Part shown: one piece after another, positions 1 to 64,000 of the stretch
Position numbering within the stretch: position 1 is the first letter of the stretch
Layout: each line of letters starts with the position of its first letter
NCBI RefSeq assembly: GCF_016889705.1
Contig: NZ_CP069526.1
Location: 2,604,001-2,668,000 of the forward strand
Reading direction: 5' to 3'
Length of the DNA stretch: 64,000 bases
Origin: Amycolatopsis sp. FDAARGOS 1241
GTDB taxonomy: Bacteria > Actinomycetota > Actinomycetes > Mycobacteriales > Pseudonocardiaceae
Position numbers and translations under genes: made by a program
The notes under the pieces: generated by a model
What the model was told of the DNA's origin: nothing
Databases searched by the model: none
What the model saw: the letters and a program-made list of their open reading frames with translations, nothing else

Positions 1-748
1 GGTGTCACCCTGTTCGCCCGCACCAGCCGTCGCGTCGAGCTGACCACCGCAGGCGGGGCGTTCCTCTCGGCCGCACGGACGAGCCTGGAAGCGGCGGAAC
101 GCCCAGTCGCGGACGCGGCCGCGGCGACGGGGGAGGTCCGCGGCACCCTGACCATCGGCATGATCCCCACCGTCACGGCCATCGACATCCCCGCCGCGCT
201 GGGCGAATTCCACCGGACTCACCCCGCCGTGCAGATCGGGCTCCGCGGCGGGGGCAGCGACGAGTTCATCGCCGCCATTACCGACGGCAGCATCGACGTC
301 GCCGTGCTCGGACTCCCCGAAGCCACGTCGCTCAAGGGAGTCACCACCCGCGAGCTGGCACGCGAACGGCTCGTCGCCGTCGTCTCCGCCGACCACCCCC
401 TCGCCGCGCGCTCCAGCTGCGGCTCGTGAACCTGGCCGACGAGACCTTCGTCGACTTCCCGGCCGGAACGCCCGGACGCGCACCCTCCGACCGCGCATTC
501 GAGGCCGCGGGCGGTCACCGCAAGGTCGTGTTCGAGGCAATGAGCATCGAACTCATGCTCGGCCTCGTCAGGCACAACTTGGTGATCACCCTGCTTTCGC
601 CGGCCGCCGTCCCGGCGACGCACGCCGCGCCATTCCCGTGACCGACGGTCCCACCCGGATCGAGTACTTGGCCTGGAGCGACTTCAACCCCGTACCGGCC
701 GCACGGGCGTTCGTCGGACTGGTGACGCCGCCGGGACCCCGGTCCTGA
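1..748 (+). pseudogene. LysR-family regulator, truncated by the window edge and frameshifted
   Basis: Reading from base 1 in the first frame gives the end of a LysR helix-turn-helix (LFARTSRRVELTTAG) and the start of an effector-binding domain (GTLTIGMIPTVTAID), stopping at 429. Homology-like sequence continues in the next frame (NLADETFVDFPAGTPGR to SIELMLGLVRHNLVITLL) and then in the third frame (RIEYLAWSDFNPVPAARAFV) to a TGA at 746-748, so the C-terminal half needs two frameshifts, near 415-430 and near 625-640. LysR proteins are usually about 300 residues, and the three pieces together fit that size. The gene lies 97 bp upstream of the amidase on the same strand and may once have regulated it. 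Sequencing indels are the alternative to true decay. Confidence 0.75.
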
Positions 749-844
749 CCGCAGGGGGCGTTCCGCCGAATGGATCGCCCCGCGTTGACGTGCCGGCCGG
801 TCCTCCCTAGGTTCGACGCACTCGCCCACCCGAAGGGAGCGATC

Positions 845-2386
845 ATGGCTATTCCCGTGCCCGACGCGGCCAGGCTCGCCGCTCTGTCCCAGCACTACGG
901 ATTCGGCTTGACCGAGGCCGAGATCGACGAATTCATCCCGGCAGTCCAGGCGACACTGGTGGCATCGGAGGAAGTCGAGCGGCTGCACGCCAGGACGGCG
1001 CCCGCGATGCCGGAACGCGAGTCGTCGGTGCCGGCGGACAATCCGCTCAACGCCTGGTCGGTGCGGACCAAGATCAGTGAGACCACCGAGGGCCCGCTGG
1101 CAGGCCGGACGGTCGCGGTGAAGGACAACATCGCCGTGGCCGGAGTGCCCATGATCAACGGATCGGCGTCGATGGACGGTTTCGTGCCGAGGCGCGATGC
1201 CACGGTCGTCCGCCGGTTGCTCGCGGCGGGTGCCACGATCACCGGCAAGTCGACGTGCGAAGACCTGTGCTTCTCCGGGGCCAGTTTCACGTCGTGGCCC
1301 TCGCCGGTGCGCAACCCGTGGGATCGTTCGCGCAACGCGGGCGGCTCTTCGAGCGGTAGCGCCGCGTTGGTGGCGAACGGTGACGTCGACCTGGCGGTGG
1401 GCGGCGACCAGGGCGGCTCGGTGCGGATCCCGGCGTCGTTCACCGGGATCGTGGGGCACAAGCCGACCTACGGCCTGGTGCCCTACACGGGCGCCTTCCC
1501 GATCGAGCAGACCATCGACCACCTCGGCCCGATGACGCGCACGGTGGGCGACGCGGCGCTGATGCTGGGCGTGCTGGCCGGCGTCGACGGGTACGACTCC
1601 CGTCAGCCGACCGGCCTCGATCCGGTCGACTACCTCGCCGCCCTGCGCGAGAGCCCGGCCGGCCTGCGCGTCGGCGTGGTGCGTGAAGGGTTCGGCACGC
1701 CGGTGTCGCTGGCCGGCGTCGACGACTCGGTCCGGGCCGCGGTGGAGGTGCTGCGGTCGGCCGGGGTGACCGCGGAGGAGGTCTCGGTGCCGTGGCACAC
1801 CGACGCCATGGCGGTGTGGAACGTGATCGCGACCGAGGGCGCCGCCTACCAGATGGTCGACGGCAACGCCTACGGAATGGGCACCTGGGGCCAGTACGAT
1901 CCCGAGCTCATCGCGCACTACGCCCAGGGCCGGATCGCACGCGGCGGGGAACTGTCCAAGACGGTGCAACTCGTCGGCCTTTCGGGGCGCTACACCTTCG
2001 AACTCGGCGGCGGGAAGTACTACGCCATGGCGCGCAATCTCTCCTACGAACTGCGAGCTGCCTACGACGCGGCACTGGCCGAGTACGACGTCCTCGTGAT
2101 GCCGACGCTGCCCTACGTCGCGCGGGAGTTGCCGTCTCCCGGCATCTCCCTCGCCGAATACCTGGACACGGCGTTGTCGATGATCGGCAACACGGCGCCC
2201 TTCGACGTGACCGGGCACCCCGCTTGCAGTGTCCCGGCCGGGCTCGTGGACGGCCTGCCCGCCGGGATGATGATCATCGGCAAGCGCTTCGACGACGCCA
2301 CCGTCCTGCGCGTCGCCCACGCCTACGAGCAGGCGGTGGGCGGTTTCCCCGCCCCGGCGGGCGCCGGAGCCGGCGTCACTTCCTGA
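845..2386 (+). CDS. Amidase (amidase signature family, Rhodococcus enantioselective-amidase type)
   Basis: The 513-residue protein hydrolyses carboxylic amides to acid plus ammonia in the cytoplasm. The amidase-signature triad is visible: Lys near residue 93 in VAVKDNIAVAG, the cis-Ser in GGSSSGSAAL near 168-170, and the nucleophilic Ser near 192 in GGDQGGSVRIP. The flanking sequence (CEDLCFSG, VPYTGAFPIEQTIDHLGP, MPTLPYVA, NTAPFDVTGHPA) closely resembles the roughly 520-residue enantioselective amidases that accompany nitrile hydratase in Rhodococcus. No nitrile hydratase genes are adjacent, so the substrate is open. The ATG at 845 is chosen because GAAGGGAGC lies just upstream; an in-frame ATG at 770 has no such site. 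The gene looks intact although both neighbours are decayed. Confidence 0.9.
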   Translation: MAIPVPDAARLAALSQHYGFGLTEAEIDEFIPAVQATLVASEEVERLHARTAPAMPERESSVPADNPLNAWSVRTKISETTEGPLAGRTVAVKDNIAVAGVPMINGSASMDGFVPRRDATVVRRLLAAGATITGKSTCEDLCFSGASFTSWPSPVRNPWDRSRNAGGSSSGSAALVANGDVDLAVGGDQGGSVRIPASFTGIVGHKPTYGLVPYTGAFPIEQTIDHLGPMTRTVGDAALMLGVLAGVDGYDSRQPTGLDPVDYLAALRESPAGLRVGVVREGFGTPVSLAGVDDSVRAAVEVLRSAGVTAEEVSVPWHTDAMAVWNVIATEGAAYQMVDGNAYGMGTWGQYDPELIAHYAQGRIARGGELSKTVQLVGLSGRYTFELGGGKYYAMARNLSYELRAAYDAALAEYDVLVMPTLPYVARELPSPGISLAEYLDTALSMIGNTAPFDVTGHPACSVPAGLVDGLPAGMMIIGKRFDDATVLRVAHAYEQAVGGFPAPAGAGAGVTS

Positions 2387-2411
2387 GCCGTACCCACGGT
2401 TTCGATCCGGT

Positions 2412-2436
2412 GCTCGAGCGAATCTGTCGCTCGAGC
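2412..2436 (+). terminator. Hairpin after the amidase gene
   Basis: A perfect 10-bp inverted repeat, GCTCGAGCGA and TCGCTCGAGC separated by ATCTG, starts 26 bp after the amidase stop codon. There is no T-run, so it would be a GC-rich intrinsic terminator lacking a U-tract, as is common in actinobacteria. Its function is inferred from position only. Confidence 0.45.
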
Positions 2437-2676
2437 GCCGGGTTGTCATGCCGGCCGCGAAAGCGGTCCGCTACGGCCGTCCTGATCGGCGCCGAACCCG
2501 CACTGTGCCGTGGATGGACCAGCTCGGTCTTCGGCTCCGCCACCGTTTCGCCGGGGCCGAGCAGCGCCTGCAAAACAGGCTCACCGAGTGGACTGGGATC
2601 AATCGCGGCTCGATAGTGATGGGCATGTACACCGGCAATCTCGACGTCCCCGGCGACGTGCTCGCGGATGTCCCGA

Positions 2677-2900
2677 ACACGGCGCCGTCGGCGGCGAAGC
2701 TGTCCTGCACCGAACTGGCCGGCAAGGCCGCGGACCTCGCCGGGCAGGTGCACGGCGGCAGCGGGTCCCTGAAAGAGGCCCCGGTCGAGCGCAGCCACTG
2801 CGACGTGCGGCTGATGCGGCTCGACGAAGGCACCGGCGAAATCCAGCGCTGGAACCTCGGCGGCGGGCTCGTGCGGGCCGAGAAGGAGGAGCAGCCGTGA
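2677..2900 (+). pseudogene. Acyl-CoA dehydrogenase, C-terminal remnant
   Basis: The frame ending at the TGA at 2898-2900 contains the characteristic tail of acyl-CoA dehydrogenases: AAKLSCTELAGKAADLAGQ, VHGGSGSLKEAPVERSHCDV, and RLDEGTGEIQRWNLGG. Only about 70 of the usual 380 residues remain, and nothing upstream in any frame continues the homology, so the front is deleted. The stop overlaps the ATG of the CoA-transferase relic, suggesting an old acyl-CoA dehydrogenase/CoA-transferase operon. Sequence from 2437 to 2676 holds nothing recognisable. Confidence 0.7.
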
Positions 2901-3231
2901 TGCGCCCGCTCGACGGGGTCACCGCCGTCGCCATCGAGCAGGCCGTCGCCGCTCCGCTGGCCACCCGCAACCTCGCCGACCTCGGCGCGCGCGTGATCAA
3001 GGTCGAGCGCATCGAGGGCGGCGACTTCGCGCGCGGCTACGACCACGTCGTCCACGGCACGGTCGCGCACTTCGTGTGGCTCAACCGCGGCAAGGAGTCG
3101 ATCGCGCCTCGTCGCGAACGCGGACGTGTTCCTGCAGAACCTCGCCCAGGGCGCCGCGGACCGCCTCGGCCTCGGTGCGGACGCATTGCGCGCCGGTCAC
3201 CAGGAACTCGTCGTGGTGAACCTCTCCGGCG
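2900..3231 (+). pseudogene. CaiB/family III CoA-transferase, truncated and frameshifted
   Basis: The N-terminal segment MRPLDGVTAVAIEQAVAAPL followed by ATRNLADLGARVIKVERIEG is a standard family III (CaiB/BaiF) start, and YDHVVHGTVAHFVWLNRGKE continues it. After KESIA the frame is lost. Homology resumes in another frame from about 3117 with ANADVFLQNLAQGAADRLGL and GADALRAGHQELVVVNLSG, then stops abruptly where the family would continue with a glycine-rich SGYG segment. The remaining two thirds of the gene (normally near 400 residues) is missing, because the sequence passes straight into the opposite-strand pyruvate oxidase relic. This is a true deletion rather than a sequencing slip. Confidence 0.75.
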
Positions 3232-4282
3232 GGGTCCGCGAGGCGGCGCTGCCGATCGCGCCACGCCGCGTACTTGGCCGTCGCCGCCGTGAGGTGGTCG
3301 CGAGCCGGTTTGGGATCCAGCCGCGGCAAGAGGGCCGACAGCGTCGCCCGCGCGTCGCCGACGAGGCCGTGGTCCGCGTGGACGCGCCGGCCGATGTGCT
3401 CGCCGTCGGCGTCGATCTGCACCACGACCTTGTCCTTCGGGTACCACTCGCGGTACGGGAAGTCCGTGCCCACCATCAGCAGGACGTCGCCGTGGTCGAG
3501 CGCGTGCCGGGCCGCGGGGTTGCCGAGCAGGCCGGTCTGCCCGACTTGGTACGGGTTGCCGTCTTCGAGCCCTTCCTTGCCCTTGAGGGTCAGCACCACC
3601 GGCGCCCCCAGGGCTTCGGCCGTGGCGAGCACCTCGCCGCGGGCGTCGCGGGCACCCGCTCCGACGAGCATGGTCACGGTCGCGGCGTCATTGAGCACGT
3701 CGGAGACCTCCGCCAGCACCGGAGCCGGCGGGACCACCCGCGGGCGCTGGGTCACGAACCGCGGCTCGCGGGTCCCGTGCGGGAGGTCGCGTCCTCCGAC
3801 GTCACCCGGCACCGTGAGCACCGCGACACCGCCGCGCGCGTAGGCCGTGTTGACGGCCAGTTCCAGCAGGTACGGCAGCTGCGCGGGGGTGGTGACGGTC
3901 CGGGAGAACACGGCGACGTCGCGGAAAGCGGCGTCGTTGTCGACTTCCTGGGAGTAGTCGCTGCCGAGTTCGACGCTGGGCACCTGACCGCAGATCGCGA
4001 GGACGGGCGCGTGGGATTTCTTGGCGTCGTAGAGCCCGTTGAGCAGGTGCATCGACCCGGGGCCGACCGTGCCCAGGCACACCCCGATCCGGCTCGTCAG
4101 CTGCGCCTGGGCGAGGGCGGCGAATGCCCCGGCTTCCTCGTGCCGGACCCCGATCCACCGCAGGCGCGGTTCGCGGCGCACGTGTCGGTGATCGGGTTGA
4201 GGGCGTCGCCGACCACACCCCACATCGCGGACACGCCGTGGTCGGCCAGGCTCTTCACCAGCATCGTGGCGACGGTCGTCAT
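3232..4282 (-). pseudogene. Pyruvate oxidase/dehydrogenase (PoxB-like ThDP enzyme), truncated and frameshifted
   Basis: Reading leftward from ATG at 4282, VATMLVKSLADHGVSAMWGV then VGDALNPITD is a PoxB-type pyrimidine-binding domain. Near 4185 one base appears to be missing. In the shifted frame the homology continues (RREPRLRWIGVRHEEAGAFA, RIGVCLGTVGPGSMHLLNGL, VAVLTVPGDVGG, LMVGTDFPYREWYP), covering the ThDP-PYR and central domains. It ends near AAWRDRQRRLADP, so the whole ThDP/Mg-binding C-terminal domain (about 200 residues) is absent and the enzyme cannot be functional. The break coincides with the truncated CoA-transferase, placing one deletion junction near 3230. Family function: oxidative decarboxylation of pyruvate to acetate, feeding quinones. 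Confidence 0.8.
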
Positions 4283-4292
4283 CGCGGGCCTG

Positions 4293-5006
4293 TCACCGGT
4301 ACTCGGGGTTGGGGTTGGCGAAGTCGAACCGCTCGCCTTCGTCCCAGGCGGCCCGTTGGTTGCCGTGCGCGGGAACGCCGCCGGCGTCCTTGAGCAGCTT
4401 CGCGAGGTGCATCAGGTTCCACGTCATGAAGGTCGTGTTGCGGTTCGTGAAGTCGTTCTCGGGTCCGCCGGAGCCCGCGTCCAGGTAGGACGGTCCCGGC
4501 CCGATCTCGCCGAGCCACCCGGCGTCGGCCTGCGGCGGAATCGTGTAGCCGAGGTGCTGGAGGCTGTAGAGCACGTTCATCGCGCAGTGCTTCACGCCGT
4601 CCTCGTTGCCGGTGATCAGACACCCGCCCACCCGGCCGTAGTAGGCGTACTGGCCGGCGTCGTTGAGCAGGTGCGAGCAGGCGTACAGCCGCTCGATGAC
4701 CTTCTTCGTCTCCGACGAGTTGTCGCCGAGCCAGATCGGTCCACACAGGACGAGGATGTCGGCGGCGAGCACCTTCTCGTACAGGGCGGGCCACTCGTCG
4801 CTGTCCCAGCCGTGGTCCGTCATGTCCGGGTACACGCCGACGGCGATGTCGTGGTCGATCGTCCGGATCACCTCGACCTCGACGCCCTCGCGGGCCATGA
4901 GGCCGGCACTGACGCGGATGAGACCTTCGGTGTTGCTCGGTTCCGGGGAGCGCTTCAAGGTGCCGTTGAAGAACACGGCGCGCAGTCCGTCGAAGCGGAG
5001 GCTCAC
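4293..5006 (-). CDS. NAD(P)H-dependent FMN reductase / flavodoxin-fold oxidoreductase
   Basis: This 237-residue protein has the flavodoxin-like fold of NADPH-dependent FMN reductases. It opens with a beta strand and phosphate loop (LRAVFFNGTLKRSPEPSNTE), has the typical second flavin segment (ADILVLCGPIWLGDNSSETK), and continues with TKKVIERLYACSHLLND. Such enzymes reduce flavins or quinone-like substrates in the cytoplasm; the exact substrate cannot be read. The GTG at 5006 was chosen because GAGGGAGAAGAC precedes it and the fold begins immediately after; a longer in-frame start at 5084 adds a low-complexity tail. It lies 10 bp downstream of the PoxB relic start on the same strand. Confidence 0.8.
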   Translation of the reverse strand: MSLRFDGLRAVFFNGTLKRSPEPSNTEGLIRVSAGLMAREGVEVEVIRTIDHDIAVGVYPDMTDHGWDSDEWPALYEKVLAADILVLCGPIWLGDNSSETKKVIERLYACSHLLNDAGQYAYYGRVGGCLITGNEDGVKHCAMNVLYSLQHLGYTIPPQADAGWLGEIGPGPSYLDAGSGGPENDFTNRNTTFMTWNLMHLAKLLKDAGGVPAHGNQRAAWDEGERFDFANPNPEYR

Positions 5007-5123
5007 GTCTTCTCCCTCGTGGCCAGGCCGAGATCCACCCGGCGCGGGCGCGCTCGTGGCGGCGCTGACCCGAACCCTAGGCAAGTTCCGCGACGGTCGC
5101 CATCAACGAAGAGTTACGGCGGC

Positions 5124-5453
5124 TCACGGGATTGCGGTGGCGCGGGTCGGCTGTTGCGGCTGCTCCTGCTTCGCCGCCCGCGGTACGACGCTGAACCCCA
5201 GCTTTTCGAGCACCTTCACCGCCCCGGACCGGCCGCCTTCGAAGTCGGCGGGGGCCAGGCGCTCGCCGGTCGCGAACTCGTATGCGGTGCCCGGCACGGC
5301 GTTGTGCGGGTAGCGGCGGTCGCGCCACACGAACTCGTAGGCCCGCGACGCCCCGAACCCGTGCGCGGCGAAGAAGCCGTTCGGGCCGAGCCGGTCGTAC
5401 TCCACCAGCGCGCGCACGACATCAGCGTGGCTCACTCGGGTCCAGGACACCAC
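5124..5453 (-). CDS. ScoMcrA-type N-terminal head domain, stand-alone protein
   Basis: The 109-residue product matches, as far as memory allows, the small N-terminal head domain of ScoMcrA-type endonucleases: SWTRVSHADVVRALVEYDRL, FFAAHGFGASRAYEFVWRDR, RYPHNAVPGTAYEFATGERL, and DFEGGRSGAVKVLEKLGF. In ScoMcrA this domain precedes a sulfur-recognition domain and an HNH nuclease that cut phosphorothioated DNA. Here the protein ends in a Gln/Pro-rich tail (KQEQPQQPT) and neither other domain follows. The GTG start at 5453 follows a GAGGAGGGC-like site. No restriction or DNA-modification genes are nearby, so a defence role is only a possibility. The family assignment is by pattern recall. Confidence 0.6.
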   Translation of the reverse strand: MVSWTRVSHADVVRALVEYDRLGPNGFFAAHGFGASRAYEFVWRDRRYPHNAVPGTAYEFATGERLAPADFEGGRSGAVKVLEKLGFSVVPRAAKQEQPQQPTRATAIP

Positions 5454-5752
5454 CTGCTGGGCCCTCCTCGGCCGGCGATCCGGTCGTCGCAGCCACCCTC
5501 ACCTCGCGTGGCCGGTCATCGCATCGGGGAGTACCCCGCGCCCGGGCACCGGTTGCCCGGCGAGACGCGCCGCCGGTGAACGTGGCCGACGAGGCGCAGG
5601 GCCGGCGAGCAGGTCGGCCGGACCTCTGCCTCAATGCAACCTGCGCGGGCGCCAGGGGATTCCCGGAGGCCGGTGATTCTCGCCATCTGGGTTTTTGTCG
5701 GTGTTCCCGGTTAGGGTGCCACCCGGTAGATCTCGGTGAGGAGTGTGGGGAC
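5454..5752. other. Intergenic region between divergent genes
   Basis: About 300 bp separate the head-domain gene (minus) from the binding-protein gene (plus). It should hold both promoters. I see no strong palindrome or coding pattern in it. Confidence 0.5.
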
Positions 5753-6667
5753 GTGAGCTGGAGCCGGAACATCCGAGTGGCCGCGGCGGTGGCGGTGGCC
5801 GCGCTGGGTTTGGCGGCGTGCGGGGGCGGTGATCAACCGGCTGCGCAGAGCAAGGGTGGCGCGCCGATCGTCGTGGCGTCGTTCAACTTCACCGACAGCC
5901 AGGTCCTGGCGGAGATCTACGCCGGTGCGCTGGAGGCGAAGGGCTACCCGGTCACGCGCAAGCTGAACCTGGGCTCGCGCGAGCTGATCTACCCGTCGCT
6001 GAAAAAGGGTGAGCTGCAGTTCGTGCCGGAGTACCAGGGCGCGGCGATCGCGACCGGCTTCGGCAAGGACGCGGTGAAGGACGCCGCCGGGGAGCACGCG
6101 CAGCTGGCGCAGCTGTTCAAGCCGGAGGGCATCGGCCTGCTGAACTACTCGCCGGCCGAGGACAAGGACGTGTACGTCGTGAAGGCCGACCTCGCGAAGG
6201 CGAAGGGGCTCACGAAGATCAGCGACCTGAAGAAGCTGGACAAAGTGGTCATGGCGGGCGGACCGGAGTGCGAGACCCGGCTGCCGTGCTTCAAGGGTTT
6301 CACCGACGTCTACAAGCTGACGAACGCGACGTTCAAGACCGTGCAGGAGATCGGGCCGCGCGTACAGCAGCTCGACTCCGGCGGCGCGACCGTGATCCCG
6401 GTCGACTCGGTCAGCCCCGTCGCCGGCGACTCGAAGTACGTGGTGCTGCAGGACGATCTCGGCATCGAGCCCACGGAGAACGTGGTGCCGGCCGTGAGCC
6501 AGAAGGTGCTCGACGAGCGCGGCGCGGACTTCGCGAACGTCGTCAACGCCGTGAGCGCGAAGCTGAACACGGACAACCTGCGCGCGCTGAACTCCCGTGT
6601 GGACGCCGACGGCGACCCGGCCGCCGATGTCGCGAAGGACTGGCTGCAGCAGCAGGGGCTGGCCTGA
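5753..6667 (+). CDS. Glycine betaine/osmoprotectant ABC transporter substrate-binding lipoprotein
   Basis: The 304-residue protein begins with a short charged segment, a hydrophobic stretch and a lipobox (GLAACGGG, Cys near residue 23), so it should be a surface lipoprotein. The mature part follows the OpuAC/ProX pattern: IVVASFNFTDSQVLAEIYAG, LEAKGYPVTRKLNLGSRE, LKKGELQFVPEYQGAAI, and a closing VAKDWLQQQGLA. This family captures quaternary amines such as glycine betaine and choline for import. No permease or ATPase gene lies beside it, so it must work with a transporter encoded elsewhere or be an orphan receptor. The GTG at 5753 follows GAGGAGTGTGGGGAC. Confidence 0.85.
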   Translation: MSWSRNIRVAAAVAVAALGLAACGGGDQPAAQSKGGAPIVVASFNFTDSQVLAEIYAGALEAKGYPVTRKLNLGSRELIYPSLKKGELQFVPEYQGAAIATGFGKDAVKDAAGEHAQLAQLFKPEGIGLLNYSPAEDKDVYVVKADLAKAKGLTKISDLKKLDKVVMAGGPECETRLPCFKGFTDVYKLTNATFKTVQEIGPRVQQLDSGGATVIPVDSVSPVAGDSKYVVLQDDLGIEPTENVVPAVSQKVLDERGADFANVVNAVSAKLNTDNLRALNSRVDADGDPAADVAKDWLQQQGLA

Positions 6668-6803
6668 GCCGCCGGGCTCGCTCCGCCTGACCGAACCGAC
6701 CTCGCCGGCTTCGCTGACGCGGTGTGTGCGGCGAGGTCGGCGCGGCGGCGGACTGGCCGCGGAGCGTTCTCGGGAAAACACTGGCGTGAGAGGGGCGGAT
6801 GCC

Positions 6804-8126
6804 ATGACTGCGGGAGAGCTGCACTTCAACGCGTTCGTGTGGCCCAACGGGTACCACGAATCGGCGTGGCGGGTCGTCGAGGACGACGTGCGCGGAGTGC
6901 TCGGGTTGCCGTACTACGCGGACATCGCGCGCACGGCCGAGCGCGGGCTGATGGACACCGTGTTCCTGGCCGACAACATCGCGATCGCGGAGTACCGCAC
7001 CACGTACCTGCCGCAGACGCAATTCGACCCGATCTCGGTGCTGTCGGCGCTCGCCGGGGTGACCAGCCACATCGGACTGATCGGCACGGGGTCCACCACG
7101 TACAACAAGCCGTGGGAGCTCGCGCGCCGGTGGGCGACACTCGATCACCTCAGCGGCGGCCGGGCCGGCTGGAACATCGTCACCACGGTCACGCCGCTGG
7201 CCGCGGCGAACTACGGCGAGGCGGCCCACCCCGATCACGCCGACCGGTACGCGCGCGCCCACGAGTTCGTCGACGTCGTCACGCGGGCGTGGGACAGCTG
7301 GGAAGACGATGCCGTCGTCGGCGACCGCGAGCGCGGCGTGTGGGCCGAGCGCGGCAAGCTCCACGCGCCGCGCTTCCACGGCGAGTTCTACGACGTCGAG
7401 GGGATCCTGCCCTTCCCGCGCTCACCGCAAGGGTGGCCCGTGCTGGTCCAGGCGGGACAGTCGCCGGCCGGGATCGGGCTCGCCGCGCGCTACGCCGAGC
7501 TGGTGTTCTCCGGCCCGCCGTCGCTGGAAGCCGCCGTCGCGTTCCGCACCGACCTGCACACGCAGGCCGCGGCCGCCGGGCGCGACCCCGCCCATGTCCT
7601 CGTGCTGCCGGCGCTGATGGTCACCCTCGGCGGCACCGAGGCCGAAGCGCAGGCGAAGGCGCGGCGCCTCGAAGACCTGGCCAGCCCGGACTTCCGCTGG
7701 CAGAACATCCTGTACACGGCCGGCCTCGACCCCGACGGTTTCGACCCGGACGCCCCGCTCCCCGCCGAGCTGTGGACCGGCCGCGCCGCGCCGTCGAGCC
7801 GCGCGGAGCAGCTCTACGCCGCCTCCCGGGCCCGCCCGCAGGCCTCCCTGCGCGACATCACCGAGGGCCTCAAGAGCGGCGCCGGCCAGTACCACTTCGT
7901 CGGCACCCCCGACCAGCTCGCCGACCACATCCTCACCTGGCAGGACGCCGGCGCCGTCGACGGCTTCACCATCATGGGCTCCACGCTGCCGTATGAGCTC
8001 ACCACCTTCGTCGACCACGTGATCCCCGTGCTGCAGCGCAAGGGCCGCTTCCGCACCGAATACACCGGCTCCACGCTCCGCGACCACCTCGGCCTGCCCC
8101 ACCCCGCGGGCGGCCCGCGCAAGTAG
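6804..8126 (+). CDS. FMN-dependent monooxygenase, NtaA/SnaA/DszA type (LLM class)
   Basis: The 440-residue protein belongs to the bacterial-luciferase-like FMN monooxygenases that use FMNH2 from a partner reductase. Hallmarks of the NtaA/DszA branch are visible: FNAFVWPNGYHESAWR, MDTVFLADNIAIAEYR, the segment LARRWATLDHLSGGRAGWNI followed by VTTVTPLAAANYGEAAHPDH, and FPRSPQGWPVLVQAGQSPAG. Substrates of this branch are sulfur- or nitrogen-containing organics such as chelators, sulfones and sulfoxides. The flavodoxin-fold reductase at 4.3-5.0 kb is a possible electron partner, but on the other strand. The ATG at 6804 follows GAGAGGGGCGG. Directly downstream begins the tandem-repeat region. Confidence 0.85.
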   Translation: MTAGELHFNAFVWPNGYHESAWRVVEDDVRGVLGLPYYADIARTAERGLMDTVFLADNIAIAEYRTTYLPQTQFDPISVLSALAGVTSHIGLIGTGSTTYNKPWELARRWATLDHLSGGRAGWNIVTTVTPLAAANYGEAAHPDHADRYARAHEFVDVVTRAWDSWEDDAVVGDRERGVWAERGKLHAPRFHGEFYDVEGILPFPRSPQGWPVLVQAGQSPAGIGLAARYAELVFSGPPSLEAAVAFRTDLHTQAAAAGRDPAHVLVLPALMVTLGGTEAEAQAKARRLEDLASPDFRWQNILYTAGLDPDGFDPDAPLPAELWTGRAAPSSRAEQLYAASRARPQASLRDITEGLKSGAGQYHFVGTPDQLADHILTWQDAGAVDGFTIMGSTLPYELTTFVDHVIPVLQRKGRFRTEYTGSTLRDHLGLPHPAGGPRK

Positions 8127-8239
8127 CCGCCACGACTCATTCGGGCCGCTTCGGGTCGGGGCGGCCAGTGGCGCAGTGCGACGGGCGCCTTGAGGTGGGA
8201 GGTGCGCTGGCGCGGTGTCGAAACCGGTGTCGGCCTGGC

Positions 8240-9420
8240 TGGTGCCTCGGCGGTCGGGTGGGCGGAAGCCAGGTGACTCGGCTGGTCGGGCTTCTTCGGC
8301 GCCACGGCGGGCGGCGCCGGTCAGCCGGTGTCGTGCGGTGGCAGGTGCGGCTCGAAGCGGAACCGGTACCCGCGGCTTGGCTTGGCGCTGGAGTTCTCGG
8401 TGATTTGGTTCGGCCGGTCGAAGCAGGCGGCGCGGCTGATCGAGGACTTTCAGGTCGGGGCGGCGGGCGGAGCCGCTCGGGTGGGCACCGCGCGGCGGGA
8501 AGTTCGCCGCCACGTGGTGAACCCGGTGGCGCTCGGCATCAGTGCCCTTGGTGGTTCGGCGGGCGGAACCAAGCTGATCGGGGTACTTCAGTGGGCCGGG
8601 GACGGGCAGGGCCGATCAGCCGCATGATGTGCGGCGGCCGTGGTTCGCCGCCACGGGCCGAACGCGGTGGTGAGCGGCGTGGCTTGACGCCGGGTTCTTG
8701 GTGGTCCGGTAGGCGGAATCCAGGCGGCGATTGGTCGAGGAACTTCACGTCGGGGTGCGAGCAGGGCAGGTCGAGTGCGTGTCGTGCAGCGGAGGTGGTT
8801 TGCCGCCGCGTGGCGGAATAGGTGCTGCGCGGCGGCTCGCCGCGGGCGTCGTTGGTGGTCCGGTGGGCGGAAGAAGGCGGCTCGACTGATCGGCGAACTT
8901 CCGCGAGCCGCCGTGGGCGCGGCCGGCCGGCCGAAGGTCGTGCGGCGGGTGTGGTTCACCGCCGCGGGCTGAACGCGGTCACGTACGGCGTGGTTTGGGG
9001 TGGGTGTCGTTGGTGCGGTGGGCGGAAGAAGGCGACCGCCCCGGGGCGATCGGCGGCATGTGCGGCGGGGGTGGCCTGCCACCGCAGGCTGAACCCGCTG
9101 ACGGGCGGCGTGGTTTGGCGCGGGTGTCCTGCGTGGTCCGGTGGGCGGGGAGTTGCCGGCTCGGCCGGCCGGGGAAACCTCAGACTGGGCCGGCAGGGCC
9201 GGTCGGGTGCCGTGCGGCGGGGGAGTTCGCTGGTGCACGTCGAAAACGGTGCTGGGTCGGCGTGGGTGTCCTCTGTGGGTGTCGGCGGGCGGAAGCAGGC
9301 CGCGCGGCTGATCGAGGAACTTCAGGCCGAAGCGGCGAGCAGGAGCCGGTCGAGTGGGGTCGTGCGCCGGGTGAAGTTTGCCGCCGCCGCGGGGAAACCG
9401 GTGCGCGGACGGCACGGCAC
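8240..9420 (+). repeat. Degenerate ~150-bp tandem repeat array, about eight units
   Basis: The core GGCGGGCGGAAG or close variants recurs near 8257, 8411, 8553, 8705, 8862, 9016, 9139 and 9281, i.e. spacings of roughly 125-155 bp. Each unit continues with a second conserved block (CTGATCGAGGAACTTCAGG-like) and ends with a block like GTGCGGCGG..GTTCGCCGCCG. In several units the last block folds as a 6-7-bp stem (GCGGCG / CGCCGC) around a GGTGTGGTT-like loop. Units differ by many substitutions and indels, and some are shortened (the unit at 9016). Some units still encode a similar peptide in one plus frame (GRKQAARLIEELQ at 9290, GRKKAARLIGELP at 8866, SKQAARLIEDFQ at 8418), so an origin from a duplicated coding segment is possible. 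No continuous gene is credible from 8127 to 9502. Confidence 0.75.
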
Positions 9421-9502
9421 CAGCACGGTGGGAGTCCACAGTGGTCGGTCGCGTGCGTGCTGCGAGCGCGGGCCGCCGAGGCGCCGATTGCCGGCGGTGG
9501 AG

Positions 9503-10231
9503 TCAGGCCGTTTCCGGCGATGACTCATCACCGGAATTGTCGCTGGCGGCGCCGAAGGCTTCGATGCCTTCGCGGACGCCGTCGAGGTGTGCGGCGATCC
9601 AGGCTTCCGCGCCCGGCAGGTCGCCGTCGGCGACGCGGTCGATGAGTTCGGCGTGTTTGCTCGCCGGGCGGTGGCTGAAGCGGAAGCTGAGCAGGTAGCG
9701 CCCGACCGTGCTGCGCAGCTGTTCGATCATCTGCACCAGCATCGGGTTGCGTTCGGCGTCGTAGAGGCCGCGGTAGAACCGCACACGCAGGTCGAGGAAC
9801 TCGGCGCCTTCGGGTTCGGCGTCGAGCTGCTCGGCGAGCGCGCGCAGCGAGGTGATGCGCTCGCCGTCCATCCGGGGCATCGACAGGCGCAGCGCGTAGG
9901 TCTCCAGCAGCGCGCGCAGCCGGTAGATCTCGTCGATCTGCGCGTTGTCCAGGCTGCGGACCCGTGCACCCTGGTACGGGTGGAAGGTCACGAACCCCTC
10001 GGTCTCCAGTTGCAGCAGGGCACTGCGCACCGGCACCCGGGAAACCCCGATCGCGGACGCGATCGACTCCTGGCGGATCCGCTCGCCGGGCGCGAACGCG
10101 CCGGTGAGGATCAGTTCCTTGATGACCTGGTAGACCATCTGCCCGACCGTGCGGTAGCCGCCCGAAAGCTGCTGCACCACCGCGGTCACCCGGTGGTCGG
10201 CGCTGAGGTTGCGGCCCTTCTTCGGGGGCAT
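9503..10231 (-). CDS. GntR-family regulator, FCD (FadR-type) subgroup
   Basis: The 242-residue protein has a winged helix-turn-helix at about residues 28-95 (VYQVIKELILTGAFAPGERI, SIASAIGVSRVPVRSALLQL, FVTFHPYQGARVR) and an all-helical FCD ligand domain (DEIYRLRALLETYALRLSMP through HAELIDRVADGDLPGAEAWI). FCD regulators typically sense small carboxylic acids and repress catabolic operons. It lies 70 bp downstream of the molybdopterin subunit gene on the same strand and could be co-transcribed. The paired inverted repeats at 15.4 and 15.8 kb are good candidates for its binding sites, and a weaker similar stretch (GATTCAG at 10274-10280) lies in front of its own gene. Target assignment is inference. 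Confidence 0.85.
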   Translation of the reverse strand: MPPKKGRNLSADHRVTAVVQQLSGGYRTVGQMVYQVIKELILTGAFAPGERIRQESIASAIGVSRVPVRSALLQLETEGFVTFHPYQGARVRSLDNAQIDEIYRLRALLETYALRLSMPRMDGERITSLRALAEQLDAEPEGAEFLDLRVRFYRGLYDAERNPMLVQMIEQLRSTVGRYLLSFRFSHRPASKHAELIDRVADGDLPGAEAWIAAHLDGVREGIEAFGAASDNSGDESSPETA

Positions 10232-10301
10232 CTGGCGGTTCCACCCCTTCGTCCGGCTGCCCTTTCCTGATCCGATTCAGCGTACCGCAGGCGTTTTGCG
10301 C

Positions 10302-12602
10302 TCAGTCGTCGTCGATCTCCGGGAGATCGTTCATCAGCCGCCACACGCGTTCCGGCGTCAGCGGGAGCCGGTCCGGCCAGCGGCCGACGGCGCGGGCCAC
10401 CGCCGACGCCACGGCACTGCCCATCGGGTTCAGCGCGCCCTCGCCGGCACCTTTGGCGCCGTAGGGCCCGATCCCGTCGTGGCGTTCGGCGAGCATGGTG
10501 TCGATCCGCCGCGGCATGTCGCCGATCCGCGGCACCCGGTACTCGACGATGTTCGGGTTGAGCAGCTGTGGCCCGTCGTAGACGAGTTCCTCGTACAGCG
10601 CGCCGCCGAGCCCCTGCGTGGCGGCACCGAGGTCCTGTCCTTCAACAGCCTGGGGATTGATCGCGAAGCCGACGTCGGCGATCGTGGCCAGCTGCTCCAC
10701 CGTGACCACGCCGGTGTCGGGATCCACCGACACGCCCACCCCGACCATGCCGATCTCCCAGAACGGCGGCATCTCGGCGGTCGCGCCCTCCCGTCGGACG
10801 AGGCCGACACCCGTCACCTCACCGGCGTTCGCGCCGAACCAGCGGCTGATGATCTCGCCGTAGCCGAGCGTGGTCTGGTCCAGCGACCGCATCGTGCCGT
10901 CGGCGGCGGACCAGTCGCCCGGGTTCGTGCCGGTGACCTCGGCCGCCATGTCGCGCAGCTTGCCGAGCGCGTCGGCGCAGGCCCGCTGCACGGCGATGCC
11001 CGCGAGCGTCGTCGTGCGGCTCGCCCCGGTCGTGCGCTCGTACGGACCGGCGGAGCCCGCCTGGATCACCTCGACCACGCCGAGCTCGACACCCAGCTCC
11101 TCCGCCGCGATCTGCGCGAGCGCCGATCGGCTGCCCTGGCCCATTTCGGTGGAGCCCGACGCCACCACGACCGAACCGTCGGTCTGGATCCGGACCTGCG
11201 CCGTCGACACGGGGAACGCCCCGGCGTCCGAGGCGGTGCAGCCCACCCCGACGCCGTAGCCGGATTCGGCGCGTTCGCCTTCGCGCAGCGACGTTTCGAG
11301 CATCGCCAGGTCCGCGATCAGGTCGGCGTCCACGCCGCGTTTGCCGCGCACGATCTCCTCACCCGGCTTGGCGAGGTTGCGCCGCCGCAGCGCGAACGGG
11401 TCGATGCCCAGTTCAGCGGCGGCGCGGTCCAGGTTCAGCTCACCCGCGAACGCGCCCTGCGGCGTGCCGAAACCGCGGTAGGACGACGCGGGGGAGATGT
11501 TCGTGTACAGCGACCGTCCGCGCACCCGGAGGTTCGGCACGCGGTACGGCCCGAAGCAGCGGTTGACGGCCTTGGCGAGCACGAGCGGGCTGTTGTCGGC
11601 GTACGCGCCGGAGTCGAGCACGATGTCGAACTCGCGAAAGACGAGCGTGCCGTCGGCGGTGAACCCGCTGCGCACGCTCACCTCGGCCGAATCGGCGCGG
11701 GTGGTGTAGATGGCGCCTTCGACGTCGAGCACGACCTTCACCGGACGGCCGGTGAGCCACGAGCCGACGGCCGCGAGCGGTTCCACCTTGGTGTAGGACT
11801 TCGAGCCGTAGCCTCCGCCGAGGTAGGGCGCCGTCACAGTCACCTTCGTCAGGGGCAGGCCGAAGATCCGCGCGAGGTCCGCGCGCACCATGAACGGGTG
11901 CTGCGCCGAGCTCGTCACGTGCAGCCGCCCGTTCTCGAACGAGGCCACGGCGTTGTACGGCTCCATGGCGTACGCGTAGAGCATCGGGAACCGCGCGGTA
12001 CTCGCCACGACGACGCTCGCCTGCTCCTGCGCGGCGGTCACGTCTCCCCACTCCAGCGAGGCCTCGTGCGCGACGTTGTCCGTGGCCGGTGTGCCTTCAC
12101 CGGTCTCGCCGGCGCCGGCGGCCATGGCGGCGAACGATTCGTCGGGGGTCGACGGCGGGCGCAGCTCGTGCACCAGCGGCGCGCCGTCGGCGAGCGCCTC
12201 GGCCGCGGACAGCACGGCGGGCAGCTCGGTGTAGGACACCTTCACGAGCTCGGCACCGTCGGCCGCGGCGGCCGGCGTTTCGCCGAGCACGAGGGCGACC
12301 GGCTCGCCGTAGTAGCGCGCTTTCCCGGTGGCGAGGACGCAGTGGTCGGCCACGATGTGCCCGAACCGTGCGAACAGGCCCGCCAGGTCCTCGGCCACGA
12401 CGACCGCGGCGACGCCGGGACTGGCGAGCGCCGCCTCCCGGTCGACGGCGTCGATCAGCGCGTGCGCGCGGTCCGAACGCACGACCTTCGCGTGCAGTGT
12501 GCCGGGCGAGACGACGTCCACGGTGTAGACCGCGGCACCCGTCACCTTCTCGTAGAGGTCCCGGCGCTTGACCGACGAGCCGACGACGCGGTGGTCGCTC
12601 AT
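10302..12602 (-). CDS. Xanthine dehydrogenase-family molybdopterin-binding (large) subunit
   Basis: The 766-residue catalytic subunit of a molybdenum hydroxylase of the xanthine oxidase family. Motifs in order: RRDLYEKVTGAAVYTVDV, GEPVALVLGETPAAAADGAE, the cofactor segment TAPYLGGGYGSKSY, SSYRGFGTPQGAFAGE, STEMGQGSRSALAQIAAEEL, and the C-terminal KGAGEGALNPMGSAVASAV carrying the catalytic Glu near residue 720. The YRGFG form, not the AYRCSFR loop of true CO dehydrogenase, argues for hydroxylation of an organic (often N-heterocyclic or aromatic) substrate rather than CO oxidation. The ATG at 12602 overlaps the stop of the 2Fe-2S gene by one base, so the subunits are translationally coupled. 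The substrate is unknown. Confidence 0.9.
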   Translation of the reverse strand: MSDHRVVGSSVKRRDLYEKVTGAAVYTVDVVSPGTLHAKVVRSDRAHALIDAVDREAALASPGVAAVVVAEDLAGLFARFGHIVADHCVLATGKARYYGEPVALVLGETPAAAADGAELVKVSYTELPAVLSAAEALADGAPLVHELRPPSTPDESFAAMAAGAGETGEGTPATDNVAHEASLEWGDVTAAQEQASVVVASTARFPMLYAYAMEPYNAVASFENGRLHVTSSAQHPFMVRADLARIFGLPLTKVTVTAPYLGGGYGSKSYTKVEPLAAVGSWLTGRPVKVVLDVEGAIYTTRADSAEVSVRSGFTADGTLVFREFDIVLDSGAYADNSPLVLAKAVNRCFGPYRVPNLRVRGRSLYTNISPASSYRGFGTPQGAFAGELNLDRAAAELGIDPFALRRRNLAKPGEEIVRGKRGVDADLIADLAMLETSLREGERAESGYGVGVGCTASDAGAFPVSTAQVRIQTDGSVVVASGSTEMGQGSRSALAQIAAEELGVELGVVEVIQAGSAGPYERTTGASRTTTLAGIAVQRACADALGKLRDMAAEVTGTNPGDWSAADGTMRSLDQTTLGYGEIISRWFGANAGEVTGVGLVRREGATAEMPPFWEIGMVGVGVSVDPDTGVVTVEQLATIADVGFAINPQAVEGQDLGAATQGLGGALYEELVYDGPQLLNPNIVEYRVPRIGDMPRRIDTMLAERHDGIGPYGAKGAGEGALNPMGSAVASAVARAVGRWPDRLPLTPERVWRLMNDLPEIDDD

Positions 12603-13084
12603 CACTCGCCCCTTTCGCCCGCGGCCACCGACAACACCGCGTCCACAATGGGCCGGTAACCGGTGCACCGGCAGATGTTGCCTTCGAGGTGGTGCACCAC
12701 CTCCTCCTCCGTCGGGTTCGGGTTTGTGTCCAGCAGCGCCTTCGCCATCAGCAGGAAGCCAGGCGTGCAGAACCCGCACTGCAGCGCGAAGTTCTCGACG
12801 AACGCGGTCTGCAGCGGATGCAGCCCGTCGGGGCCGGCGAGACCCTCCACGGTTTGCACGTGCTTGCCGTCGGCGTCGGCGGCCAGGTAGGTGCAGGAGC
12901 TCACGGGCGTCCCGTCCACCAGCACGGTGCAGACCCCGCACACCTGCAGTTCGCAACTCACCTTGGTACCCGTCAGGCCGAGCTCCTCCCGCAGCAGCTC
13001 GGCAAGCGTGGTGCGGTTGTCGACGCGGCGGACCACCGCAGACCCGTTCACGACGGCCTTCAGCTCACGTGCTCGTGGGTTCAT
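12602..13084 (-). CDS. Molybdenum hydroxylase [2Fe-2S] small subunit (CoxS/XdhC-like)
   Basis: The 160-residue electron-transfer subunit carries both expected iron-sulfur sites: the plant-ferredoxin cluster (CELQVCGVCTVLVDG followed by PVSSC) and the helical second cluster (CGFCTPGFLLMAKALL and GNICRCTGYRPIVDA). It passes electrons from the molybdenum centre to the FAD subunit. The ATG at 13084 overlaps the stop of the FAD subunit gene (TGA at 13083-13081), and its own stop overlaps the large subunit start. All eight cluster cysteines appear present. Confidence 0.93.
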   Translation of the reverse strand: MNPRARELKAVVNGSAVVRRVDNRTTLAELLREELGLTGTKVSCELQVCGVCTVLVDGTPVSSCTYLAADADGKHVQTVEGLAGPDGLHPLQTAFVENFALQCGFCTPGFLLMAKALLDTNPNPTEEEVVHHLEGNICRCTGYRPIVDAVLSVAAGERGE

Positions 13085-13872
13085 CGTGTCCTCTCCTCGC
13101 ACGCGGTCGCGGCGCGCCGGGCGTAGACGGCGGTCACGTGCCGCTTGTAGCGGACGGAACCGGCCAGGTCGGGGATCATCTCGATGCCTTCGGCGAGCGT
13201 GTCGAAGTCCGGCGCGCCGGGCCCGTCGTGGTCCACCACCACCGGTCGCTCGCCGACGGCGCCGACGGCCAGCCGCAGGCCGGTCGCGGTGCGCACCGCG
13301 GCCACGCCGACGGTCGGGCGCTCCGCGGTCTGCAGCTTCAGGTACGCGCCTTTCGGCGCGGGCAGCGGGATCGAGACCTCGGTGAGGAGCTCGTCCGCCT
13401 CGCGGTCGGCCCAGTAGGCGCCGATCAGGAACCCGGCCACCGCCACGGACCGCGGGCCGCGCGGGGACACCAGGGTCACGGTCGCGTCGAGCGCCGCCAG
13501 GACTGTGGTCACGTCGGACTTCGGCTCGGCGAAGCACAAGTTGCCGCCGATCGAGCCCTGTGCCCGCACGCGGGCGTTGCCCACGTGGTGGGCGACCGTG
13601 GCGAGCAGCGGCACCTCGGCCGTCACCAGTGGGTCCGCGGCGACCTCGGCGTGGGTGGTGCTCGCGCCGATGACCAGCCGGCCGGCTTCGCGGCGCACAC
13701 CCCGCAGCGTGGCTACCCGCTTCACGTCCACCAGGACCGCGGGGCGCAGGAGCCCCATCTTCATGGCCAGCAGCAGTTCCGTGCCGCCGCAGTACGGCAC
13801 CGCGTCCTCGCCGAGCAGGGCCACCACATCGGCGACCGTGTCCGGCCGCTCCAGCTCGAAGGGCGGCAGCAT
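13081..13872 (-). CDS. Molybdenum hydroxylase FAD-binding medium subunit (CoxM-like)
   Basis: The 263-residue protein is the FAD subunit of the same complex. It starts with FELERPDTVADVVALLGEDA, followed by the FAD pyrophosphate segments YCGGTELLLAMKMG and ARVRAQGSIGGNLCFAEPKS, and closes with the CO-dehydrogenase-flavoprotein C-terminal domain (RYKRHVTAVYARRAATACEE). At 263 residues it is slightly shorter than the usual 280-290. It overlaps both neighbours: the CoxG-like gene stop at its start and the 2Fe-2S gene at its end, consistent with stoichiometric expression. Confidence 0.9.
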   Translation of the reverse strand: MLPPFELERPDTVADVVALLGEDAVPYCGGTELLLAMKMGLLRPAVLVDVKRVATLRGVRREAGRLVIGASTTHAEVAADPLVTAEVPLLATVAHHVGNARVRAQGSIGGNLCFAEPKSDVTTVLAALDATVTLVSPRGPRSVAVAGFLIGAYWADREADELLTEVSIPLPAPKGAYLKLQTAERPTVGVAAVRTATGLRLAVGAVGERPVVVDHDGPGAPDFDTLAEGIEMIPDLAGSVRYKRHVTAVYARRAATACEERTR

Positions 13873-14333
13873 CAGCGCCCGCCCAGCTCGGCGACGGCGT
13901 GCCCGGTGAACTCGTCAAGGATCTTCGCCGCCTTCTGCCGGATCATGCCCGAGCCCAGCGTCGCCACCTTGCCCACCACTTCGTAGGTGCCCGTCACGCT
14001 CACCGTCGTGGCGCCGTCGTCGCCGGTGACCAGCTGCAGCGTCGCGTCGATGCCGAGCCGCGACGAGACCTGCCGGTCCTCACCCGCGGCCCGCACCCGG
14101 ATCCGGCGGGGTTCCTCGACCTCGCTCACGGCCACGTCGAGGTCGGCACGCAGCCGGAACGGGCCGAGCCGGTCCATCAGCACCGCCTGGTAGCTTTCGA
14201 GCGGGCTGAGTTCCTTGACGTCGTCGAGGATGCCGACCCAGCCGGCCAGCCGCGCGACGTCGGTCAGGACGCGCCAGCACGCCGGCGGGTCCGCGGGCAC
14301 GGTGAACTCACGCGCGAAGGAAGTCGTGGGCAC
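13872..14333 (-). CDS. CoxG-like SRPBCC-family protein
   Basis: The 153-residue protein is a START/SRPBCC-fold member of the carbon monoxide dehydrogenase subunit G family (FAREFTVPADPPACWRVLTD, VARLAGWVGILDDVKELSP, GTYEVVGKVATLGSGMIRQK). In the Oligotropha cox operon CoxG anchors the hydroxylase at the membrane; related proteins accompany many other molybdenum hydroxylases. Its position as the gene directly before the FAD subunit, with overlapping stop and start, supports a role with this enzyme. Anchoring versus substrate binding cannot be separated from sequence alone. Confidence 0.85.
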   Translation of the reverse strand: MPTTSFAREFTVPADPPACWRVLTDVARLAGWVGILDDVKELSPLESYQAVLMDRLGPFRLRADLDVAVSEVEEPRRIRVRAAGEDRQVSSRLGIDATLQLVTGDDGATTVSVTGTYEVVGKVATLGSGMIRQKAAKILDEFTGHAVAELGGR

Positions 14334-14398
14334 GGCTCACACCTCTCGGGTCGGCGGTGTCTTGCGGGCGGGAAACGTCCTGCGGCACGGGAATTCGG

Positions 14399-15424
14399 TC
14401 ACCGGAACTCGGGCAGCACGTGCGTGGACCACAGGGTCATCTGCTCGATCAGCTCGTCCAGCGAGGCGTAGAGCAGCTTGAGCTCGAAGTGCGCGACCCC
14501 GGCGTCGACGAACTCGGCGACCCGGTGCCGGACGTCGTCCACCGAACCGAAGATGTGCCGGTCGAGCGCGAACTGCATGTCGTCGACGTCGCGTTCGTAG
14601 GTCATGCTGCTCTGGCGGACCGTGGGCAGCGCGCGGGTCAGCGCGACCTCACGGTCCTCGGCGATCGTCGCCAGCTTCTCGACGGCGATCACGATCTTTT
14701 CCCCGTCGCGGCCGGCCTCGTCCGCGGTGCGCCGCACGACGTCGCGGCCCCGTGCCATCTCGGCCGGTGAGAGCCAGCCGGGGATCCAGCCGTCGCCGAG
14801 CCGTCCGGTGCGCGCGGCCGCGCGGTCGGTCCAGCCGCCGACCCACACCGGCGGGTGCGGCGACTGCCGCGGTTTCGGGAAGACCTCGGCGTCGGTGAAC
14901 TTGATCGTCCGGCCGGTGTAGGAAGCGAGCGGCTCGGTCCAGATCGTCTTCATGACCTCGATGTACTCGTCGGTGAGCTTTCCCCGGTCGGAGAAGGGAA
15001 CCTGGAACACGTCGAACTCGCTGGACGACTCGGTCGCCTTCGAGCCGAGGCCCACACCGACGATGAGCCGGCCGCCGGTGAGGTGGTCGAGGGTGGCCGT
15101 CTGCTTGGCGGCGTAGATCGGGTTGCGCGTCGGCATGACCAGGCAGGCCACGCCGAGCTTCACGTCGGTCGTCTTCGCGGCCAGGTAGGCCAGGGTGGTG
15201 AGGGACTCGTAGAAGTCCGCGGTCTGGTCGTCGGCGAGGGCCTCGGCCGAACCCGACGAGATGTGGTGGCGGTGCATCTCGGAGCTCCACACCACGTGGT
15301 CGTGCACCCACACCGAATCGAAGCTGAGCTGCTCTGCGGCCTGGGCGACGCGGACCACGTTGGCCACGCTCGCCAGGGGGCCGGAGTTGGGAACGCGGAC
15401 ACCGAACTCGATGCGAGTCATCAA
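14399..15424 (-). CDS. LLM-class F420/FMN-dependent oxidoreductase
   Basis: The 341-residue TIM-barrel luciferase-like protein (FGVRVPNSGPLASVANVVRV, DSVWVHDHVVWSSEMHRHHI, TLDHLTGGRLIVGVGLGSKA, PPVWVGGWTDRAAARTGRLG) resembles the F420-type LLM enzymes common in actinobacteria. It is the first gene of the minus-strand operon, 65 bp ahead of the CoxG-like gene. A monooxygenase or reductase step next to a molybdenum hydroxylase fits ring hydroxylation and opening of a heterocycle, but this is inference. The ATG at 15424 is preceded by CGGGAGCC. The TGGAT-type inverted repeat at 15437-15451 lies just 12 bp upstream of the start. Confidence 0.85.
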   Translation of the reverse strand: MMTRIEFGVRVPNSGPLASVANVVRVAQAAEQLSFDSVWVHDHVVWSSEMHRHHISSGSAEALADDQTADFYESLTTLAYLAAKTTDVKLGVACLVMPTRNPIYAAKQTATLDHLTGGRLIVGVGLGSKATESSSEFDVFQVPFSDRGKLTDEYIEVMKTIWTEPLASYTGRTIKFTDAEVFPKPRQSPHPPVWVGGWTDRAAARTGRLGDGWIPGWLSPAEMARGRDVVRRTADEAGRDGEKIVIAVEKLATIAEDREVALTRALPTVRQSSMTYERDVDDMQFALDRHIFGSVDDVRHRVAEFVDAGVAHFELKLLYASLDELIEQMTLWSTHVLPEFR

Positions 15425-15436
15425 GGCTCCCGTTAG

Positions 15437-15451
15437 TGGATTCTGGATTCA
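15437..15451. promoter_or_regulatory. Candidate operator of the hydroxylase operon promoter
   Basis: TGGAT-N5-ATTCA forms an inverted repeat with one mismatch. On the minus strand it lies just downstream of a possible promoter (TTGCTG, 18-bp spacer, TACAGT), i.e. at the expected transcription start, so a protein bound here would repress the LLM-hydroxylase operon. It matches the site at 15763-15777. Confidence 0.5.
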
Positions 15452-15762
15452 ATCACTGTAAGCCGGTGCGACGGCGGGCAGCAAGGGTGAACATCCTTCG
15501 ACAGCAAGGATTACTTCGTCTATACCAGTCGCATCCGCCGCTGTTCTCGATCATTTCGAGCCGTCGAGGAGGAGCACTTTCGTGCAGGTGAACGCCGGAG
15601 CGGCCGCCTGTATCCGGTTGCCGAATCGTCGGGCGAACACTTCCTGCGGCCCTCCGAAAACCTTTGCCAGACAAGATCTTTATCCGCGTCGGCGGGTTAA
15701 CCACCCGCCGAATTCCGCCGCGCGAACGTCACAGGGCCGTTGCATACGTACCTTGACTCAAG

Positions 15763-15777
15763 TGGATTCAGTATCCA
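15763..15777. promoter_or_regulatory. Candidate operator of the ABC importer promoter
   Basis: A perfect inverted repeat TGGAT-TCAGT-ATCCA sits between a possible -35 (TTGACT at 15753-15758) and the -10 position (CATCAT, 17-bp spacing) of the plus-strand importer operon. Same half-sites as at 15437-15451, which suggests one regulator, probably the GntR/FCD protein at 9.5 kb, controls both operons. The 300 bp between the two sites contain no gene. Confidence 0.55.
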
Positions 15778-15835
15778 TCATGGTTGCCTCACGCACCTCA
15801 GCACACACACCACCCTCGAAAGACAGGGGTAGCTG

Positions 15836-16696
15836 ATGGCATCTCGGGTGACGAACGAATCCCCACCGGACCTCGCTGCGCAGGACGACGACGAGTGGGA
15901 CGAATCCGAAGTGGAGGCCCACGACCGGCGCCGGCGCCTGCTCACGCGGGGCCTGCCGATCGTGTCCGTGGTCGTCTTCCTCGTGCTCTGGCAGATCGTC
16001 GGCAACCAGATCGACCCGATCCTGCTGGCCACTCCGGTCAACGTGCTCAAGGCGTTCTGGGAGCTGGTCGTCGGCGGGCAGCTCGGGCCGGCGTTCGGCA
16101 CGGCGATGGGCGACCTCGCCGTGGGCTACGGACTGGCCGTGGTGGTCGGGATCGCCGTCGGCGTCGTGATGGGCCGCAGCCCCGTGGTCGAGCGGGTCCT
16201 CAACCCGTACGTCAACTTCTTCCAGGCCACGCCGCTGATCGCGCTCGTCCCGCTGGTGGTGATCTGGTTCGGGGTCGCGTTCGAAGCCCGTGTCGCCGTC
16301 ACGTTCATGCTGGCGGTCTGGTCGATCATCATCAACACCGCGAGCGGGGTCAAGGAGACCCCGCGGATGCTCATCGACGTCACGCGCGTCTACAAGTTCA
16401 ACCGCTGGCAGACCGTGTCGAAGGTGGCGCTGCCGAACGCCGTGCCGAGCATCTTCGCCGGGCTGCGGATCGCGCTGGGCAAAGCGCTCATCGGCATGGT
16501 GATCGCGCAGATGGAGATCAGCGTGACCGGGCTCGGGGGACTGGTCACCGACTACGGCAACGCGTTCAAGACCGCTTACCTGCTCGCCGGTGTGTTCACG
16601 GCTTCGCTCGTCGGCGTGATCGCCGCGGCGGTGCTGGAGATCGTGCGCCGCGTGCTGTTCTCGTGGACCCAGGGCGAGGACCTCGGTCGCGGCTGA
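15836..16696 (+). CDS. ABC transporter permease (SsuC/TauC family)
   Basis: The 286-residue inner-membrane protein has an acidic N-terminal cytoplasmic segment, about six hydrophobic helices (for example PIVSVVVFLVLWQIVG and GLAVVVGIAVGVVMG) and the EAA loop region (FNRWQTVSKVALPNAVPSIF, AGLRIALGKALIGMVIAQ) that docks on the ATPase. The family imports sulfonates, nitrate, taurine, pyrimidine precursors and aromatic acids. It is the first of a three-gene importer operon divergent from the hydroxylase operon, suggesting it brings in the hydroxylase substrate. The ATG at 15836 follows AGGGGTAGCTG. Confidence 0.9.
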   Translation: MASRVTNESPPDLAAQDDDEWDESEVEAHDRRRRLLTRGLPIVSVVVFLVLWQIVGNQIDPILLATPVNVLKAFWELVVGGQLGPAFGTAMGDLAVGYGLAVVVGIAVGVVMGRSPVVERVLNPYVNFFQATPLIALVPLVVIWFGVAFEARVAVTFMLAVWSIIINTASGVKETPRMLIDVTRVYKFNRWQTVSKVALPNAVPSIFAGLRIALGKALIGMVIAQMEISVTGLGGLVTDYGNAFKTAYLLAGVFTASLVGVIAAAVLEIVRRVLFSWTQGEDLGRG

Positions 16697-16739
16697 GCCC
16701 GCGACATCCCCAGTTCCCCTTTCCCCCAAGGAGTTTGAC

Positions 16740-17780
16740 GTGCCGATCGCCTTCTCGCGCCCACCGCGGCGCCTGCGCGCCGCAATGCTCGCCACCTGTG
16801 CCGTCGCGCTCGCCGCCGCCGGCTGCGCCGGTCACGGTTCCTCGCCGGCCGGCAGCAGCAGCGGCGGGCTGTCCGGCTCTCGCTTCACGCTGATGCTGCA
16901 GAGCACGGCCAACGCCAACAAGGTCGTCGAAGTCCACGCGGTGAACGAGCTGAAGAAGCAGGGCGTCGACGCGTCCGTGAAGTGGAACGACAGCAGCCCG
17001 AACATCGCCATCACCCAGCTCAAGACCGGGGACATCGACGCCTACTCCGAAGCGGTCACCGGTGGGGTGAGCGCGGTCGAGGCCGGTGTGCAGCTCAAGG
17101 ACTTCGCGCTCGCGCAGCCCCGCCAGGACTACGTGTTCCTGTCGAAGGACATCGCCGGTCTCGCCGATCTGCGGGGGAAGAAGATCGGCGTGCAGGACAC
17201 CACGGGGGTCAACTACGCACAGGCGCTGCTGCTCGTGCAGAAGGCAGGACTGACGCCGAAGGACGTGAGCATCATCGCCGTCGGCGGGCAGAGCTCGCGG
17301 CTGCCCGCGCTGGTGGCCGGGCGCGTCGACGTGACGATGCTGAGCCACGCGGCCCAGCTGCAGCTCGAGCCCAAGGGGTTCAAGACGGTCATGGACCTCA
17401 CCAAGGAAGCGCCGAACCTCTACGACGACAACGTCTTCGCCACGCCCGGCTGGCTGGCGAAGAACGAGCCGCTCGCCGTCGCGTTCAACAAGGCGCTGCT
17501 CGACTCCTACGTGTGGTTCAACGACCCCGCGAACACCGACGCGGTGGTGAACGAGGCGCTGCAGATCCAGCCGGCGGCCGACCGAGCGCAGACCGCGCAG
17601 CTGTTCACGATGCTGCGCCAGGCCAACGCCTATCCCGTCGGCACCATCCTCGACCCCGGCCTGCTGGACCAGCAGCAGAAGCTGTACCTCCAGGCGGGCG
17701 CGCTCAAGGCGACGGCGCCGGTGACCCAGTGGGCCGACGCGTCCTACGCCCGGAAAGCGAAGGGGAGCGGGCAGAAATGA
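16740..17780 (+). CDS. ABC transporter substrate-binding lipoprotein (NMT1/SsuA-like)
   Basis: The 346-residue protein has an Arg-rich start, a hydrophobic helix and a lipobox (AAAGCAGH, Cys near 29), so it is a lipid-anchored solute receptor. The mature region follows the NMT1/TauA/SsuA pattern: LMLQSTANANKVVEVHAVN, KTGDIDAYSEAVTGGVSAV, DLRGKKIGVQDTTGVNY, and LPALVAGRVDVTMLSHAAQL. It should deliver the substrate to the adjacent permease. The GTG at 16740 follows AAGGAGTTTGAC. Its stop overlaps the ATPase start by an ATGA. The ligand is not predictable. Confidence 0.88.
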   Translation: MPIAFSRPPRRLRAAMLATCAVALAAAGCAGHGSSPAGSSSGGLSGSRFTLMLQSTANANKVVEVHAVNELKKQGVDASVKWNDSSPNIAITQLKTGDIDAYSEAVTGGVSAVEAGVQLKDFALAQPRQDYVFLSKDIAGLADLRGKKIGVQDTTGVNYAQALLLVQKAGLTPKDVSIIAVGGQSSRLPALVAGRVDVTMLSHAAQLQLEPKGFKTVMDLTKEAPNLYDDNVFATPGWLAKNEPLAVAFNKALLDSYVWFNDPANTDAVVNEALQIQPAADRAQTAQLFTMLRQANAYPVGTILDPGLLDQQQKLYLQAGALKATAPVTQWADASYARKAKGSGQK

Positions 17781-18595
17781 CGCACGCGACAACGGGCGCG
17801 ACCGTCGTCGTGTCCCGGGTGGGCAAGCGCTACTCGCGCCGCCGCGGCTCGGCGAACGTGACCTTGCGCAACGTCAACCTCCAAATCGCCTCCGGTGAGT
17901 TCGTCAGCCTGGTCGGCGCGTCCGGCTGCGGGAAGACGACGCTGATCAGGATGATCGCCGGGCTCGCTCCGTACAGCTCGGGCTCCATCACGGTGGACGG
18001 CGCTGTGGTGCGGGGCGTGCCGAAGCGGCTCGGGTTCGTGTTCCAGGACGCGGCGCTGATGCCGTGGCGCACTTTGCGCGACAACGTGGTGATGGGGCTG
18101 AACGAGACCGGCGCCGACCTCGACCGCCGCACGGTTCAGGCGAAGGTGGCGGAGAAGCTCGCGCTCGTGGGGCTCACCGAATACGCCGGCTACTACCCGC
18201 GCCAGCTCTCCGGCGGCATGAAGCAGCGCGCCGGTCTCGCCCGCGCGCTGGTGAGCGAACCCGATCTGCTGCTGATGGACGAACCGTTCGGCGCGCTCGA
18301 CGCCTTCACCCGCCTGCGGCTGCAGGAGGAGCTCGCCGCGATCGTCGCGGGGTCGAACACCACCACGGTGTTCGTGACCCACGACGTGGACGAGGCCGTG
18401 TTCCTGTCGGACCGGATCGTGGTGCTGACGCCCTCGCCCGGGACCGTGAAGGAGATCGTCTCGGTTGACCTGCCGAAGCCCCGCCTGCGCCGCCAGGGCC
18501 TGCTCGACAACCGCCGAGCCGCCGAACTCCGCGACCACGTTCTGCGGCTGGTGATCGAGGACAACGTGCCCACGCGGCCTCTCGCCAAGGCCTGA
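17777..18595 (+). CDS. ABC transporter ATP-binding protein (SsuB/TauB family)
   Basis: The 272-residue nucleotide-binding subunit shows a complete set of motifs: Walker A GASGCGKTT (47-55), Q-loop FQD (89-91), signature LSGGMKQR (144-151), Walker B LLLMDEP (164-170) and the H-loop in FVTHDVDEA. It energises the permease upstream. The ATG overlaps the receptor stop (ATGA), so all three importer genes form one operon. The C-terminal 60 residues (LPKPRLRRQGLLDNRRAAEL) are typical for the nitrate/sulfonate branch. Confidence 0.92.
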   Translation: MTHATTGATVVVSRVGKRYSRRRGSANVTLRNVNLQIASGEFVSLVGASGCGKTTLIRMIAGLAPYSSGSITVDGAVVRGVPKRLGFVFQDAALMPWRTLRDNVVMGLNETGADLDRRTVQAKVAEKLALVGLTEYAGYYPRQLSGGMKQRAGLARALVSEPDLLLMDEPFGALDAFTRLRLQEELAAIVAGSNTTTVFVTHDVDEAVFLSDRIVVLTPSPGTVKEIVSVDLPKPRLRRQGLLDNRRAAELRDHVLRLVIEDNVPTRPLAKA

Positions 18596-18719
18596 CGCGG
18601 CTCCGCAGTGCTCCCGGACGGCCGGTACTCGGGCGCCGGCCGCCTGGCTACGTCACGGCCGACTCCGCTTCATGCGGCTGGCTCCGTCGCGCGGATTTCG
18701 GCCCTCCGCCGACTCGGAC

Positions 18720-19410
18720 GTCGGCGAACGGCAGTGGCCGGCTGGTGCCGCTCTGGCCGGGAGCCCAGGCGCAGACGAGGCCCCCGTGCCCGCGACCGGC
18801 CGCACGGCACCGCCGCTCGCCGGAAAACCGTCCGCACCGATCCGCAGCGCTGTCGCGCAAGGACACCCCGGCGCGACCATCGGCGAGCGGACGCGCGAGA
18901 TGGGCCGACGCGCCATCGGGTGCCGCGAGATCTTTTCGACACGCCTGTACCCGACCGGCAGTGCCTCGGCGACGAAGGCCGCCACTGCCCCGAGTCGATG
19001 AAGATGTTCGACCTCTCCCGCATCGTCCCGGCCGCCGCTGCGACGGACGCTGCACGCGCGCGTACGGGTTCGCGCGCGACTACGCCCGCCAGCGCACGCA
19101 GTTCGGTAAGCCGATCATCGAGTACCAGGCCGTCGCGTTCCCTCGGCCCGACGTGGCGACCCGCAACGAAGCCTCGTGCTGCTTCGCGCCGCGCGCCGGC
19201 CCGCCTCGTCGCCCGACGGCGAGCGACCACGCGGCCGAGCTACGGGCGCCAGAGACCGCCGTGACCGCCACCGGGACTGCGGTCCAGACCCGGTGGCGGG
19301 TGGGCTGCTCCCGCGAGTACCCGTCGAACAGTGGATGCGCGACCCGAAACTCGAAGTGATCGGAGAGAACAACTCCGACATCACGCGGCTGGTGCTCACC
19401 GCGATCAGTA
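18720..19410 (+). pseudogene. Acyl-CoA dehydrogenase, heavily decayed
   Basis: No open frame is longer than a fragment, but acyl-CoA dehydrogenase signatures appear in order across several frames: GATIGERTREMGRRAIGCRE near 18870, VPDRQCLGDEG near 18950, MKMFDLSRIVPAAAATDAA near 19000, FARDYARQRTQFGKPIIEYQ and AVAF near 19070, and the C-terminal VEQWMRDPKLEVIGE followed by SDITRLVLTAIS near 19330-19405. At least four frameshifts separate them, and the first 100 or more residues are missing. The 3' end abuts the stop codon of the convergent RHS gene. Bases 18596-18720 hold nothing recognisable. Confidence 0.75.
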
Positions 19411-22400
19411 CTTCCCTTGTTTCGTGTCCCAGAAGTACTCGCTGGCCAGGTTCGTCTTGATCTTGTTCGCGTTGTTCGCATAACGAGGGTCGTTGTTCAG
19501 GACGTTCTCGATGTCGTCGAGCGCGTTTTGGGTTTGCGTCTTCTTCGGGTGGTCGTCGGGGAGGTTGTTGACGTGGTCCAGCATCTGATCCCAGGTGCGG
19601 TTCTTGTTCGCCTTGCCAACGACGTCGCCCAGCGTGTAGTCGGTGCGAGGCGGCTTGTTCAGGTCGAAGTTGTTTTCGTGGTGCAGCACGTTGTGGTACT
19701 CGATGACGGACTTCTGGGTGTTGCCTTGGTTGTACCCGAGCTGGTCCTGCTTGATGTGCCCCATTTCGTGGTACAGCGTCTTGTCGCCTTCCCCGGCCTT
19801 GATGTTGATGGTGCCGGAGTGGTGGTTGTAGCCACCCCCGCCTTGCAAGCCGAGGATGTCGTGGCCCGTGCTGTCACCGAACGGCTTGCCGGTATCGGGG
19901 TTCACGTCTGCGAGCTGTTCCGGCTTGTAACCCATGAACTCGCCGACCGTCTTGCCGCCGTCTTCAGGTCCGAAGCCGTGCGCGACACCAGGAGGCAGAT
20001 CCTCGATCTTCGTGTTCAGCGTGATGCGGGGGTCGTCCGGGATGTTCAGGGTCTTCTGCGGCCCGTTGATACCCAGCTCGTTCTTGTAGCTCTCGTACTT
20101 GTCCTCGAACGGGCGGTCGTCCTTGTCCGGACGGTTGTGCCCAGGGTGGTCCTGGCCCGGGGGTTTGTAGGGCGTGCCGGTGTGCCCGCCCTGGTTGCCG
20201 CCCGAGTGGGACTGACCGCCTTCGGCATCGTGGTGGCCGGTGCTGTCGTGGCCGGTGCCGTCGTGGCTCGTGTTGTCGTGACCGTCGTGGTTGTTGCCGG
20301 TGGTGTCTCCGTGGTCGTGGGACGGCGTGTCGTCACCGTGGTGCGTGGTGGTGTCGTTGCCGTGGTGGTCGTTCGGCGTCGTGTCGGTGTGGTGGTCGCC
20401 CGAAGTGCTCGGGCCGTCGCCACCGCTGTGCGCGTGCCCCGGCGGCGGGGGCGGCGGAGGCGGAGGCGGTGCCCCGTCTCCACCACCGTGCGGCCGCCCG
20501 GGTGGGGGCGGTGGAGGAGGCGGTGGTGCGCCGTCGTTTCCTCCGGGCACGTTCGACCCGCCCTTCGCCGGCGGCGGAGGCGGCGGAGGGGGCGGTGGTG
20601 CGCTGTCCCCACTGCCCGCGTGCGGGCGCGCCGGGGGCGGTGGCGGCGGCGGAGGTGGTGGTGCGCCGTCGTTTCCTCCGGGCACGTTCGAGCCGCCCTT
20701 CGCCGGGGGCGGTGGCGGCGGCGGAGGCGGAGGCGGTGCGCTGTCGCCGCTTCCGGACGGCTTCGTGTCGCCGCCGAGGCCGCGCGTGGGCGGCGGTGGC
20801 GGAGGTGGTGGCGGCGGGGGAGCCGCGTCGCCGGAGCCGGGCAGTTTCGAGCCGATGTTCGGCGGGGGAGGTGGTGGCGGAGGAGGAGGCGGTGCCGAAG
20901 CCGGGTTGGGTGTCGGGTTGGAGTTCTGGACGTGCGTGGCGTCGCTGCCGGCGTTGGTGCGCGGCGGGGGCGGCGGAGCAGGCGTCGGAGGAGGGGTGTC
21001 GGTGTCGTCGGGCTTGCTCTGCGAACAGCCGAGCCCGAGCGGGTCGGCCTCGGACAAGGGGTTGGGCACGTAGGCGATCGGGTTCGGCGCGGGCGAGAGC
21101 CCGAGCGGGTCCTGGCTGAGGTAGCGGCCTGTGCCCGGGTCGTAGTAGCGGAAGACGTTGTAGTGGAAGCCGGTCTCGTCGTCGGCGTACTGGCCTGGGA
21201 AGCGCAGCGGCGTCGACACGGTGCCGGGTCGGCTCGGTTTCACGCGGCCCCACAGCGACGTCGTGCCGTGCCAGGCCACGACCCCGTGGGCGTCGATCAT
21301 GTCGACCGGCGTCCCGATCTGGTCGGTGACGAACGAGAAGAACCGCACCCCGGTGCCGAGGTGCTCGGTCTGCGTGACCGGACGGGTGCTGTCGGGGTAG
21401 TGATCCCACGTGAGGACGAGCTGCCGGCCTTGCGCGTCGCGGTGCACCTGCTCCACGAGCAGCTGACCGCTCCAGGCGAAGGTGACCTCTTCGGCCACGC
21501 TGCCGTCGGGTGCCAGGCGCTGCTTGGCAACGCGCCGGCCGAGCGGGTCGTAGCGGTAGCGCCATTCTGTGCCGTCGGGTGTCCGCACGCCGGTGAGGCG
21601 GTCGAGCGGTCCCCACCGGTAGGTCGAGGTCCGGCCATTCTCGTGGCGGGCGGTCAGCCGGCCCTGCGCGTCGTAGGAGTACCGGACCGCGCCCGCGGCC
21701 GCCAGCGTGTTGCCGGTGTACCGCCGCGGCCCGATCTCGGCGGCCGGCAGCTGCGCGGTGACGATGTTGCCGGCCGCGTCGTAGCGGTAGCTCTCGGTCC
21801 CGCTCGGCGCGGCGACGTCGGTGACCCGGCCGGCTTGGTCGAGCCGGAAGCGCACCGGCCCGGAGAGGGCATCGTCGATCCCGACGACCCGGCCGTCGGC
21901 GGCGTACTGGTACCCGCGCTGCTGGATCACGCGGGCGGTGTCGCGCGCCGTCACAACCTGCCGGGTGAGCTGGTGCTCGCCGTCGAAGGTCTGGGCGAGC
22001 GTGGTGCCGGTGCCTGTCGTGCGCTCGACTTCCCGGCCGGCTTCGTCGTGCCGGAACGTCACCAGCTGCCCGGCGACGGACAGGGTCGCCGGAGTGCCGT
22101 CGGGTGCGTAGGTCCACGCACTGTCCACACCAGACGGCGTGAGGCGCTGCACGCGCGCCTCGTCGTACGCGTAAGTGACCGCACGGCCGTCGATGGATTC
22201 CCGCACGACACGGCCGGACTCGTCGCGCTCGATCTCCACGACGCTGTCGCCTTCGGTGGCGCGCACGAGGAAGCCGACAGGGTCGTAGACGTACGTGGTC
22301 ACCCCGGCCGGTGTCCGGCGTTCGACCACGTTGCCCAGCGCATCGTAGACGTAGGTCGTGGCCGCGCCCAGCCCGTCGACGGACTTCACGAGCTGGCCGG

Positions 22401-25155
22401 CGTCGTCGTATTCGAACCGCAGGACCCGGCCGTCGAAGTCCGTCTCGGACACCGTGCGCCCGGCGGCGTCGTAGGTGTAGGACCAGCTCAGGCCCGCGGG
22501 GTTCGTCACGCGGGTGAGCCGCAGTTCGGTGTCGTACTCGTACGAGGTCCGGGCGCCGGTAGGCTCGATCTTCGCCACGGTGAGGTCGAAGGGGCCGTAT
22601 TCGTACCGGACGCCCGCGTGCTCGACGACGTTGCCCTCGGCGTCGTAGCGCCATTCTTCCTGCCGGCCCGTCGGGCCGATCCGGCTGGCGCGCCGCCCCT
22701 CGACCGTCCAGCCGAGGCGAGTGCGGCCACCGGACGCGTCCGTGACGACGCGCGGGCGGCCGAACAGGTCCCGCTCCACCGGGTCTTGAGCCGGTGCCGG
22801 CGCGACCTCGGCTGTCCACTGCCGGTCCTGCTGGAACTCCGTGCCGGCGGTGGCGCGCACGGCGAACAGGTCGGGTGCCTCCCCGGTCGGGAACACCCGC
22901 CGGTAGGTGCGGTCGCCACTGGTGACGGTGAGCGTGAGCGAACCGTCGGCCCCGGACTCGACTTCGGCGCGGCTGCCGTCCGGGCGGACCACCGCCGTCA
23001 GCAGGCCTTCGCCGGTGTATTCGAACTCCGTGGTGCGGCCCAGCCCGTCGGTGCGGGAGAGCAGGCGGTCGTAGCGGTCCCAAGTGGACACCGTCGTCTC
23101 ACCGAGTGGACCGACCTCGCGCACGACCTGGTCGGCCTCGTTGAGGTGGAACTGGGTGCGGTGCCCGACAGAGTCGGTGTACGTGGTGATCCGGCGCTCA
23201 CGGTCGTAGTCGAACTGGCCGTCGTAGAAGCCGCGGTCGCCGACGGTGCGCACGCAGCGGCCCTCGGCGTCGTAGACGTAGCGGTACCAGACTCCGTTGC
23301 GGTCCTGCCAGCCGGTGATCCGGCCCTCGGCGTCGTAGTCGTACGTCTCGGCCAAGCCGGACGAGTTGATCACCCGGGTCAGGCGGCCCAGCTCGTCGTA
23401 GCCGAAGCTGCGGGCGAGCACGGTGAGGTTTCGCGTTTCGTCGAGCACTCGCAACGCCGTGATCCGGCCGGCGTCGGTGTCGAGCTCGACCAGGTACCCG
23501 GTGGAGTGCTTCAGCAGCTTCGGTGCGCCGAGCGGGTCGTATTCGACCACGACCCGTTCTCCGCCGCGCCCGGTCAGCTCCGCGACCGGGAGGACGTCAC
23601 CGCCGCGGCCGGACAGCCGGCCGAACCGCAGTTCGGTGCCCCGCAAGGGATCGGTGACCGTGTAGGTGCCGTCGTCCGCGACCGCCAGGGGCCGGCGAGG
23701 TCCTTCCGCGGGCTGCACCGGTGAGCCAGGTGCGGGGAGCGGGTAGACGAGGATGGTGCCGTCGGCCGAGTAGAAGGTGGCGTTGCGCGCATCCAGTTCG
23801 AGGCGCTGGTCCACGGTGGACGTCCACGTGGGACCGAACCACCGGCCCGCCCGGTACGACGAGAGGTGCAGCCGCTCCAGCACGAGTGGGTCCGGCAGGC
23901 GCAGGTCGACCTGCTCCAGCACGACAGTGCCGCGCACCACGTCGACCGGGTCGGATTTGCAGACCAGGTTGTCCTTGCTCACCGCGGTGTCACGCGGGTT
24001 GCCCGGCTTGGGCGACGGCGGCGGAGTGCCCGGCGTGCCCTTGGGCGTACCGCCGGGTGGAGGTGCATCGGCCGACGAAGGAGCCGGGTCCGGATCGGTC
24101 TTGGGCGGTGGGGGCGGATCGCTCTTCGGAGGCGGCGGGGTGTCGCCGCCTCCTGTGCCGGAGACGTGGGTGGCATCGTCGCCGCCCGATTTGGCGGGCG
24201 GGGGCGGGGTGCCGCCACCGCCGTGGCTGCCCCCGCCACCGGCGCTGGAGGAGTGCGTGGAGTCATCACCCCCCGACTTGGCCGGTGGTGGCGCACCGTC
24301 GCCCCCGCCCTTCGGGGTGCCCCCACCACCACCGACGGGCTTGGGCGGGTCCTTCGGCATGCCGCCGACGTCGCCACCCTTGCCCGCCGACGAGACCTTG
24401 CCACCCTTGAGGCCCTTCAACGCCTTACCGGCGTCCTCGAACAGCGTCCCGGCCTTCTTCAACAACGGGATCAGCGCCTTGAGCGCCTTCACCAGCTTCG
24501 TCACGATCGAGGTGATCTGCGAAGCGGTCTTGGCGACCGCGCTGACCACCTGAGGCACCACCCACGCCAACCCGACACCGAGGGTGAACACCACCTGCAA
24601 CGCCCAACTGATCAAATGCCCGACCAGCTCCGAAATGATGTCGCGCACCAGCGTCCGCACCGCCGCCACGACCTCACCCGCGGTCTTCACCCCGGACGAC
24701 GCGCCCTCACAGCCCTTCTGCGCCGCCTGCAACGTCGTGCCCAGATCCTGCGCCCGCTGCCGATACGCATCCGACGCATCCCCCGACCAGGCCTGCAGAT
24801 CCGAACTCACCGCGCTGTTCAGATCATCCGCAACGCTGCCCAGCTCCTTGGCGACATTCGCCCACGTCTCCGACTGCGCCTTGATCTGATCCGCATTCCC
24901 CGTCAACCCGTTGAGCGCGTCCTTGAGCGGGCCGACGTGCTCCATCAACCACGACACACCCGCAGCCAGAATCGCCCCGAACGGATCCATCGCCACCGAG
25001 AGCGCATCCAGCGCGGTGCCGACCGCACCCATCGCCACCGACGCCCAGTCCCCCGACTCGATCGCCGACGACAGATCGTTCGCCGTCTCCAACAGGGAAA
25101 TGCCCGAATACGCCTTCGTCGAATCGACCGTCGGCGCGATCAAGGGGTTGGTCAT
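19405..25155 (-). CDS. WXG100/RHS-repeat polymorphic toxin with C-terminal HExxH metallopeptidase-like domain
   Basis: The 1916-residue protein is built in modules. Residues 1-170 form a helical WXG100-like domain (WSG at 123-125), suggesting export by a type VII (ESX) system. Residues about 180-240 are hydrophobic helices, and about 250-395 are a Gly/Pro-rich linker. A DUF6531-type start (SDPVDVVRGTVVLEQVDLRL) follows near 400, then many YD/RHS repeats (YDAEGRITGWQDRNG, YDALGNVVERRTPAG and others) to the core end YDPGTGRYLSQDPLGLSPAP near 1350. Residues about 1420-1570 are polyproline blocks, 1580-1645 a His/Asp-rich stretch, and the tip (about 1680-1916) contains TLYHEMGHIKQDQLGYNQ, with HEMGH at 1796-1800 as a zinc-peptidase signature. 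RHS shells encapsulate their toxic tip, used in competition between bacteria. No immunity gene follows: downstream is a pseudogene on the other strand. Confidence 0.85.
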   Translation of the reverse strand: MTNPLIAPTVDSTKAYSGISLLETANDLSSAIESGDWASVAMGAVGTALDALSVAMDPFGAILAAGVSWLMEHVGPLKDALNGLTGNADQIKAQSETWANVAKELGSVADDLNSAVSSDLQAWSGDASDAYRQRAQDLGTTLQAAQKGCEGASSGVKTAGEVVAAVRTLVRDIISELVGHLISWALQVVFTLGVGLAWVVPQVVSAVAKTASQITSIVTKLVKALKALIPLLKKAGTLFEDAGKALKGLKGGKVSSAGKGGDVGGMPKDPPKPVGGGGGTPKGGGDGAPPPAKSGGDDSTHSSSAGGGGSHGGGGTPPPPAKSGGDDATHVSGTGGGDTPPPPKSDPPPPPKTDPDPAPSSADAPPPGGTPKGTPGTPPPSPKPGNPRDTAVSKDNLVCKSDPVDVVRGTVVLEQVDLRLPDPLVLERLHLSSYRAGRWFGPTWTSTVDQRLELDARNATFYSADGTILVYPLPAPGSPVQPAEGPRRPLAVADDGTYTVTDPLRGTELRFGRLSGRGGDVLPVAELTGRGGERVVVEYDPLGAPKLLKHSTGYLVELDTDAGRITALRVLDETRNLTVLARSFGYDELGRLTRVINSSGLAETYDYDAEGRITGWQDRNGVWYRYVYDAEGRCVRTVGDRGFYDGQFDYDRERRITTYTDSVGHRTQFHLNEADQVVREVGPLGETTVSTWDRYDRLLSRTDGLGRTTEFEYTGEGLLTAVVRPDGSRAEVESGADGSLTLTVTSGDRTYRRVFPTGEAPDLFAVRATAGTEFQQDRQWTAEVAPAPAQDPVERDLFGRPRVVTDASGGRTRLGWTVEGRRASRIGPTGRQEEWRYDAEGNVVEHAGVRYEYGPFDLTVAKIEPTGARTSYEYDTELRLTRVTNPAGLSWSYTYDAAGRTVSETDFDGRVLRFEYDDAGQLVKSVDGLGAATTYVYDALGNVVERRTPAGVTTYVYDPVGFLVRATEGDSVVEIERDESGRVVRESIDGRAVTYAYDEARVQRLTPSGVDSAWTYAPDGTPATLSVAGQLVTFRHDEAGREVERTTGTGTTLAQTFDGEHQLTRQVVTARDTARVIQQRGYQYAADGRVVGIDDALSGPVRFRLDQAGRVTDVAAPSGTESYRYDAAGNIVTAQLPAAEIGPRRYTGNTLAAAGAVRYSYDAQGRLTARHENGRTSTYRWGPLDRLTGVRTPDGTEWRYRYDPLGRRVAKQRLAPDGSVAEEVTFAWSGQLLVEQVHRDAQGRQLVLTWDHYPDSTRPVTQTEHLGTGVRFFSFVTDQIGTPVDMIDAHGVVAWHGTTSLWGRVKPSRPGTVSTPLRFPGQYADDETGFHYNVFRYYDPGTGRYLSQDPLGLSPAPNPIAYVPNPLSEADPLGLGCSQSKPDDTDTPPPTPAPPPPPRTNAGSDATHVQNSNPTPNPASAPPPPPPPPPPPNIGSKLPGSGDAAPPPPPPPPPPPTRGLGGDTKPSGSGDSAPPPPPPPPPPPAKGGSNVPGGNDGAPPPPPPPPPPARPHAGSGDSAPPPPPPPPPPAKGGSNVPGGNDGAPPPPPPPPPGRPHGGGDGAPPPPPPPPPPGHAHSGGDGPSTSGDHHTDTTPNDHHGNDTTTHHGDDTPSHDHGDTTGNNHDGHDNTSHDGTGHDSTGHHDAEGGQSHSGGNQGGHTGTPYKPPGQDHPGHNRPDKDDRPFEDKYESYKNELGINGPQKTLNIPDDPRITLNTKIEDLPPGVAHGFGPEDGGKTVGEFMGYKPEQLADVNPDTGKPFGDSTGHDILGLQGGGGYNHHSGTINIKAGEGDKTLYHEMGHIKQDQLGYNQGNTQKSVIEYHNVLHHENNFDLNKPPRTDYTLGDVVGKANKNRTWDQMLDHVNNLPDDHPKKTQTQNALDDIENVLNNDPRYANNANKIKTNLASEYFWDTKQGKY
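20440..20895 (-). repeat. Polyproline block repeats inside the RHS toxin gene
   Basis: Seven or more runs of 9-11 prolines are separated by short Gly/Ser/Asp spacers. Two blocks with spacers AKGGSNVPGGNDGA are nearly identical at DNA level (about 20522-20570 and 20657-20705), implying recent duplication. Copy number here would be prone to slippage. Just downstream in the protein (about 20220-20400) lies a His/Asp-rich stretch that might bind metal. Confidence 0.8.
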
Positions 25156-25303
25156 GGGGCCAAACTAGCAGCGTCGAACGACCGGTCCGCACCGACGATG
25201 CACGGTTGCCCCGTTGTCCCGGCTGTGGGCGACGAGCGGGCACATCGTCCGGAAATCCGAAGATCGGGTGAACCGTTTTGAAGTAGCGGGGCGCACAACT
25301 GCG

Positions 25304-25325
25304 GTTGTACGCCCGTTGTACGCCC
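25304..25325. promoter_or_regulatory. Tandem 11-bp direct repeat in the RHS/TagC-like promoter region
   Basis: GTTGTACGCCC occurs twice head to tail in the 220-bp gap between two divergent genes, about 50 bp before the start of the plus-strand gene. It could be a regulator site or simply a small duplication; no matching regulator is adjacent. Confidence 0.35.
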
Positions 25326-25375
25326 GCGGTGCACCGTGGCCTCCCTGACCGCGTCAGCAGGGAAAGGGGATCACG

Positions 25376-26338
25376 ATGCACGAACTGTCACGCCGGGCCG
25401 CGCTGCGGGCCGGGGGCGGGCTGGTGGCCGCGACGGCGCTGCTGGGAGCCGGAGTGGCGCGAGCGGGCACGGCCTTGGCGGCGACGGGCACGGTCCCGGG
25501 TTCGCAGTACTTCGACCTCACCCAGCCGTCCTACGACCTGTTCCGCGGCAAGATGCTGCACGAATCGCACCACGTGATGCAGGGGTTCACGTTCGACAAC
25601 GTCAACCGGCGGCTCTTCGTCGTGCAGGCGCAGAACGGGACGTCCGGCGACGACCTGTGCGTGAACCAGCTCAGCTTCGACGGCCGGCTGCTCGGGGCGA
25701 TGCACCTGAACGGGGCCGGGCACGGGGTGTCGATCGGCGTGGAGGCCGTCGGGAGTGCTTCGTACATCTGGCTGGAGTGCGACTCGGACTCCACCGGCAC
25801 CGACGGGCGCGGCACGGCGCTGGCCCGCTTCAAGTTCGTCGACGGCGGCACGCCGTCGGTGAAGAAGTTCCTCACGGGCAGCAAGACGATCACGTGCGCC
25901 ACCGACCCGATCAACAACCGCCTCTTGGTGCGCCGCAGTGAGAACGGGGCGTTCTGGTTCAGTCTGTATTCGCTCGCGGACGCCGCGGCCGGCAACTTCA
26001 CCCGGCCGCTGGCCCACTTCCCACAGCCCGCGCTGACCGACCACACCGTGACGTTCCAGGGGTACGCGGTTTACGGCCAGTACCTCTACACCCTGGACGG
26101 CACCGGCCACGACGACCCCGCGGACATCGACTCCTACGTCACGTGCGTGGACATGAACACGGGCACCGTGAAGAGCCGCGCGTTCACCAAAGCGGGCAGC
26201 ACCCTGGTGTACCGCGAACCCGAGGGCATGACGATCTACCGCACGGTGGCCGGCGAGACCCGGCTGTTCCTCGGTTTCGGCTCCCGCGACGGCGTGGACC
26301 GCTACGCCAACATCTTCTACAAGAACGTCCTCATCTGA
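25376..26338 (+). CDS. Tat-exported TagC/P68 receptor-binding-like beta-propeller protein
   Basis: The 320-residue protein opens with a twin-arginine signal (LSRRAALRAGGGLVAATALL then a hydrophobic region ending ALAATG), so it should be exported folded. The mature part recalls the beta-propeller shared by the phage P68 receptor-binding protein and Bacillus TagC-like proteins (YFDLTQPSYDLFRGKMLHES, HHVMQGFTFDNVNRRLFVVQ, ISIG-type blades, and YREPEGMTIYRTVAGETRLF near the end). The function of secreted actinobacterial members is unknown; carbohydrate or wall-polymer binding is a guess. It is divergent from the RHS toxin gene. The ATG at 25376 follows GGGAAAGGGG. Confidence 0.7.
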   Translation: MHELSRRAALRAGGGLVAATALLGAGVARAGTALAATGTVPGSQYFDLTQPSYDLFRGKMLHESHHVMQGFTFDNVNRRLFVVQAQNGTSGDDLCVNQLSFDGRLLGAMHLNGAGHGVSIGVEAVGSASYIWLECDSDSTGTDGRGTALARFKFVDGGTPSVKKFLTGSKTITCATDPINNRLLVRRSENGAFWFSLYSLADAAAGNFTRPLAHFPQPALTDHTVTFQGYAVYGQYLYTLDGTGHDDPADIDSYVTCVDMNTGTVKSRAFTKAGSTLVYREPEGMTIYRTVAGETRLFLGFGSRDGVDRYANIFYKNVLI

Positions 26339-26362
26339 CGTCCGATGTGGACGGTACGCGTG

Positions 26363-26876
26363 TCAGACGTTCGCGACGCGCCCGGCGTGGCTCAGCTCGA
26401 CGGGCTCGAGCCGCACCGGGTCGCCACCGGGGCGGGAGAACAGGCGGACGCCGTCGCCGAGGAACACCGGGGCCACGTGCACGAGCACCTCGTCGAGCTC
26501 ACCGGCGTCGAGGCAGCTGCGGGCGGTGGTGGCGCCGAGTACCGCGACGTACTCGTCGCCGGCGGCGGCTTTCGCCGTGGCCGGCGCCGAGGCGAGGCCG
26601 GCGCGGAACGTGAAGCCGGGCCGCGCCGTCGCCGGGTCGGCAGAGGTGAGCACGACGATCGTCCCGCGCCGGCGGCCCCGTACACCTCGCCTTCGGCCGT
26701 GGTGGCCGGCGCGTAAGTGCGCCCGCCCATCAGCACCGCCCCGAGGCGCGGCAGCAGCCGCTCGACGGCGGAATTCGGCACCCCGTCACCTGCCCCGAGC
26801 AGCCGGACATGTCATCGCCGGGACGGGCGATGAAGCTGTCGAGCGACATCGTCGCGTGGTACAGGACCGTGCTCAT
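26363..26876 (-). pseudogene. Dihydrofolate reductase-family protein (RibD C-terminal type), frameshifted
   Basis: Three pieces in three frames add up to one gene: STVLYHATMSLDSFIARPGD from ATG 26876, then LLPRLGAVLMGGRTYAPATT, then GDEYVAVLGATTARSCLDAG and LDEVLVHVAPVFLGDGVRLF to the stop at 26363. This is the pattern of small DHFR/RibD-like reductases of actinobacteria (about 190 residues). Two frameshifts, near 26780 and near 26655, break it. It is either inactive or affected by two sequence errors. Confidence 0.75.
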
Positions 26877-26938
26877 GGAACCTCCCGATGGATTCGCGGA
26901 CGCCCGTACCGACTCCGGCACCAGCGAAAACTCATCGG

Positions 26939-27988
26939 TCAGCCCGCGGGGACCAGCTCACCCTGCTCGTCGGTGTCTTCGTCCGAGGCCGCCGCGTGGC
27001 GCGCGTAGCGGCGGGCCATCGCGGCGCACACGATCAGCTGGATCTGGTGGAACAGCATCAGCGGCAGCACGATCAGGCCCACCTGCCCGTGGCCGAACAG
27101 CACGGTCGCCATCGGCAGGCCGCTGGCCAAGCTCTTCTTGGACCCGCAGAACACGATCGTGATCCGGTCGGCGCGGTCGAAGCCGAGCAGCCGCGCGCCG
27201 ACGCTCGTGGCCGTGAGGACGGCCGCCAGCAGCACCACGCACACGCCCAGCAGCACGAACAGCGGCCCGAGGTCCAGCTTGTGCCAGATGCCCTCGGTCA
27301 TGCCCTCGCTGAACGCCGTGTAGACGACCAGCAGGATCGACCCGCGGTCCACGAGCTTCAGCGGGGCCGAGTGCCGGCTCACCCAGCCGCCGATCCAGCG
27401 GCGCGCGAGCTGCCCGGCGACGAACGGCACCAGCAGCTGCAGCACGATGTCCAGCACCGCCGAGCCGCTCACGCCCGGCCCGTCCGTGGACAGCAGGAGG
27501 GCGACGAGCAGCGGGGTCAGCACGATGCCGAGCAGGTTCGACACCGACGCGCTGCAGATGGCCGCGGCCACGTTGCCCTTCGCGATCGACGTGAAGGCGA
27601 TCGACGACTGCACCGTCGAGGGCAGCAGGCACAGGAACAACACGCCCGTGTAAAGCGGCGAGGTCAGCAAACCGGGCGAGAGGAACGAAGCGGCGAGGCC
27701 CAGCAACGGAAACAGCACGAATGTGGCGGACAGCACAGTCACGTGCAGCCGCCAGTGCCGCAGCCCGTCGAGCGCCTCCTTGCTCGAAAGCCGTGCGCCG
27801 TAGAGGAAGAACAGCACGCCGACGGCGATGTTCGACGCGATCCCGAACCCGGTCGCGGTCGCGCCGGAGGCGGGCAGCAGCGAGGCTACGCCCACGGTGC
27901 ACAGGATCGCGGCGATGAACGGGTCGATCCGCAGCTTCGCCAGCAAGGCGGAGACGGGGCGGGTCAAGGGTGCGAGCACAGTCGTCAT
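26939..27988 (-). CDS. Bile acid:sodium symporter-family transporter (putative sodium-dependent)
   Basis: The 349-residue membrane protein has about ten hydrophobic helices and family segments such as FIAAILCTVGVASLLPASGA, GVLFFLYGARLSSKEALDGL, LPSTVQSSIAFTSIAKGNVA (the conserved crossover region) and FCGSKKSLASGLPMATVLFG. The family (SBF-like, YfeH type) moves organic anions with sodium; the substrate here is unknown. The ATG at 27988 with GGAG upstream is preferred over longer in-frame starts because the first helix begins soon after. Divergent from the LysR gene 97 bp away, which probably controls it. Confidence 0.85.
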   Translation of the reverse strand: MTTVLAPLTRPVSALLAKLRIDPFIAAILCTVGVASLLPASGATATGFGIASNIAVGVLFFLYGARLSSKEALDGLRHWRLHVTVLSATFVLFPLLGLAASFLSPGLLTSPLYTGVLFLCLLPSTVQSSIAFTSIAKGNVAAAICSASVSNLLGIVLTPLLVALLLSTDGPGVSGSAVLDIVLQLLVPFVAGQLARRWIGGWVSRHSAPLKLVDRGSILLVVYTAFSEGMTEGIWHKLDLGPLFVLLGVCVVLLAAVLTATSVGARLLGFDRADRITIVFCGSKKSLASGLPMATVLFGHGQVGLIVLPLMLFHQIQLIVCAAMARRYARHAAASDEDTDEQGELVPAG

Positions 27989-28040
27989 GGAGCTCCTTTC
28001 TCCGCCATTCTCCGGTGGGACGTGTTCATTCGGAACCCCG

Positions 28041-28060
28041 ATGACCGTACTCACTGTCAT
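28041..28060. promoter_or_regulatory. Candidate LysR-type binding site between symporter and regulator genes
   Basis: An inverted repeat ATGAC-N10-GTCAT lies in the 97-bp gap shared by the divergent genes. It has the length and T-N11-A-like form of LysR recognition sites, and its place fits autorepression plus activation of the symporter. Confidence 0.4.
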
Positions 28061-28085
28061 TGTGGACGCCGATAAGATGTGACGC

Positions 28086-28934
28086 ATGCTGGATTCGCGG
28101 CTCTGCCGGTCGTTCCTCGCGGTGGCCGAAACCCGCAGCTTCACCGCGGCGGCCCGCCGTTTGGGTGTGGGCCAGCCCACAGTGAGCCAGCACATCCGCC
28201 GGCTCGAACGGGAAGCGGGCGGCCTGCTGTTCCAACGCGACACCCACGCCGTGGACCTCACCGCGCGCGGGCAGGCGATGCTGGGCTTCGCGCAGACCAT
28301 TGTGGACACCGAGGATCGCGCGGCCCGCCACTTCCGCGGCACGCAGGTGCGCGGGCGCGTCCGCTTCGGCGTCTCCGAGGACTTCGTGCTCGACGAGCTG
28401 CCGGAGCTCCTCGCGCGGCTCCGGCGCAGTCACCCGTTGGTGGACGTGGAGCTGCACGTCGAACTGTCCGATGTGCTCGCCCGCCGCCTCGCCGAGGGCC
28501 GCCTCGACCTCGTGCTCGGCAAGCGCCGCCCCGGCGCCGGCGGCGACGGCCGGGTGCTTCGCCGCGAACCGCTGGTGTGGATCGGCTCGACGGCCACCGT
28601 GCTCGAACCCGGCCAGCCCGTGCCGCTCGTGCAGTACCCGATGCCGTCGGTCACCCGGCAGCTCGCCGTGGAGGCCCTCGAACGCGCCGGCCTCGAGTGG
28701 CGCGCGGCGTGCCTCACGTCCAGCCTCACCGGCCTGCGCGCCGCGGCGGCCGCCGGCCTGGGCATCACGGTCCACGCCCGCAGCCTCGTCCCGCCCGGCC
28801 TCATCGCGCTCTCCGCCGACCTCGGCCTCCCCGACCCCGGTGACGTCGAAATCGTCCTCCTCGCCCGCGACGCGGCCACCGGCCCGGTGGAAACCCTGGC
28901 CGAGTTCGTGGTCGCGAAACTGGGCGGCGCGTGA
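28086..28934 (+). CDS. LysR-family transcriptional regulator
   Basis: The 282-residue protein has an intact N-terminal helix-turn-helix (LCRSFLAVAETRSFTAAARR, LGVGQPTVSQHIRRLEREAG) and a LysR substrate-binding domain (VRFGVSEDFVLDELPELLAR to GLGITVHARSL). Members bind as tetramers near divergent promoters and respond to a small ligand. The divergent symporter gene is the obvious target. The length is near the family norm. Confidence 0.9.
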   Translation: MLDSRLCRSFLAVAETRSFTAAARRLGVGQPTVSQHIRRLEREAGGLLFQRDTHAVDLTARGQAMLGFAQTIVDTEDRAARHFRGTQVRGRVRFGVSEDFVLDELPELLARLRRSHPLVDVELHVELSDVLARRLAEGRLDLVLGKRRPGAGGDGRVLRREPLVWIGSTATVLEPGQPVPLVQYPMPSVTRQLAVEALERAGLEWRAACLTSSLTGLRAAAAAGLGITVHARSLVPPGLIALSADLGLPDPGDVEIVLLARDAATGPVETLAEFVVAKLGGA

Positions 28935-28981
28935 TCAGTTCATCGAAGTGGGTGATACGCGGCCGGTCCTGAAGCGGCCGC

Positions 28982-29522
28982 TCAGGCCGGCTCGCCGGAC
29001 AGGAGGGTGCGCAGCCGGAGCAGGGCGCGGTGCTGGGCGACGCGCACGGCGCCCGGGGACGAACCCACGGCGTCCGCCGTTTCCTCCGCCGTGAGGCCGA
29101 CCACGACGCGCAGCAGCACGATCTCCCGCTGGCGTTCCGGCAGCCGCGACAGCAGGTGGCCGAGGCGGCCGGCGAGTTCGCCGAAGCGGGCGCGTTGCTC
29201 GGGCCCGTGCGCGGGGTCGGCGGCGTCCGGCGGTTCGGCCACCGGATCGGTCCGGTTGCGCGCCGCGGCGCGGTGGGCGTCGGCGACCTTGTGCTGGGCG
29301 ATGCCGTCGACGAAGGCGAGGAAGGGCCGGCCCCGGTCGTGGTGGGCGGCGGGCAGGGCGGAGATGATCGCGACGCACACTTCCTGGGCCACCTCGTCGG
29401 CCGAGGAGTAGGAGCGGTCGAGCCCGCCGATGCGGCCGCGGCAGTACCGGGCGACCAGGGGGCGGATGGCTTCGAGCAGCCGCGCGGCGGCCCGTGGATC
29501 GCCGGCGACAGCGGCGGCGACG
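28982..29522 (-). pseudogene. ShbA/SigD-type RNA polymerase sigma factor, lacking a start codon
   Basis: From about 29520 leftward the frame reads RPVAAAVAGDPRAAARLLEA, IRPLVARYCRGRIGGLDRSY, SSADEVAQEVCVAIISALPA, and the region 4 segment LPERQREIVLLRVVVGLTAE then SSPGAVRVAQHRALLRLRTL. This is nearly the full pattern of ShbA/SigD, which supports transcription of the principal sigma factor in Streptomyces. Upstream, this frame has no ATG, GTG or TTG back to a TGA near 29674, so translation cannot begin normally. The preceding sigma-like frame runs into it without a stop. A single frameshift joining or fusing the two genes is the simplest explanation; an assembly error is possible. Confidence 0.65.
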
Positions 29523-30108
29523 GGGCGTCGACGGCCCGCCAGTGAGCCGCGAAATGATCCGCCAGTTCCTTCACGGCGGCGAGCGCGGTTTCGCCGTCGA
29601 GACCGCGGCGCAGGGCGTCGGCCAAGCTGCCGTCGGCCTCCAGCAGCAAGGTCACGAGGGCCTCCTCCTCATCGACCGACAACCGGCGTTTCAGCCGCTC
29701 CCGGGCGTGGCGCAGGTTCGACCGCACGGTGTTCGCGGGCATGCCGAGGGCCTCGCCGATGGCCACCGGGGTGAACCCGTCGAGCGACCAGGCCAGCACG
29801 GTTCGCTGCGTGTCCGGCAGCGTCGCGAGCAGCTCGACCCCCAGAGCGTTCTGCTCGACGAGTGCGGTCAGCCGGTCGCCCGGCGGGTCGCCGGCCCGGT
29901 CCGCGAACCAGGCCTGCTCACCGGCGAGCCGGGCCGCCACCAGCCGCGGCCGCGCCCGCGGATCGCCCGGCAGCGGCCACGTGCCGGCTTCGCCGGCGAG
30001 CGCTTCGAGGGCCGCGTCGCGCGCCGCCCCGGGTTCCAGCCCGGTCTTGCAGAGGAAGGCCACGAGCTGTGGGTATTCGGCGCGAAAGAACCCGTCGAAC
30101 CCCTCCAC
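29523..30108 (-). CDS. Sigma-70-like protein with region 4 helix-turn-helix, 3' end unresolved
   Basis: From a GTG at 30108 (preceded by AGGGAGCTCGG) the frame reads FDGFFRAEYPQLVAFLCKTG and LEPGAARDAALEALAGEAGT, then LATLPDTQRTVLAWSLDGFT and PVAIGEALGMPANTVRSNLR, followed by an acidic tail (LSVDEEEALVTLLLEADGSL, LADALRRGLDGETALAAV). This is an ECF-like sigma layout with a clear region 4. Natural homology ends near HFAAHWRAV, around 29525, but no stop occurs there; the frame continues open across the ShbA relic to 28801. The coordinates given stop where the family similarity stops. It is divergent from whiB. Confidence 0.55.
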
Positions 30109-30453
30109 CCCCGAGCTCCCTCCCGCGCCGGAACCAGCCGTCGCAGGAACAGGTGCGGTGCGCGTCGCGCCAGGTGTAACGATTCGGTTTCGGCACCGTG
30201 TGTAGCCCCGCGTGTGCGGGGTACTTCCCCCTGGGTGCGCCACAAAAAATCGAGTGTGACCTGGGACCTTCTCCGATGGGAACAACCGCCGTCGGTGGTA
30301 GGTTGGATATTCGGTTGCCCGCGGGCCCCACAGGGGCTGGCGGGAGCGGCCGAAAGCCCACCGAGCGCCACACCAGTTGTGCTGAGTCGTGCGCGCGCGG
30401 AGAAGTCGGTTGACCGAGAAAAGACAATGTTCGACAGGAGGTGAAACGCGAAA
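30109..30453. other. Intergenic promoter region between sigma-like gene and whiB
   Basis: 345 bp without a gene. It holds a short hairpin (CCCCGC-GTGT-GCGGGG at 30206-30221) and an A-run (ACAAAAAATCG near 30243), unusual in this GC-rich DNA and typical of a strongly regulated promoter region. WhiB genes often have long leaders. Confidence 0.45.
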
Positions 30454-30723
30454 ATGGAACTCACGACCACCGGCTGGCTGTCCCGAGCAGCCTGTCAGGA
30501 CGAGGACCCGGAACTGTTCTTCCCGATTTCGGACGTCGGCCCCGGAGCCCGGCAGGTCGCCCAGGCCAAGGCTGTCTGCGCGCGCTGCCCGGTTCGCGAA
30601 GCGTGCCTTTCCTACGCCCTCGACAACGGCCTGGACAACGGCATCTTCGGGGGGACCACCGAGCTGGAACGCCGGAAGCTGGTCCGCGCCCGCCCTGCCG
30701 CCGAACGGCATCGAGCCGCCTGA
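30454..30723 (+). CDS. WhiB-family iron-sulfur transcription factor
   Basis: The 89-residue protein has the four cluster cysteines at 14, 42, 45 and 51 (CARCPVREAC), the turn motif GIFGGTTELER and a basic C-terminus for DNA contact. WhiB proteins hold an O2/NO-sensitive [4Fe-4S] cluster and work with the principal sigma factor region 4. A near-perfect ribosome site (AGGAGGTGAAAC) precedes the ATG at 30454. In mycobacteria whiB3 lies beside sigD, groEL and guaB; here a WhiB gene is again next to a SigD/ShbA-like gene, but groEL and guaB are absent. Confidence 0.92.
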   Translation: MELTTTGWLSRAACQDEDPELFFPISDVGPGARQVAQAKAVCARCPVREACLSYALDNGLDNGIFGGTTELERRKLVRARPAAERHRAA

Positions 30724-30793
30724 CCGCGAGCCGGTGGCCATTCCCGGAGCCGAAGGCGAGACTTTCCCGGAAAACCCACTGGGGACCGGCTTG

Positions 30794-30832
30794 TGCCCGG
30801 GTGGTGACCTGATCAAGGTCACCACCCGGGCA
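30794..30832 (+). terminator. Rho-independent terminator after whiB
   Basis: A perfect 17-bp stem (TGCCCGGGTGGTGACCT and its complement) with a GATCA loop is followed by TTTTGGTTTTCCC. It lies 71 bp after the whiB stop codon and is the clearest intrinsic terminator of the window apart from the one at 59.1 kb. Confidence 0.9.
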
Positions 30833-31015
30833 TTTTGGTTTTCCCACCACCCCGGTTCCGGTCCACACGCGGCGAATGGGGACCCGCGGTGCGGATCAGC
30901 GGGATCGCCGGGCGGCGTGATCTTCGTCGTCGCGCCGGGTCACCTCGTGCGCACCAAGCGTTTTCACGACCGACCGGTTCCGTGCGGGACGGGACCGTTC
31001 ACCGCGCGAAACGCG

Positions 31016-32008
31016 TCAATCCGCCAGCACTTCCGGCAACCCGTACGGCGCGAACGACGGCGTTTCGAACGCCGCCATCGCCGTCACCACGCCGTCCTGC
31101 AGCGTGAGCACGCTGATGCCGAATCGCCGGAACGCGTCGTCCCCCGGCCGCCGGACCCAGGTGGCCACCGCAGGCTGGCGGTTGGCGCGCACCGGCGTCA
31201 TCCGGAACCAGCCGGTGAAGTGCGGCGAGGCCGGGTCCATGCTCGTGCGCAGTGCGGCGATGATCCGGTCCCGGCTGTCGAACCACAACGTGTACGGCGG
31301 CATGACCGCGCGGGCGTCAGCGCGCAGCAGCTCGGCCACCGCACCTGCGTCGCCGGCCTCGTAGGCGGCGATGAAGCGGCGCAGCAGAGCCGCTTCGTCC
31401 GCGGACGGTGCGGCGACGGCCCACTCGGCTCGCCGCGACGGCAGGCGCGTGCGCAGGGTTTCCCGGGCCCGCTGCAGCGCGCTGTTGGCCGACGCCACCG
31501 ACGTCTCGAGCAACGCCGCGGCGTCCTTGGCGGACCAGTCGAGCACGTCGCGCAGGATGAGGGCGGCGCGCTGGCGCGGCGGCAGGTGCTGAATGGTCGC
31601 GAGGAACGCGAGCTCGATCGTCTCCCGCTCGACGACCTCGGCACCGGTGTCGTCCGGGGCAGCGGCGTCCAGCAGCAGATCGGGGATCGGGCCGAGGAAC
31701 GGCAGATCGAGCGCCGCCGGGAACCCGCCCGGGTCGCCGGCGGCCTGGAGCTCGTCGGGCAGCACGCGGCGGGGGCGGCGGGCCAGCGCGTCGAGGCACA
31801 CGTTGGTGGCGATGCGGTACAGCCACGTCCGCAGGCTCGCCCGGCCCTCGAACCCGGCCCGGCCCCGCCACGCCCGCAGGAACACCTCCTGCGTCAGGTC
31901 TTCGGCCTCCTCGAGCGAACCGCTCATCCGGTAGCAGTGCACCCGGATCTCGCGGCGGTGCCGCTCGAGGAGGTCTCCGAAGCCGGTCCCGGAATCGACG
32001 CTGTCCAC
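31016..32008 (-). CDS. ECF sigma factor with C-terminal SnoaL-like domain (SigG/SigJ type)
   Basis: The 330-residue protein has region 2 (LLERHRREIRVHCYRMSGSL, EEAEDLTQEVFLRAWRGRAG, FEGRASLRTWLYRIATNVCL), region 4 (LPPRQRAALILRDVLDWSAK, DAAALLETSVASANSALQRA) and an extra NTF2/SnoaL-like domain (RRFIAAYEAGDAGAVAELLR to VVTAMAAFETPSF). This is the layout of ECF41/SigG-like factors, in which the C-terminal domain replaces an anti-sigma partner. It starts 14 bp after the efflux transporter stop, so it is probably the last gene of a TetR-transporter-sigma operon. The GTG at 32008 is chosen by homology; upstream codons read into the transporter. Confidence 0.88.
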   Translation of the reverse strand: MDSVDSGTGFGDLLERHRREIRVHCYRMSGSLEEAEDLTQEVFLRAWRGRAGFEGRASLRTWLYRIATNVCLDALARRPRRVLPDELQAAGDPGGFPAALDLPFLGPIPDLLLDAAAPDDTGAEVVERETIELAFLATIQHLPPRQRAALILRDVLDWSAKDAAALLETSVASANSALQRARETLRTRLPSRRAEWAVAAPSADEAALLRRFIAAYEAGDAGAVAELLRADARAVMPPYTLWFDSRDRIIAALRTSMDPASPHFTGWFRMTPVRANRQPAVATWVRRPGDDAFRRFGISVLTLQDGVVTAMAAFETPSFAPYGLPEVLAD

Positions 32009-32022
32009 GCCGGAACCGTAGC

Positions 32023-33579
32023 TCAAGCGGACTCCTCCGCGAGGCGTTCGAGCCCGCTCTGCGTCTTGAGCGGCAGGTGCTTGAGGAACGCCACCGCGAC
32101 CACCACGAGCAGCGCGATCGGCGCCGCGATGAGGAACAGGTCGCTGGTCGCCGTGCCGTAGGCCTCGCGGATCACGTTCGCGATCGGCGCGGGCAGGTCG
32201 GCGAGGTTCGGGACCTTCTCGCTGCCGCCGCCGCTCATGTCGGGCAGCGGGCCGAGGCCCTCGGTGATCAGCGTGGTGACGCGGTTGGCCAGCACCGCGC
32301 CGAGCGCGCTCACGCCGATCGACCCGCCGAGGCTGCGGAAGAACGACAGTGTCGAGGTCGCGGCGCCCAGGTCGTGGGCGGGCACGTCGTTCTGCGTCAC
32401 CAGGACCAGGTTCTGCATGAGCATGCCGACGCCGACACCGAGCACCAGCATGAACAGGCTCAGCTCCAGCACGCTCGTGTGCGCGTCGATGAGACCCAGC
32501 AGGCCGAGGCCCGCGGCCAGCAGCACCGAGCCCAGCAGCAGGTGGCCCTTCCAGCGCCCGGTCCGGCTGATCACCTGGCCCGACACCGTCGAGGACACCA
32601 GCAGCCCGAAGATCATCGGCAGGCTCATCAGGCCGGCGACGGTCGGCGACTTGCCGAGCGAGAGCTGGAAGTACTGCGACAGGAACACCGTGCCGCCGAA
32701 CATCGCGACCCCTACGAGGAAGCTCGCGATCGTCGTCAGCGACACCGTGCGGTTGCGGAACAGGCCCAGCGGGATGATCGGCTCGCGCACCTTCGTCTCG
32801 ACGAACACCGCCAGCGCCAGCACGACGACCCCGGCCGGCACCAGCACGCCGGTCTGCCACGAACCCCACGCGAACGACGAACCGGCGAGCGACGACCACA
32901 CCAGCAACGTCGACACGCCCAGCATGATCAGGAACGCCCCGAGCCAGTCCACGTGCGCCTCGCGCCGGATCGTCGGCAGCTGCAGCGTGCGCTGCAGCAG
33001 CAGGATCGCGGCGAGCGCGAACGGCACGCCGAGGAAGAAACACCAGCGCCACCCGAGCCACGAGGTGTCCACGAGCACGCCGCCGATGAGCGGCCCCGCG
33101 ACCGTGCCGATGGCGAACACGGCGCCGAAGATGCCCGAGAACTTGCCGAGCTCCCGCGGCGACACGATCGCCGCCATGATCACCTGCGCCAGCGCCGTGA
33201 GGCCGCCACCGCCGATGCCCTGCGCGATGCGGCTGACGATGAGCAGCTCGATGTTCGGCGCGAAGCCGGCCACGAGCGACCCGACCACGAACAGGCCGAG
33301 CGAAAGCTGGATCAGCAGCTTCTTGTTGTAGAGGTCGGAGAGCTTGCCCCACAACGGAACCGTCGCCGTCATCGCGAGCAGCTCCGTGGTCACCACCCAG
33401 GTGTAGGAGGCCTGCGTGCCGCCGAGCTCGGACACGATGCGCGGCAAGGCGTTCGCGACGACGGTCGAGGCCAGGATGGCGACGAAGATGCCCATCATCA
33501 GCCCCGACATGGCCTGCAGCACCTGCTGCCTGCTCATCGCGGCCGGGGCGGCGGGCGCCTCGGTTTCGGACACGGTCAT
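32023..33579 (-). CDS. DHA2-family (EmrB/QacA) MFS drug efflux transporter
   Basis: The 518-residue membrane protein has the 14-helix DHA2 pattern. Helix 1 carries LMMGIFVAILASTVVANALP and the loop 2-3 motif LWGKLSDLYNKKLLIQ; motif C appears as GIFGAVFAIGTVAGPLIGGV. It should export amphipathic drugs or metabolites in exchange for protons. It lies between the TetR gene (33 bp upstream) and the sigma factor gene on the same strand, and is probably under the 32-bp operator at 34.24 kb. The ATG at 33579 follows GAGGGGATCTCC. Confidence 0.92.
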   Translation of the reverse strand: MTVSETEAPAAPAAMSRQQVLQAMSGLMMGIFVAILASTVVANALPRIVSELGGTQASYTWVVTTELLAMTATVPLWGKLSDLYNKKLLIQLSLGLFVVGSLVAGFAPNIELLIVSRIAQGIGGGGLTALAQVIMAAIVSPRELGKFSGIFGAVFAIGTVAGPLIGGVLVDTSWLGWRWCFFLGVPFALAAILLLQRTLQLPTIRREAHVDWLGAFLIMLGVSTLLVWSSLAGSSFAWGSWQTGVLVPAGVVVLALAVFVETKVREPIIPLGLFRNRTVSLTTIASFLVGVAMFGGTVFLSQYFQLSLGKSPTVAGLMSLPMIFGLLVSSTVSGQVISRTGRWKGHLLLGSVLLAAGLGLLGLIDAHTSVLELSLFMLVLGVGVGMLMQNLVLVTQNDVPAHDLGAATSTLSFFRSLGGSIGVSALGAVLANRVTTLITEGLGPLPDMSGGGSEKVPNLADLPAPIANVIREAYGTATSDLFLIAAPIALLVVVAVAFLKHLPLKTQSGLERLAEESA

Positions 33580-33612
33580 GGAGATCCCCTCAGAAGTGCG
33601 GTGATGGGTGGG

Positions 33613-34221
33613 TCAGTGCGGGTCGGCGAGCCCGGCGGCCAGCGTGGCCACCGCTTCGTCGACCAGATCGAGCAGCGGGCGCGAGCCCCCGAGCTCGCGC
33701 CAGAGCATCAACGAGGCGTTGAGGGCGCTGCCGAACGCCGAAAGCACCAGCGACGGGTACAGGTCCTTCGCCGGGTCGGTCCCGCTGCGCTTCGCGATGG
33801 CGGCGATGGTCGGCTCGACGGCGTCCGAGCTGAGCGACATGGCGCGCAGCGTGAGCCCTGGGTTGTCCTTGATGATCCGGATGCGCGTGAGCCACTCGTC
33901 GCGGTTTTCGTCGATCTCCGCCAGGTCCTCGCGCACGCTCGCGAGCAGCGCCTCGAGCGTGCTCAGCGTGGGTGCCGCCCCGGCAAGCCGGTCGACCATC
34001 CGCAGGCTGCGTTCCGCGTGGTCGGCGTGCGCGATCACCACCGAGTCCTCTTTGGACGCGAAGTAGTTGAAGAACGTCCGCGCCGAAACCCCCGCCTCCG
34101 CGGCGATGTCCTCCACCGTCACGTGGTCCAGACCGCGTTCGCCGACGAGCCGCACCGCTGTTGTGGCGAGCGTGCGGTGCGTTTCGAGCTTCTTGCGCTC
34201 GCGCAGACCGGGGGAGGGCAC
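33613..34221 (-). CDS. TetR-family repressor of the efflux operon
   Basis: The 202-residue protein has a TetR helix-turn-helix at residues about 15-60 (VRLVGERGLDHVTVEDIAAE, AGVSARTFFNYFASKEDSVV) and a helical ligand domain. It is the first gene of the operon with the MFS transporter and faces the DprE2-like gene. The near-perfect 32-bp palindrome starts 23 bp upstream of its ATG, consistent with autorepression. Confidence 0.92.
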   Translation of the reverse strand: MPSPGLRERKKLETHRTLATTAVRLVGERGLDHVTVEDIAAEAGVSARTFFNYFASKEDSVVIAHADHAERSLRMVDRLAGAAPTLSTLEALLASVREDLAEIDENRDEWLTRIRIIKDNPGLTLRAMSLSSDAVEPTIAAIAKRSGTDPAKDLYPSLVLSAFGSALNASLMLWRELGGSRPLLDLVDEAVATLAAGLADPH

Positions 34222-34243
34222 GTGTTCGAGGATAGTGCGAAAC

Positions 34244-34275
34244 TTTCACAATCTGCAAAGTTGCAGTTTGTGAAA
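34244..34275. promoter_or_regulatory. Probable TetR operator (32-bp near-perfect palindrome)
   Basis: Arms TTTCACAA and TTGTGAAA enclose a second nested palindrome CTGCAA-AG-TTGCAG. Of 15 base pairs only the one between the arms (T against T) fails. The site lies between the divergent tetR and reductase genes and the TTGTGAAAC edge leads into the plus-strand gene, so both promoters could be covered. Confidence 0.8.
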
Positions 34276-34321
34276 CGGGCCACCCGCGGCGCGCCTCGGC
34301 CGGGCTGGCAGACTGCCGCGG

Positions 34322-35065
34322 GTGAGCGGAACGGTGCTGGTGCTGGGCGGACGCAGCGAGATCGGGACGGCGGTCGCGCAGCGGCTCGCCGCGGGCGGCG
34401 CGCGGCGGTTCGTGCTGGCCGCGCGCCCGGGCGCGGACCTGGCCGAGCAGGTGGCGACGCTGCGCTCGGCGGGCGCCGAGGTGGTCGAGACCGCCGGCTT
34501 CGACGCCGACGACCTGGCCGCCCACCGGCCGTTCCTCGACCGCGTGGCCGCCGAGCACGGCCCGCTCGACGTGGTCGTGCTCGCCTTCGGCATCCTCGGC
34601 GACCAGGCCCGCGCGGAGGCGGATGCGGCGCACGCCACCGCGATCGTCCACACCGACTACGTCGCTCAGGTGGCCGTGCTCACCCACACGGCGGAACTCC
34701 TGCGCGCGCAGGGTTCGGGCAGCCTCGTGGTCTTCTCGTCCGTCGCCGGCGTACGCGTGCGGCGCGCCAACTACGTGTACGGCTCGGCGAAGGCCGGCCT
34801 CGACGGGTTCGCTTGCGGACTGGCCGACGCGCTGCACGGCAGCGGCGTCCACCTGCTGCTCGTGCGGCCCGGCTTCGTGATCGGCCGGATGACCGAGGGC
34901 ATGGCACCCGCGCCGTTCTCGAGCACGCCGGACCAGGTGGCCGACGCGACGGTCGCGGCGCTGCGGCGGCGGCGCGCCGTCGTCTGGGTGCCGGGAGTGC
35001 TCCGTCCGGTCTTCGCGGTGCTGCGCCTCCTGCCACGCGCGGTGTGGCGGCGGATGCCGCGCTGA
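34322..35065 (+). CDS. SDR oxidoreductase, DprE2-like (decaprenyl-phospho-ribose 2-epimerase reductase type)
   Basis: The 247-residue short-chain dehydrogenase has an unusual cofactor loop, VLVLGGRSEIGTAVAQRLA, an LDVVVLAFGILGD segment, the catalytic Ser (VFSSVAGVRVRRANY) and YxxxK as YGSAKAGLDGFACGLADALH, plus LLLVRPGFVIGRMT. These details match DprE2, which completes the epimerisation of decaprenyl-phospho-ribose to the arabinose donor of arabinogalactan. The partner DprE1 is not adjacent, so this may be a paralogue with another role. It faces the TetR/efflux operon across the shared palindrome. GTG at 34322. Confidence 0.72.
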   Translation: MSGTVLVLGGRSEIGTAVAQRLAAGGARRFVLAARPGADLAEQVATLRSAGAEVVETAGFDADDLAAHRPFLDRVAAEHGPLDVVVLAFGILGDQARAEADAAHATAIVHTDYVAQVAVLTHTAELLRAQGSGSLVVFSSVAGVRVRRANYVYGSAKAGLDGFACGLADALHGSGVHLLLVRPGFVIGRMTEGMAPAPFSSTPDQVADATVAALRRRRAVVWVPGVLRPVFAVLRLLPRAVWRRMPR

Positions 35066-35271
35066 TCCGGTGGCCCGTGCGGCGCGTGTGCGCTTCGGCA
35101 CACCGCGTCGCGAAACTCCGTGGCACAGCTCACTTCCGGCCCACCGGGGCACGGCCGAACGGGCATCATCACATCTTTGCGACAGGATTCTCAGCTGATT
35201 CCCAGCTAACGCGGTGATCCTCGAACGTGGGGGTAGGGAACAGTCCTCCCGGGGAAGCAAGGGGATCAGTC

Positions 35272-36507
35272 GTGCTGCTCACCTCCCGCGGTCGCCGCAT
35301 CGGCGGCCGCGTCGCGCTCGGTGTGGTGTCGACGCTGGTATTCGGCGCCACCGGGTTCGCGTGGTCCCAGCTGCACCGGCTCGACGCCGGCATCGTCACG
35401 GCCGACGTGATCCCGCCCGCGGCGCAGGTGCCTGAGACGACAACCGGACAACCGCTGCAAGTCGCCCAGAACATCCTCCTGGTCGGCCTCGACTCGCGCA
35501 CCGACGCCAACGGGAACCCGTTGCCGCAGAACGTGCTCGATTCGTTGCACGCCGGCAGCGGCGACGACGGCGGCGACACCACCGACACCATGATCGTGGT
35601 GCACGTCCCCGCCGGCGGCGCGGCCGCCACGGCGATCTCGATCCCGCGCGATTCCTATGTGGACGTCCCCGGCTACGGCAAGCACAAGATCAACTCCGCC
35701 TACAGCCGCGCGCGAGCCTCGGCCCGCTCCGAGTTGTCGGGGAAGGGCCTGGGCGGCCCGCAGCTCGAGGTGGCCGCCGACGCCGAAGGCGCGAAGTCCG
35801 CGATCGCGACCGTCGAAAAGCTCACCGGGCTCACGATCAACCACTACGCCGCGGTGAACCTCGCGGGCTTCGCCGCGCTGAGCCAGGCCGTCGGCGGTGT
35901 GCAGGTGTGCCTCAAAGGGCCGGTGCACGACTCGTACTCCGGCGCGAACTTCCCGGCCGGCGAGCAGACGCTCTCGGGCTCACAGGCGCTCGCGTTCGTG
36001 CGCCAGCGCCACGGCTTGCCCAACGGTGACCTCGACCGCATCGCGCGCCAGCAGGCGTTCCTCGCCGGCATGGCGAAGAACGTGCTCGGGTCGGGTGCAC
36101 TCACCAGCCCGGACAAGCTCTCGGCGCTCGTCGACGCGCTGCAGGGTTCGGTCGTGCTCGACAAGGGCTGGGACATCGTGAGCTTCACCCAGCAGCTGCA
36201 CGGCATCAGCTCCGGCGCCATCGGGTTCGTCACGATCCCGGTGCTGAGCCTGTCGCTGGCGACTCCGGCCGACGGCGACGCGGTGAAGGTCGACCCGCAG
36301 CAGGTCAAGACGTTCGTGCAGGACCAGCTGAACTCCTCGGCGGTGTCCGCGTCCGGTGGGTCGGGGGAGCCGAGCACACCACCCGGCAGGCACGGCGGGG
36401 TGCGCCCCATCGCCGTGACGAAGCCGCTCGCGCCGCCTTCGGACCCACCCGCCGGTGGCACACCGCAGCAGCCGGTGGCGACGAACGCCACCGGCTGTGT
36501 GAACTGA
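35272..36507 (+). CDS. LytR-CpsA-Psr (LCP) family protein
   Basis: The 411-residue protein has a short basic start, one membrane helix (GRVALGVVSTLVFGATGFAW) and an extracellular LCP domain: QNILLVGLDSRTDANGNPLP, TDTMIVVHVPAGG, AISIPRDSYVDVPGYGKHKI, NSAYSRA, and FVRQRHGLPNGDLDRIARQQ. The Asp and Arg residues that bind the polyprenyl pyrophosphate are present. LCP enzymes attach teichoic-acid-like or arabinogalactan polymers to peptidoglycan. A Pro/Ser-rich tail and final cysteine follow (TNATGCVN). GTG at 35272 is preferred because GCAAGGGG precedes it; an upstream in-frame GTG at 35227 is possible. Confidence 0.9.
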   Translation: MLLTSRGRRIGGRVALGVVSTLVFGATGFAWSQLHRLDAGIVTADVIPPAAQVPETTTGQPLQVAQNILLVGLDSRTDANGNPLPQNVLDSLHAGSGDDGGDTTDTMIVVHVPAGGAAATAISIPRDSYVDVPGYGKHKINSAYSRARASARSELSGKGLGGPQLEVAADAEGAKSAIATVEKLTGLTINHYAAVNLAGFAALSQAVGGVQVCLKGPVHDSYSGANFPAGEQTLSGSQALAFVRQRHGLPNGDLDRIARQQAFLAGMAKNVLGSGALTSPDKLSALVDALQGSVVLDKGWDIVSFTQQLHGISSGAIGFVTIPVLSLSLATPADGDAVKVDPQQVKTFVQDQLNSSAVSASGGSGEPSTPPGRHGGVRPIAVTKPLAPPSDPPAGGTPQQPVATNATGCVN

Positions 36508-36519
36508 GCCCGGCCCGGG

Positions 36520-37566
36520 TCGGACGAAGGCGCTCTGGCCCGTGATCGCCTTGCCGACGATGAGCGTGTTCGTCTCGCGGGTGCCCTCGAAGGAGTAGAT
36601 GGCCTCCGCGTCGGCGAAGAACCGCGCGACGTCGTGGTCGAGCACGATGCCGTTGCCGCCGAAGATCTCGCGGGCCCAGGCGACGACCTCCCGCATGTGC
36701 GAGGTGACGAGCGCCTTGGCGAGCGACGAGTGCTCATCCTTGAACACGCCGGCGTCCCGCAGGCGGGCCGGCTGCACGAGCCTGCCCCAGCTCGCAGTGA
36801 TGGCGCCGAGCCTCTTCACCAGCAGGTCCTGCACCAGCTGGGAGTGCGCGATCGGGCGGCCGGACTGCTTGCGCTCCTTCGCGTAGTCCAACGCCAGCTC
36901 GTAGGCGCCGATCATCACGCCCAGCGCCTGCCACGCGACCCCGCCGCGCGTGGCGCGCAGGATCTCCCCGACGTCGCGGAAGGAGCCGATCCCCTGCAGG
37001 CGGTTCGCCTCCGGCACACGCACGTCGGTGAGGGTGATCTCGGCGTTCTCGACGGTGCGGAACGCGATCTTGTTCTCGATCTTCACCGGCGAGAAGCCCC
37101 CTTCTCGACGACGAAGCCCTGCACGTTGTTGTCGTCGACATCGCGCGCCCAGACCACGACGCAGTCGGCGAAGGTCGCGTTGCCGATCCAGCGCTTGGCG
37201 CCGGTGAGGACCCAGGTTTCACCCGCTCGTCCGGTGAGTCCGTTGTGGACACCGAAGAAGGTTGCGACCGAAGCGTCGACTAGCTCATCTCCATCGCCAT
37301 CATGCCGGTGAGCAGGTGGCTGGTGGCGCCGCGGTGCTCGCCGTACCCCTCGTAGGGCAGGCCCGCGAGGCCGCTTTCGCGGAACTTGGTGACGAGCTCC
37401 CTCGGGAACGTGCCGGCGGCCCAGTTCTCGTTCACCAGCGGCTTGACCTCGTCGCGCAGGAAGGTGCGCGCCTTGAGCAGCAGCTTGCGTTCGTCGTCGC
37501 CCAGCAGGGTCTCGTAGTCGTGGAAGTCGGCGACAAGCCGGTCTTCGAGGGTGGTGGTCGTTTCAT
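36520..37566 (-). pseudogene. Acyl-CoA dehydrogenase (glutaryl-CoA dehydrogenase-like), three frameshifts
   Basis: Nearly the whole gene can be followed leftward from ATG 37566 (after GAGGAGGAG). TTTTLEDRLVADFHDYETLL and RTFLRDEVKPLVNENWAAGT follow in one frame, and FFGVHNGLTGRAGETWVLTG with AKRWIGNATFADCVVVWARD in another. KIENKIAFRTVENAEITLTD then runs to GGNGIVLDHDVARFFADAEA and YSFEGTRETNTLIVGKAITG in a third. Breaks lie at the start codon region, at a TAG near 37280 and near 37097, each explained by a one-base indel. The last frame has no stop at the natural end and runs on antisense to the LCP gene. Family role: oxidative decarboxylation of glutaryl-CoA. Confidence 0.85.
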
Positions 37567-37573
37567 CTCCTCC

Positions 37574-37811
37574 TCACGAGCCGAGCTGTCCAAAAGCGGA
37601 CACGACGGCGAGCTGCTTGTGGTCGCTCGCCTCGGCGAGTGCCGAGTACGTGGAGGAGCCGTAAGCCTTTTCAACGGCTTCAACGAGCCGTTCGGTCGCT
37701 TCGGGGCTCTGTGCTCAGTGGCGACGCGGCCATGTGCACCTTCCGCGCGGCGGCCGAGAAGTTGAGTTCTGCGGCGACGGCCGCGAAGTAGCGCAGGTGC
37801 AGCAGTTCCAC
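37574..37811 (-). pseudogene. LysR N-terminal fragment fused to an unidentified C-terminal fragment
   Basis: From GTG 37811 the frame reads ELLHLRYFAAVAAELNFSAA and ARKVHMAASPLS, a clear LysR helix-turn-helix start, then loses homology near 37702. Directly after it another frame ends a different protein: SPEATERLVEAVEKAYGSST and YSALAEASDHKQLAVVSAFG to a TGA at 37574-37576. I do not recognise that second piece; it looks like a genuine C-terminal segment. The two halves meet at a deletion junction near 37700, just upstream of the broken acyl-CoA dehydrogenase gene. Confidence 0.6.
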
Positions 37812-37820
37812 GGCCTCAGC

Positions 37821-38351
37821 CTAACCGGCGCTGCCGCGGGTGATCACCCGAAGCAGCCGTTCGGTGCGCGGACCGTCCGCGCCGGAGAGGGCGATTCCCG
37901 TTGTGAGCACGAGCAAATCCAGCGGTTCGACGTCTTCGGCGAGGTCGGTGCGGGCGGCCAGAGCCGCGGCCGTGGCGGTCATCACGCCGTGCCAGTGTCC
38001 GAAGAGCTCTTCGCGCTCGCCGGGATCGTCCGTTATGGACAGTGCGAGGTCGCGCTTGTCCCGGACGTGGTCGAGGAAGCTGCTCAGCCAGGTGAACAGC
38101 GCCGCGTCGGGATCGTCGTGCGTCAGCAGGGCTTCGCCTTCGGCGCGCAGGTGCTCGACTTCTTCCGCGTAGACGGCGGCGAGCAGGTCGCGGCGGCGCG
38201 GGAAGTGGCGGTACATCGTGGCGTTCCCGATGCCGGCCCGCTTGGCGACGCGGTCGAGCGGCGCGTCGGTGCCCGCCTCGGCGAACACGTCGCGGGCCGC
38301 GCGCACCAGCTGGGCCCGGTTGCCGCGGGCGTCGGCGCGCTGCCTGGTCAC
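37821..38351 (-). CDS. TetR-family transcriptional regulator
   Basis: The 176-residue protein has a TetR helix-turn-helix (LVRAARDVFAEAGTDAPLDR, VAKRAGIGNATMYRHFPRRR) and a helical C-terminal domain ending TTGIALSGADGPRTERLLRV. It faces a SnoaL-like gene 59 bp away, with a strong palindrome in between, which suggests autorepression and repression of that gene. GTG at 38351. Confidence 0.9.
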   Translation of the reverse strand: MTRQRADARGNRAQLVRAARDVFAEAGTDAPLDRVAKRAGIGNATMYRHFPRRRDLLAAVYAEEVEHLRAEGEALLTHDDPDAALFTWLSSFLDHVRDKRDLALSITDDPGEREELFGHWHGVMTATAAALAARTDLAEDVEPLDLLVLTTGIALSGADGPRTERLLRVITRGSAG

Positions 38352-38376
38352 CGTGCCTCCTGCCGTTCGTGGTTGC

Positions 38377-38398
38377 TAAGTGGGGATATCCCCGCTTA
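38377..38398. promoter_or_regulatory. Probable TetR operator (22-bp palindrome)
   Basis: TAAG-T-GGGGAT and ATCCCC-G-CTTA form an inverted repeat with one mismatched pair, centred on GATATC. It fills most of the gap between the TetR gene and the SnoaL-like gene and overlaps where both promoters must lie. Confidence 0.75.
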
Positions 38399-38410
38399 TC
38401 GTATCGGGTC

Positions 38411-38812
38411 ATGACCAGCGAACTCACCCCGGCCGAGGTGCACCGGCGGATCGTCGAGGCGGCGTTCACCGAGGAAGGCCTGCAGTACCTCGACCCGGAC
38501 GTCGTCGACCACCGCGGTGGTGCCGGGGGAGACCACGTCGGCATCGCCGCGTGGCGCGAGAAGTGGGCGGCGATCGGCCGCGGCGAGTTCCTGGCCGACG
38601 TGCGGGACCTGTCGGTGCGCGTGGAGCAGAACGTGAGCGACGGTGAGTTCTCCGTGAACCGCTACACGAGCAGCGGCACGCAGCTCTCGACCGGCCGGCG
38701 CTACGCCGTGACCAGCATGGACATGATCCGGGTGCGCGCGGGTCGGATCGTCGAGCACTGGGCGCTGATGGACGTCACGGCGCGGGCGGCGCAGCTGCGA
38801 GGGGAAGCGTGA
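38411..38812 (+). CDS. SnoaL/NTF2-like polyketide-cyclase-fold protein
   Basis: The 133-residue protein has the SnoaL-like ester-cyclase pattern (DPDVVDHRGGAGGDHVGIAA, WREKWAAIG, VEQNVSDGEFSVNRYTSSGT, MIRVRAGRIVEHWALMD). Such alpha-beta-barrel proteins bind or isomerise small hydrophobic molecules; the substrate cannot be told. It is divergent from a TetR gene and shares its palindrome. Its last 38 bp overlap the 3' end of the convergent histidine kinase gene. Confidence 0.8.
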   Translation: MTSELTPAEVHRRIVEAAFTEEGLQYLDPDVVDHRGGAGGDHVGIAAWREKWAAIGRGEFLADVRDLSVRVEQNVSDGEFSVNRYTSSGTQLSTGRRYAVTSMDMIRVRAGRIVEHWALMDVTARAAQLRGEA

Positions 38813-40148
38813 TCGTGAACGCGGCCCCGCCCTCGGGCGCCGGGCCGGCGGTGAGCGCGCCGCCCATGCGCGTGACCAGGCCGTGGACCAGGGCGAGCCC
38901 GATACCGGAGCCGACGGGACGGTGGCCGCGGTAGCGCTTGTTCAGCACGCCGCGCTCGAAGGCCACCGCGTAGTCCTCCGGCGCGAGGCCGGGGCCGCCG
39001 TCGCGCACGGCGAGGTACGCGTGCCCTTGCGCGACGGTCAGGCCGAACACCATCGGGGCGCCCGCGGGGGTGACGCGCAGGGCGTTCTCGGCCAGGCCGT
39101 CGACGACCTGCTGCAGGCGCCGGGCGTCGGCGGTGACGAGCACGGGCGCGGCGGGCACCTCGACGTAGAGGGGCACGTTCTCCCGTTCGCAGCGCAGCTG
39201 CCACACCTGCGCGCGGTCACGCACCAGCGCGGAGAGGTCGAGTGCCGCGAGGTCGAGGCGGAACTCGTCGGCGCCGAGGCGGGCGAGTTCGAGCAGGTCC
39301 GTGACCAGGCGTTCCAAGCGTTGCGCCTCGCGGTGGATGGTCGCGCCGGCGTGGCGCGCGCCCGGGCCCTCGGCGACGCCGTCGGCGATCGCTTCGGCGA
39401 AGCCGGTCACCGCGGTCAGCGGTGTGCGCAGCTCGTGGGACACCGACAGCAGGAACTCGCGCTGGCGGGCTTCGCTGTGGGCGAGCGCGTCGGCGAGTTC
39501 GTTGAGCGAGCCCGCGACCTCGGCGACTTCGACGGGGCCCTCGACGGGAACCCGCACGTCGCGCCGCCCGGCCCGCAGGCTGCCCGCCGCGGCGGCGGCC
39601 TTGCGCAGGGGCCGCCCGAGCAACCGGCCCGACGCGTAGCCGGCGACGGCCGCGACGACGAGCCCGATGCCGAGCGCCAGCGCGATGTTGCGCACCAGCG
39701 CCCGTTGGGTCGCTTCGCCGCTGCGCGCGGGCTGGACCAACGCGAACGCGGCGGCGCGCGGCCCGACGGCGCGGACTTCGACGAGGTACTGCTGGCCGTC
39801 GATCGTCACGCGGCCCGAGTGGTCCTGGCCGGACGCGAGCCCGGCGCGTTCCGCGGCGCGCGTCGTGGTCGCGTCGCCGAGGTCCTGGCCTCCGGCCCGC
39901 CGCACGACCACGGAGATGCCCTGGCCGCGCACGACGTCGGCGACCTTGCCCACGCCGAGGCGGTTGCCGATGCCGGTGTCGTCGAGCTGGGTCGCGACCA
40001 CGTCGGCCTGGTCCTTCAGCGACTGCTGCAGCACGGAGTCGGCGGTGGAGCGCACGAGCCGCGACGCCACCAGCCCCGCGACGATCACCGCGATCCCCGC
40101 CACCGCCAGGCACACGACCGTGATGCGCAGCGCGAGCGTGCCCCTCAT
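38775..40148 (-). CDS. Two-component sensor histidine kinase (OmpR-partner type)
   Basis: The 457-residue membrane kinase has helices at about 6-30 and 154-172 enclosing a periplasmic-side sensor domain, then a HAMP region, an H-box with His238 (SVSHELRTPLTAVTGFAEAI), an N-box (VVDGLAENALRVTP, where the usual Asn is within ENAL) and a G-box (RDGGPGLAPEDYAVAFERGV, GSGIGLALVHGLVTRMGG). It should autophosphorylate in response to an external signal and pass phosphate to the response regulator whose stop codon overlaps its ATG. The gene order regulator-kinase is standard. Confidence 0.92.
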   Translation of the reverse strand: MRGTLALRITVVCLAVAGIAVIVAGLVASRLVRSTADSVLQQSLKDQADVVATQLDDTGIGNRLGVGKVADVVRGQGISVVVRRAGGQDLGDATTTRAAERAGLASGQDHSGRVTIDGQQYLVEVRAVGPRAAAFALVQPARSGEATQRALVRNIALALGIGLVVAAVAGYASGRLLGRPLRKAAAAAGSLRAGRRDVRVPVEGPVEVAEVAGSLNELADALAHSEARQREFLLSVSHELRTPLTAVTGFAEAIADGVAEGPGARHAGATIHREAQRLERLVTDLLELARLGADEFRLDLAALDLSALVRDRAQVWQLRCERENVPLYVEVPAAPVLVTADARRLQQVVDGLAENALRVTPAGAPMVFGLTVAQGHAYLAVRDGGPGLAPEDYAVAFERGVLNKRYRGHRPVGSGIGLALVHGLVTRMGGALTAGPAPEGGAAFTITLPLAAAPPAP

Positions 40149-40831
40149 CCGGCGTCCGCCGCGTAGCCGATGCCGCGGACCGTCCTGATCGGACTGTGCG
40201 CGCCGAGCTTCGCGCGCAGCTGCGCCACGTGCACGTCGACAGTCCGCGTGCCCGCGGCGGCCGCGTAGCCCCACACAGCGGACAGCAGCTGGTCGCGCGA
40301 GAGCACTCGGCCGGGGTGGCGGACGAGGTAGGTGAGCAGGTCGAACTCCGTGGAGGTGAGCGTGATCTCCGCATCCCCGGCCCACACGCGGCGGCTCGTG
40401 ACGTCGACGCGCGCGCCGCCGCACTCGAACGTCTCGCTGGCCGGGGTGCCGCCCGACGCGCGGCGCAGCACAGTGCGCACGCGCGCCGCGAGCTCACGGG
40501 GGCTGAAGGGTTTGGTGAGGTAGTCGTCGGCGCCGATCTCGAGGCCGAGGAGGCGGTCGAGCTCGTCGTCGCGTGCCGTCACGAACAGCACGGGCGTCCA
40601 GTCACCGGCGGCGCGCATGGCTTTGCAGATCTCGATGCCGTCCATTCCGGACAGTCCGATGTCGAGCACCACGGCCACCGGCTTGAGCCGCCGGACGGTC
40701 GCCAGCGCGGCCGCGCCGTCCGCCTCCACGTGCACCCCGAACCCGTCGCGCCGCAGATACATCGCCGCGAGCTCGGCGATCGCGGCCTCGTCCTCCACCA
40801 CGAGGACGAGGCCGCGCCCAGCTGACCCCAT
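40145..40831 (-). CDS. Two-component response regulator, OmpR/PhoB family
   Basis: The 228-residue protein has a receiver domain (acidic pocket EDE at 13-15, phospho-acceptor Asp57 in VVLDIGLSGMDG, Thr in FVTARDD, Lys in DDYLTKPFSPRELAARVRTV) and a winged-helix output domain (TSTEFDLLTYLVRHPGRVLS, GTRTVDVHVAQLRAKL). A strong GGAGGAGAACGA site precedes the ATG at 40831. It is coupled to the kinase by an ATGA overlap. Two small exported proteins encoded 245 bp upstream on the same strand are plausible targets. Confidence 0.95.
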   Translation of the reverse strand: MGSAGRGLVLVVEDEAAIAELAAMYLRRDGFGVHVEADGAAALATVRRLKPVAVVLDIGLSGMDGIEICKAMRAAGDWTPVLFVTARDDELDRLLGLEIGADDYLTKPFSPRELAARVRTVLRRASGGTPASETFECGGARVDVTSRRVWAGDAEITLTSTEFDLLTYLVRHPGRVLSRDQLLSAVWGYAAAAGTRTVDVHVAQLRAKLGAHSPIRTVRGIGYAADAG

Positions 40832-41075
40832 TCGTTCTCCTCCGGCCACCGACATCGGGTGAGACGCTACGCGGCTCCCGCCGGGCCATCGCCTTGCGCG
40901 CCCGCCGCCGGACGGCCGGCAGCGTGCAGCCGGCGGCAAGCCGTGTTGCCGGCCGTACGGCTTGGCGCGGGCGGGCGCCGTGCGAGTCTGCGTCGTATGT
41001 GTCCGAGGGCCGCGGAGGCGCTGCTCGCGGGACCTGGGCGGCCGTGCCGGCCTCGAGGCCGACACGGATCCCGGC

Positions 41076-41264
41076 TCAGGGGGAGCCGTCACCCGCCATG
41101 TCGGATTCGATGCTGTCCAGGGTCGACTGGATGCCGTTGAGTTCGGAGGTGGCCTGAGGACCGCCGTCGGCCGGGGCGGCGGAGCCATGACCGTCGCAGG
41201 CGGTGCACGCGAGCGCCACGAGCGCGGCCGCTGCGGTCGCGGCCGCGAACCGGGCCGCCTTCAC
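41076..41264 (-). CDS. Small putative lipoprotein
   Basis: The 62-residue product starts VKAARFAAATAAAALVALAC, a signal with lipobox ALAC (Cys near 20), followed by a short polar helix (SELNGIQSTLDSIESDMAGD). The GTG start overlaps the TGA of the preceding gene, so the two are co-translated. Function unknown; size and helix suggest a partner of the upstream exported protein. Confidence 0.7.
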   Translation of the reverse strand: MKAARFAAATAAAALVALACTACDGHGSAAPADGGPQATSELNGIQSTLDSIESDMAGDGSP

Positions 41265-41689
41265 TTCGTCCCCGCGGGGTTGCAGTGGGCGGCGGCGAAG
41301 TCGTCGAGCTTCTTCTTGGCGTCCGCGAGCTGGCTGATCCGGCTTTGCCGCTTGTCGGCGCGCTTCTGCAGGCGGTCGGCCGCCGCGGTGTGGCCCTTGG
41401 CCCGCTGGTCGGCCGAGCGCGCCTTCAGGTTCGCGACGGAGCCGGCCACTTCGGCCCCGCCGTTGATGCGCTCGGTCAGGCTCTGCGCCCGCTTCTGCAG
41501 CTTGGGCACCCACTCGCCGCACACCTGCTGCGATTCCTCGGGGCTGAGCGTGATCGGGGCCACCGCCGGCGACGACGGCGCGGGCGGCGCACTGGTGTCC
41601 GCCGAAGCCAGCGGCGTCACGACCAGCAGCCCGGCCGCCACGCCGCCGCCCGCCATCGCCAGCCGCCGGGTCCAGGTGGTTCCTCGCAT
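41261..41689 (-). CDS. Small exported helical protein
   Basis: The 142-residue protein has a signal peptide (TRRLAMAGGGVAAGLLVVTP, cleavage near ASADT), then a Pro/Ala linker and a long charged helical region (LQKRAQSLTERINGGAEVAG, RAKGHTAAADRLQKRADKRQ, SRISQLADAKKKLDDFAAAH) flanked by two cysteines (QVCGEW and AAHCNP) that may form a disulfide. I do not recognise a family. ATG at 41689 follows GAGGGAG. It forms a two-gene unit with the small lipoprotein and lies upstream of the OmpR-type two-component genes. Confidence 0.7.
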   Translation of the reverse strand: MRGTTWTRRLAMAGGGVAAGLLVVTPLASADTSAPPAPSSPAVAPITLSPEESQQVCGEWVPKLQKRAQSLTERINGGAEVAGSVANLKARSADQRAKGHTAAADRLQKRADKRQSRISQLADAKKKLDDFAAAHCNPAGTK

Positions 41690-41795
41690 CGTTCGTACTC
41701 CCTCTCGTGACCGGTTCTCCGGGTACGGCGAGTACTTTCGCGGCCCGGTGTACGAGGGGTGTGGGCCGAATGTTCGGGCTTCGTAAAGCCGGGAC

Positions 41796-42947
41796 TCAGC
41801 TCGTGCCGAGCTTGTGCAGCACCGCCGCCGCCAGTGCGGTGCGTTCCAGCATCCCGTTGATGCTGATGTGCTCGTGACGCGCGTGCGCCCCGTCGCCCAC
41901 GGCGCCGAAACCGTCGAGGACCGGGTGGCCCAGCGCGGCCACGAAGTTGCCGTCGCTGGCGCCACCGACGGAGGTTTCCGCCAGCGAAACACCGAGCTCG
42001 GCCGCGAGGTCCCGCGCGAGCGAGTAGAGCTCGACGATGGCTTCCGACCGCTCCATCACCGGCCGGTTCCAGCCGCCCTCGACCTTCACCGTGGCGCGGG
42101 GGTCGTGCGCCGCCAGCGCAGCCAGGCCGGCGTCGATGCGCGCGGCTTCGGCGGCGCTGGCCACGCGCACGTCGATCTCGCCGCGGGCGGAGCCGGCGAT
42201 GACGTTCTGGCGGCTGCCGCCGGAGATGACGCCGACGTTCACAGTCGTACCGGCGTCCAGGTCGGTCAGCGCGTGCAGAGCCAGGATCGCGCGGGCCAGC
42301 TCGTCGATCGCGCTCGCGCCCTTGGTGGGGTCGAGCCCGGCGTGGGCTTCGACGCCCGTCGCGTGCACCTGGAACAGCCCGACACCCTTGCGGGAGGTCT
42401 TCACCGCACCGTCGGCGCTCGCCTCGAACACCAGCGTCGCCCGCGTGCCCCCGGCCGCTTCTTCGATCACCGGACGCGAGGCCGGGCTGCCGAGCTCCTC
42501 GTCTCCGTTGAGGACCAGGCGCACGGCCGGGCGCGCCAGTCCGGCGGCGTCCAGCGCGCGCAGCGCCCACACCGCGTGGACCAGGCCCGATTTCATGTCG
42601 AAGATCCCCGGCCCCGTCGCGCGGTCGCCGTCGACGGTGAACGGCCAGTCCGCGAGCGTGCCCAGCGGCCACACCGTGTCGTAGTGGCACAGCAAGAGCA
42701 CCGGCTGCGCGCCGGCGCCCGGGTAGTCGTAGACCTTGATGTCGCCGTACCGGCCGCCGTCGAACTCGCGCACCGCGGCCGGCGCACCGAGCCGCGATCG
42801 CAGCCAGCCGTCCACCCAGGACAGTCCGCGCGTGAGGCTTTCCTTGTCGTCACTGGGTGTTTCGATGCCGACGTACTCGGCGAGGTCGGCGAGCAGGTCG
42901 TCGCGGTGCGCGCGCACCCACTCGTGCAGCTCGCGGATCCCGGTCAC
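41796..42947 (-). CDS. M20-family metallopeptidase (carboxypeptidase G2-like)
   Basis: The 383-residue protein has the M20 zinc ligands in context: His/Asp in VLLLCHYDTVWPLGTLADWP, the bridging Asp in GIFDMKSGL, and Glu-Glu in LVLNGDEELGSP, with the dimerisation domain between (GVEAHAGLDPTKGASAIDEL) and a final HEHISINGM histidine. Relatives remove C-terminal glutamate or hydrolyse N-acyl amino acids. It is the last gene of the six-gene operon; its GTG overlaps the preceding stop (GTGA). It may release an amino acid from the operon's substrate. Confidence 0.88.
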   Translation of the reverse strand: MTGIRELHEWVRAHRDDLLADLAEYVGIETPSDDKESLTRGLSWVDGWLRSRLGAPAAVREFDGGRYGDIKVYDYPGAGAQPVLLLCHYDTVWPLGTLADWPFTVDGDRATGPGIFDMKSGLVHAVWALRALDAAGLARPAVRLVLNGDEELGSPASRPVIEEAAGGTRATLVFEASADGAVKTSRKGVGLFQVHATGVEAHAGLDPTKGASAIDELARAILALHALTDLDAGTTVNVGVISGGSRQNVIAGSARGEIDVRVASAAEAARIDAGLAALAAHDPRATVKVEGGWNRPVMERSEAIVELYSLARDLAAELGVSLAETSVGGASDGNFVAALGHPVLDGFGAVGDGAHARHEHISINGMLERTALAAAVLHKLGTS

Positions 42948-43942
42948 AGGTGTGCCTCCAGTTCGGTGAGGTGGTCCTCGGACATCGGGGTGCCCGATTC
43001 GACGTCGGCCAGGCGCTTGAGCACGGCCTTCAGCAGCGGCACCTCGACGCCGCGGCGGGCGGCTTCGTCGAGCACCGGGCCGTAGTGGTGGTAGACCTCG
43101 ACGGGCCGGTGCCGCACGGCGATGTCGCGCCAGATCCCGCTGCGGTCCTTGGGCTGCGTGCGCAGCCACGCCACGAGCCGATCGGTCGCCTCCTCACGCC
43201 CGGCGGCGCCCGGCAGGTAGGCGGCCGGGTCGAACTGGTCGAACGCCTCCAGCGCCCGCGGACCCGCCGCCGCGAACACCTCCGCCGCGAGCGCGTGCAT
43301 CAGCGGCCGGTGCCGGTCGATCAGGTCGGCCATCGGCGCGTCGACCAGCGCTGTGGTCGTGAGCATCGCCCCGAAGCCGAGCTTCGCCCACAGGTAGCCC
43401 TTGACGTTGGCGGTCGCCTTCGCCGGGCCCCAGGCCTGCAGGTCGGCCACGACCTCCTCCACGCGGTCGCTGATCCGCCCGTCGGGTTCGCCGACGACCA
43501 GGGCGCCCGCCCCGCCGTCGCGGACCACGCCGGGCTCGGCGACGTCGGCGAAGAGGTTCACGAACGCGCCCACGGTGCGCTCCGCGCCCACGAACGACGC
43601 GATCAGCTCCTCGTTCAGCCCATTCTGCAGCGAAACCACGAACCCGTCGCGCGCCAGCCGCGGCTCCAGCCACTGCATCGCCTGCTCGGTGGCCTGTGCC
43701 TTCACCGCGAGCAGCACCCGGCCCAGCTGCGGCGGCGCCTCGTCGGGGACGTACGCGGGCAGGTCCACCCGCTCCGCGCCAGGTGGCCGCACGAGCGTCA
43801 GGCCCCGCGCAGTGATCGCGGCGACGTGCTGCGGGTCGGCGTCCACGACCACGACCGGATGGCCCGCCTTGGCGAGGTGGAACGCGAGCGTCCCGCCGAT
43901 CGCGCCGCCACCGACGACCGTGTATGAGCGGCGGTCAGACAT
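42944..43942 (-). CDS. Ketopantoate reductase-family protein (ApbA/PanE)
   Basis: The 332-residue NADP-dependent protein has a Rossmann start (YTVVGGGAIGGTLAFHLAKA) and the family segments LLAVKAQATEQAMQWL, VSLQNGLNEELIASFVG and WAKLGFGAMLTTTALVDAPM. Classical PanE reduces ketopantoate; members in catabolic operons act on other 2-keto or hydroxy acids, likely here. The ATG at 43942 is preceded by GGAGGTGCTC and overlaps the SDR stop by 8 bp. Confidence 0.85.
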   Translation of the reverse strand: MSDRRSYTVVGGGAIGGTLAFHLAKAGHPVVVVDADPQHVAAITARGLTLVRPPGAERVDLPAYVPDEAPPQLGRVLLAVKAQATEQAMQWLEPRLARDGFVVSLQNGLNEELIASFVGAERTVGAFVNLFADVAEPGVVRDGGAGALVVGEPDGRISDRVEEVVADLQAWGPAKATANVKGYLWAKLGFGAMLTTTALVDAPMADLIDRHRPLMHALAAEVFAAAGPRALEAFDQFDPAAYLPGAAGREEATDRLVAWLRTQPKDRSGIWRDIAVRHRPVEVYHHYGPVLDEAARRGVEVPLLKAVLKRLADVESGTPMSEDHLTELEAHL

Positions 43943-44747
43943 GAGCACCTCCCGTGTGCACCGAACCCTTCTGGACCGCGGTTTCGCCCGACCAGTGCAA
44001 CGGCAGGCCCGCCGCGCCGGCGGTCGACCCGCCGTCGACGCGCAGGATCGACCCGGTGATCCAGCCCGCTTCCGGCCCGGCCAGCCAGAACACGGCGTCG
44101 GCGATCTCGCCCGGGGCGCCCCGGCGCCCGAGCGGGTTCACCGACACCGCCGCGGCATACGCCTCGGTCACGGGGTTCGCCTCGCTGTCCACCGTCACGA
44201 ACCCGGGGCTCACGGCGTTGACGCGGATCCCGTGCGGCCCGAGTTCCACGGCGCACGCCTTGGTCGCCATCTCCAGCGCGGCCTTCGACGTGGCGTAGTG
44301 CGAAGCTCCCGGCCGCGCGCGAGTAGCCGCGCCCGAGGAGATGTTCACGACCGAGCCGGTCGTCCCCGCTGCCACGTGCTTGCGGCCGAACGCGACGGTC
44401 GTGAGCACCGCGGCCCGCACGTTCACGTCCTGCACGCGGTCCCAGCCGGCCGCAGTCAGGTCCAGCAACCGCGTCGCCGGGTAGATGCCCGCGGCGTTCA
44501 CGAGGACGTCGACCGGGCCCTTCGGGCCGGCCCGGTCGACCAACCCTTCCGCGTACTGGGCGTCGGCGAGGTCGCCCGGCAGCTCGGTCACGGTCGCCCC
44601 GTGCTCGGAGCGCAGCCGTTCGGCCACAGTGGACAGTTCGGACGGTCGCAGGTCGGACAGGGCCACCCGGTCGCCCGCGGCGGCGAACCGGGCCGCGATC
44701 GCGGCCCCGATCCCGCCCGCGGCACCGGTGACGAGCACGGTGCGCAT
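43935..44747 (-). CDS. Short-chain dehydrogenase/reductase
   Basis: The 270-residue classical SDR shows TGAAGGIGAAIAARF (cofactor), NAAG in DVLVNAAGIYPATRL, the catalytic Ser in VVNISSGAAT, and YxxxK in HYATSKAALEMATKACAVEL, followed by GIRVNAVSPGFV. It probably oxidises a secondary alcohol in the operon's pathway. Its ATG follows the transporter stop (TAG) with no gap. Confidence 0.9.
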   Translation of the reverse strand: MRTVLVTGAAGGIGAAIAARFAAAGDRVALSDLRPSELSTVAERLRSEHGATVTELPGDLADAQYAEGLVDRAGPKGPVDVLVNAAGIYPATRLLDLTAAGWDRVQDVNVRAAVLTTVAFGRKHVAAGTTGSVVNISSGAATRARPGASHYATSKAALEMATKACAVELGPHGIRVNAVSPGFVTVDSEANPVTEAYAAAVSVNPLGRRGAPGEIADAVFWLAGPEAGWITGSILRVDGGSTAGAAGLPLHWSGETAVQKGSVHTGGAHV

Positions 44748-46055
44748 CTAGAGCTGCTTCCCCTTCGTCTCGGGCATGGTGAGGTACACCGCGACACCGA
44801 TCAGCGCGGCGACGGCGACGTAGATCCACACGAGGTCGCCGTGGTGGTTGGCGTTGAGCCAGGTCGTGACGTACGGCGCGGTGCCGCCGAACACGGCGAC
44901 GGCCAGCGCGTACGGGAGGCCGATACCGGTGGTGCGCACCTCGGGCGGGAACTGCTCGGCCATGATCACCGCGCAGTTGGCCGAGTAACCGACGATCAGC
45001 ACGAGGCCGATCAGCTCGATCACGAACACGCTCCAGAACCCGTTGGCCAGGAAGTGGAACGCGGGCCAGGCGAACACCACGAACCCGGCGGCGAACGCCG
45101 TCATCGTCGCCTTGCGGCCGATCCGGTCCGACAGCAGCCCGCCGAACGGCAGCAGGCAGATGAACACGAGCATCGCCAGCGTGTTGGCCAGCAACGCGGT
45201 CTTGAGCGGGATGCCGGTGGCCAGATGCGCGTACGCCGGCATGTAGCTGACCCACACGTAGTAGATCAGCGTGCCCGCGATCGTCACGCCGGCCACGCGC
45301 AGCGCGGCACCCGGGTGGTCGCGGAACATCGCGACAACGGGGTTGCGCCGCGGCTTCGCGCTGATCTTGCCGAACGCCTCCGTCTCGTGCACCGAGCGCC
45401 GCAGCCACAGTCCGACGAGCCCGAGGAGCCCCGCGATGCCGAACGCCAGGCGCCAGCCCCACCCGTGCAGGTCGGCATCGGACAGCGTCGAGTTGAGGAT
45501 CGTGCCGAGCAGCGCGGCGATGAGCGAGCCCGCGCCGACGGAGACCTGCTGCCACGACCCGGCGAACGCCCGGCGACCGGGTGCGGCCGATTCGATCAGG
45601 AACGCCGACGACGAACCGAACTCGCCGCCCGCGGAGAAGCCCTGCACGAGCCGGGCGAGCAGCAGCACGATCGGGGCGCCCACGCCGATCTGGCTGTAGG
45701 TCGGGCACACGGCGATGACGATCGACGCGGCCGCCATGAGCGAGATGGTGAGCGTGAGGCCCTTCTTGCGGCCGCGCCGGTCGGCGTACGCGCCGAGCAC
45801 CGCACCGCCGATCGGGCGCATCACGAAGCCGACCGCGAACACGGCCAAAGTGGACAGCAGTGCGGTGGTCTCGTTGCCCCCGGCGAAGAACTGGCCGGCG
45901 AAGATGGGGGAGAACGTGGCGTAGACGGCCCAGTCGACCCACTCGACGGTGTTGCCGATGGCGCCGGCGACGATCGCCTTGCGCTGCTCACCGGTCAGCC
46001 GGTGGGTCGCGACGGTGGTGCCTGCAGTGTTCTCAGCGGACGGAACGGTGGTCAC
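44748..46055 (-). CDS. MFS transporter, metabolite:proton symporter (MHS) family
   Basis: The 435-residue protein has 12 predicted helices and clear MHS-family motifs: VAGAIGNTVEWVDWAVYATF, YADRRGRKKGLTLTISLMAA, ARLVQGFSAGGEFGSSSAFL, and GLLSDRIGRKATMTAF. MHS transporters import organic acids such as citrate, ketoglutarate, shikimate or proline/betaine. It likely supplies the substrate of the operon. GTG at 46055 overlaps the deacetylase stop. Confidence 0.9.
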   Translation of the reverse strand: MTTVPSAENTAGTTVATHRLTGEQRKAIVAGAIGNTVEWVDWAVYATFSPIFAGQFFAGGNETTALLSTLAVFAVGFVMRPIGGAVLGAYADRRGRKKGLTLTISLMAAASIVIAVCPTYSQIGVGAPIVLLLARLVQGFSAGGEFGSSSAFLIESAAPGRRAFAGSWQQVSVGAGSLIAALLGTILNSTLSDADLHGWGWRLAFGIAGLLGLVGLWLRRSVHETEAFGKISAKPRRNPVVAMFRDHPGAALRVAGVTIAGTLIYYVWVSYMPAYAHLATGIPLKTALLANTLAMLVFICLLPFGGLLSDRIGRKATMTAFAAGFVVFAWPAFHFLANGFWSVFVIELIGLVLIVGYSANCAVIMAEQFPPEVRTTGIGLPYALAVAVFGGTAPYVTTWLNANHHGDLVWIYVAVAALIGVAVYLTMPETKGKQL

Positions 46056-46948
46056 GGCTGCGCCTCCCCGGCGGTGAGGACGTGGTCGACGATCTGGGCG
46101 TGGGTGGCGAACCACACGCCGTCGTGGCCACTGATGTGCTCGAGCAGCTCGGTGAGGATCGCGACGCGTGAGCGGTGCCCGATGATGTGCGGGTGCATGG
46201 TGAGCTGGAAGATGCCGCCCTCGGCGTACGCGGCGTCGAACTCGTCGCGCCAGATCGAAAGCACCCCGCGCGGCGGCGTGTAGGGCCGCAGCGAGGCGAA
46301 GCGGTCCATCATGAAGTACGGCGCGTCGTCGCGGATCCACTCCACGGGCAGCTCGACGATCCCGGTCGGCTCGCCGTTCTCCAGCAGCTCGTAGCAGTCG
46401 TCGTCGGCCATCAGCGACGAGTCGTACTTCAGGCCGAGTTCACGCGTGATGGCCAGCGTGTGCGCGGAGAAGTCCCACGACGGCGTGCGGATGCCGACGG
46501 GCCGGGTGCCCGCCAGCCGCTCCAGCACGTCGGCGGCGCGGAAGGCGAGGTCTCGCTCCTGGGTCTCCGTGAGCGCGGTGTTGCGTTCGTGGATCCAGCC
46601 GTGCAGCGCCACTTCGTGGCCGGCGTCCGCATAGGTCTTGACCTCGCCGTCGTGCAACAGAGCCGACACGGCGGGGACGAAGAAGGACGCGGGCGCGTTG
46701 AACCGCTCCAGCAGCCGCAGCAACCGGGGGACGCCGACGCGCGCGCCGTACTCGCCTTGCGCGAGCTTGCCGGGCAGCACCTCGCCGTCGCGCAGGGCCG
46801 GCGTTTCGTGGTCGGAGTCGAACGACAGCGCGACAGCTGCTTTCGCATCACCGGGCCACGACTTCGGGCGCAGCGCTCGGCCGGCGCGGACGTGCTCGAC
46901 GTGGCCGCGCCACGTCGCCTCGTCCCAGAGCCACGGTTGGTCCGTCAT
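46052..46948 (-). CDS. Polysaccharide deacetylase-family (NodB-homology, PuuE-like) hydrolase
   Basis: The 298-residue protein has NodB-type motifs: AVALSFDSDHETPALRDGEV (metal-binding Asp region), EVALHGWIHERN (paired histidines), GIRTPSWDFSAHTL, and FQLTMHPHIIGHRSR near the end. The lack of a signal peptide and the SFDSDHET form place it with cytoplasmic amide/imide hydrolases such as allantoinase PuuE or cyclic imidases rather than wall deacetylases. Together with the M20 peptidase this suggests stepwise amide hydrolysis of an imported compound. ATG overlaps the AsnC stop. Confidence 0.82.
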   Translation of the reverse strand: MTDQPWLWDEATWRGHVEHVRAGRALRPKSWPGDAKAAVALSFDSDHETPALRDGEVLPGKLAQGEYGARVGVPRLLRLLERFNAPASFFVPAVSALLHDGEVKTYADAGHEVALHGWIHERNTALTETQERDLAFRAADVLERLAGTRPVGIRTPSWDFSAHTLAITRELGLKYDSSLMADDDCYELLENGEPTGIVELPVEWIRDDAPYFMMDRFASLRPYTPPRGVLSIWRDEFDAAYAEGGIFQLTMHPHIIGHRSRVAILTELLEHISGHDGVWFATHAQIVDHVLTAGEAQP

Positions 46949-47955
46949 GCTTCCTCCAGGGTTGCGGCTGCCGCGGGGGTGGGCGCCCACGCGCGTTTGA
47001 GGGTCGAGACCTGCAGGGTCACGTCGGCTTCCCGCAGGCCCGGGAGGGCGCCGACGACGTCGGTGGTGTGGCGGTAGAGCTCGCCGTAGTGGCGCAACAC
47101 GATCTGGCCGACGAGGTTGAACCGGCCGGTGGTCGCGCTCAGGTACTTCGTCCCGGGGTGCCCGGCGAGCTGCTGGCCGGCGCGGTCCAGTTCGGCCGGG
47201 ACGACCGAGAGCCACAGCATGAATTCGAGCGCGTAGCCGAACATCGCGGGTTCGGCCAGGGTGCGAAAGCGCAGGCAGCCGCGGCGCACGAGGGAGTCGA
47301 CCCGGCGCGCGACGGTCGATTCGCTCATGCCGACGTGGCGCGACACCTCTTTGAACGAGACCCGGCCGTCTTCCCCGAGCACCGCGCTGATCGCCAGGTC
47401 GAGCTCGTCGAGGTGCTCGGGCGGGCGTTCCCAATGCTGCTCCTCGAACGGCCGCACGTCGCCGCCGCGCAGCTCGGCCACCGCGTCGGCGGTGAGCTCG
47501 CCCGAATCCCAGTCGTGGTTGGAGGTGAACGTGCGCATCACGGCGAAGGTCTCGGCGTCGCGCACGTTGCCCGCCGCGGGGAAGTCGCCCTGGAGGCGGG
47601 CGACGTCGCGGTAGGTCGGGAGCACGAACTCCGCCGAGCAGTCGGCGCTGCCCGCGAGCACGGTGGCGTAGCGGACCTCCGGCCGCGCGGCCAGCTCCTC
47701 GGCGACGGCGGCGGCCGTGCCCGGCCGGCAGCGCAGGCGCGCCAGCACCGGCACGCCGAGGCCACAGCGCAGCACGTCGACAACGCCGATCACCCGCAGC
47801 TGCCCGCTTTCGGTGAGCTGGCCGGCGCGGCGCAGCACCGTCGACTCACTCGAGCCCACGTGCCGCGCGATGGCGCCCCACGACGCCCGCCCGTTGAGCT
47901 GGAGCGCGGCGACGATCCGCCGGTCCAGATCGCTCACTTTGACCTCGTCCTGCAT
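46945..47955 (-). CDS. Lrp/AsnC-family regulator with duplicated modules
   Basis: The 336-residue protein is twice the usual Lrp length, with one module at about 1-150 (SDLDRRIVAALQLNGRASWG, AIARHVGSSESTVLRRAGQL) and a second at about 180-336 (LDELDLAISAVLGEDGRVSF, KEVSRHVGMSESTVARRVDS), each a helix-turn-helix plus ligand domain. This tandem AsnC form is common in actinobacteria beside amino-acid or amide catabolic genes. It starts the six-gene operon. A possible promoter (TTGACT, 17-bp spacer, GAAGAT) lies in the 55-bp gap upstream. Confidence 0.9.
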   Translation of the reverse strand: MQDEVKVSDLDRRIVAALQLNGRASWGAIARHVGSSESTVLRRAGQLTESGQLRVIGVVDVLRCGLGVPVLARLRCRPGTAAAVAEELAARPEVRYATVLAGSADCSAEFVLPTYRDVARLQGDFPAAGNVRDAETFAVMRTFTSNHDWDSGELTADAVAELRGGDVRPFEEQHWERPPEHLDELDLAISAVLGEDGRVSFKEVSRHVGMSESTVARRVDSLVRRGCLRFRTLAEPAMFGYALEFMLWLSVVPAELDRAGQQLAGHPGTKYLSATTGRFNLVGQIVLRHYGELYRHTTDVVGALPGLREADVTLQVSTLKRAWAPTPAAAATLEEA

Positions 47956-48010
47956 GAGGCGAATCTTCGGTGCAGGAATCCGTCAAGTCAAGGGGTCTGC
48001 TTGCAAGAAA

Positions 48011-48562
48011 TCAGCGACCGGGGTCGGCTTGCAGGGCGAGGAACCGCTCCATCGCCGCGTCGACGGCCTTCCGGTCGCCGGTGGTCACGAGGTCGAGCAG
48101 CAGCCCGCGCGCGACCGCGAGGCCCAGCCGGGCCTGGGCCGGCCGGTCCTGCTCGGGCACGCCGAAGCGGGCGAGCAGTGCCTCGAGGGGGACGAGCCAG
48201 TCGGCGATCACGCCGTCGAGGAATTCGGCGGTGCCGGGGGTGTCGCCGAGGGCCTGGCCGTAGAGCTGGAAGAAGAGTTTTTCGTTGTGGCGCAGGGATT
48301 CATCGGTGAGGTGGCGCCAGAAAACCCGGGCCGCCTGGGTCGGCGGCAGGTCAGGGTCGATGTGGTCCAGCACGCTGCGCTGCCTGCGTTCGACCTCGCG
48401 CGCGACCTCGGTGAGCAGGCCCTCTTTCGAGCCGAAGTGGTAGATGAGCATCCGGTGGCTCGTGCCGATCGCGGCCGCGACCGCGCGGAGGCTCTGGGCC
48501 GCGCCGAGGCGGGCGATGTGGTCGACCGCCGCGCCGAGGAGGTTTTCCCTTGAATCGACCAT
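48011..48562 (-). CDS. TetR-family transcriptional regulator
   Basis: The 183-residue protein has a TetR helix-turn-helix (LLGAAVDHIARLGAAQSLRA, VAAAIGTSHRMLIYHFGSKE) and helical ligand domain. Its ATG directly abuts two tandem perfect palindromes, and no ribosome-binding sequence separates them, so the message may be leaderless or the leader very short. The divergent SRPBCC gene begins 51 bp away. Autorepression is likely. Confidence 0.9.
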   Translation of the reverse strand: MVDSRENLLGAAVDHIARLGAAQSLRAVAAAIGTSHRMLIYHFGSKEGLLTEVAREVERRQRSVLDHIDPDLPPTQAARVFWRHLTDESLRHNEKLFFQLYGQALGDTPGTAEFLDGVIADWLVPLEALLARFGVPEQDRPAQARLGLAVARGLLLDLVTTGDRKAVDAAMERFLALQADPGR

Positions 48563-48593
48563 GTACCAGATGGTACATGTACCACGTGGTACA
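48562..48593. promoter_or_regulatory. Tandem TetR operators
   Basis: Two adjacent perfect 16-bp palindromes, TGTACCAGATGGTACA and TGTACCACGTGGTACA, differ only in the two central bases. They share half-site TGTACCA and lie between divergent tetR and SRPBCC genes. Two dimers could bind side by side. Confidence 0.88.
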
Positions 48594-48613
48594 GAGACTC
48601 CGAGGAGACCGCC

Positions 48614-49054
48614 ATGCAGCACATCTCGGTGCGGGCCCGCACGCCCGCCACCCCGGCCACCGTCTACGCCCTCCTGTGCGACGGCGCGAGCTGGCCGCGC
48701 TGGTCGCCACTCGGCTCGTTCGAACTCGCGCGGCCGGGCGCGCAGGAACGCGAGGGGCTCGGCGCGTTGCGCCTGTTCCGCACCGGCCGCACCCGCTCGT
48801 GCGAGGAAGTCATCGCCCTGGAACCCGACCGCCGGTTCGGCTACGCACTTCGCAGCGGGCTGCCGCTGCGCGACTACCGCGCCTACGTCGACCTGACCCC
48901 CGTCGCCGGCGGCACGGAGATCCACTGGCACTCCACGTTCACCGGCAAGGTGCCGGGCACGGGCTGGTTCTACCGGCTCGTGCTGCACCGGTTCATCGAG
49001 CGCGTGGTGGCCGGCCTCGTGGCGGAGACGACCCGGGTGGCGCGAGCGAGCTAG
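48614..49054 (+). CDS. SRPBCC-family (polyketide cyclase/dehydrase-like) protein
   Basis: The 146-residue protein follows the SRPBCC fold: ISVRARTPATPATVYALLCD, WPRWSPLGSFELARPG, GGTEIHWHSTFTGKVPGTGW and a C-terminal amphipathic helix (FIERVVAGLVAETTRVA). These proteins bind hydrophobic ligands in a deep pocket. It is divergent from TetR and shares the tandem operators, so it may be induced by the TetR ligand. ATG at 48614 follows GAGGAGACC. Confidence 0.85.
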   Translation: MQHISVRARTPATPATVYALLCDGASWPRWSPLGSFELARPGAQEREGLGALRLFRTGRTRSCEEVIALEPDRRFGYALRSGLPLRDYRAYVDLTPVAGGTEIHWHSTFTGKVPGTGWFYRLVLHRFIERVVAGLVAETTRVARAS

Positions 49055-49095
49055 GGACAGCGCCGCGCTGGGGGTGCGGCGCTGCCTCGGCTGTT

Positions 49096-49112
49096 ACTCT
49101 CTTCCGGAGAGT
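49096..49112. promoter_or_regulatory. Candidate HxlR operator
   Basis: A perfect inverted repeat ACTCTC-TTCCG-GAGAGT ends 13 bp before the GTG of the HxlR gene, overlapping its ribosome-binding region. HxlR/MarR-like proteins often bind sites of this length and repress themselves. Confidence 0.6.
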
Positions 49113-49125
49113 GAGGAGATCTCCC

Positions 49126-49500
49126 GTGACGCAGGGCAACCCGTACGACCGCGACTGCCCGACCCGCCAGCTGCTCGACCGCATCGGCGACCAGTGGACG
49201 GTCCTCATCGTCGGCACCCTCCGCGACGGCCCGCTGCGCTTCACGCAGATCGGCAAGCGCGTCGAGGGCATCTCTCAGAAGGTCCTGACGCAAACCCTGC
49301 GCAGCCTCGTCCGCGATGGCATCCTCACCCGCACCGCCTACCCGGTCATCCCGCCGAAGGTGGAGTACGAACTCACCCCGCTCGGCCACGACCTCGCCGA
49401 ACCCCTCGACATGCTCGACCTCTGGGCGCGCCGCCACATGGACCAGGTCACGGCCGCCCGCGAAGCGTTCGACGTGCAGCAATCGGCCGCGTCGGCCTGA
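49126..49500 (+). CDS. HxlR-family winged-helix regulator
   Basis: The 124-residue protein matches HxlR: CPTRQLLDRIGDQWTVLIVG, TLRDGPLRFTQIGKRVEGIS, QKVLTQTLRSLVRDGILTR, VEYELTPLGHDLAEPLDML. The single N-terminal cysteine (DRDCPT, residue 11) is the position used for thiol or aldehyde sensing in relatives such as YodB and HxlR. GTG at 49126. It follows the SRPBCC gene on the same strand by 71 bp but has its own palindrome. Confidence 0.9.
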   Translation: MTQGNPYDRDCPTRQLLDRIGDQWTVLIVGTLRDGPLRFTQIGKRVEGISQKVLTQTLRSLVRDGILTRTAYPVIPPKVEYELTPLGHDLAEPLDMLDLWARRHMDQVTAAREAFDVQQSAASA

Positions 49501-49510
49501 GGTACCCCGG

Positions 49511-49780
49511 ATGCATGAGCGCGACCCGCTGGCGTGGGGTGGCTCCGGCCAGCACGGGAACCGAGAGGTGCTCCAGCTGTCTGAACGCCCGAGTTCGGGG
49601 GAGACCGGCCCAGCTCTCGCTGCGGCCAAGTCGGAGCCGGCGCCGGTTTTCGTCACCGCCTTTCCCGACAAGGCGGTCGATGCTTTCGAAATCGGCGCAG
49701 TCGACTACGTGCTCAAGCCCTGTCGGCAGCGCAGGCTCGACCGCGCGATCGCTCGGATCAGGAACAAACGCGCCGACTGA
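49511..49780 (+). pseudogene. LytR/AlgR-type response regulator, receiver-domain fragment
   Basis: The 89-residue frame ends with PAPVFVTAFPDKAVDAFEIG and AVDYVLKPCRQRRLDRAIAR, the second half of a receiver domain of the LytTR response regulators (conserved Thr and Lys present). The phospho-acceptor half is missing and replaced by unrelated sequence, and no LytTR DNA-binding domain follows. It is probably a relic left by deletion. Confidence 0.65.
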
Positions 49781-49788
49781 CCCGCGAC

Positions 49789-50436
49789 TCAGCTGACCAG
49801 CCCCGCCTCGTGGGCCAGCAAGCCGGCCTGGGTGCGGTTGCTGCAGTCCAGCTTGACGAGCATCCGGGACACGTAGCTCTTCACCGTCGCCTCCGCGAGG
49901 TGCAGTCGGGCGGCGATGTCCGCATTGGACAGTCCCTCGCCGAGGCAGGTGAGGACGTCGCGTTCGCGCTCGGTGAGGGGTTCCGTGCGGCGGCGGGCTT
50001 CGTCGGTGCGGGCGTGGCCGCCCGACGACAGGGCGACGAGGCGGCGCGTCGCGGACGGGGACAGCACCGTGTGCCCGTCCGCGGCGACGCGGACCAAACC
50101 GATGAGATCCTCCGGCGGCGTCGATTTCACGAGGAAACCGGTGGCGCCCGCGCGCAGCGCGCGGATCACGTACGTGTCGGCGTCGAACGTCGTGAGGGCG
50201 ACCACCGCGGGCGGGTCTGGCAGGGCGGTGATGCGCGCGGTGGCCGTGAGCCCGTCGACACCGGGCATGCGCAGGTCCATCAGCACCACGTCGGGGCGGT
50301 GCCGGACGACGGCTTCCACCGCTTCGGCGCCGTCGGCGGCCTGGGCGAGCACCTCGATGTCGCCGGCGGAGCCGAGGATCGTGCGCAGGTGCGCGCAGAC
50401 CATCGGTTCGTCGTCGGCCACGACCACCGTGATCAC
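49789..50436 (-). CDS. Two-component response regulator, NarL/LuxR family
   Basis: The 215-residue protein has a receiver domain (ADDEP, phospho-acceptor Asp54 in VVLMDLRMPGVDG, ALTTFDAD, and GATGFLVKSTPPEDLIGLVR) and a LuxR helix-turn-helix (LTERERDVLTCLGEGLSNAD, IAARLHLAEATVKSYVSRML). It is coupled by a GTGA overlap to the kinase gene that precedes it. Because that kinase carries an in-frame stop, this regulator may now respond to another phosphate donor. Confidence 0.93.
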   Translation of the reverse strand: MITVVVADDEPMVCAHLRTILGSAGDIEVLAQAADGAEAVEAVVRHRPDVVLMDLRMPGVDGLTATARITALPDPPAVVALTTFDADTYVIRALRAGATGFLVKSTPPEDLIGLVRVAADGHTVLSPSATRRLVALSSGGHARTDEARRRTEPLTERERDVLTCLGEGLSNADIAARLHLAEATVKSYVSRMLVKLDCSNRTQAGLLAHEAGLVS

Positions 50437-51635
50437 CGCGGGACACCTTCCGTCGTCGGGACGTAGGCGGGGAGTAGCGCACCGAGGCGGAACCCGCCGC
50501 CGGGTTCCGGGCCCGCTTCGAAGCGCCCGCCGACGAGTTCGACGCGCTGGCGCAGCCCGCTCAGCCCCGCGCCGGAACCACTGCCGGCCAGCGCCGGGTC
50601 GGGCGGGCGGGCACCGCGCGTATTGGTGACGCACACGTCGAGCCCGTCGGCGTGGTAGCGCAGCGACACCGCGGCCGAGGAACCCGGCGCGTGCTTGCGG
50701 ACGTTCGTCAGCGCCTCCTGCACCACGCGTTACGCCGTGCGCGCCACTGTCGGCGACACGCCCTCCGGGTTGCCGGTCACCGAAAGCTCCGTCGCCACGC
50801 CGATCGCCACCGACTCCGCCACGAGGTCCGCCGGATCACTCGTCGGCGCGGGCGAGGCGACGGGCGCCTCCGCGGCCGAGCCGTCGCGCAGCACGCCGAC
50901 GAGGTCCCGAAGCTCGTCCAGCGCGTGCGCGCCTTCGCGCCGGATGTCCTCGGCCGCCGCACGCACGGCCGGATCCGCCGACACGACGCCGAGCGCGCCC
51001 ACCATCAGGCTCAGCCGGTGGGTGACGACGTCGTGCATCTCGCCCGCGAGCCGACGGCGTTCCTCGGCGATGGCGCGTTCGGCGAGCAGGTGCTGCTCGC
51101 GTTCGGCGCGCTCCGCCCGATCGCGCAGCGAACGCAGCAGCTGCCGCCGCGCCTCGAAGTACAGCGACACCGCCACCGGCAGAGCGGTGCTCAGCAACCC
51201 GAACGGTGTCGTGTTCCACGCCGGGTCCCACGGCCGCGTCGCCAGCAGTGCCAGCACCCCGCCGAGCCACAGCAGCCGCCGCCGGTCCATCAGCTTCGCC
51301 AGCTGCGTCAGCACCACCGGCGTGATGGTGGGCACGGTCATCAGCGTCGGCTTGTCCGCGGGCATCAGCAGGCCGGGCCAGAACAGGTCCGACGCCAGCA
51401 TCGCCAGCGAGGCCACCACGAGCAGCCCGGCGACCGCGCCGGGGAAGCGGAACAGGAGCAGCAGCGAGAAGTCGCACACGAGCTCGAGCGCCAGCCCGGC
51501 GTACGGGCCGAGCGCACCCGTCGTCGGCGCGGCCAGGTTGAGGAACGCGTCGAGGCCGGCGAAGACGATCGCCGTGCCCAGCAGCCAGGCGAGCTCCACC
51601 GGCCGCGGCCAGAGCGTTCGCCGGACTTCGGTCAC
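50433..51635 (-). pseudogene. NarL-type sensor histidine kinase interrupted by a nonsense codon
   Basis: From GTG 51635 the frame has about six membrane helices, then a HisKA_3 dimerisation domain with His201 (LAGEMHDVVTHRLSLM). At codon 302 a TAA (complement of 50730-50732) stops it at the sequence PTVART-A-stop-RVVQEALTN, exactly where the family has tyrosine (TAYRVVQEALTN). Downstream, the ATPase domain continues in the same frame (VQEALTNVRKHAPGSS, GSGSGAGLSGLRQRVELVGG) to the normal stop. A single TAC-to-TAA change explains everything. The truncated product would lack the ATP-binding domain. Confidence 0.85.
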
Positions 51636-51794
51636 GGCGGCCACGGTAACGGGTGCGCGGGCGCCGCGGGCCGGATTCGCACCGGCCGGGCGACGCGACC
51701 GCAACGAAAGTTGCGGTCCGGACCACCGGAGGTCACCCGCACTGACCACCTCCCGTGGTTTCGCCGGCGGGGCCCGCCGCGGTGCACTCGGATC

Positions 51795-53273
51795 ATGACG
51801 AGTGCAGGAGTGACCGCGCCCGAAGCGCCGCCCGTCGTGGCGGCGGGACCCGCGCCGTTCGCGCGCGTCCCGGTGCTGACCGTCACCGCGCTGGTGACCG
51901 CGTTGCTCATCGCGACCGGCACGCGGTACGCGCACGGCTTCGACGAGCTGTACTTCCTGGTGGCGGGTCGAGATCATCCGGCCTGGGGGTATTTCGACCA
52001 GCCACCGCTCGTGCCCCTCCTCGCGGGCACGCTCGACCGGCTGTTCCCCGGTTCGCTGCTCGCGTTCCGGGTGCCGATGGCGCTCGCGGCCGGCGCCGGC
52101 GCGGTGGTCACGGCGCTGATCGCGCGCGAGCTCGGCGGCCGCCGAGCGGCCCAGCTGATGGCCGCCGGGGCATACGCGACCTCCGGGCTGGTCATCGTCG
52201 GCCACTGGGTCGCGACGTACGCGCTGGACCCGTTCCTGTGGACGGGCGTCGTGTTCCTCCTGGTCCGCTGGACCCGGACGCGCCGCGACGGCCTGCTCGT
52301 CTGGGCCGGCGTCGTCACCGCGGTGTCCCTCGAGGTGAAATTCCTGATCCCGGCGCTGTGGGCCGCCGTGCTGGTGTCCGCGGCGGTGCTCGGGCCGCGG
52401 CGCTTGCTCAGCCGCCCGAAACTGTGGCTGGGCGCCCTGATCGCGGTGGTCGCGACGATCCCCGCGTTCGCCTGGCAGGCGAGGAACGGCTGGCCGTACG
52501 CCCACATGGCCGACGTCGTCGCGGCCGAGTTCCCCGGTTACCTCGCCTTCGTGCGCGACGGGCTGTTCGGCGCGGGGATGGGGCTCGGCGTACTCGCGCT
52601 GCTCTACGGTGTCTGGCGCCTGCTTCGGTCACCGGAGCTGCGGTCGTACCGCTACCTCGCCGTCGCGCTGCTGCTGGTCACGGTGGTGGTGCTGATGATG
52701 CACGGGCGGGCGTACTACCTGATGAGCCTGTACGCGTTGCCCTTCGCCGCGGCCGCCGTCGAACTGACCCGGCGGGACCTCGTGCGATGGTGGCGGATCC
52801 CGGTGACGATCGCGTTCGCGCTCTCGGCCGCGGTCACCGTCGCCGGTCTGCCGGTGTGGCCGGCGTCGATGAAGGCGACGTCGTTCGGGCCGCTGCCACT
52901 GGGCACCGTCTTCCAGGGCGGAGAAACGGCCGAGGTCCAGGTCGCGGACGCAGTAGGCCGGACGTACGCGGCGCTGCCACCCGCGATGAAGGGGCAGACG
53001 GCGGTGTACGCGGAGATCTACCCGTTCGCCGCTGCGGTCGAGTACTACGGGCCCCGGTACGGGATCACGGACGTCTACAGTGCACACTGCGGTTACCGGT
53101 ACTTCGACCGGCCGCCGGATTCGGCGCGGGACGTGCTGTTCACGGGCTTCGACCCGGCGCTGCTGAAGCCGTACTTCTCCTCGGTGACCGAGGTGGTGCC
53201 AGGGCTCGTGTGGCTGTACACCGGGCGGAAGCAGCCGTGGCCCGACATCTGGCCGGCGGTGAGGACGCAGTGA
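51795..53273 (+). CDS. GT39/ArnT-family membrane glycosyltransferase
   Basis: The 492-residue protein has about 11 membrane helices and the first-loop acidic motif of GT-C transferases (FDELYFLVAGRDHPAWGYFD then QPP). Such enzymes move a sugar from a polyprenyl-phosphate donor to a protein, lipid or wall polymer on the outer face of the membrane. Other segments (WVATYALDPFLWTGVVFLLV, FLIPALWAAVLVSAAVLGP) fit the family. ATG at 51795. Its stop overlaps the GTG of the GPP34 gene, giving a coupled pair. Confidence 0.88.
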   Translation: MTSAGVTAPEAPPVVAAGPAPFARVPVLTVTALVTALLIATGTRYAHGFDELYFLVAGRDHPAWGYFDQPPLVPLLAGTLDRLFPGSLLAFRVPMALAAGAGAVVTALIARELGGRRAAQLMAAGAYATSGLVIVGHWVATYALDPFLWTGVVFLLVRWTRTRRDGLLVWAGVVTAVSLEVKFLIPALWAAVLVSAAVLGPRRLLSRPKLWLGALIAVVATIPAFAWQARNGWPYAHMADVVAAEFPGYLAFVRDGLFGAGMGLGVLALLYGVWRLLRSPELRSYRYLAVALLLVTVVVLMMHGRAYYLMSLYALPFAAAAVELTRRDLVRWWRIPVTIAFALSAAVTVAGLPVWPASMKATSFGPLPLGTVFQGGETAEVQVADAVGRTYAALPPAMKGQTAVYAEIYPFAAAVEYYGPRYGITDVYSAHCGYRYFDRPPDSARDVLFTGFDPALLKPYFSSVTEVVPGLVWLYTGRKQPWPDIWPAVRTQ

Positions 53274-53893
53274 CCCTTTCCTTGCCCGCACGGGCTTATC
53301 TGCTCGCGTGCGATTCCGGCAAGGGCCGGGTCCGCGACCGGCGCCGCACGGCGCTGCTCGTGCGCGCCGCCGCGATCACGGACCTGCTTCTGCGGGGTCG
53401 CGCCGAGGAGAGCGGCGGCCGCGTTGCCGTGACCGGCCTCGGTCCGACGGGTGACCTGCTCCTCGACGACGTTCTTGCCGACCTCGCCGAGCGCGGCGCG
53501 GCCGGCTGGCGCGCGCTGCTCAGGCGCGACGGCGGGGACACGTTGAGGTCGCTGGAACTCCAGCTCGCCGCTTCGGGCGTGCTGCAGCAGGCGGTGACTT
53601 CGGTGCTGCGGCGCAAGGTGCTGCAGCCCGCCGAGGCGCGGCTCGCCGAGCAGGCCCGCGCGAGCGTGGCCCACGCCTTGCACGCCCCGCTGTCCGAAGT
53701 GGACGCCGCGGACGCGGCGCTCACCGCCCTCGCCGCGGCCGCGGGGGTCGGGATCAGCCGGGCCGAGGCCGGCCGGACCTCCGCGCGGCTCGCGGAGCCG
53801 GCTGAGGCCGGCGGCGCCGCCGGCCCGCCGTTGCGGCGCGCGGTGCGGCAGCTGCGAGCCCGCCGGGCGGCGCCGGCGTCCGGCGGGAGCTGA
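53270..53893 (+). CDS. GPP34 (GOLPH3-like) family protein
   Basis: The 207-residue protein matches the actinobacterial GPP34 family: LPARAYLLACDSGKGRVRDR, ALLVRAAAITDLLLRGRAEE, LQQAVTSVLRRKVLQ. In eukaryotes GOLPH3 binds phosphoinositides and retains glycosyltransferases in the Golgi; the bacterial role is not established. The GTGA overlap with a GT39 glycosyltransferase gene suggests a parallel partnership with a membrane glycosyltransferase. The gene ends 1 bp before the convergent TetR stop. Confidence 0.82.
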   Translation: MTLSLPARAYLLACDSGKGRVRDRRRTALLVRAAAITDLLLRGRAEESGGRVAVTGLGPTGDLLLDDVLADLAERGAAGWRALLRRDGGDTLRSLELQLAASGVLQQAVTSVLRRKVLQPAEARLAEQARASVAHALHAPLSEVDAADAALTALAAAAGVGISRAEAGRTSARLAEPAEAGGAAGPPLRRAVRQLRARRAAPASGGS

Positions 53894-53894
53894 G

Positions 53895-54479
53895 TCAGCG
53901 GGTGAAGAGCCGGCCGAGGTGGTAGTCGACGGTGGCCACCGCGTCGTCCGCCGAACGGTGACCCAGGAGGACGTCGGAGCCTTGCGAGTCGGCCAGTGCC
54001 CACAGGATGGCCGACTCGTGACCCGCGTCGACGTCTGCCGCGACATCACCCGCCTCCTGTGCCTGACGGATCAGCCCGGCGAAGAACTCGTGCAGCTGCG
54101 GCACGCCCTCGGCATAGACCTCCGCCAGCCGGGCGTCGGCGACGGCGCGGGTGAAGAACGCGACGCCGATCAGCCAGTCGGCGGCGCTGCGCTCGTCGCG
54201 CGGCAGCATTTCCAGCAGGCAGGCGCGCAGGATCCGCTTCGGGGTCCGCTCGCCGCCGGCGATGACCTGCGCGCGGATGCGTTCTTCGCGCTGCCGGTTG
54301 CGGTGCTCGAGCGTGAACAGCAGCATCTCGTCCTTCGACGCGAAGTAGTGCTGCACCGAGCCCATCGACACCCCCGCCTCGGCGGCGACGTGGCGCAGGC
54401 TCACGCCTTCCAGGCCGTGGCGCGCGATCAGCCGTTGCAACGCGTCGGCGATCTGCGCGCGCCGCTGGTCGTGGTCCAC
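53895..54479 (-). CDS. TetR-family transcriptional regulator
   Basis: The 194-residue protein has a TetR helix-turn-helix (IADALQRLIARHGLEGVSLR, HVAAEAGVSMGSVQHYFASK) and a helical ligand domain with a TetR_C_6-like look (LLEMLPRDERSAADWLIGVA). GTG at 54479 gives the standard N-terminus; an upstream in-frame ATG at 54548 lies inside the palindrome and is less likely. It faces the PH-domain relics across that palindrome. Confidence 0.87.
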   Translation of the reverse strand: MDHDQRRAQIADALQRLIARHGLEGVSLRHVAAEAGVSMGSVQHYFASKDEMLLFTLEHRNRQREERIRAQVIAGGERTPKRILRACLLEMLPRDERSAADWLIGVAFFTRAVADARLAEVYAEGVPQLHEFFAGLIRQAQEAGDVAADVDAGHESAILWALADSQGSDVLLGHRSADDAVATVDYHLGRLFTR

Positions 54480-54529
54480 TTGCTTGGGCAACCGGCCGCC
54501 TTCCCGTTTTGCAAGCTCTGTCCGACTCC

Positions 54530-54555
54530 GTTTACGATGCAGTCGCATTGTAAAC
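54530..54555. promoter_or_regulatory. Probable TetR operator
   Basis: GTTTAC-G-ATGC and GCAT-T-GTAAAC, separated by AGTC, form a 26-bp inverted repeat with one mismatch. The place between tetR and the decayed PH-domain genes implies those genes were its regulon, so the regulator may now have lost its target. Confidence 0.72.
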
Positions 54556-54592
54556 GACTTTCCAGGGGAACGCTGGGGGAACACCGACGGCC

Positions 54593-54990
54593 GTGCTGCG
54601 GCTCCGGCCGCCGCGCCACCCGCTCGACCGGCGCGCGATCGGCTGGTGGCGGCTGCAGGGCGTGCTGTGGTCCGCTGGTGCGCTGGTGGTGCTGGGCGTG
54701 CTGCTCGTGCCGTGGCTGGTGGTGCTCGGCTCGGTGTTCGCGGTGCTCGGGGCCGTGTGGGTGCTCGTGCTCCCGGTGTGGTGGTTCCGCGTGCACCGCT
54801 GCGAAACCACCGACACCACCGACACCACGGTCTCCGCGCGGTCCGGCTTCTTCTGGCAAGAGTGGCGGGTGGCACCGCTGTCGCGGCACGCCGTGCGATC
54901 AAGATCCGCGGCCTGGCCGCCGGCGTCGCGGCCGACGTCGCCGAGCAGCTCACCGAAACCACCCTGGCGACACCCGGGGACGCGATGTGA
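54593..54990 (+). pseudogene. PH-domain membrane protein (YdbS-like), internally deleted
   Basis: The start PPRHPLDRRAIGWWRLQGVL and two membrane helices (GALVVLGVLLVPWLVVLGSV) lead into the bPH2 segment FFWQEWRVAPLSR. There the usual stretch of about 30 residues (IQTVDTxxGPLxRxxGLAT-type) is missing and the frame changes; the proper end IKIRGLAAGVAADVAEQLTE is found in another frame, stopping at 54990. One out-of-frame deletion near 54885-54900 explains it. YdbS/YdbT pairs are membrane-envelope proteins of uncertain role. Confidence 0.72.
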
Positions 54991-56195
54991 CGGGGGAGCG
55001 GCTCGACCGCCGCGCGCTCGGCGTCAACCGCGCTGACCATGACCGGTGTGGCCGTGGCCGGGGGCACGCCGACGACGATCGGCGTGGTCGACGGCGGGGC
55101 GCCGCTCGGGCTGGTGCTCGCGTGGTTCGCCGCAGCGGGGCTGCTGCTCGTCGGCGGCGTGCCGGCCGACCTGCTGCGGTGGCGGGCGACGACCTACTCG
55201 CTCACGGCCGACCGGCTCGAGATCACCTTCTCGCTGTTGGCGCACTCGAAAAGTCCCTGGCCCGCGACCGCATCCGCAGCGTCGACCTCACGGCGTCGCC
55301 GGTGCACCGGGCGCTCGGCGTCGCGGTGCCGAGCGTAGGGACCGGCCGCCACGAAAGCGGCGCACGGGGCCGGATCAAGCTCGACCCGCTCGCCCGCGAC
55401 GACGCCGAACGGCTGCGTGCCGAACTCCTGCGCCACGCCGTGGCGGACCCCGCCGACGCGGCCGTGCTGGCGAAGCTCGACTGGGCCTGGCCGCGCGGTA
55501 CGCGCCGCTGTCGTTCGCGGCGCCCGTGCTCGGGCTCGCCGCCTTCGGTGCGGTGGTGCAGGTTTCCGAGTGGTTCGGGGTCCAAAGGGGACTGTTCCAC
55601 GTCGTGCACGAGATCTTCTCAGCGCTGCCGCTGGTTGTGATGATCCTCGTGCTGCTCGCGGCCGCCGTCATGATCGGCGCGGTCGGCGCGCGCCGGTGGC
55701 GCCGACCGCCGCGGCGCACTTGCCGGCGCACACCCCGCGGCGGCGCGCGGACGACGGCTGCGCTGGTGGCCGCTGGGCGCCCCGGTGCCGGTGGGCGCGC
55801 TCGTGGTGCTCGGACTGCTACTGACGGACGTGCTGCTCGTGATCGGGCTCGCGCTCGCCGTCGTCACGCTGCCGGTGGCGGTCGCGCTCGGGCTCGACGC
55901 GTACCGCGGCCTCGGCCATTTGCTTACCGGCCGCTACCTCGTCACCCGCAGTGGCGCCGTGCGGCGCAGCACCGTCGCGATCGAGCGCGACGGCGTGCTC
56001 GGCTGGACGGTGAAGCAGCCGGTCTTCCAGCGGCGCCGCGGCCCGGCGACGTTCACCGCGACCACCGCGGCGGGCGCGGGTCCGTACTCGATCCGCGACG
56101 CCTCGGCGGACGAAGGCCTCGACCTCGCCGCCACCGCGACGCCCGGCGTGCCGGCGCCCTTCGTTTCGGTGGAGGCCGAAGCGTCGCGGGCGTAG
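54987..56195 (+). pseudogene. PH-domain membrane protein (YdbT-like), multiple frameshifts
   Basis: GTG 54987 overlaps the previous stop. Homology passes through all frames: ERLDRRALGV, then GAPLGLVLAWFAAAGLLLVG to TTYSLTADRLEITFSLLA, then KSLARDRIRSVDLTASPVHR and LDPLARDDAERLRAELLRHA, then RYAPLSFAAPVLGLAAFGAV, and finally ALVVLGLLLTDVLLVIGLAL to LTGRYLVTRSGAVRRSTVAI and a stop at 56195. At least four frameshifts (near 55030, 55250, 55490 and 55700) are required. The amount of damage argues for real decay over sequencing error. Confidence 0.72.
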
Positions 56196-56204
56196 GTTGC
56201 GCCC

Positions 56205-56978
56205 ATGACGCCGTTCGTCGCCCTGCACGTGCCCGGGAAACCCTTGCTACTGCCCAACGTCTGGGAGTTCGGCCTCGCGGCCGCCCTCGCCGCGGACGGC
56301 TGTCCGGCGGTCGGCACGACGAGCCTGGGCGTGTCGGCCGCGCACGGTTTCCCGGACGGCGCACCGGGTTCGCGGGACGTGACGGTGGCGCTCGCCCGCG
56401 CTCTGGCGCCGCTGGAGGTCATGGTCAGCGTCGACCTCGCCGACGGCTTCAGCGCGGACCCCGCGGCGGTGGCCGACCTCGTCGTGGAACTCGCGTCCAT
56501 GGGCGTCGTCGGCGTCAACCTCGAGGACGGCCGCGCCGACGGAACCCTGGCCCCCGTGGACGTCCAGTGCCGCCTGATCGCGGCCGTGCGCGCCGCCGCG
56601 CCGGCCGTGTTCCTCAACGCGCGCACCGACACCCACTGGCTCGGCACTGGTCCGCTGTCCGCCACGCTCACCCGACTGCGCGCCTACGCGGACGCCGGTG
56701 CCGACGGCGTGTTCGTCCCCGGGCTCGCCGATCCCGCGGAGACCGCGGAGTCGGTGGCGGCGGTGGACGTGCCGCTCAACGTCCTGTTCCTCCCGGGCCG
56801 CACCACGCTGGCCGGCCTCGCCTCTCTGGGGGTGGCGAGGGTGAGCCTCGGCTCGACACCCTACCGCGTGGCGCTGGCCGCCGCCCTGGCGACGGTGGCC
56901 GCGGCCCGGGACGGGGCACCGCTGCCCGTGACCCCGCCTTCGTACGGAGAGGTGGCCGGGTTGCTGCCGACTCCGTAG
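56205..56978 (+). CDS. Isocitrate lyase/PEP mutase-family enzyme
   Basis: The 257-residue TIM-barrel protein has PEP-mutase-like signatures: LLPNVWEFGLAAALAADGCP, AVGTTSLGVSAAHGFPDG, VSVDLADGFSADPAAVADLV, GVVGVNLEDGRADGTLAPVD, FLNARTDTHWLG, ADGVFVPGLADP. Members cleave or rearrange C-C or C-P bonds of 2-oxo or hydroxy acids (oxaloacetase, methylisocitrate lyase-like, phosphonopyruvate). Acidic Mg ligands (VDLADG, NLEDG) are present; the substrate is open. ATG at 56205. Confidence 0.87.
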   Translation: MTPFVALHVPGKPLLLPNVWEFGLAAALAADGCPAVGTTSLGVSAAHGFPDGAPGSRDVTVALARALAPLEVMVSVDLADGFSADPAAVADLVVELASMGVVGVNLEDGRADGTLAPVDVQCRLIAAVRAAAPAVFLNARTDTHWLGTGPLSATLTRLRAYADAGADGVFVPGLADPAETAESVAAVDVPLNVLFLPGRTTLAGLASLGVARVSLGSTPYRVALAAALATVAAARDGAPLPVTPPSYGEVAGLLPTP

Positions 56979-56988
56979 CAATGGGCAG

Positions 56989-57732
56989 GTGGAGGTTCAG
57001 CCGCGTGCCCGCCGGGGTACCAGTGAGGGATCGGTCCGCAGACCCCGGGAGACAACCATCGCCACCGCAGTGCTGTTCGACGTCGACGGCACCCTCGTCG
57101 ATTCGAACTACCTCCACGTCCACGCCTGGCGCCAGGCGTTCCACGAAGCGGGCCGGGCGGTCGACTCCTGGCGCGTCCACCGGGCCATCGGCATGGGCTC
57201 GGGCAAACTGCTGCAAACCCTGCTGGGCGAGCGGGACGCCGAGCGGATCGGCGCGGTGGTGAAGAACCGCCACAGCGATTTCTACCGCGAACAGGCCGAA
57301 TTGCTGCGGCCGTTCGACCGGGCGCCGGACCTGATCCGCGCCCTGGCCGGCCAGGGGATCCGCGTCGTACTGGCGACCTCGGCCGGCCCGGACGAGATCG
57401 GCCTGCTGCGCCGGGTCCTCGACGTCGACGACGCCGTCTGGGGGATCGTCGCCGGCCACGACGTCGAGGCCACCAAACCCGACCCGGAGCCGGTTCTCGC
57501 GGCGCTGGACCGCGCCGGCACGGAACCGGAGAACACCCTCTTCGTCGGAGACTCCGTGTGGGACGTCCGGTCCGCGACCGCCGCCGGCCTGCGCACCGTC
57601 GCGCTGCTCTCCGGCGGAGTCAGCGCCGCGGAACTCACGGGGGCGGGCGCCGTCGCGGTCTACGAAGACCCCGCCGCCCTGCTCGGCGACGTGGACCAGA
57701 GCCCGCTGGGCGAACTCCTGCGGGCAGCGTGA
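56989..57732 (+). CDS. HAD-superfamily hydrolase (phosphoglycolate phosphatase-like)
   Basis: The 247-residue protein has all HAD motifs: motif I AVLFDVDGTLVDSN, motif II VVLATSAGP, the Lys in EATKPDPEPVLAALDR, and motif IV ENTLFVGDSVWDVRSATAAG. It should dephosphorylate a small phosphorylated metabolite. The start is uncertain: GTG 56989 leaves a 25-residue non-homologous leader, while the family would begin near ATAVLFDVDG at 57064. It follows the PEP-mutase-like gene by 10 bp and may be co-transcribed. Confidence 0.85.
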   Translation: MEVQPRARRGTSEGSVRRPRETTIATAVLFDVDGTLVDSNYLHVHAWRQAFHEAGRAVDSWRVHRAIGMGSGKLLQTLLGERDAERIGAVVKNRHSDFYREQAELLRPFDRAPDLIRALAGQGIRVVLATSAGPDEIGLLRRVLDVDDAVWGIVAGHDVEATKPDPEPVLAALDRAGTEPENTLFVGDSVWDVRSATAAGLRTVALLSGGVSAAELTGAGAVAVYEDPAALLGDVDQSPLGELLRAA

Positions 57733-57933
57733 TTCGGCGTCCGGCAGCCCGGCACAGGCACCCGACCGGTGCAGGGACCGGATGACGGCGCGTTCGCCGG
57801 CGAACGCCGACCTTCTCGCGCGGCGCGGTTCGCCGTCGACCACGCGGGAGCCGGGGGACCGGGCCGCGCGCCGAACGGACGAGGCCGGGTGACGCGGCGC
57901 GCCTTCGGAGCCGATCGCCGTCCCGGATTGACC

Positions 57934-58298
57934 GCATCGCCACCAAGCGACCGACAGTGACACGCGCCGCGCTGTCCTACGGGCAATCGGGAGTTTCGGT
58001 GACGCTTTCCGCGCCGGTCGCGTCCACGGCCTGCCGCTGCGCCTCGCCGGAGACGCCCGCGCTTTCGACCTCGCCCCGGTGTGACTCGCCCACACGGGCG
58101 CCGCCGCGACGCTGGACTACGTGAACGGCCGTGATCTCGACGCGGTGCGCGGCCACGACGTCGGGCCCGCCGACTCGCTCCGGAAAAGCCCTCAGCCTCC
58201 CGCACCGCAGCAACCCGATCGTGTCGCTCGACATGGACCCCGCCAAGATCTCGGCCGTCGGCATCGCCGCCAAGCGACCGACAGTGACACGCGCCGCG
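57934..58298 (+). repeat. 38-bp direct repeat in decaying sequence
   Basis: Copies at 57934-57971 and 58261-58298 (GCATCGCC, then CAAGCGACCGACAGTGACAC, then GCGCCGCG) differ at one base and are 327 bp apart. The right copy lies inside aminotransferase-like sequence; the left one precedes it. It probably marks a duplication during decay of the gene. The stretch 57733-57933 shows nothing recognisable. Confidence 0.75.
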
Positions 58299-58384
58299 GG
58301 CGCCTCCGCGTGGGGTTCCGCCCCCGGAACACACCCGAGGACATCGACCGGCTGCTCGAAGCGCACCACGTCGGACACCGCTGA
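57972..58384 (+). pseudogene. Cysteine desulfurase-like class V aminotransferase, C-terminal relic
   Basis: Pieces in several frames match the end of the cysteine-desulfurase-like family: RVHGLPLRLAGDARAFDLAP near 58020-58080, AATLDYVNGRDLDAVRGHDV and GPADSLRK near 58110-58185, NPIVSLDM near 58215, AVGIAAKRPTVTRAAG near 58255, and RVGFRPRNTPEDIDRLLEA near 58310-58370 before a TGA at 58382. Stops and frameshifts interrupt it, and the PLP-lysine half is missing. The protein cannot be functional. Confidence 0.6.
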
Positions 58385-58447
58385 CGACGGCGAACACCCG
58401 TCTCCGCGCATTCGGGTGAAGCCGCCGGGAGCGGTGAACTACCGTAT

Positions 58448-59122
58448 GTGCCCGTGGTTGGTCCGCATTTCACCCCCGGTCCCTCGGACACGGCACCGCT
58501 CGCCGCGGTGCCCGCGCAGCCGGGGTCACCGCCTGGTCCCGGCCGGAACGACCGGGACCCCAAGGCACTCGCGCTGCGCGGCGCGGGCCTGCTCGTCATC
58601 GCCGTCGTCGCGGGGCTCGTCTGGTACCTCATCCGGCACGACAGCACGCCCGAACCGGTGGCGCAGGAGCCGGCGAAGACCAGTCCGTTCGACTACCAGC
58701 TGGTGGAAGGCCCGAACAAGACCAGCGACTGCGCCGCGAAGTCCTACGACGACACCAAGAAGTTCTTCCAGGGCAACCCCTGCACTTCGCTCGCCCGCGC
58801 GCTCTACACGGTGCAGTACGGCGACGCCAAGGCGCTCGTCTCCGTCGTCAAGGTGAGCATGCCGACGGCGGCGCAGGCGAGCCAGCTCAAGCAGCTCACC
58901 GACCAAGACGGCACGGGCAACGTCTCCGACCTGGTCCGCGACGGCACGTACAAGGCCAAGGGCGCCCCGAAGGTCAGCTCCGACCAGGCCGAGTACGAAT
59001 CCGCGGTCACGGGCACCGACGTCACCATCGTCCTCACCGACTTCTACGACCGGCACAAGGACGACGCCCTGCTCAAGCGCATCGCCTCCGACGCGCTCGA
59101 GCTCTCCGAAAAGCTCCGCTGA
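58448..59122 (+). CDS. Membrane-anchored hypothetical protein
   Basis: The 224-residue protein has a Pro/Gly-rich cytoplasmic start, one membrane helix (LLVIAVVAGLVWYLI near 48-62) and an external domain of about 150 residues with two cysteines (SDCAAK and GNPCTS) and mixed helices. The family is not one I can name; it resembles the many single-pass actinobacterial envelope proteins. GTG at 58448 is the first of the frame. A strong hairpin terminator follows. Confidence 0.7.
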   Translation: MPVVGPHFTPGPSDTAPLAAVPAQPGSPPGPGRNDRDPKALALRGAGLLVIAVVAGLVWYLIRHDSTPEPVAQEPAKTSPFDYQLVEGPNKTSDCAAKSYDDTKKFFQGNPCTSLARALYTVQYGDAKALVSVVKVSMPTAAQASQLKQLTDQDGTGNVSDLVRDGTYKAKGAPKVSSDQAEYESAVTGTDVTIVLTDFYDRHKDDALLKRIASDALELSEKLR

Positions 59123-59137
59123 CCGAAGCCGGTACCC

Positions 59138-59179
59138 GCACGAAGAAGGGCCGTTCCCGGGAACGGCCCTTCTTCGTGC
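59138..59179. terminator. Bidirectional terminator between convergent genes
   Basis: A perfect 42-bp palindrome with arms built from GCACGAAGAAGGGCCGTTCC and its complement, centred on CCCGGG, followed by GCTGAAAAATC. It starts 16 bp after one stop codon and ends 10 bp before the convergent one, so it can end transcription from both sides. Confidence 0.9.
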
Positions 59180-59188
59180 GCTGAAAAA

Positions 59189-60106
59189 TCAGGTCGGCTG
59201 CCCCGGCATCGCGAGCGCCGTCGGCTTTTCACCGGCCTCCTGGCGCCACGGCGTGCCCCGCCGTGCCGCGGCGATGAGGGCCTGCAGGGCCATCCGGCGC
59301 AGCGGCTCGTCGTCCGTGTGGGTCACCAAGCCGAGCCACGCCGCCGAGCAGTCCTGCTCGGCGCTCGCCACCAGCGCCGAGGCCGACGCGGTGTCCGTGA
59401 CCGGCTTCGGTGGCACGTACGCCGCCTCGGGGGCGACCGGTGTGCCGCCCGCGGCCTCGACCACCTGGGTGAGCACGTCCCGCCGCGCGGTGTGCTCGGC
59501 GCGCCCCGCCTTGAGCGCGTCGCCGTACTCGCCCGGCAGGAACGCTGTGACCGTGCCGTACACCCACAGCGCGGCGTGCTCGGCCGCCAGCGCTTTCTGC
59601 AGGGAGTCGACGGCGTCGGCCGCGCCGGTCCCCGCCGGGGCGGCGACGTGCTGGGCGTCGTCGCCGGGCCCGATGCTCGGCGCGAGCCGCTGCAGGCTCG
59701 CGCAGCCCGCCGCGACGGCCGCCGCCAGCCCCGCGCGGTAGGCCGGCAGCGTCGGCACGAGGTCTTCGGCCTGCTTGCGGGCTGTGGCCAGGCGCTCCTT
59801 GAAGCCGGCGAGGTTCGAGGCCGGCGCCGCGGGCGCGGTGGAGGTCTTCGGCCGGTTCAGCCGGTCCACCTCTGTTTTCAGGGCGGCGGCCTGCGCGGCG
59901 CGCGCGTCGGCGACCTGCGCGGCGACCGGGTCGCCGAGGGCGCGGGCCGCGGCGGCGTCCGCGTCGGCGGCGGACAGCAGCGGCGCCAGCGGATCGGGGC
60001 TTTCGTCGTAACCCCCGGAGCAGGCGGCGAGGGGGAGGGCCACTGCGGACACGGCACCCAGGCGCAGGACGGCGCGCCGGGACAGGTCGAACGGTCTTGC
60101 GGTCAC
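59189..60106 (-). CDS. Ferritin-like DUF4439 lipoprotein
   Basis: The 305-residue protein has a twin-Arg signal with lipobox ([20 protein letters not shown] then ACSGG), a helical Ala-rich middle and a C-terminal ferritin-like four-helix domain ([60 protein letters not shown]). Glu/His pairs (AAEHAA, AEHTAR) fit a metal site. The DUF4439 gene lies just before rimP in many actinobacteria, and the orientation here is divergent from it. Function unknown. GTG at 60106 gives the signal directly; a longer start is possible. Confidence 0.82.
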
Positions 60107-60240
60107 GTCGGCCCATCCTGCCAGGCCCGCCCGCGGCACCGCCGCTCGCGCGTCCTCGTGGGGGCGCAGGATAAGCTGGTCCACCACCGACCACAGTCGT
60201 GACCAGCCCGCGTCACCTCGGCCGAACAGGAGTGCTCCAC

Positions 60241-60789
60241 GTGCCCAACGAACTCGCCAGCCGGCTTCAGCCGATAGTGGCCGAAGCCGTCTCCGCCGCG
60301 GGTTTCGACCTCGACTCCTTCGAGGTGCAGCAGGCCGGCCGTCGGCAGCTGGTCAAGGTCGTCGTCGACTCGGACGACGGAGTCGGGCTGGACGAAGTCG
60401 CCGAGATCAGCCGCAAGGTGTCGGCCGCGCTCGACGACAACGAGCACGTGCTGGCGAGCGCGTACACGCTCGAGGTCACCTCACCGGGCCTCGACCGGCC
60501 GCTCGCGCAGCCCCGGCACTGGCGGCGCGCGAAGTTCCGGCTGGTCCGCATCACCCCCAAGGAAGGTGCGGAGTACGTCGCCCGGGTGGGCCACGCGGGC
60601 GAGGAGCGCGTGACCGTGCTCGCGGGGGGCAAGCTGAAGGACGTGCACTACCAGGCGGTGGCCAAGGCCGTGGTGGAGATCGAGTTCAAGCAGCCGCCCG
60701 CCGACGAGCTCAGACTGCTGGAAGAGGACGCGTCCGGCAAGAGCGGCACCCAGGCCGGCCAGACCGAAGCGGAGGAGGAGTCGAAGTGA
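60241..60789 (+). CDS. rimP: Ribosome maturation factor RimP
   Basis: The 182-residue protein assists 30S subunit maturation. It shows the RimP pattern [67 protein letters not shown] and a C-terminal SH3-like domain, then an acidic tail. GTG at 60241 follows AGGAGTGCTCCAC. Its stop overlaps the nusA GTG (GTGA), as usual in this operon. Confidence 0.95.
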
Positions 60790-61832
60790 ACGTGGACATC
60801 GCCGCGCTGCGCGCGATCGAACGGGACAAGGACATCCCCTTCGACACGGTGATCGAGGCCATCGAGACGGCCCTGCTCACCGCCTACAAGCACACCGAGG
60901 GGCACCAGCCCCACGCCCGCATCGACATCGACCGCAAGACCGGCCTGGTCCGCGTCCTGGCGCACACCCTCACCCCCGAGGGCGAGGTCGACGAGGAGTG
61001 GGACGACACGCCCGAGGGCTTCGGCCGGATCGCGGCCACGACCGCCCGTCAGGTCATCCTGCAGCGGTTGCGCGACGCCGAGCACGAGAAGACCTTCGGC
61101 GAGTTCTCCGCCAAGGAGGGCGAGATCGTGGCCGGCGTGGTGCAGCGCGACGCGCGCGCCAACGCCCGCGGCATGGTCGTGGTCCAGGTGGGCGACACGG
61201 AGGGCGTGCTGCCGGTCGGCGAGCAGGTGGCGGGGGAGTCCTACGAGCACGGCACCCGCATCAAGGCGTTCGTCGTCGGCGTGTCGCGCAGCAACCGCGG
61301 CCCGCAGATCATGCTGTCGCGCACGCACCCGAACCTCGTGCGCAAGCTCTTCGCGCTCGAGGTGCCGGAGATCGCCGACGGCACGGTCGAGATCGCCGCG
61401 ATCGCGCGCGAAGCGGGGCACCGCACCAAGATCGCGGTCCGCTCCACCGTCCCCGGCGTGAACGCCAAGGGCGCGTGCATCGGCCCCATGGGCGCGCGCG
61501 TGCGCAACGTGATGAGCGAGCTGGCCGGCGAGAAGATCGACATCATCGACTACTCAGAGGATCCGGCCCGCTTCGTCGGGAATGCATTGTCGCCGGCGAA
61601 GGTTGTTTCGGTACGTGTCGTGGACGAGCGGGCGAAGACAGCCCGCGTCGTCGTGCCCGACTTCCAGCTGTCCCTCGCCATCGGCAAGGAGGGGCAGAAC
61701 GCCCGTCTCGCGGCCCGGCTCACGGGCTGGCGGATCGACATCCGCAGCGACGCCGCGCCCGCCGAACCGGAGGGTGATCAAGACCACGCCGGCCAGGCGC
61801 GGCCCGCCGCGACAACCGGTTCGGCTGAGTGA
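60786..61832 (+). CDS. nusA: Transcription termination/antitermination factor NusA
   Basis: The 348-residue protein has the actinobacterial NusA layout: RNA polymerase-binding N-domain ([20 protein letters not shown]), S1 domain ([40 protein letters not shown]), KH1 ([60 protein letters not shown]) and KH2 ([20 protein letters not shown]). No C-terminal acidic repeats, normal for the phylum. Coupled to ylxR by a GTGA overlap. Confidence 0.97.
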
Positions 61833-62197
61833 AGGTCGAAGCGCTAGACTCATCATTGGTTCAGGGCCCCGAGCGGGCGAGTGGCGACACGACCGACCCC
61901 CAGCGTCATCGGCAGTTCCCGGTGCGCACGTGTGTCGGTTGCCGGCAGCGGGCCCTGATCGGTGAACTGCTGCGAGTGGTCGTGGTGGACGGGCGGCTGG
62001 TCGTCGACGAACGTCGGCGGCTGCCGGGTCGGGGAGCGTGGCTGCACCCCGCACCGGGCTGTCTGGCCAAGGCCGAGCGGAAGCGGGCGTTCCCCCGGGC
62101 TCTTCGAGCCCAGGGCGCGCTCGACGCCGCCGGGCTCCGCGAGCACCCGGCGTTCGCCACGGAGATCGGTTCCGGGAACCACCCGGAACCGCAGTGA
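61829..62197 (+). CDS. ylxR: YlxR-family (DUF448) RNA-binding protein
   Basis: The 122-residue protein has the YlxR core [20 protein letters not shown] and [20 protein letters not shown], with the GRGAWLHP loop expected to bind RNA. YlxR sits between nusA and infB in most Gram-positive genomes; roles in transcription control and RNase P modulation have been reported. The GTG at 61829 overlaps the nusA stop; the region homologous to most family members starts near residue 30. Confidence 0.93.
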
Positions 62198-62318
62198 AAC
62201 AAGGAAGCAGGTCGACCCGTCATGAGTCAGCCGTGAAGCTGAAGCCATGAACGCGCGACGATAAGGACGAGGTCAGCGGGTCTCTTCACCGCCTGGCCTC
62301 CCCTAGATGAGGAGAGCT

Positions 62319-64000
62319 GTGCCAGGCAAGGCCCGCGTACACGAGCTCGCGAAGGAGCTCGGCATCACCAGCAAGGAAGTTCTCGCCAAGCTGAAGGAGC
62401 AGGGCGAGTTCGTGAAGTCCGCGTCATCCACCGTCGAGGCGCCCGTCGCCCGCCGCCTGCGTGACGCGTACCCCGCCAAGGGCGGGAAGAAGTCCGGCCC
62501 GACCCCCGGCCCGCGGCCCACGCCGCCCGCCGGCAACTCGAACGCTGCCCCGAGCGCCCCGCAGGCCCCCAAGCCCGCGTCGGCCGCCCCGCAGCACAAC
62601 CAGCAGCAGGCCCCGGCCGCCAGGCCCGCGCCTGCCGCTGCGCAGTCCAACGGACCGCGTCCGGCGACCCCGGGTGCCCGTCCCGGCCCGCGTCCCGGCC
62701 CCCGGCCGGCGCCGCAGCAGCCGCAGCAGCAGGTTCCGGCGGCCAAGGCCGAGCCCGCGGCACCGAAGCCCGCTCCGAAGCAGGACGCCGCGTCGTCCGG
62801 CTCCGGTTCGGTCGTGCCGCCGAAGCCGCAGGGCCCCAAGCCCGGCGGTCCCAAGCCCGGCCCGCGCACGCCGCGTGTCGGCAACAACCCCTTCGGCGTC
62901 GGCTCCGGCGCTCCGACCCCGCGTCCGCCGGCCCCGCGCCCCGGCCCGGGTCAGGGCGGCGACAACCGGCCGCCGCGTCCCGGCGGTGCCGGTGGCGGCG
63001 GTGACCGGCCCGCGCCGCGGCCCGGTGGTGGCGCCGGTGGCAACCGGCCCAGCCCGGGCAACATGCCCCCGCGCCCGAACCCCGGCATGATGCCGGGCCG
63101 CACCCCGCGTCCGGCCGGTCCGGGCGGCGGTGCCCGTGGCGGCCCCGGTGGCGGCGGTCGTCCCGGTGGTGGCGGCGGTGGCCGTCCCGGTGGGGGCGGC
63201 GGCGGCTTCCGCGGTGGCGGCGGCGGTGGCGGTGGCTTCCGTGGCGGCCCCGGTGGCGGCGGCGGTGGCGGCGGCTTCCGGCCCGGTGGCGGTGCCCCGG
63301 CCGGCGGTGGCGGCGGCTTCCGCGGTGGCGGCGGTGGTCGTGGCGGCCCCGGTGGCCGTGGCGGTACCGCGGGTGCCTTCGGGCGTCCGGGTGGTCCCTC
63401 GCGCAAGGGCCGCAAGTCGAAGCGGCAGAAGCGCCAGGAGTACATGGACAACATGCAGGCGCCCAGCGTCGGTGGCGTCCGCCTGCCCAAGGGCAGTGGC
63501 GAGACGATCCGGCTGCCGCGCGGTGCCTCGCTGACCGACTTCGCCGAGAAGATCGACGCCAACCCGGCTTCGCTGGTGCAGGTGCTCTTCCACCTCGGCG
63601 AGATGGTCACGGCGACGCAGTCCGTGTCCGACGACATCCTCGAGCTGCTCGGCGGCGAGATGAACTACAACGTTCAGGTCGTCTCGCCCGAGGAGGAGGA
63701 CCGCGAGCTGCTGGAGACCTTCGACATCACCTACGGCGAAGACGCCGGTGACGAGGAGGACCTCCAGATCCGGCCGCCGGTCGTGACCGTCATGGGTCAC
63801 GTCGACCACGGTAAGACGCGACTGCTCGACACGATCCGCAAGACCAAGGTCCGCGAGAGCGAGGCCGGTGGCATCACCCAGCACATCGGTGCCTACCAGG
63901 TCGAGACGGAGCTCGAGGGCAACCCGCGCCTGATCACCTTCATCGACACCCCGGGTCACGAGGCGTTCACCGCCATGCGTGCCCGTGGTGCGAACTCGAC
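62319..64000 (+). CDS. infB: Translation initiation factor IF-2, 3' end beyond the window
   Basis: The first 560 residues are present. GTG 62319 follows GATGAGGAGAGCT. Residues 1-50 form the IF2N domain ([20 protein letters not shown]); about 50-370 are a long Pro/Ala- then Gly/Arg-rich linker ([19 protein letters not shown] type) typical of actinobacteria; a second IF2N domain follows near 390-450 ([20 protein letters not shown]), then the GTPase start with G1 GHVDHGKT, G2 region [12 protein letters not shown] and G3 DTPGHEAF. The 121 bp between ylxR and infB hold no gene. The product places initiator tRNA on the ribosome. Confidence 0.97.

What the first reader, a model, noticed from the sequence alone, without database searches (positions are those of the whole stretch)
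8240..9420. Eight-unit degenerate tandem repeat with conserved hairpin and peptide traces
Between an intact monooxygenase and a GntR gene lies about 1.2 kb made of ~150-bp units. A GGCGGGCGGAAG core recurs at near-regular spacing, and a distal block can fold as GCGGCG...CGCCGC around a GGTGTGGTT-like loop. Some units (8.4, 8.87, 9.29 kb) still share a peptide (RKQAARLIEELQ-like) in the plus frame. The pattern is neither CRISPR nor a known IS. It could be a structured RNA/DNA array, a regulator-binding array, or the wreck of a repeat-protein gene.
Basis: seen in the sequence. Interest (0 to 1): 0.72.

Follow-up and report, generated by a model that had tools for sequence, protein, structure and literature searches.

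The report
Decayed intergenic tandem repeat array
Between two genes of a large-genomed bacterium lies an old, badly decayed stretch in which a piece of DNA of about 150 letters was copied head to tail eight or nine times; it codes for nothing detectable and looks like one of many such leftovers in this genome, which sit behind genes rather than in front of them.

Summary
The repeat is real: eight ~150-bp units (8253-9445), 57-77% alike, plus a probable ninth at the monooxygenase stop codon (8118-8240). Repeat signal is 475 against at most 52 in 100 shuffles. A structured RNA or wrecked repeat gene is not supported: the named hairpin has no two-sided change, units fold little better than shuffles, conservation is even along the unit, and there is no codon periodicity, Pfam match or protein homologue. 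The unit was found only here in its genome; no second array turned up in 79 congeners or an order sample, within capped searches. In 1.664 Mb sampled of this genome, 21 of 257 intergenic regions of 300 bp or more are arrays by my rule; none of the 21 lies between divergent genes, against 72 of 236 others (one coding case removed). Best reading: an old lineage-specific minisatellite, grown by duplication where no promoter is hurt and now decaying. A role in ending convergent transcription is not excluded.

The parts
8118..8240 (+). probable unit 0, most diverged copy; overlaps the last 9 bases of the monooxygenase gene
   Evidence: nhmmer with the 8-unit profile, 25.8 bits, E 9.2e-7, 9.7e-6 over 1.664 Mb; not listed
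8253..8406 (+). unit 1 (type A)
8407..8553 (+). unit 2 (type B; peptide trace)
8554..8704 (+). unit 3 (type A)
8705..8858 (+). unit 4 (type B by the ML tree; placed elsewhere by FastTree)
8859..9013 (+). unit 5 (type A; peptide trace)
9014..9136 (+). unit 6 (type A, with an internal deletion of about 33-38 bp by alignment)
9137..9279 (+). unit 7 (type unclear)
9280..9445 (+). unit 8 (type B; closest to unit 2, 0.77); profile match 9282-9434
6804..8126 (+). upstream gene: luciferase-like monooxygenase, ends at the array
   Evidence: PF00296 E 1.2e-43; ATG at 6804 chosen by eye inside the longer frame 6597-8126
9503..10231 (-). downstream convergent gene: GntR/FCD regulator
   Evidence: PF00392 E 2e-16 and PF07729 E 4.7e-20

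Best explanation
An old intergenic minisatellite. A non-coding segment of about 150 bp downstream of the monooxygenase was duplicated head to tail; two copies probably diverged into types A and B, and the A-B pair of about 305 bp was then amplified; the whole now decays by point changes and indels without detectable selection. Shown: the repeat, its uniqueness in the searched set, absence of coding and structural signal, even conservation. Suggested: A/B types. Inferred: replication slippage or unequal exchange as the source, the order of events, neutrality. That the sampled arrays of this genome avoid divergent promoters suggests that arrays survive where no promoter is disturbed.
For: Repeat far above shuffles. 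Unit found only at this locus in its own genome, next hit E 0.0098; no second array in 79 other congeners or the order sample; no match at E<=1e-5 in plasmid and phage collections. Column identity even along the unit: variance of the 12-column mean reached by 59% of 5000 column permutations. GC by codon position flat (0.67-0.78) in four long overlapping frames, against 0.93 and 0.90 at position 3 of the flanking genes. Split u1,u3,u5,u6 / u2,u4,u8 is best of 35 4+3 splits (u0 and u7 left out; chosen after seeing the matrix). In 1.664 Mb of the same genome 21 of 257 intergenic regions of 300 bp or more are arrays: 12 convergent, 9 tandem, 0 divergent.
Against: Eight or nine copies are still recognisable, so slow homogenisation or weak constraint cannot be excluded. 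Strand bias is strong (GC skew 0.25, AT skew -0.19) and duplication alone does not explain it. Support for A/B is modest: IQ-TREE 56-78, and FastTree does not put unit 4 with units 2 and 8. The evenness test used only eight units and has little power. No orthologous locus was found, so decay is inferred from one copy of the locus.
Confidence: 0.75

Rival explanations
1. A transcription-stopping spacer: the array separates two convergent genes, and its C-rich, G-poor minus-strand transcript acts as a loading region for Rho, so that read-through from the regulator gene does not enter the monooxygenase gene. Repetition multiplies the loading sites.
For: Convergent position; plus strand 630 G against 378 C over 8127-9502, so minus-strand RNA is C-rich; only 2 weak terminator-like pattern hits, 0.8 expected; sampled arrays avoid divergent regions.
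Against: In the 9 tandem arrays the sense strand is G+T-rich in 6 and C+A-rich in 3, the opposite of what Rho loading would ask. Avoidance of divergent regions is equally expected from promoter constraint. No expression data.
Confidence: 0.1
2. Array of sites for a DNA-binding protein (regulator or nucleoid protein), e.g. the neighbouring GntR protein.
For: Recurring GGCGGGCGGAAG-like block near each unit start.
Against: No stretch of the unit, that block included, is more conserved than column permutations give (maximum reached in 55%); the array lies behind the GntR gene, not in its promoter; no other copy found in the genome.
Confidence: 0.06
3. Remains of a repeat-protein gene.
For: Shared peptide in units 2, 5 and 8; open frames of 217, 233, 216 (+) and 283 aa (-); my first, laxer gene caller took 8328-8627 (+) as a gene just over its threshold (score 26, limit 25).
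Against: Four of seven spacings are not multiples of three (155, 146, 154, 155); 4 of 45 alignment gaps are multiples of three, though many one-base gaps mirror an insertion in a single unit; no codon periodicity; mismatches even over codon positions for units 2 and 8, slight third-position lean for pairs with unit 5 (5,7,8 and 3,6,8); no Pfam match at E<=1; none of 7992 scored candidates at E<=10 for the 233-aa frame.
Confidence: 0.05
4. Tandem structured RNA (hairpin array).
For: GCGGCG...CGCCGC can pair in some units; folding z-scores are mostly slightly negative (7 of 8 plus, 6 of 8 minus).
Against: No two-sided change in 48 cells, 83.3% paired against 83.8% in shuffles, and a 3-column slide pairs equally well; z-scores +0.55 to -1.57 (plus) and +0.74 to -1.66 (minus), none extreme; no Rfam match.
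Confidence: 0.03

Closest known systems
Prokaryotic satellites / minisatellites (Subirana and Messeguer 2019, PMC6749651; abstract, outline and five found passages seen)
   Same: Units of 10-260 nt repeated at least 4 times; families usually species-specific; a table lists Amycolatopsis mediterranei with 23 satellites and a last column of 39.1, which I take to be the percentage with long repeats.
   Different: Their method accepts only satellites with at least 60% of repeats of identical length, to leave out irregular ones; here 2 of 7 spacings are equal and units are 57-77% alike.
MIRU/VNTR loci of mycobacteria (recalled, not looked up)
   Same: Intergenic minisatellites in an actinomycete.
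   Different: Those are near-identical, polymorphic, and dispersed as families; here one diverged locus.
Higher-order satellite repeats of eukaryotes (recalled)
   Same: Possible two-unit higher-order period.
   Different: Tiny, bacterial, and support is modest.

Membership tests
Bacterial minisatellite (general) | at least 4 head-to-tail copies of a 10-260 bp unit | tested here: met
   8 copies and a probable ninth
Regular satellite sensu PMC6749651 | at least 60% of repeats of identical length | tested here: not met
   spacing 155, 146, 150, 154, 155, 123, 144 from the profile matches; their program was not run
VNTR/MIRU | copy number varies between strains | not testable with these tools
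   no second genome with the locus found
CRISPR | short near-identical repeats with unique spacers of fixed size | tested here: not met
   the whole ~150-bp unit repeats, 57-77% alike, no unique spacers
Structured RNA array | compensatory changes or excess folding | tested here: not met
   a different RNAalifold structure has 5 of 27 pairs with a two-sided change but covariation term 0; Rfam none
Repeat-protein gene remnant | frame-preserving units, codon periodicity, homologue | tested here: not met
IS or MITE | further copies in the genome | tested here: not met
   unit found only at this locus, next hit E 0.0098, 150 of 19658 candidates scored; no IS library searched

The most novel reading that the evidence does not exclude
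This genome carries on the order of 120 arrays (124 extrapolated from 21 in 17%), 14 of the 21 seen without likeness to another sampled array, kept to gene 3' ends and often strongly G+T-biased on one strand; they could be a recurrent, sequence-free kind of transcription insulator between genes, in which repetition and base bias matter rather than sequence.
Probability: 0.1. Interest if true: 0.65.

Novelty: new member of a known kind. Interest (0 to 1): 0.3.

Why it matters
As a single locus it is ordinary: an old minisatellite. As a class it is of some use: arrays by my rule make up 21 of 257 longer intergenic regions sampled here; the diverged ones can escape Tandem Repeats Finder (for this one) and a published survey that keeps regular satellites only; and the sampled ones avoid divergent promoters and are biased in base make-up between strands. 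Whether 3'-end arrays are merely tolerated or help to end transcription can be tested.

Tried and rejected
Nothing came of Tandem Repeats Finder, Rfam, Pfam on the four frames over the array and one protein search. Weak DNA matches in 16 of 59 other genomes (26-66 bases each) and weak profile matches in 10 of 79 other congeners (best 7.0e-5, in G096) were checked: no fetched locus showed two copies of this unit at E<=0.1. The G096 hit lies in what reads by eye as a recombinase gene. Four of the loci have strong repeats of their own (L029, L051, L053, L055; totals 378 to 1214; best offsets 81, 45, 69, 45, all multiples of three); the other checked loci total 82 or less.

Limits of the searches: one search scored 150 of 19658 candidates and did not list unit 0; one search scored 37 and only 7 candidates per genome with strict filters, and one search lists 7 of the 8 units in the own genome. 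Distant copies could be missed. The 397 genomes include the own genome and some congeners; one other genome (G405) has one weak match (7.2e-4).

The G+T-rich strand as leading strand: dnaA lies at 9.189 Mb and block skews agree roughly with an origin near it, but only 14 of 22 regions, L093 included, follow, and 148 of 236 others do so too. As sense strand of tandem genes: 6 of 9. Both dropped.

Synteny: G198, of another genus, keeps 5684-6667 and 6816-8098 at 84-86% and then differs (transposase-like by eye), without the array; G540 has the monooxygenase (82%) followed by an HNH-type gene by eye, without the array. Neither shows an empty site. The longer stretches of both were fetched but not analysed. 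GntR relatives in congeners are at most 56% alike; the genome-contig scan found GntR proteins of 25-37% only.

Row dropped before counting: L093:10678-11166 met the array rule but is coding (Pro-rich gene in shifted frames). It was the only divergent case; with it the count is 1 of 22 against 72 of 236 (Fisher p 0.0065) instead of 0 of 21 (p 0.0015). The gene-call threshold was raised from 25 to 35, which made 8127-9502 one region.

Full report
Observation. Between the monooxygenase stop codon (8126) and the end of the convergent GntR gene (9503) lie 1376 bases that are repeated head to tail. The number of positions with at least 21 of 30 matches at offsets 40-499 is 475; 100 dinucleotide shuffles give mean 12.35 and maximum 52. 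In the same window only the repetitive frame near 19-21 kb scores higher. Eight units align over 174 columns with pairwise identity 57-77%. Tandem Repeats Finder reports nothing.

Anatomy. Spacing is 155, 146, 150, 154, 155, 123 and 144 bp (profile matches, corrected for profile position). Unit 6 carries an internal deletion. Identity does not fall with distance: units 2 and 8, six steps apart, are the closest pair (0.77). Units 1, 3, 5 and 6 resemble each other more than they resemble 2, 4 and 8; this split ranks first of 35 possible 4+3 splits, and strict alternation of units 1-5 first of 10. IQ-TREE gives 56-78 for the branches concerned; FastTree keeps u2 with u8 (0.41) and u1, u3, u5, u6 together (0.82) but puts u4 elsewhere. 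The split was noticed before it was tested, so the rank is no clean p-value. It suggests that a two-unit block of about 305 bp was itself amplified; the strongest offset is 311.

Not a gene. Four long open frames overlap the array, but GC by codon position is flat (0.67-0.78), while both neighbours have 0.90-0.93 at third positions. Pfam finds nothing in them at E<=1. One protein search with the 233-aa frame that holds the RKQAARLIEELQ peptide found nothing at E<=10 among 7992 scored candidates. In that segment mismatches between units 2 and 8 are 4, 3 and 3 by codon position; for units 2-5 and 5-8 they are 5, 7, 8 and 3, 6, 8, a slight third-position lean too small to count.

Not a conserved structure. 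For the proposed stem 83.3% of 48 cells pair, as in shuffles (83.8%), with no two-sided change; sliding the partner by three columns pairs equally well. RNAalifold gives a different structure with covariation term 0, though 5 of its 27 pairs have a two-sided change in some unit. Units fold slightly better than their shuffles in 7 of 8 cases on the plus and 6 of 8 on the minus strand, none beyond z -1.66. Rfam has no match at gathering threshold in the window nor at E<=1 in the array.

No sign of selection within the unit. Mean column identity is 0.65, and the variance of its 12-column running mean is ordinary (reached in 59% of 5000 permutations). A binding site, stem or peptide under strong selection should stand out as a block; with eight units weak selection would not.

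Distribution. In its own genome (9.8 Mb, unnamed; Amycolatopsis or a near relative is my guess from size and kin, from no named record) only this locus matches; the next hit has E 0.0098. Of 79 other congeners 10 show one weak match each, none with a second copy at E<=0.1 nearby. Of 397 genomes sampled in the order (own included), one other has a single weak match. Plasmid and phage collections have none at E<=1e-5. These searches score few candidates per genome.

Context in the genome. I took 80 stretches of 20 kb from the same genome and, with the window, called genes by a simple codon-position score and scored intergenic regions. By a rule first used, after the first 40 stretches had been seen (repeat score at least 50, more than twice the maximum of 20 shuffles, fewer than 70% of hits at multiples of three), 22 of 258 regions of at least 300 bp qualify. 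One is coding and was removed, leaving 21 of 257. Twelve are between convergent genes, nine between tandem genes, none between divergent genes; the 236 others split 50, 114 and 72 (Fisher p 0.0015 for divergent, 0.0007 for convergent). The avoidance was noticed on these same data. It holds at other thresholds and after dropping six arrays that share sequence with one another (0 of 15 divergent, p 0.0071; convergent p 0.049). In the later 40 stretches alone the list gives 14 arrays: 10 convergent, 4 tandem. Two other genomes gave 2 arrays in 24 and 1 in 22 regions of at least 400 bp, none divergent.

Strand bias. Arrays have a mean absolute G+T against A+C bias of 0.174, against 0.090 for 150-bp pieces of other intergenic DNA; without the six related arrays 0.140, p 0.0095. 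Six of the 21 are at 0.05 or less. The array in question is at 0.23. I have no good explanation; replication strand and sense strand do not account for it.

Interpretation. The simplest account is an old minisatellite that grew by tandem duplication in a spacer without promoters and is now decaying. The convergent position and C-rich minus-strand RNA allow a role in ending transcription, which cannot be tested here; the tandem cases speak against a general Rho role. One other array (L096:11850-12900) also has no match at E<=1e-8 in 79 other congeners (5 candidates scored per genome), in line with fast turnover.

Literature. Subirana and Messeguer 2019 (PMC6749651; abstract, outline and five found passages seen) survey regular satellites and leave out irregular ones. 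In the lists returned by four text searches (listings only, apart from that paper) I saw no title on degenerate arrays at gene 3' ends in this group; three of the lists were cut (20 of 108, 10 of 14, 10 of 502), and the library holds only part of the literature.

Noticed in passing
L088:12180-12460 (not in the window); core also at L076:278, L100:3173, L164:12045, L182:4148: A dispersed palindromic element with a GGAAAGCGTGCCTTGAC core, next to G+T-rich ~78-bp repeats in some copies. The 281-bp query matches 60 of 80 genomes of the genus (own included) at E<=1e-8, in many up to the nine candidates scored. The exact core is not in the window.
   Followed up: partly
19405-25155 (-): Long minus-strand frame that reads by eye like an RHS/YD-repeat protein with Gly-rich and His-rich stretches near its end; it holds the window's strongest repeat signal. 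No family search was made.
   Followed up: no
18596-19404: About 800 bp with traces of an acyl-CoA-dehydrogenase-like frame by eye, no gene called; perhaps a pseudogene.
   Followed up: no
5684-8098: Two pieces (5684-6667 and 6816-8098), holding the neighbouring gene and the monooxygenase, are 84-86% identical in a genome of another genus (G198), which could mean transfer of the block.
   Followed up: partly
L096:4958-6015: Younger-looking 154-bp tandem array in the same genome, copies nearly identical by eye.
   Followed up: no
L093:10300-11900: Pro-rich gene that continues in another frame: a frameshift or an assembly error.
   Followed up: no
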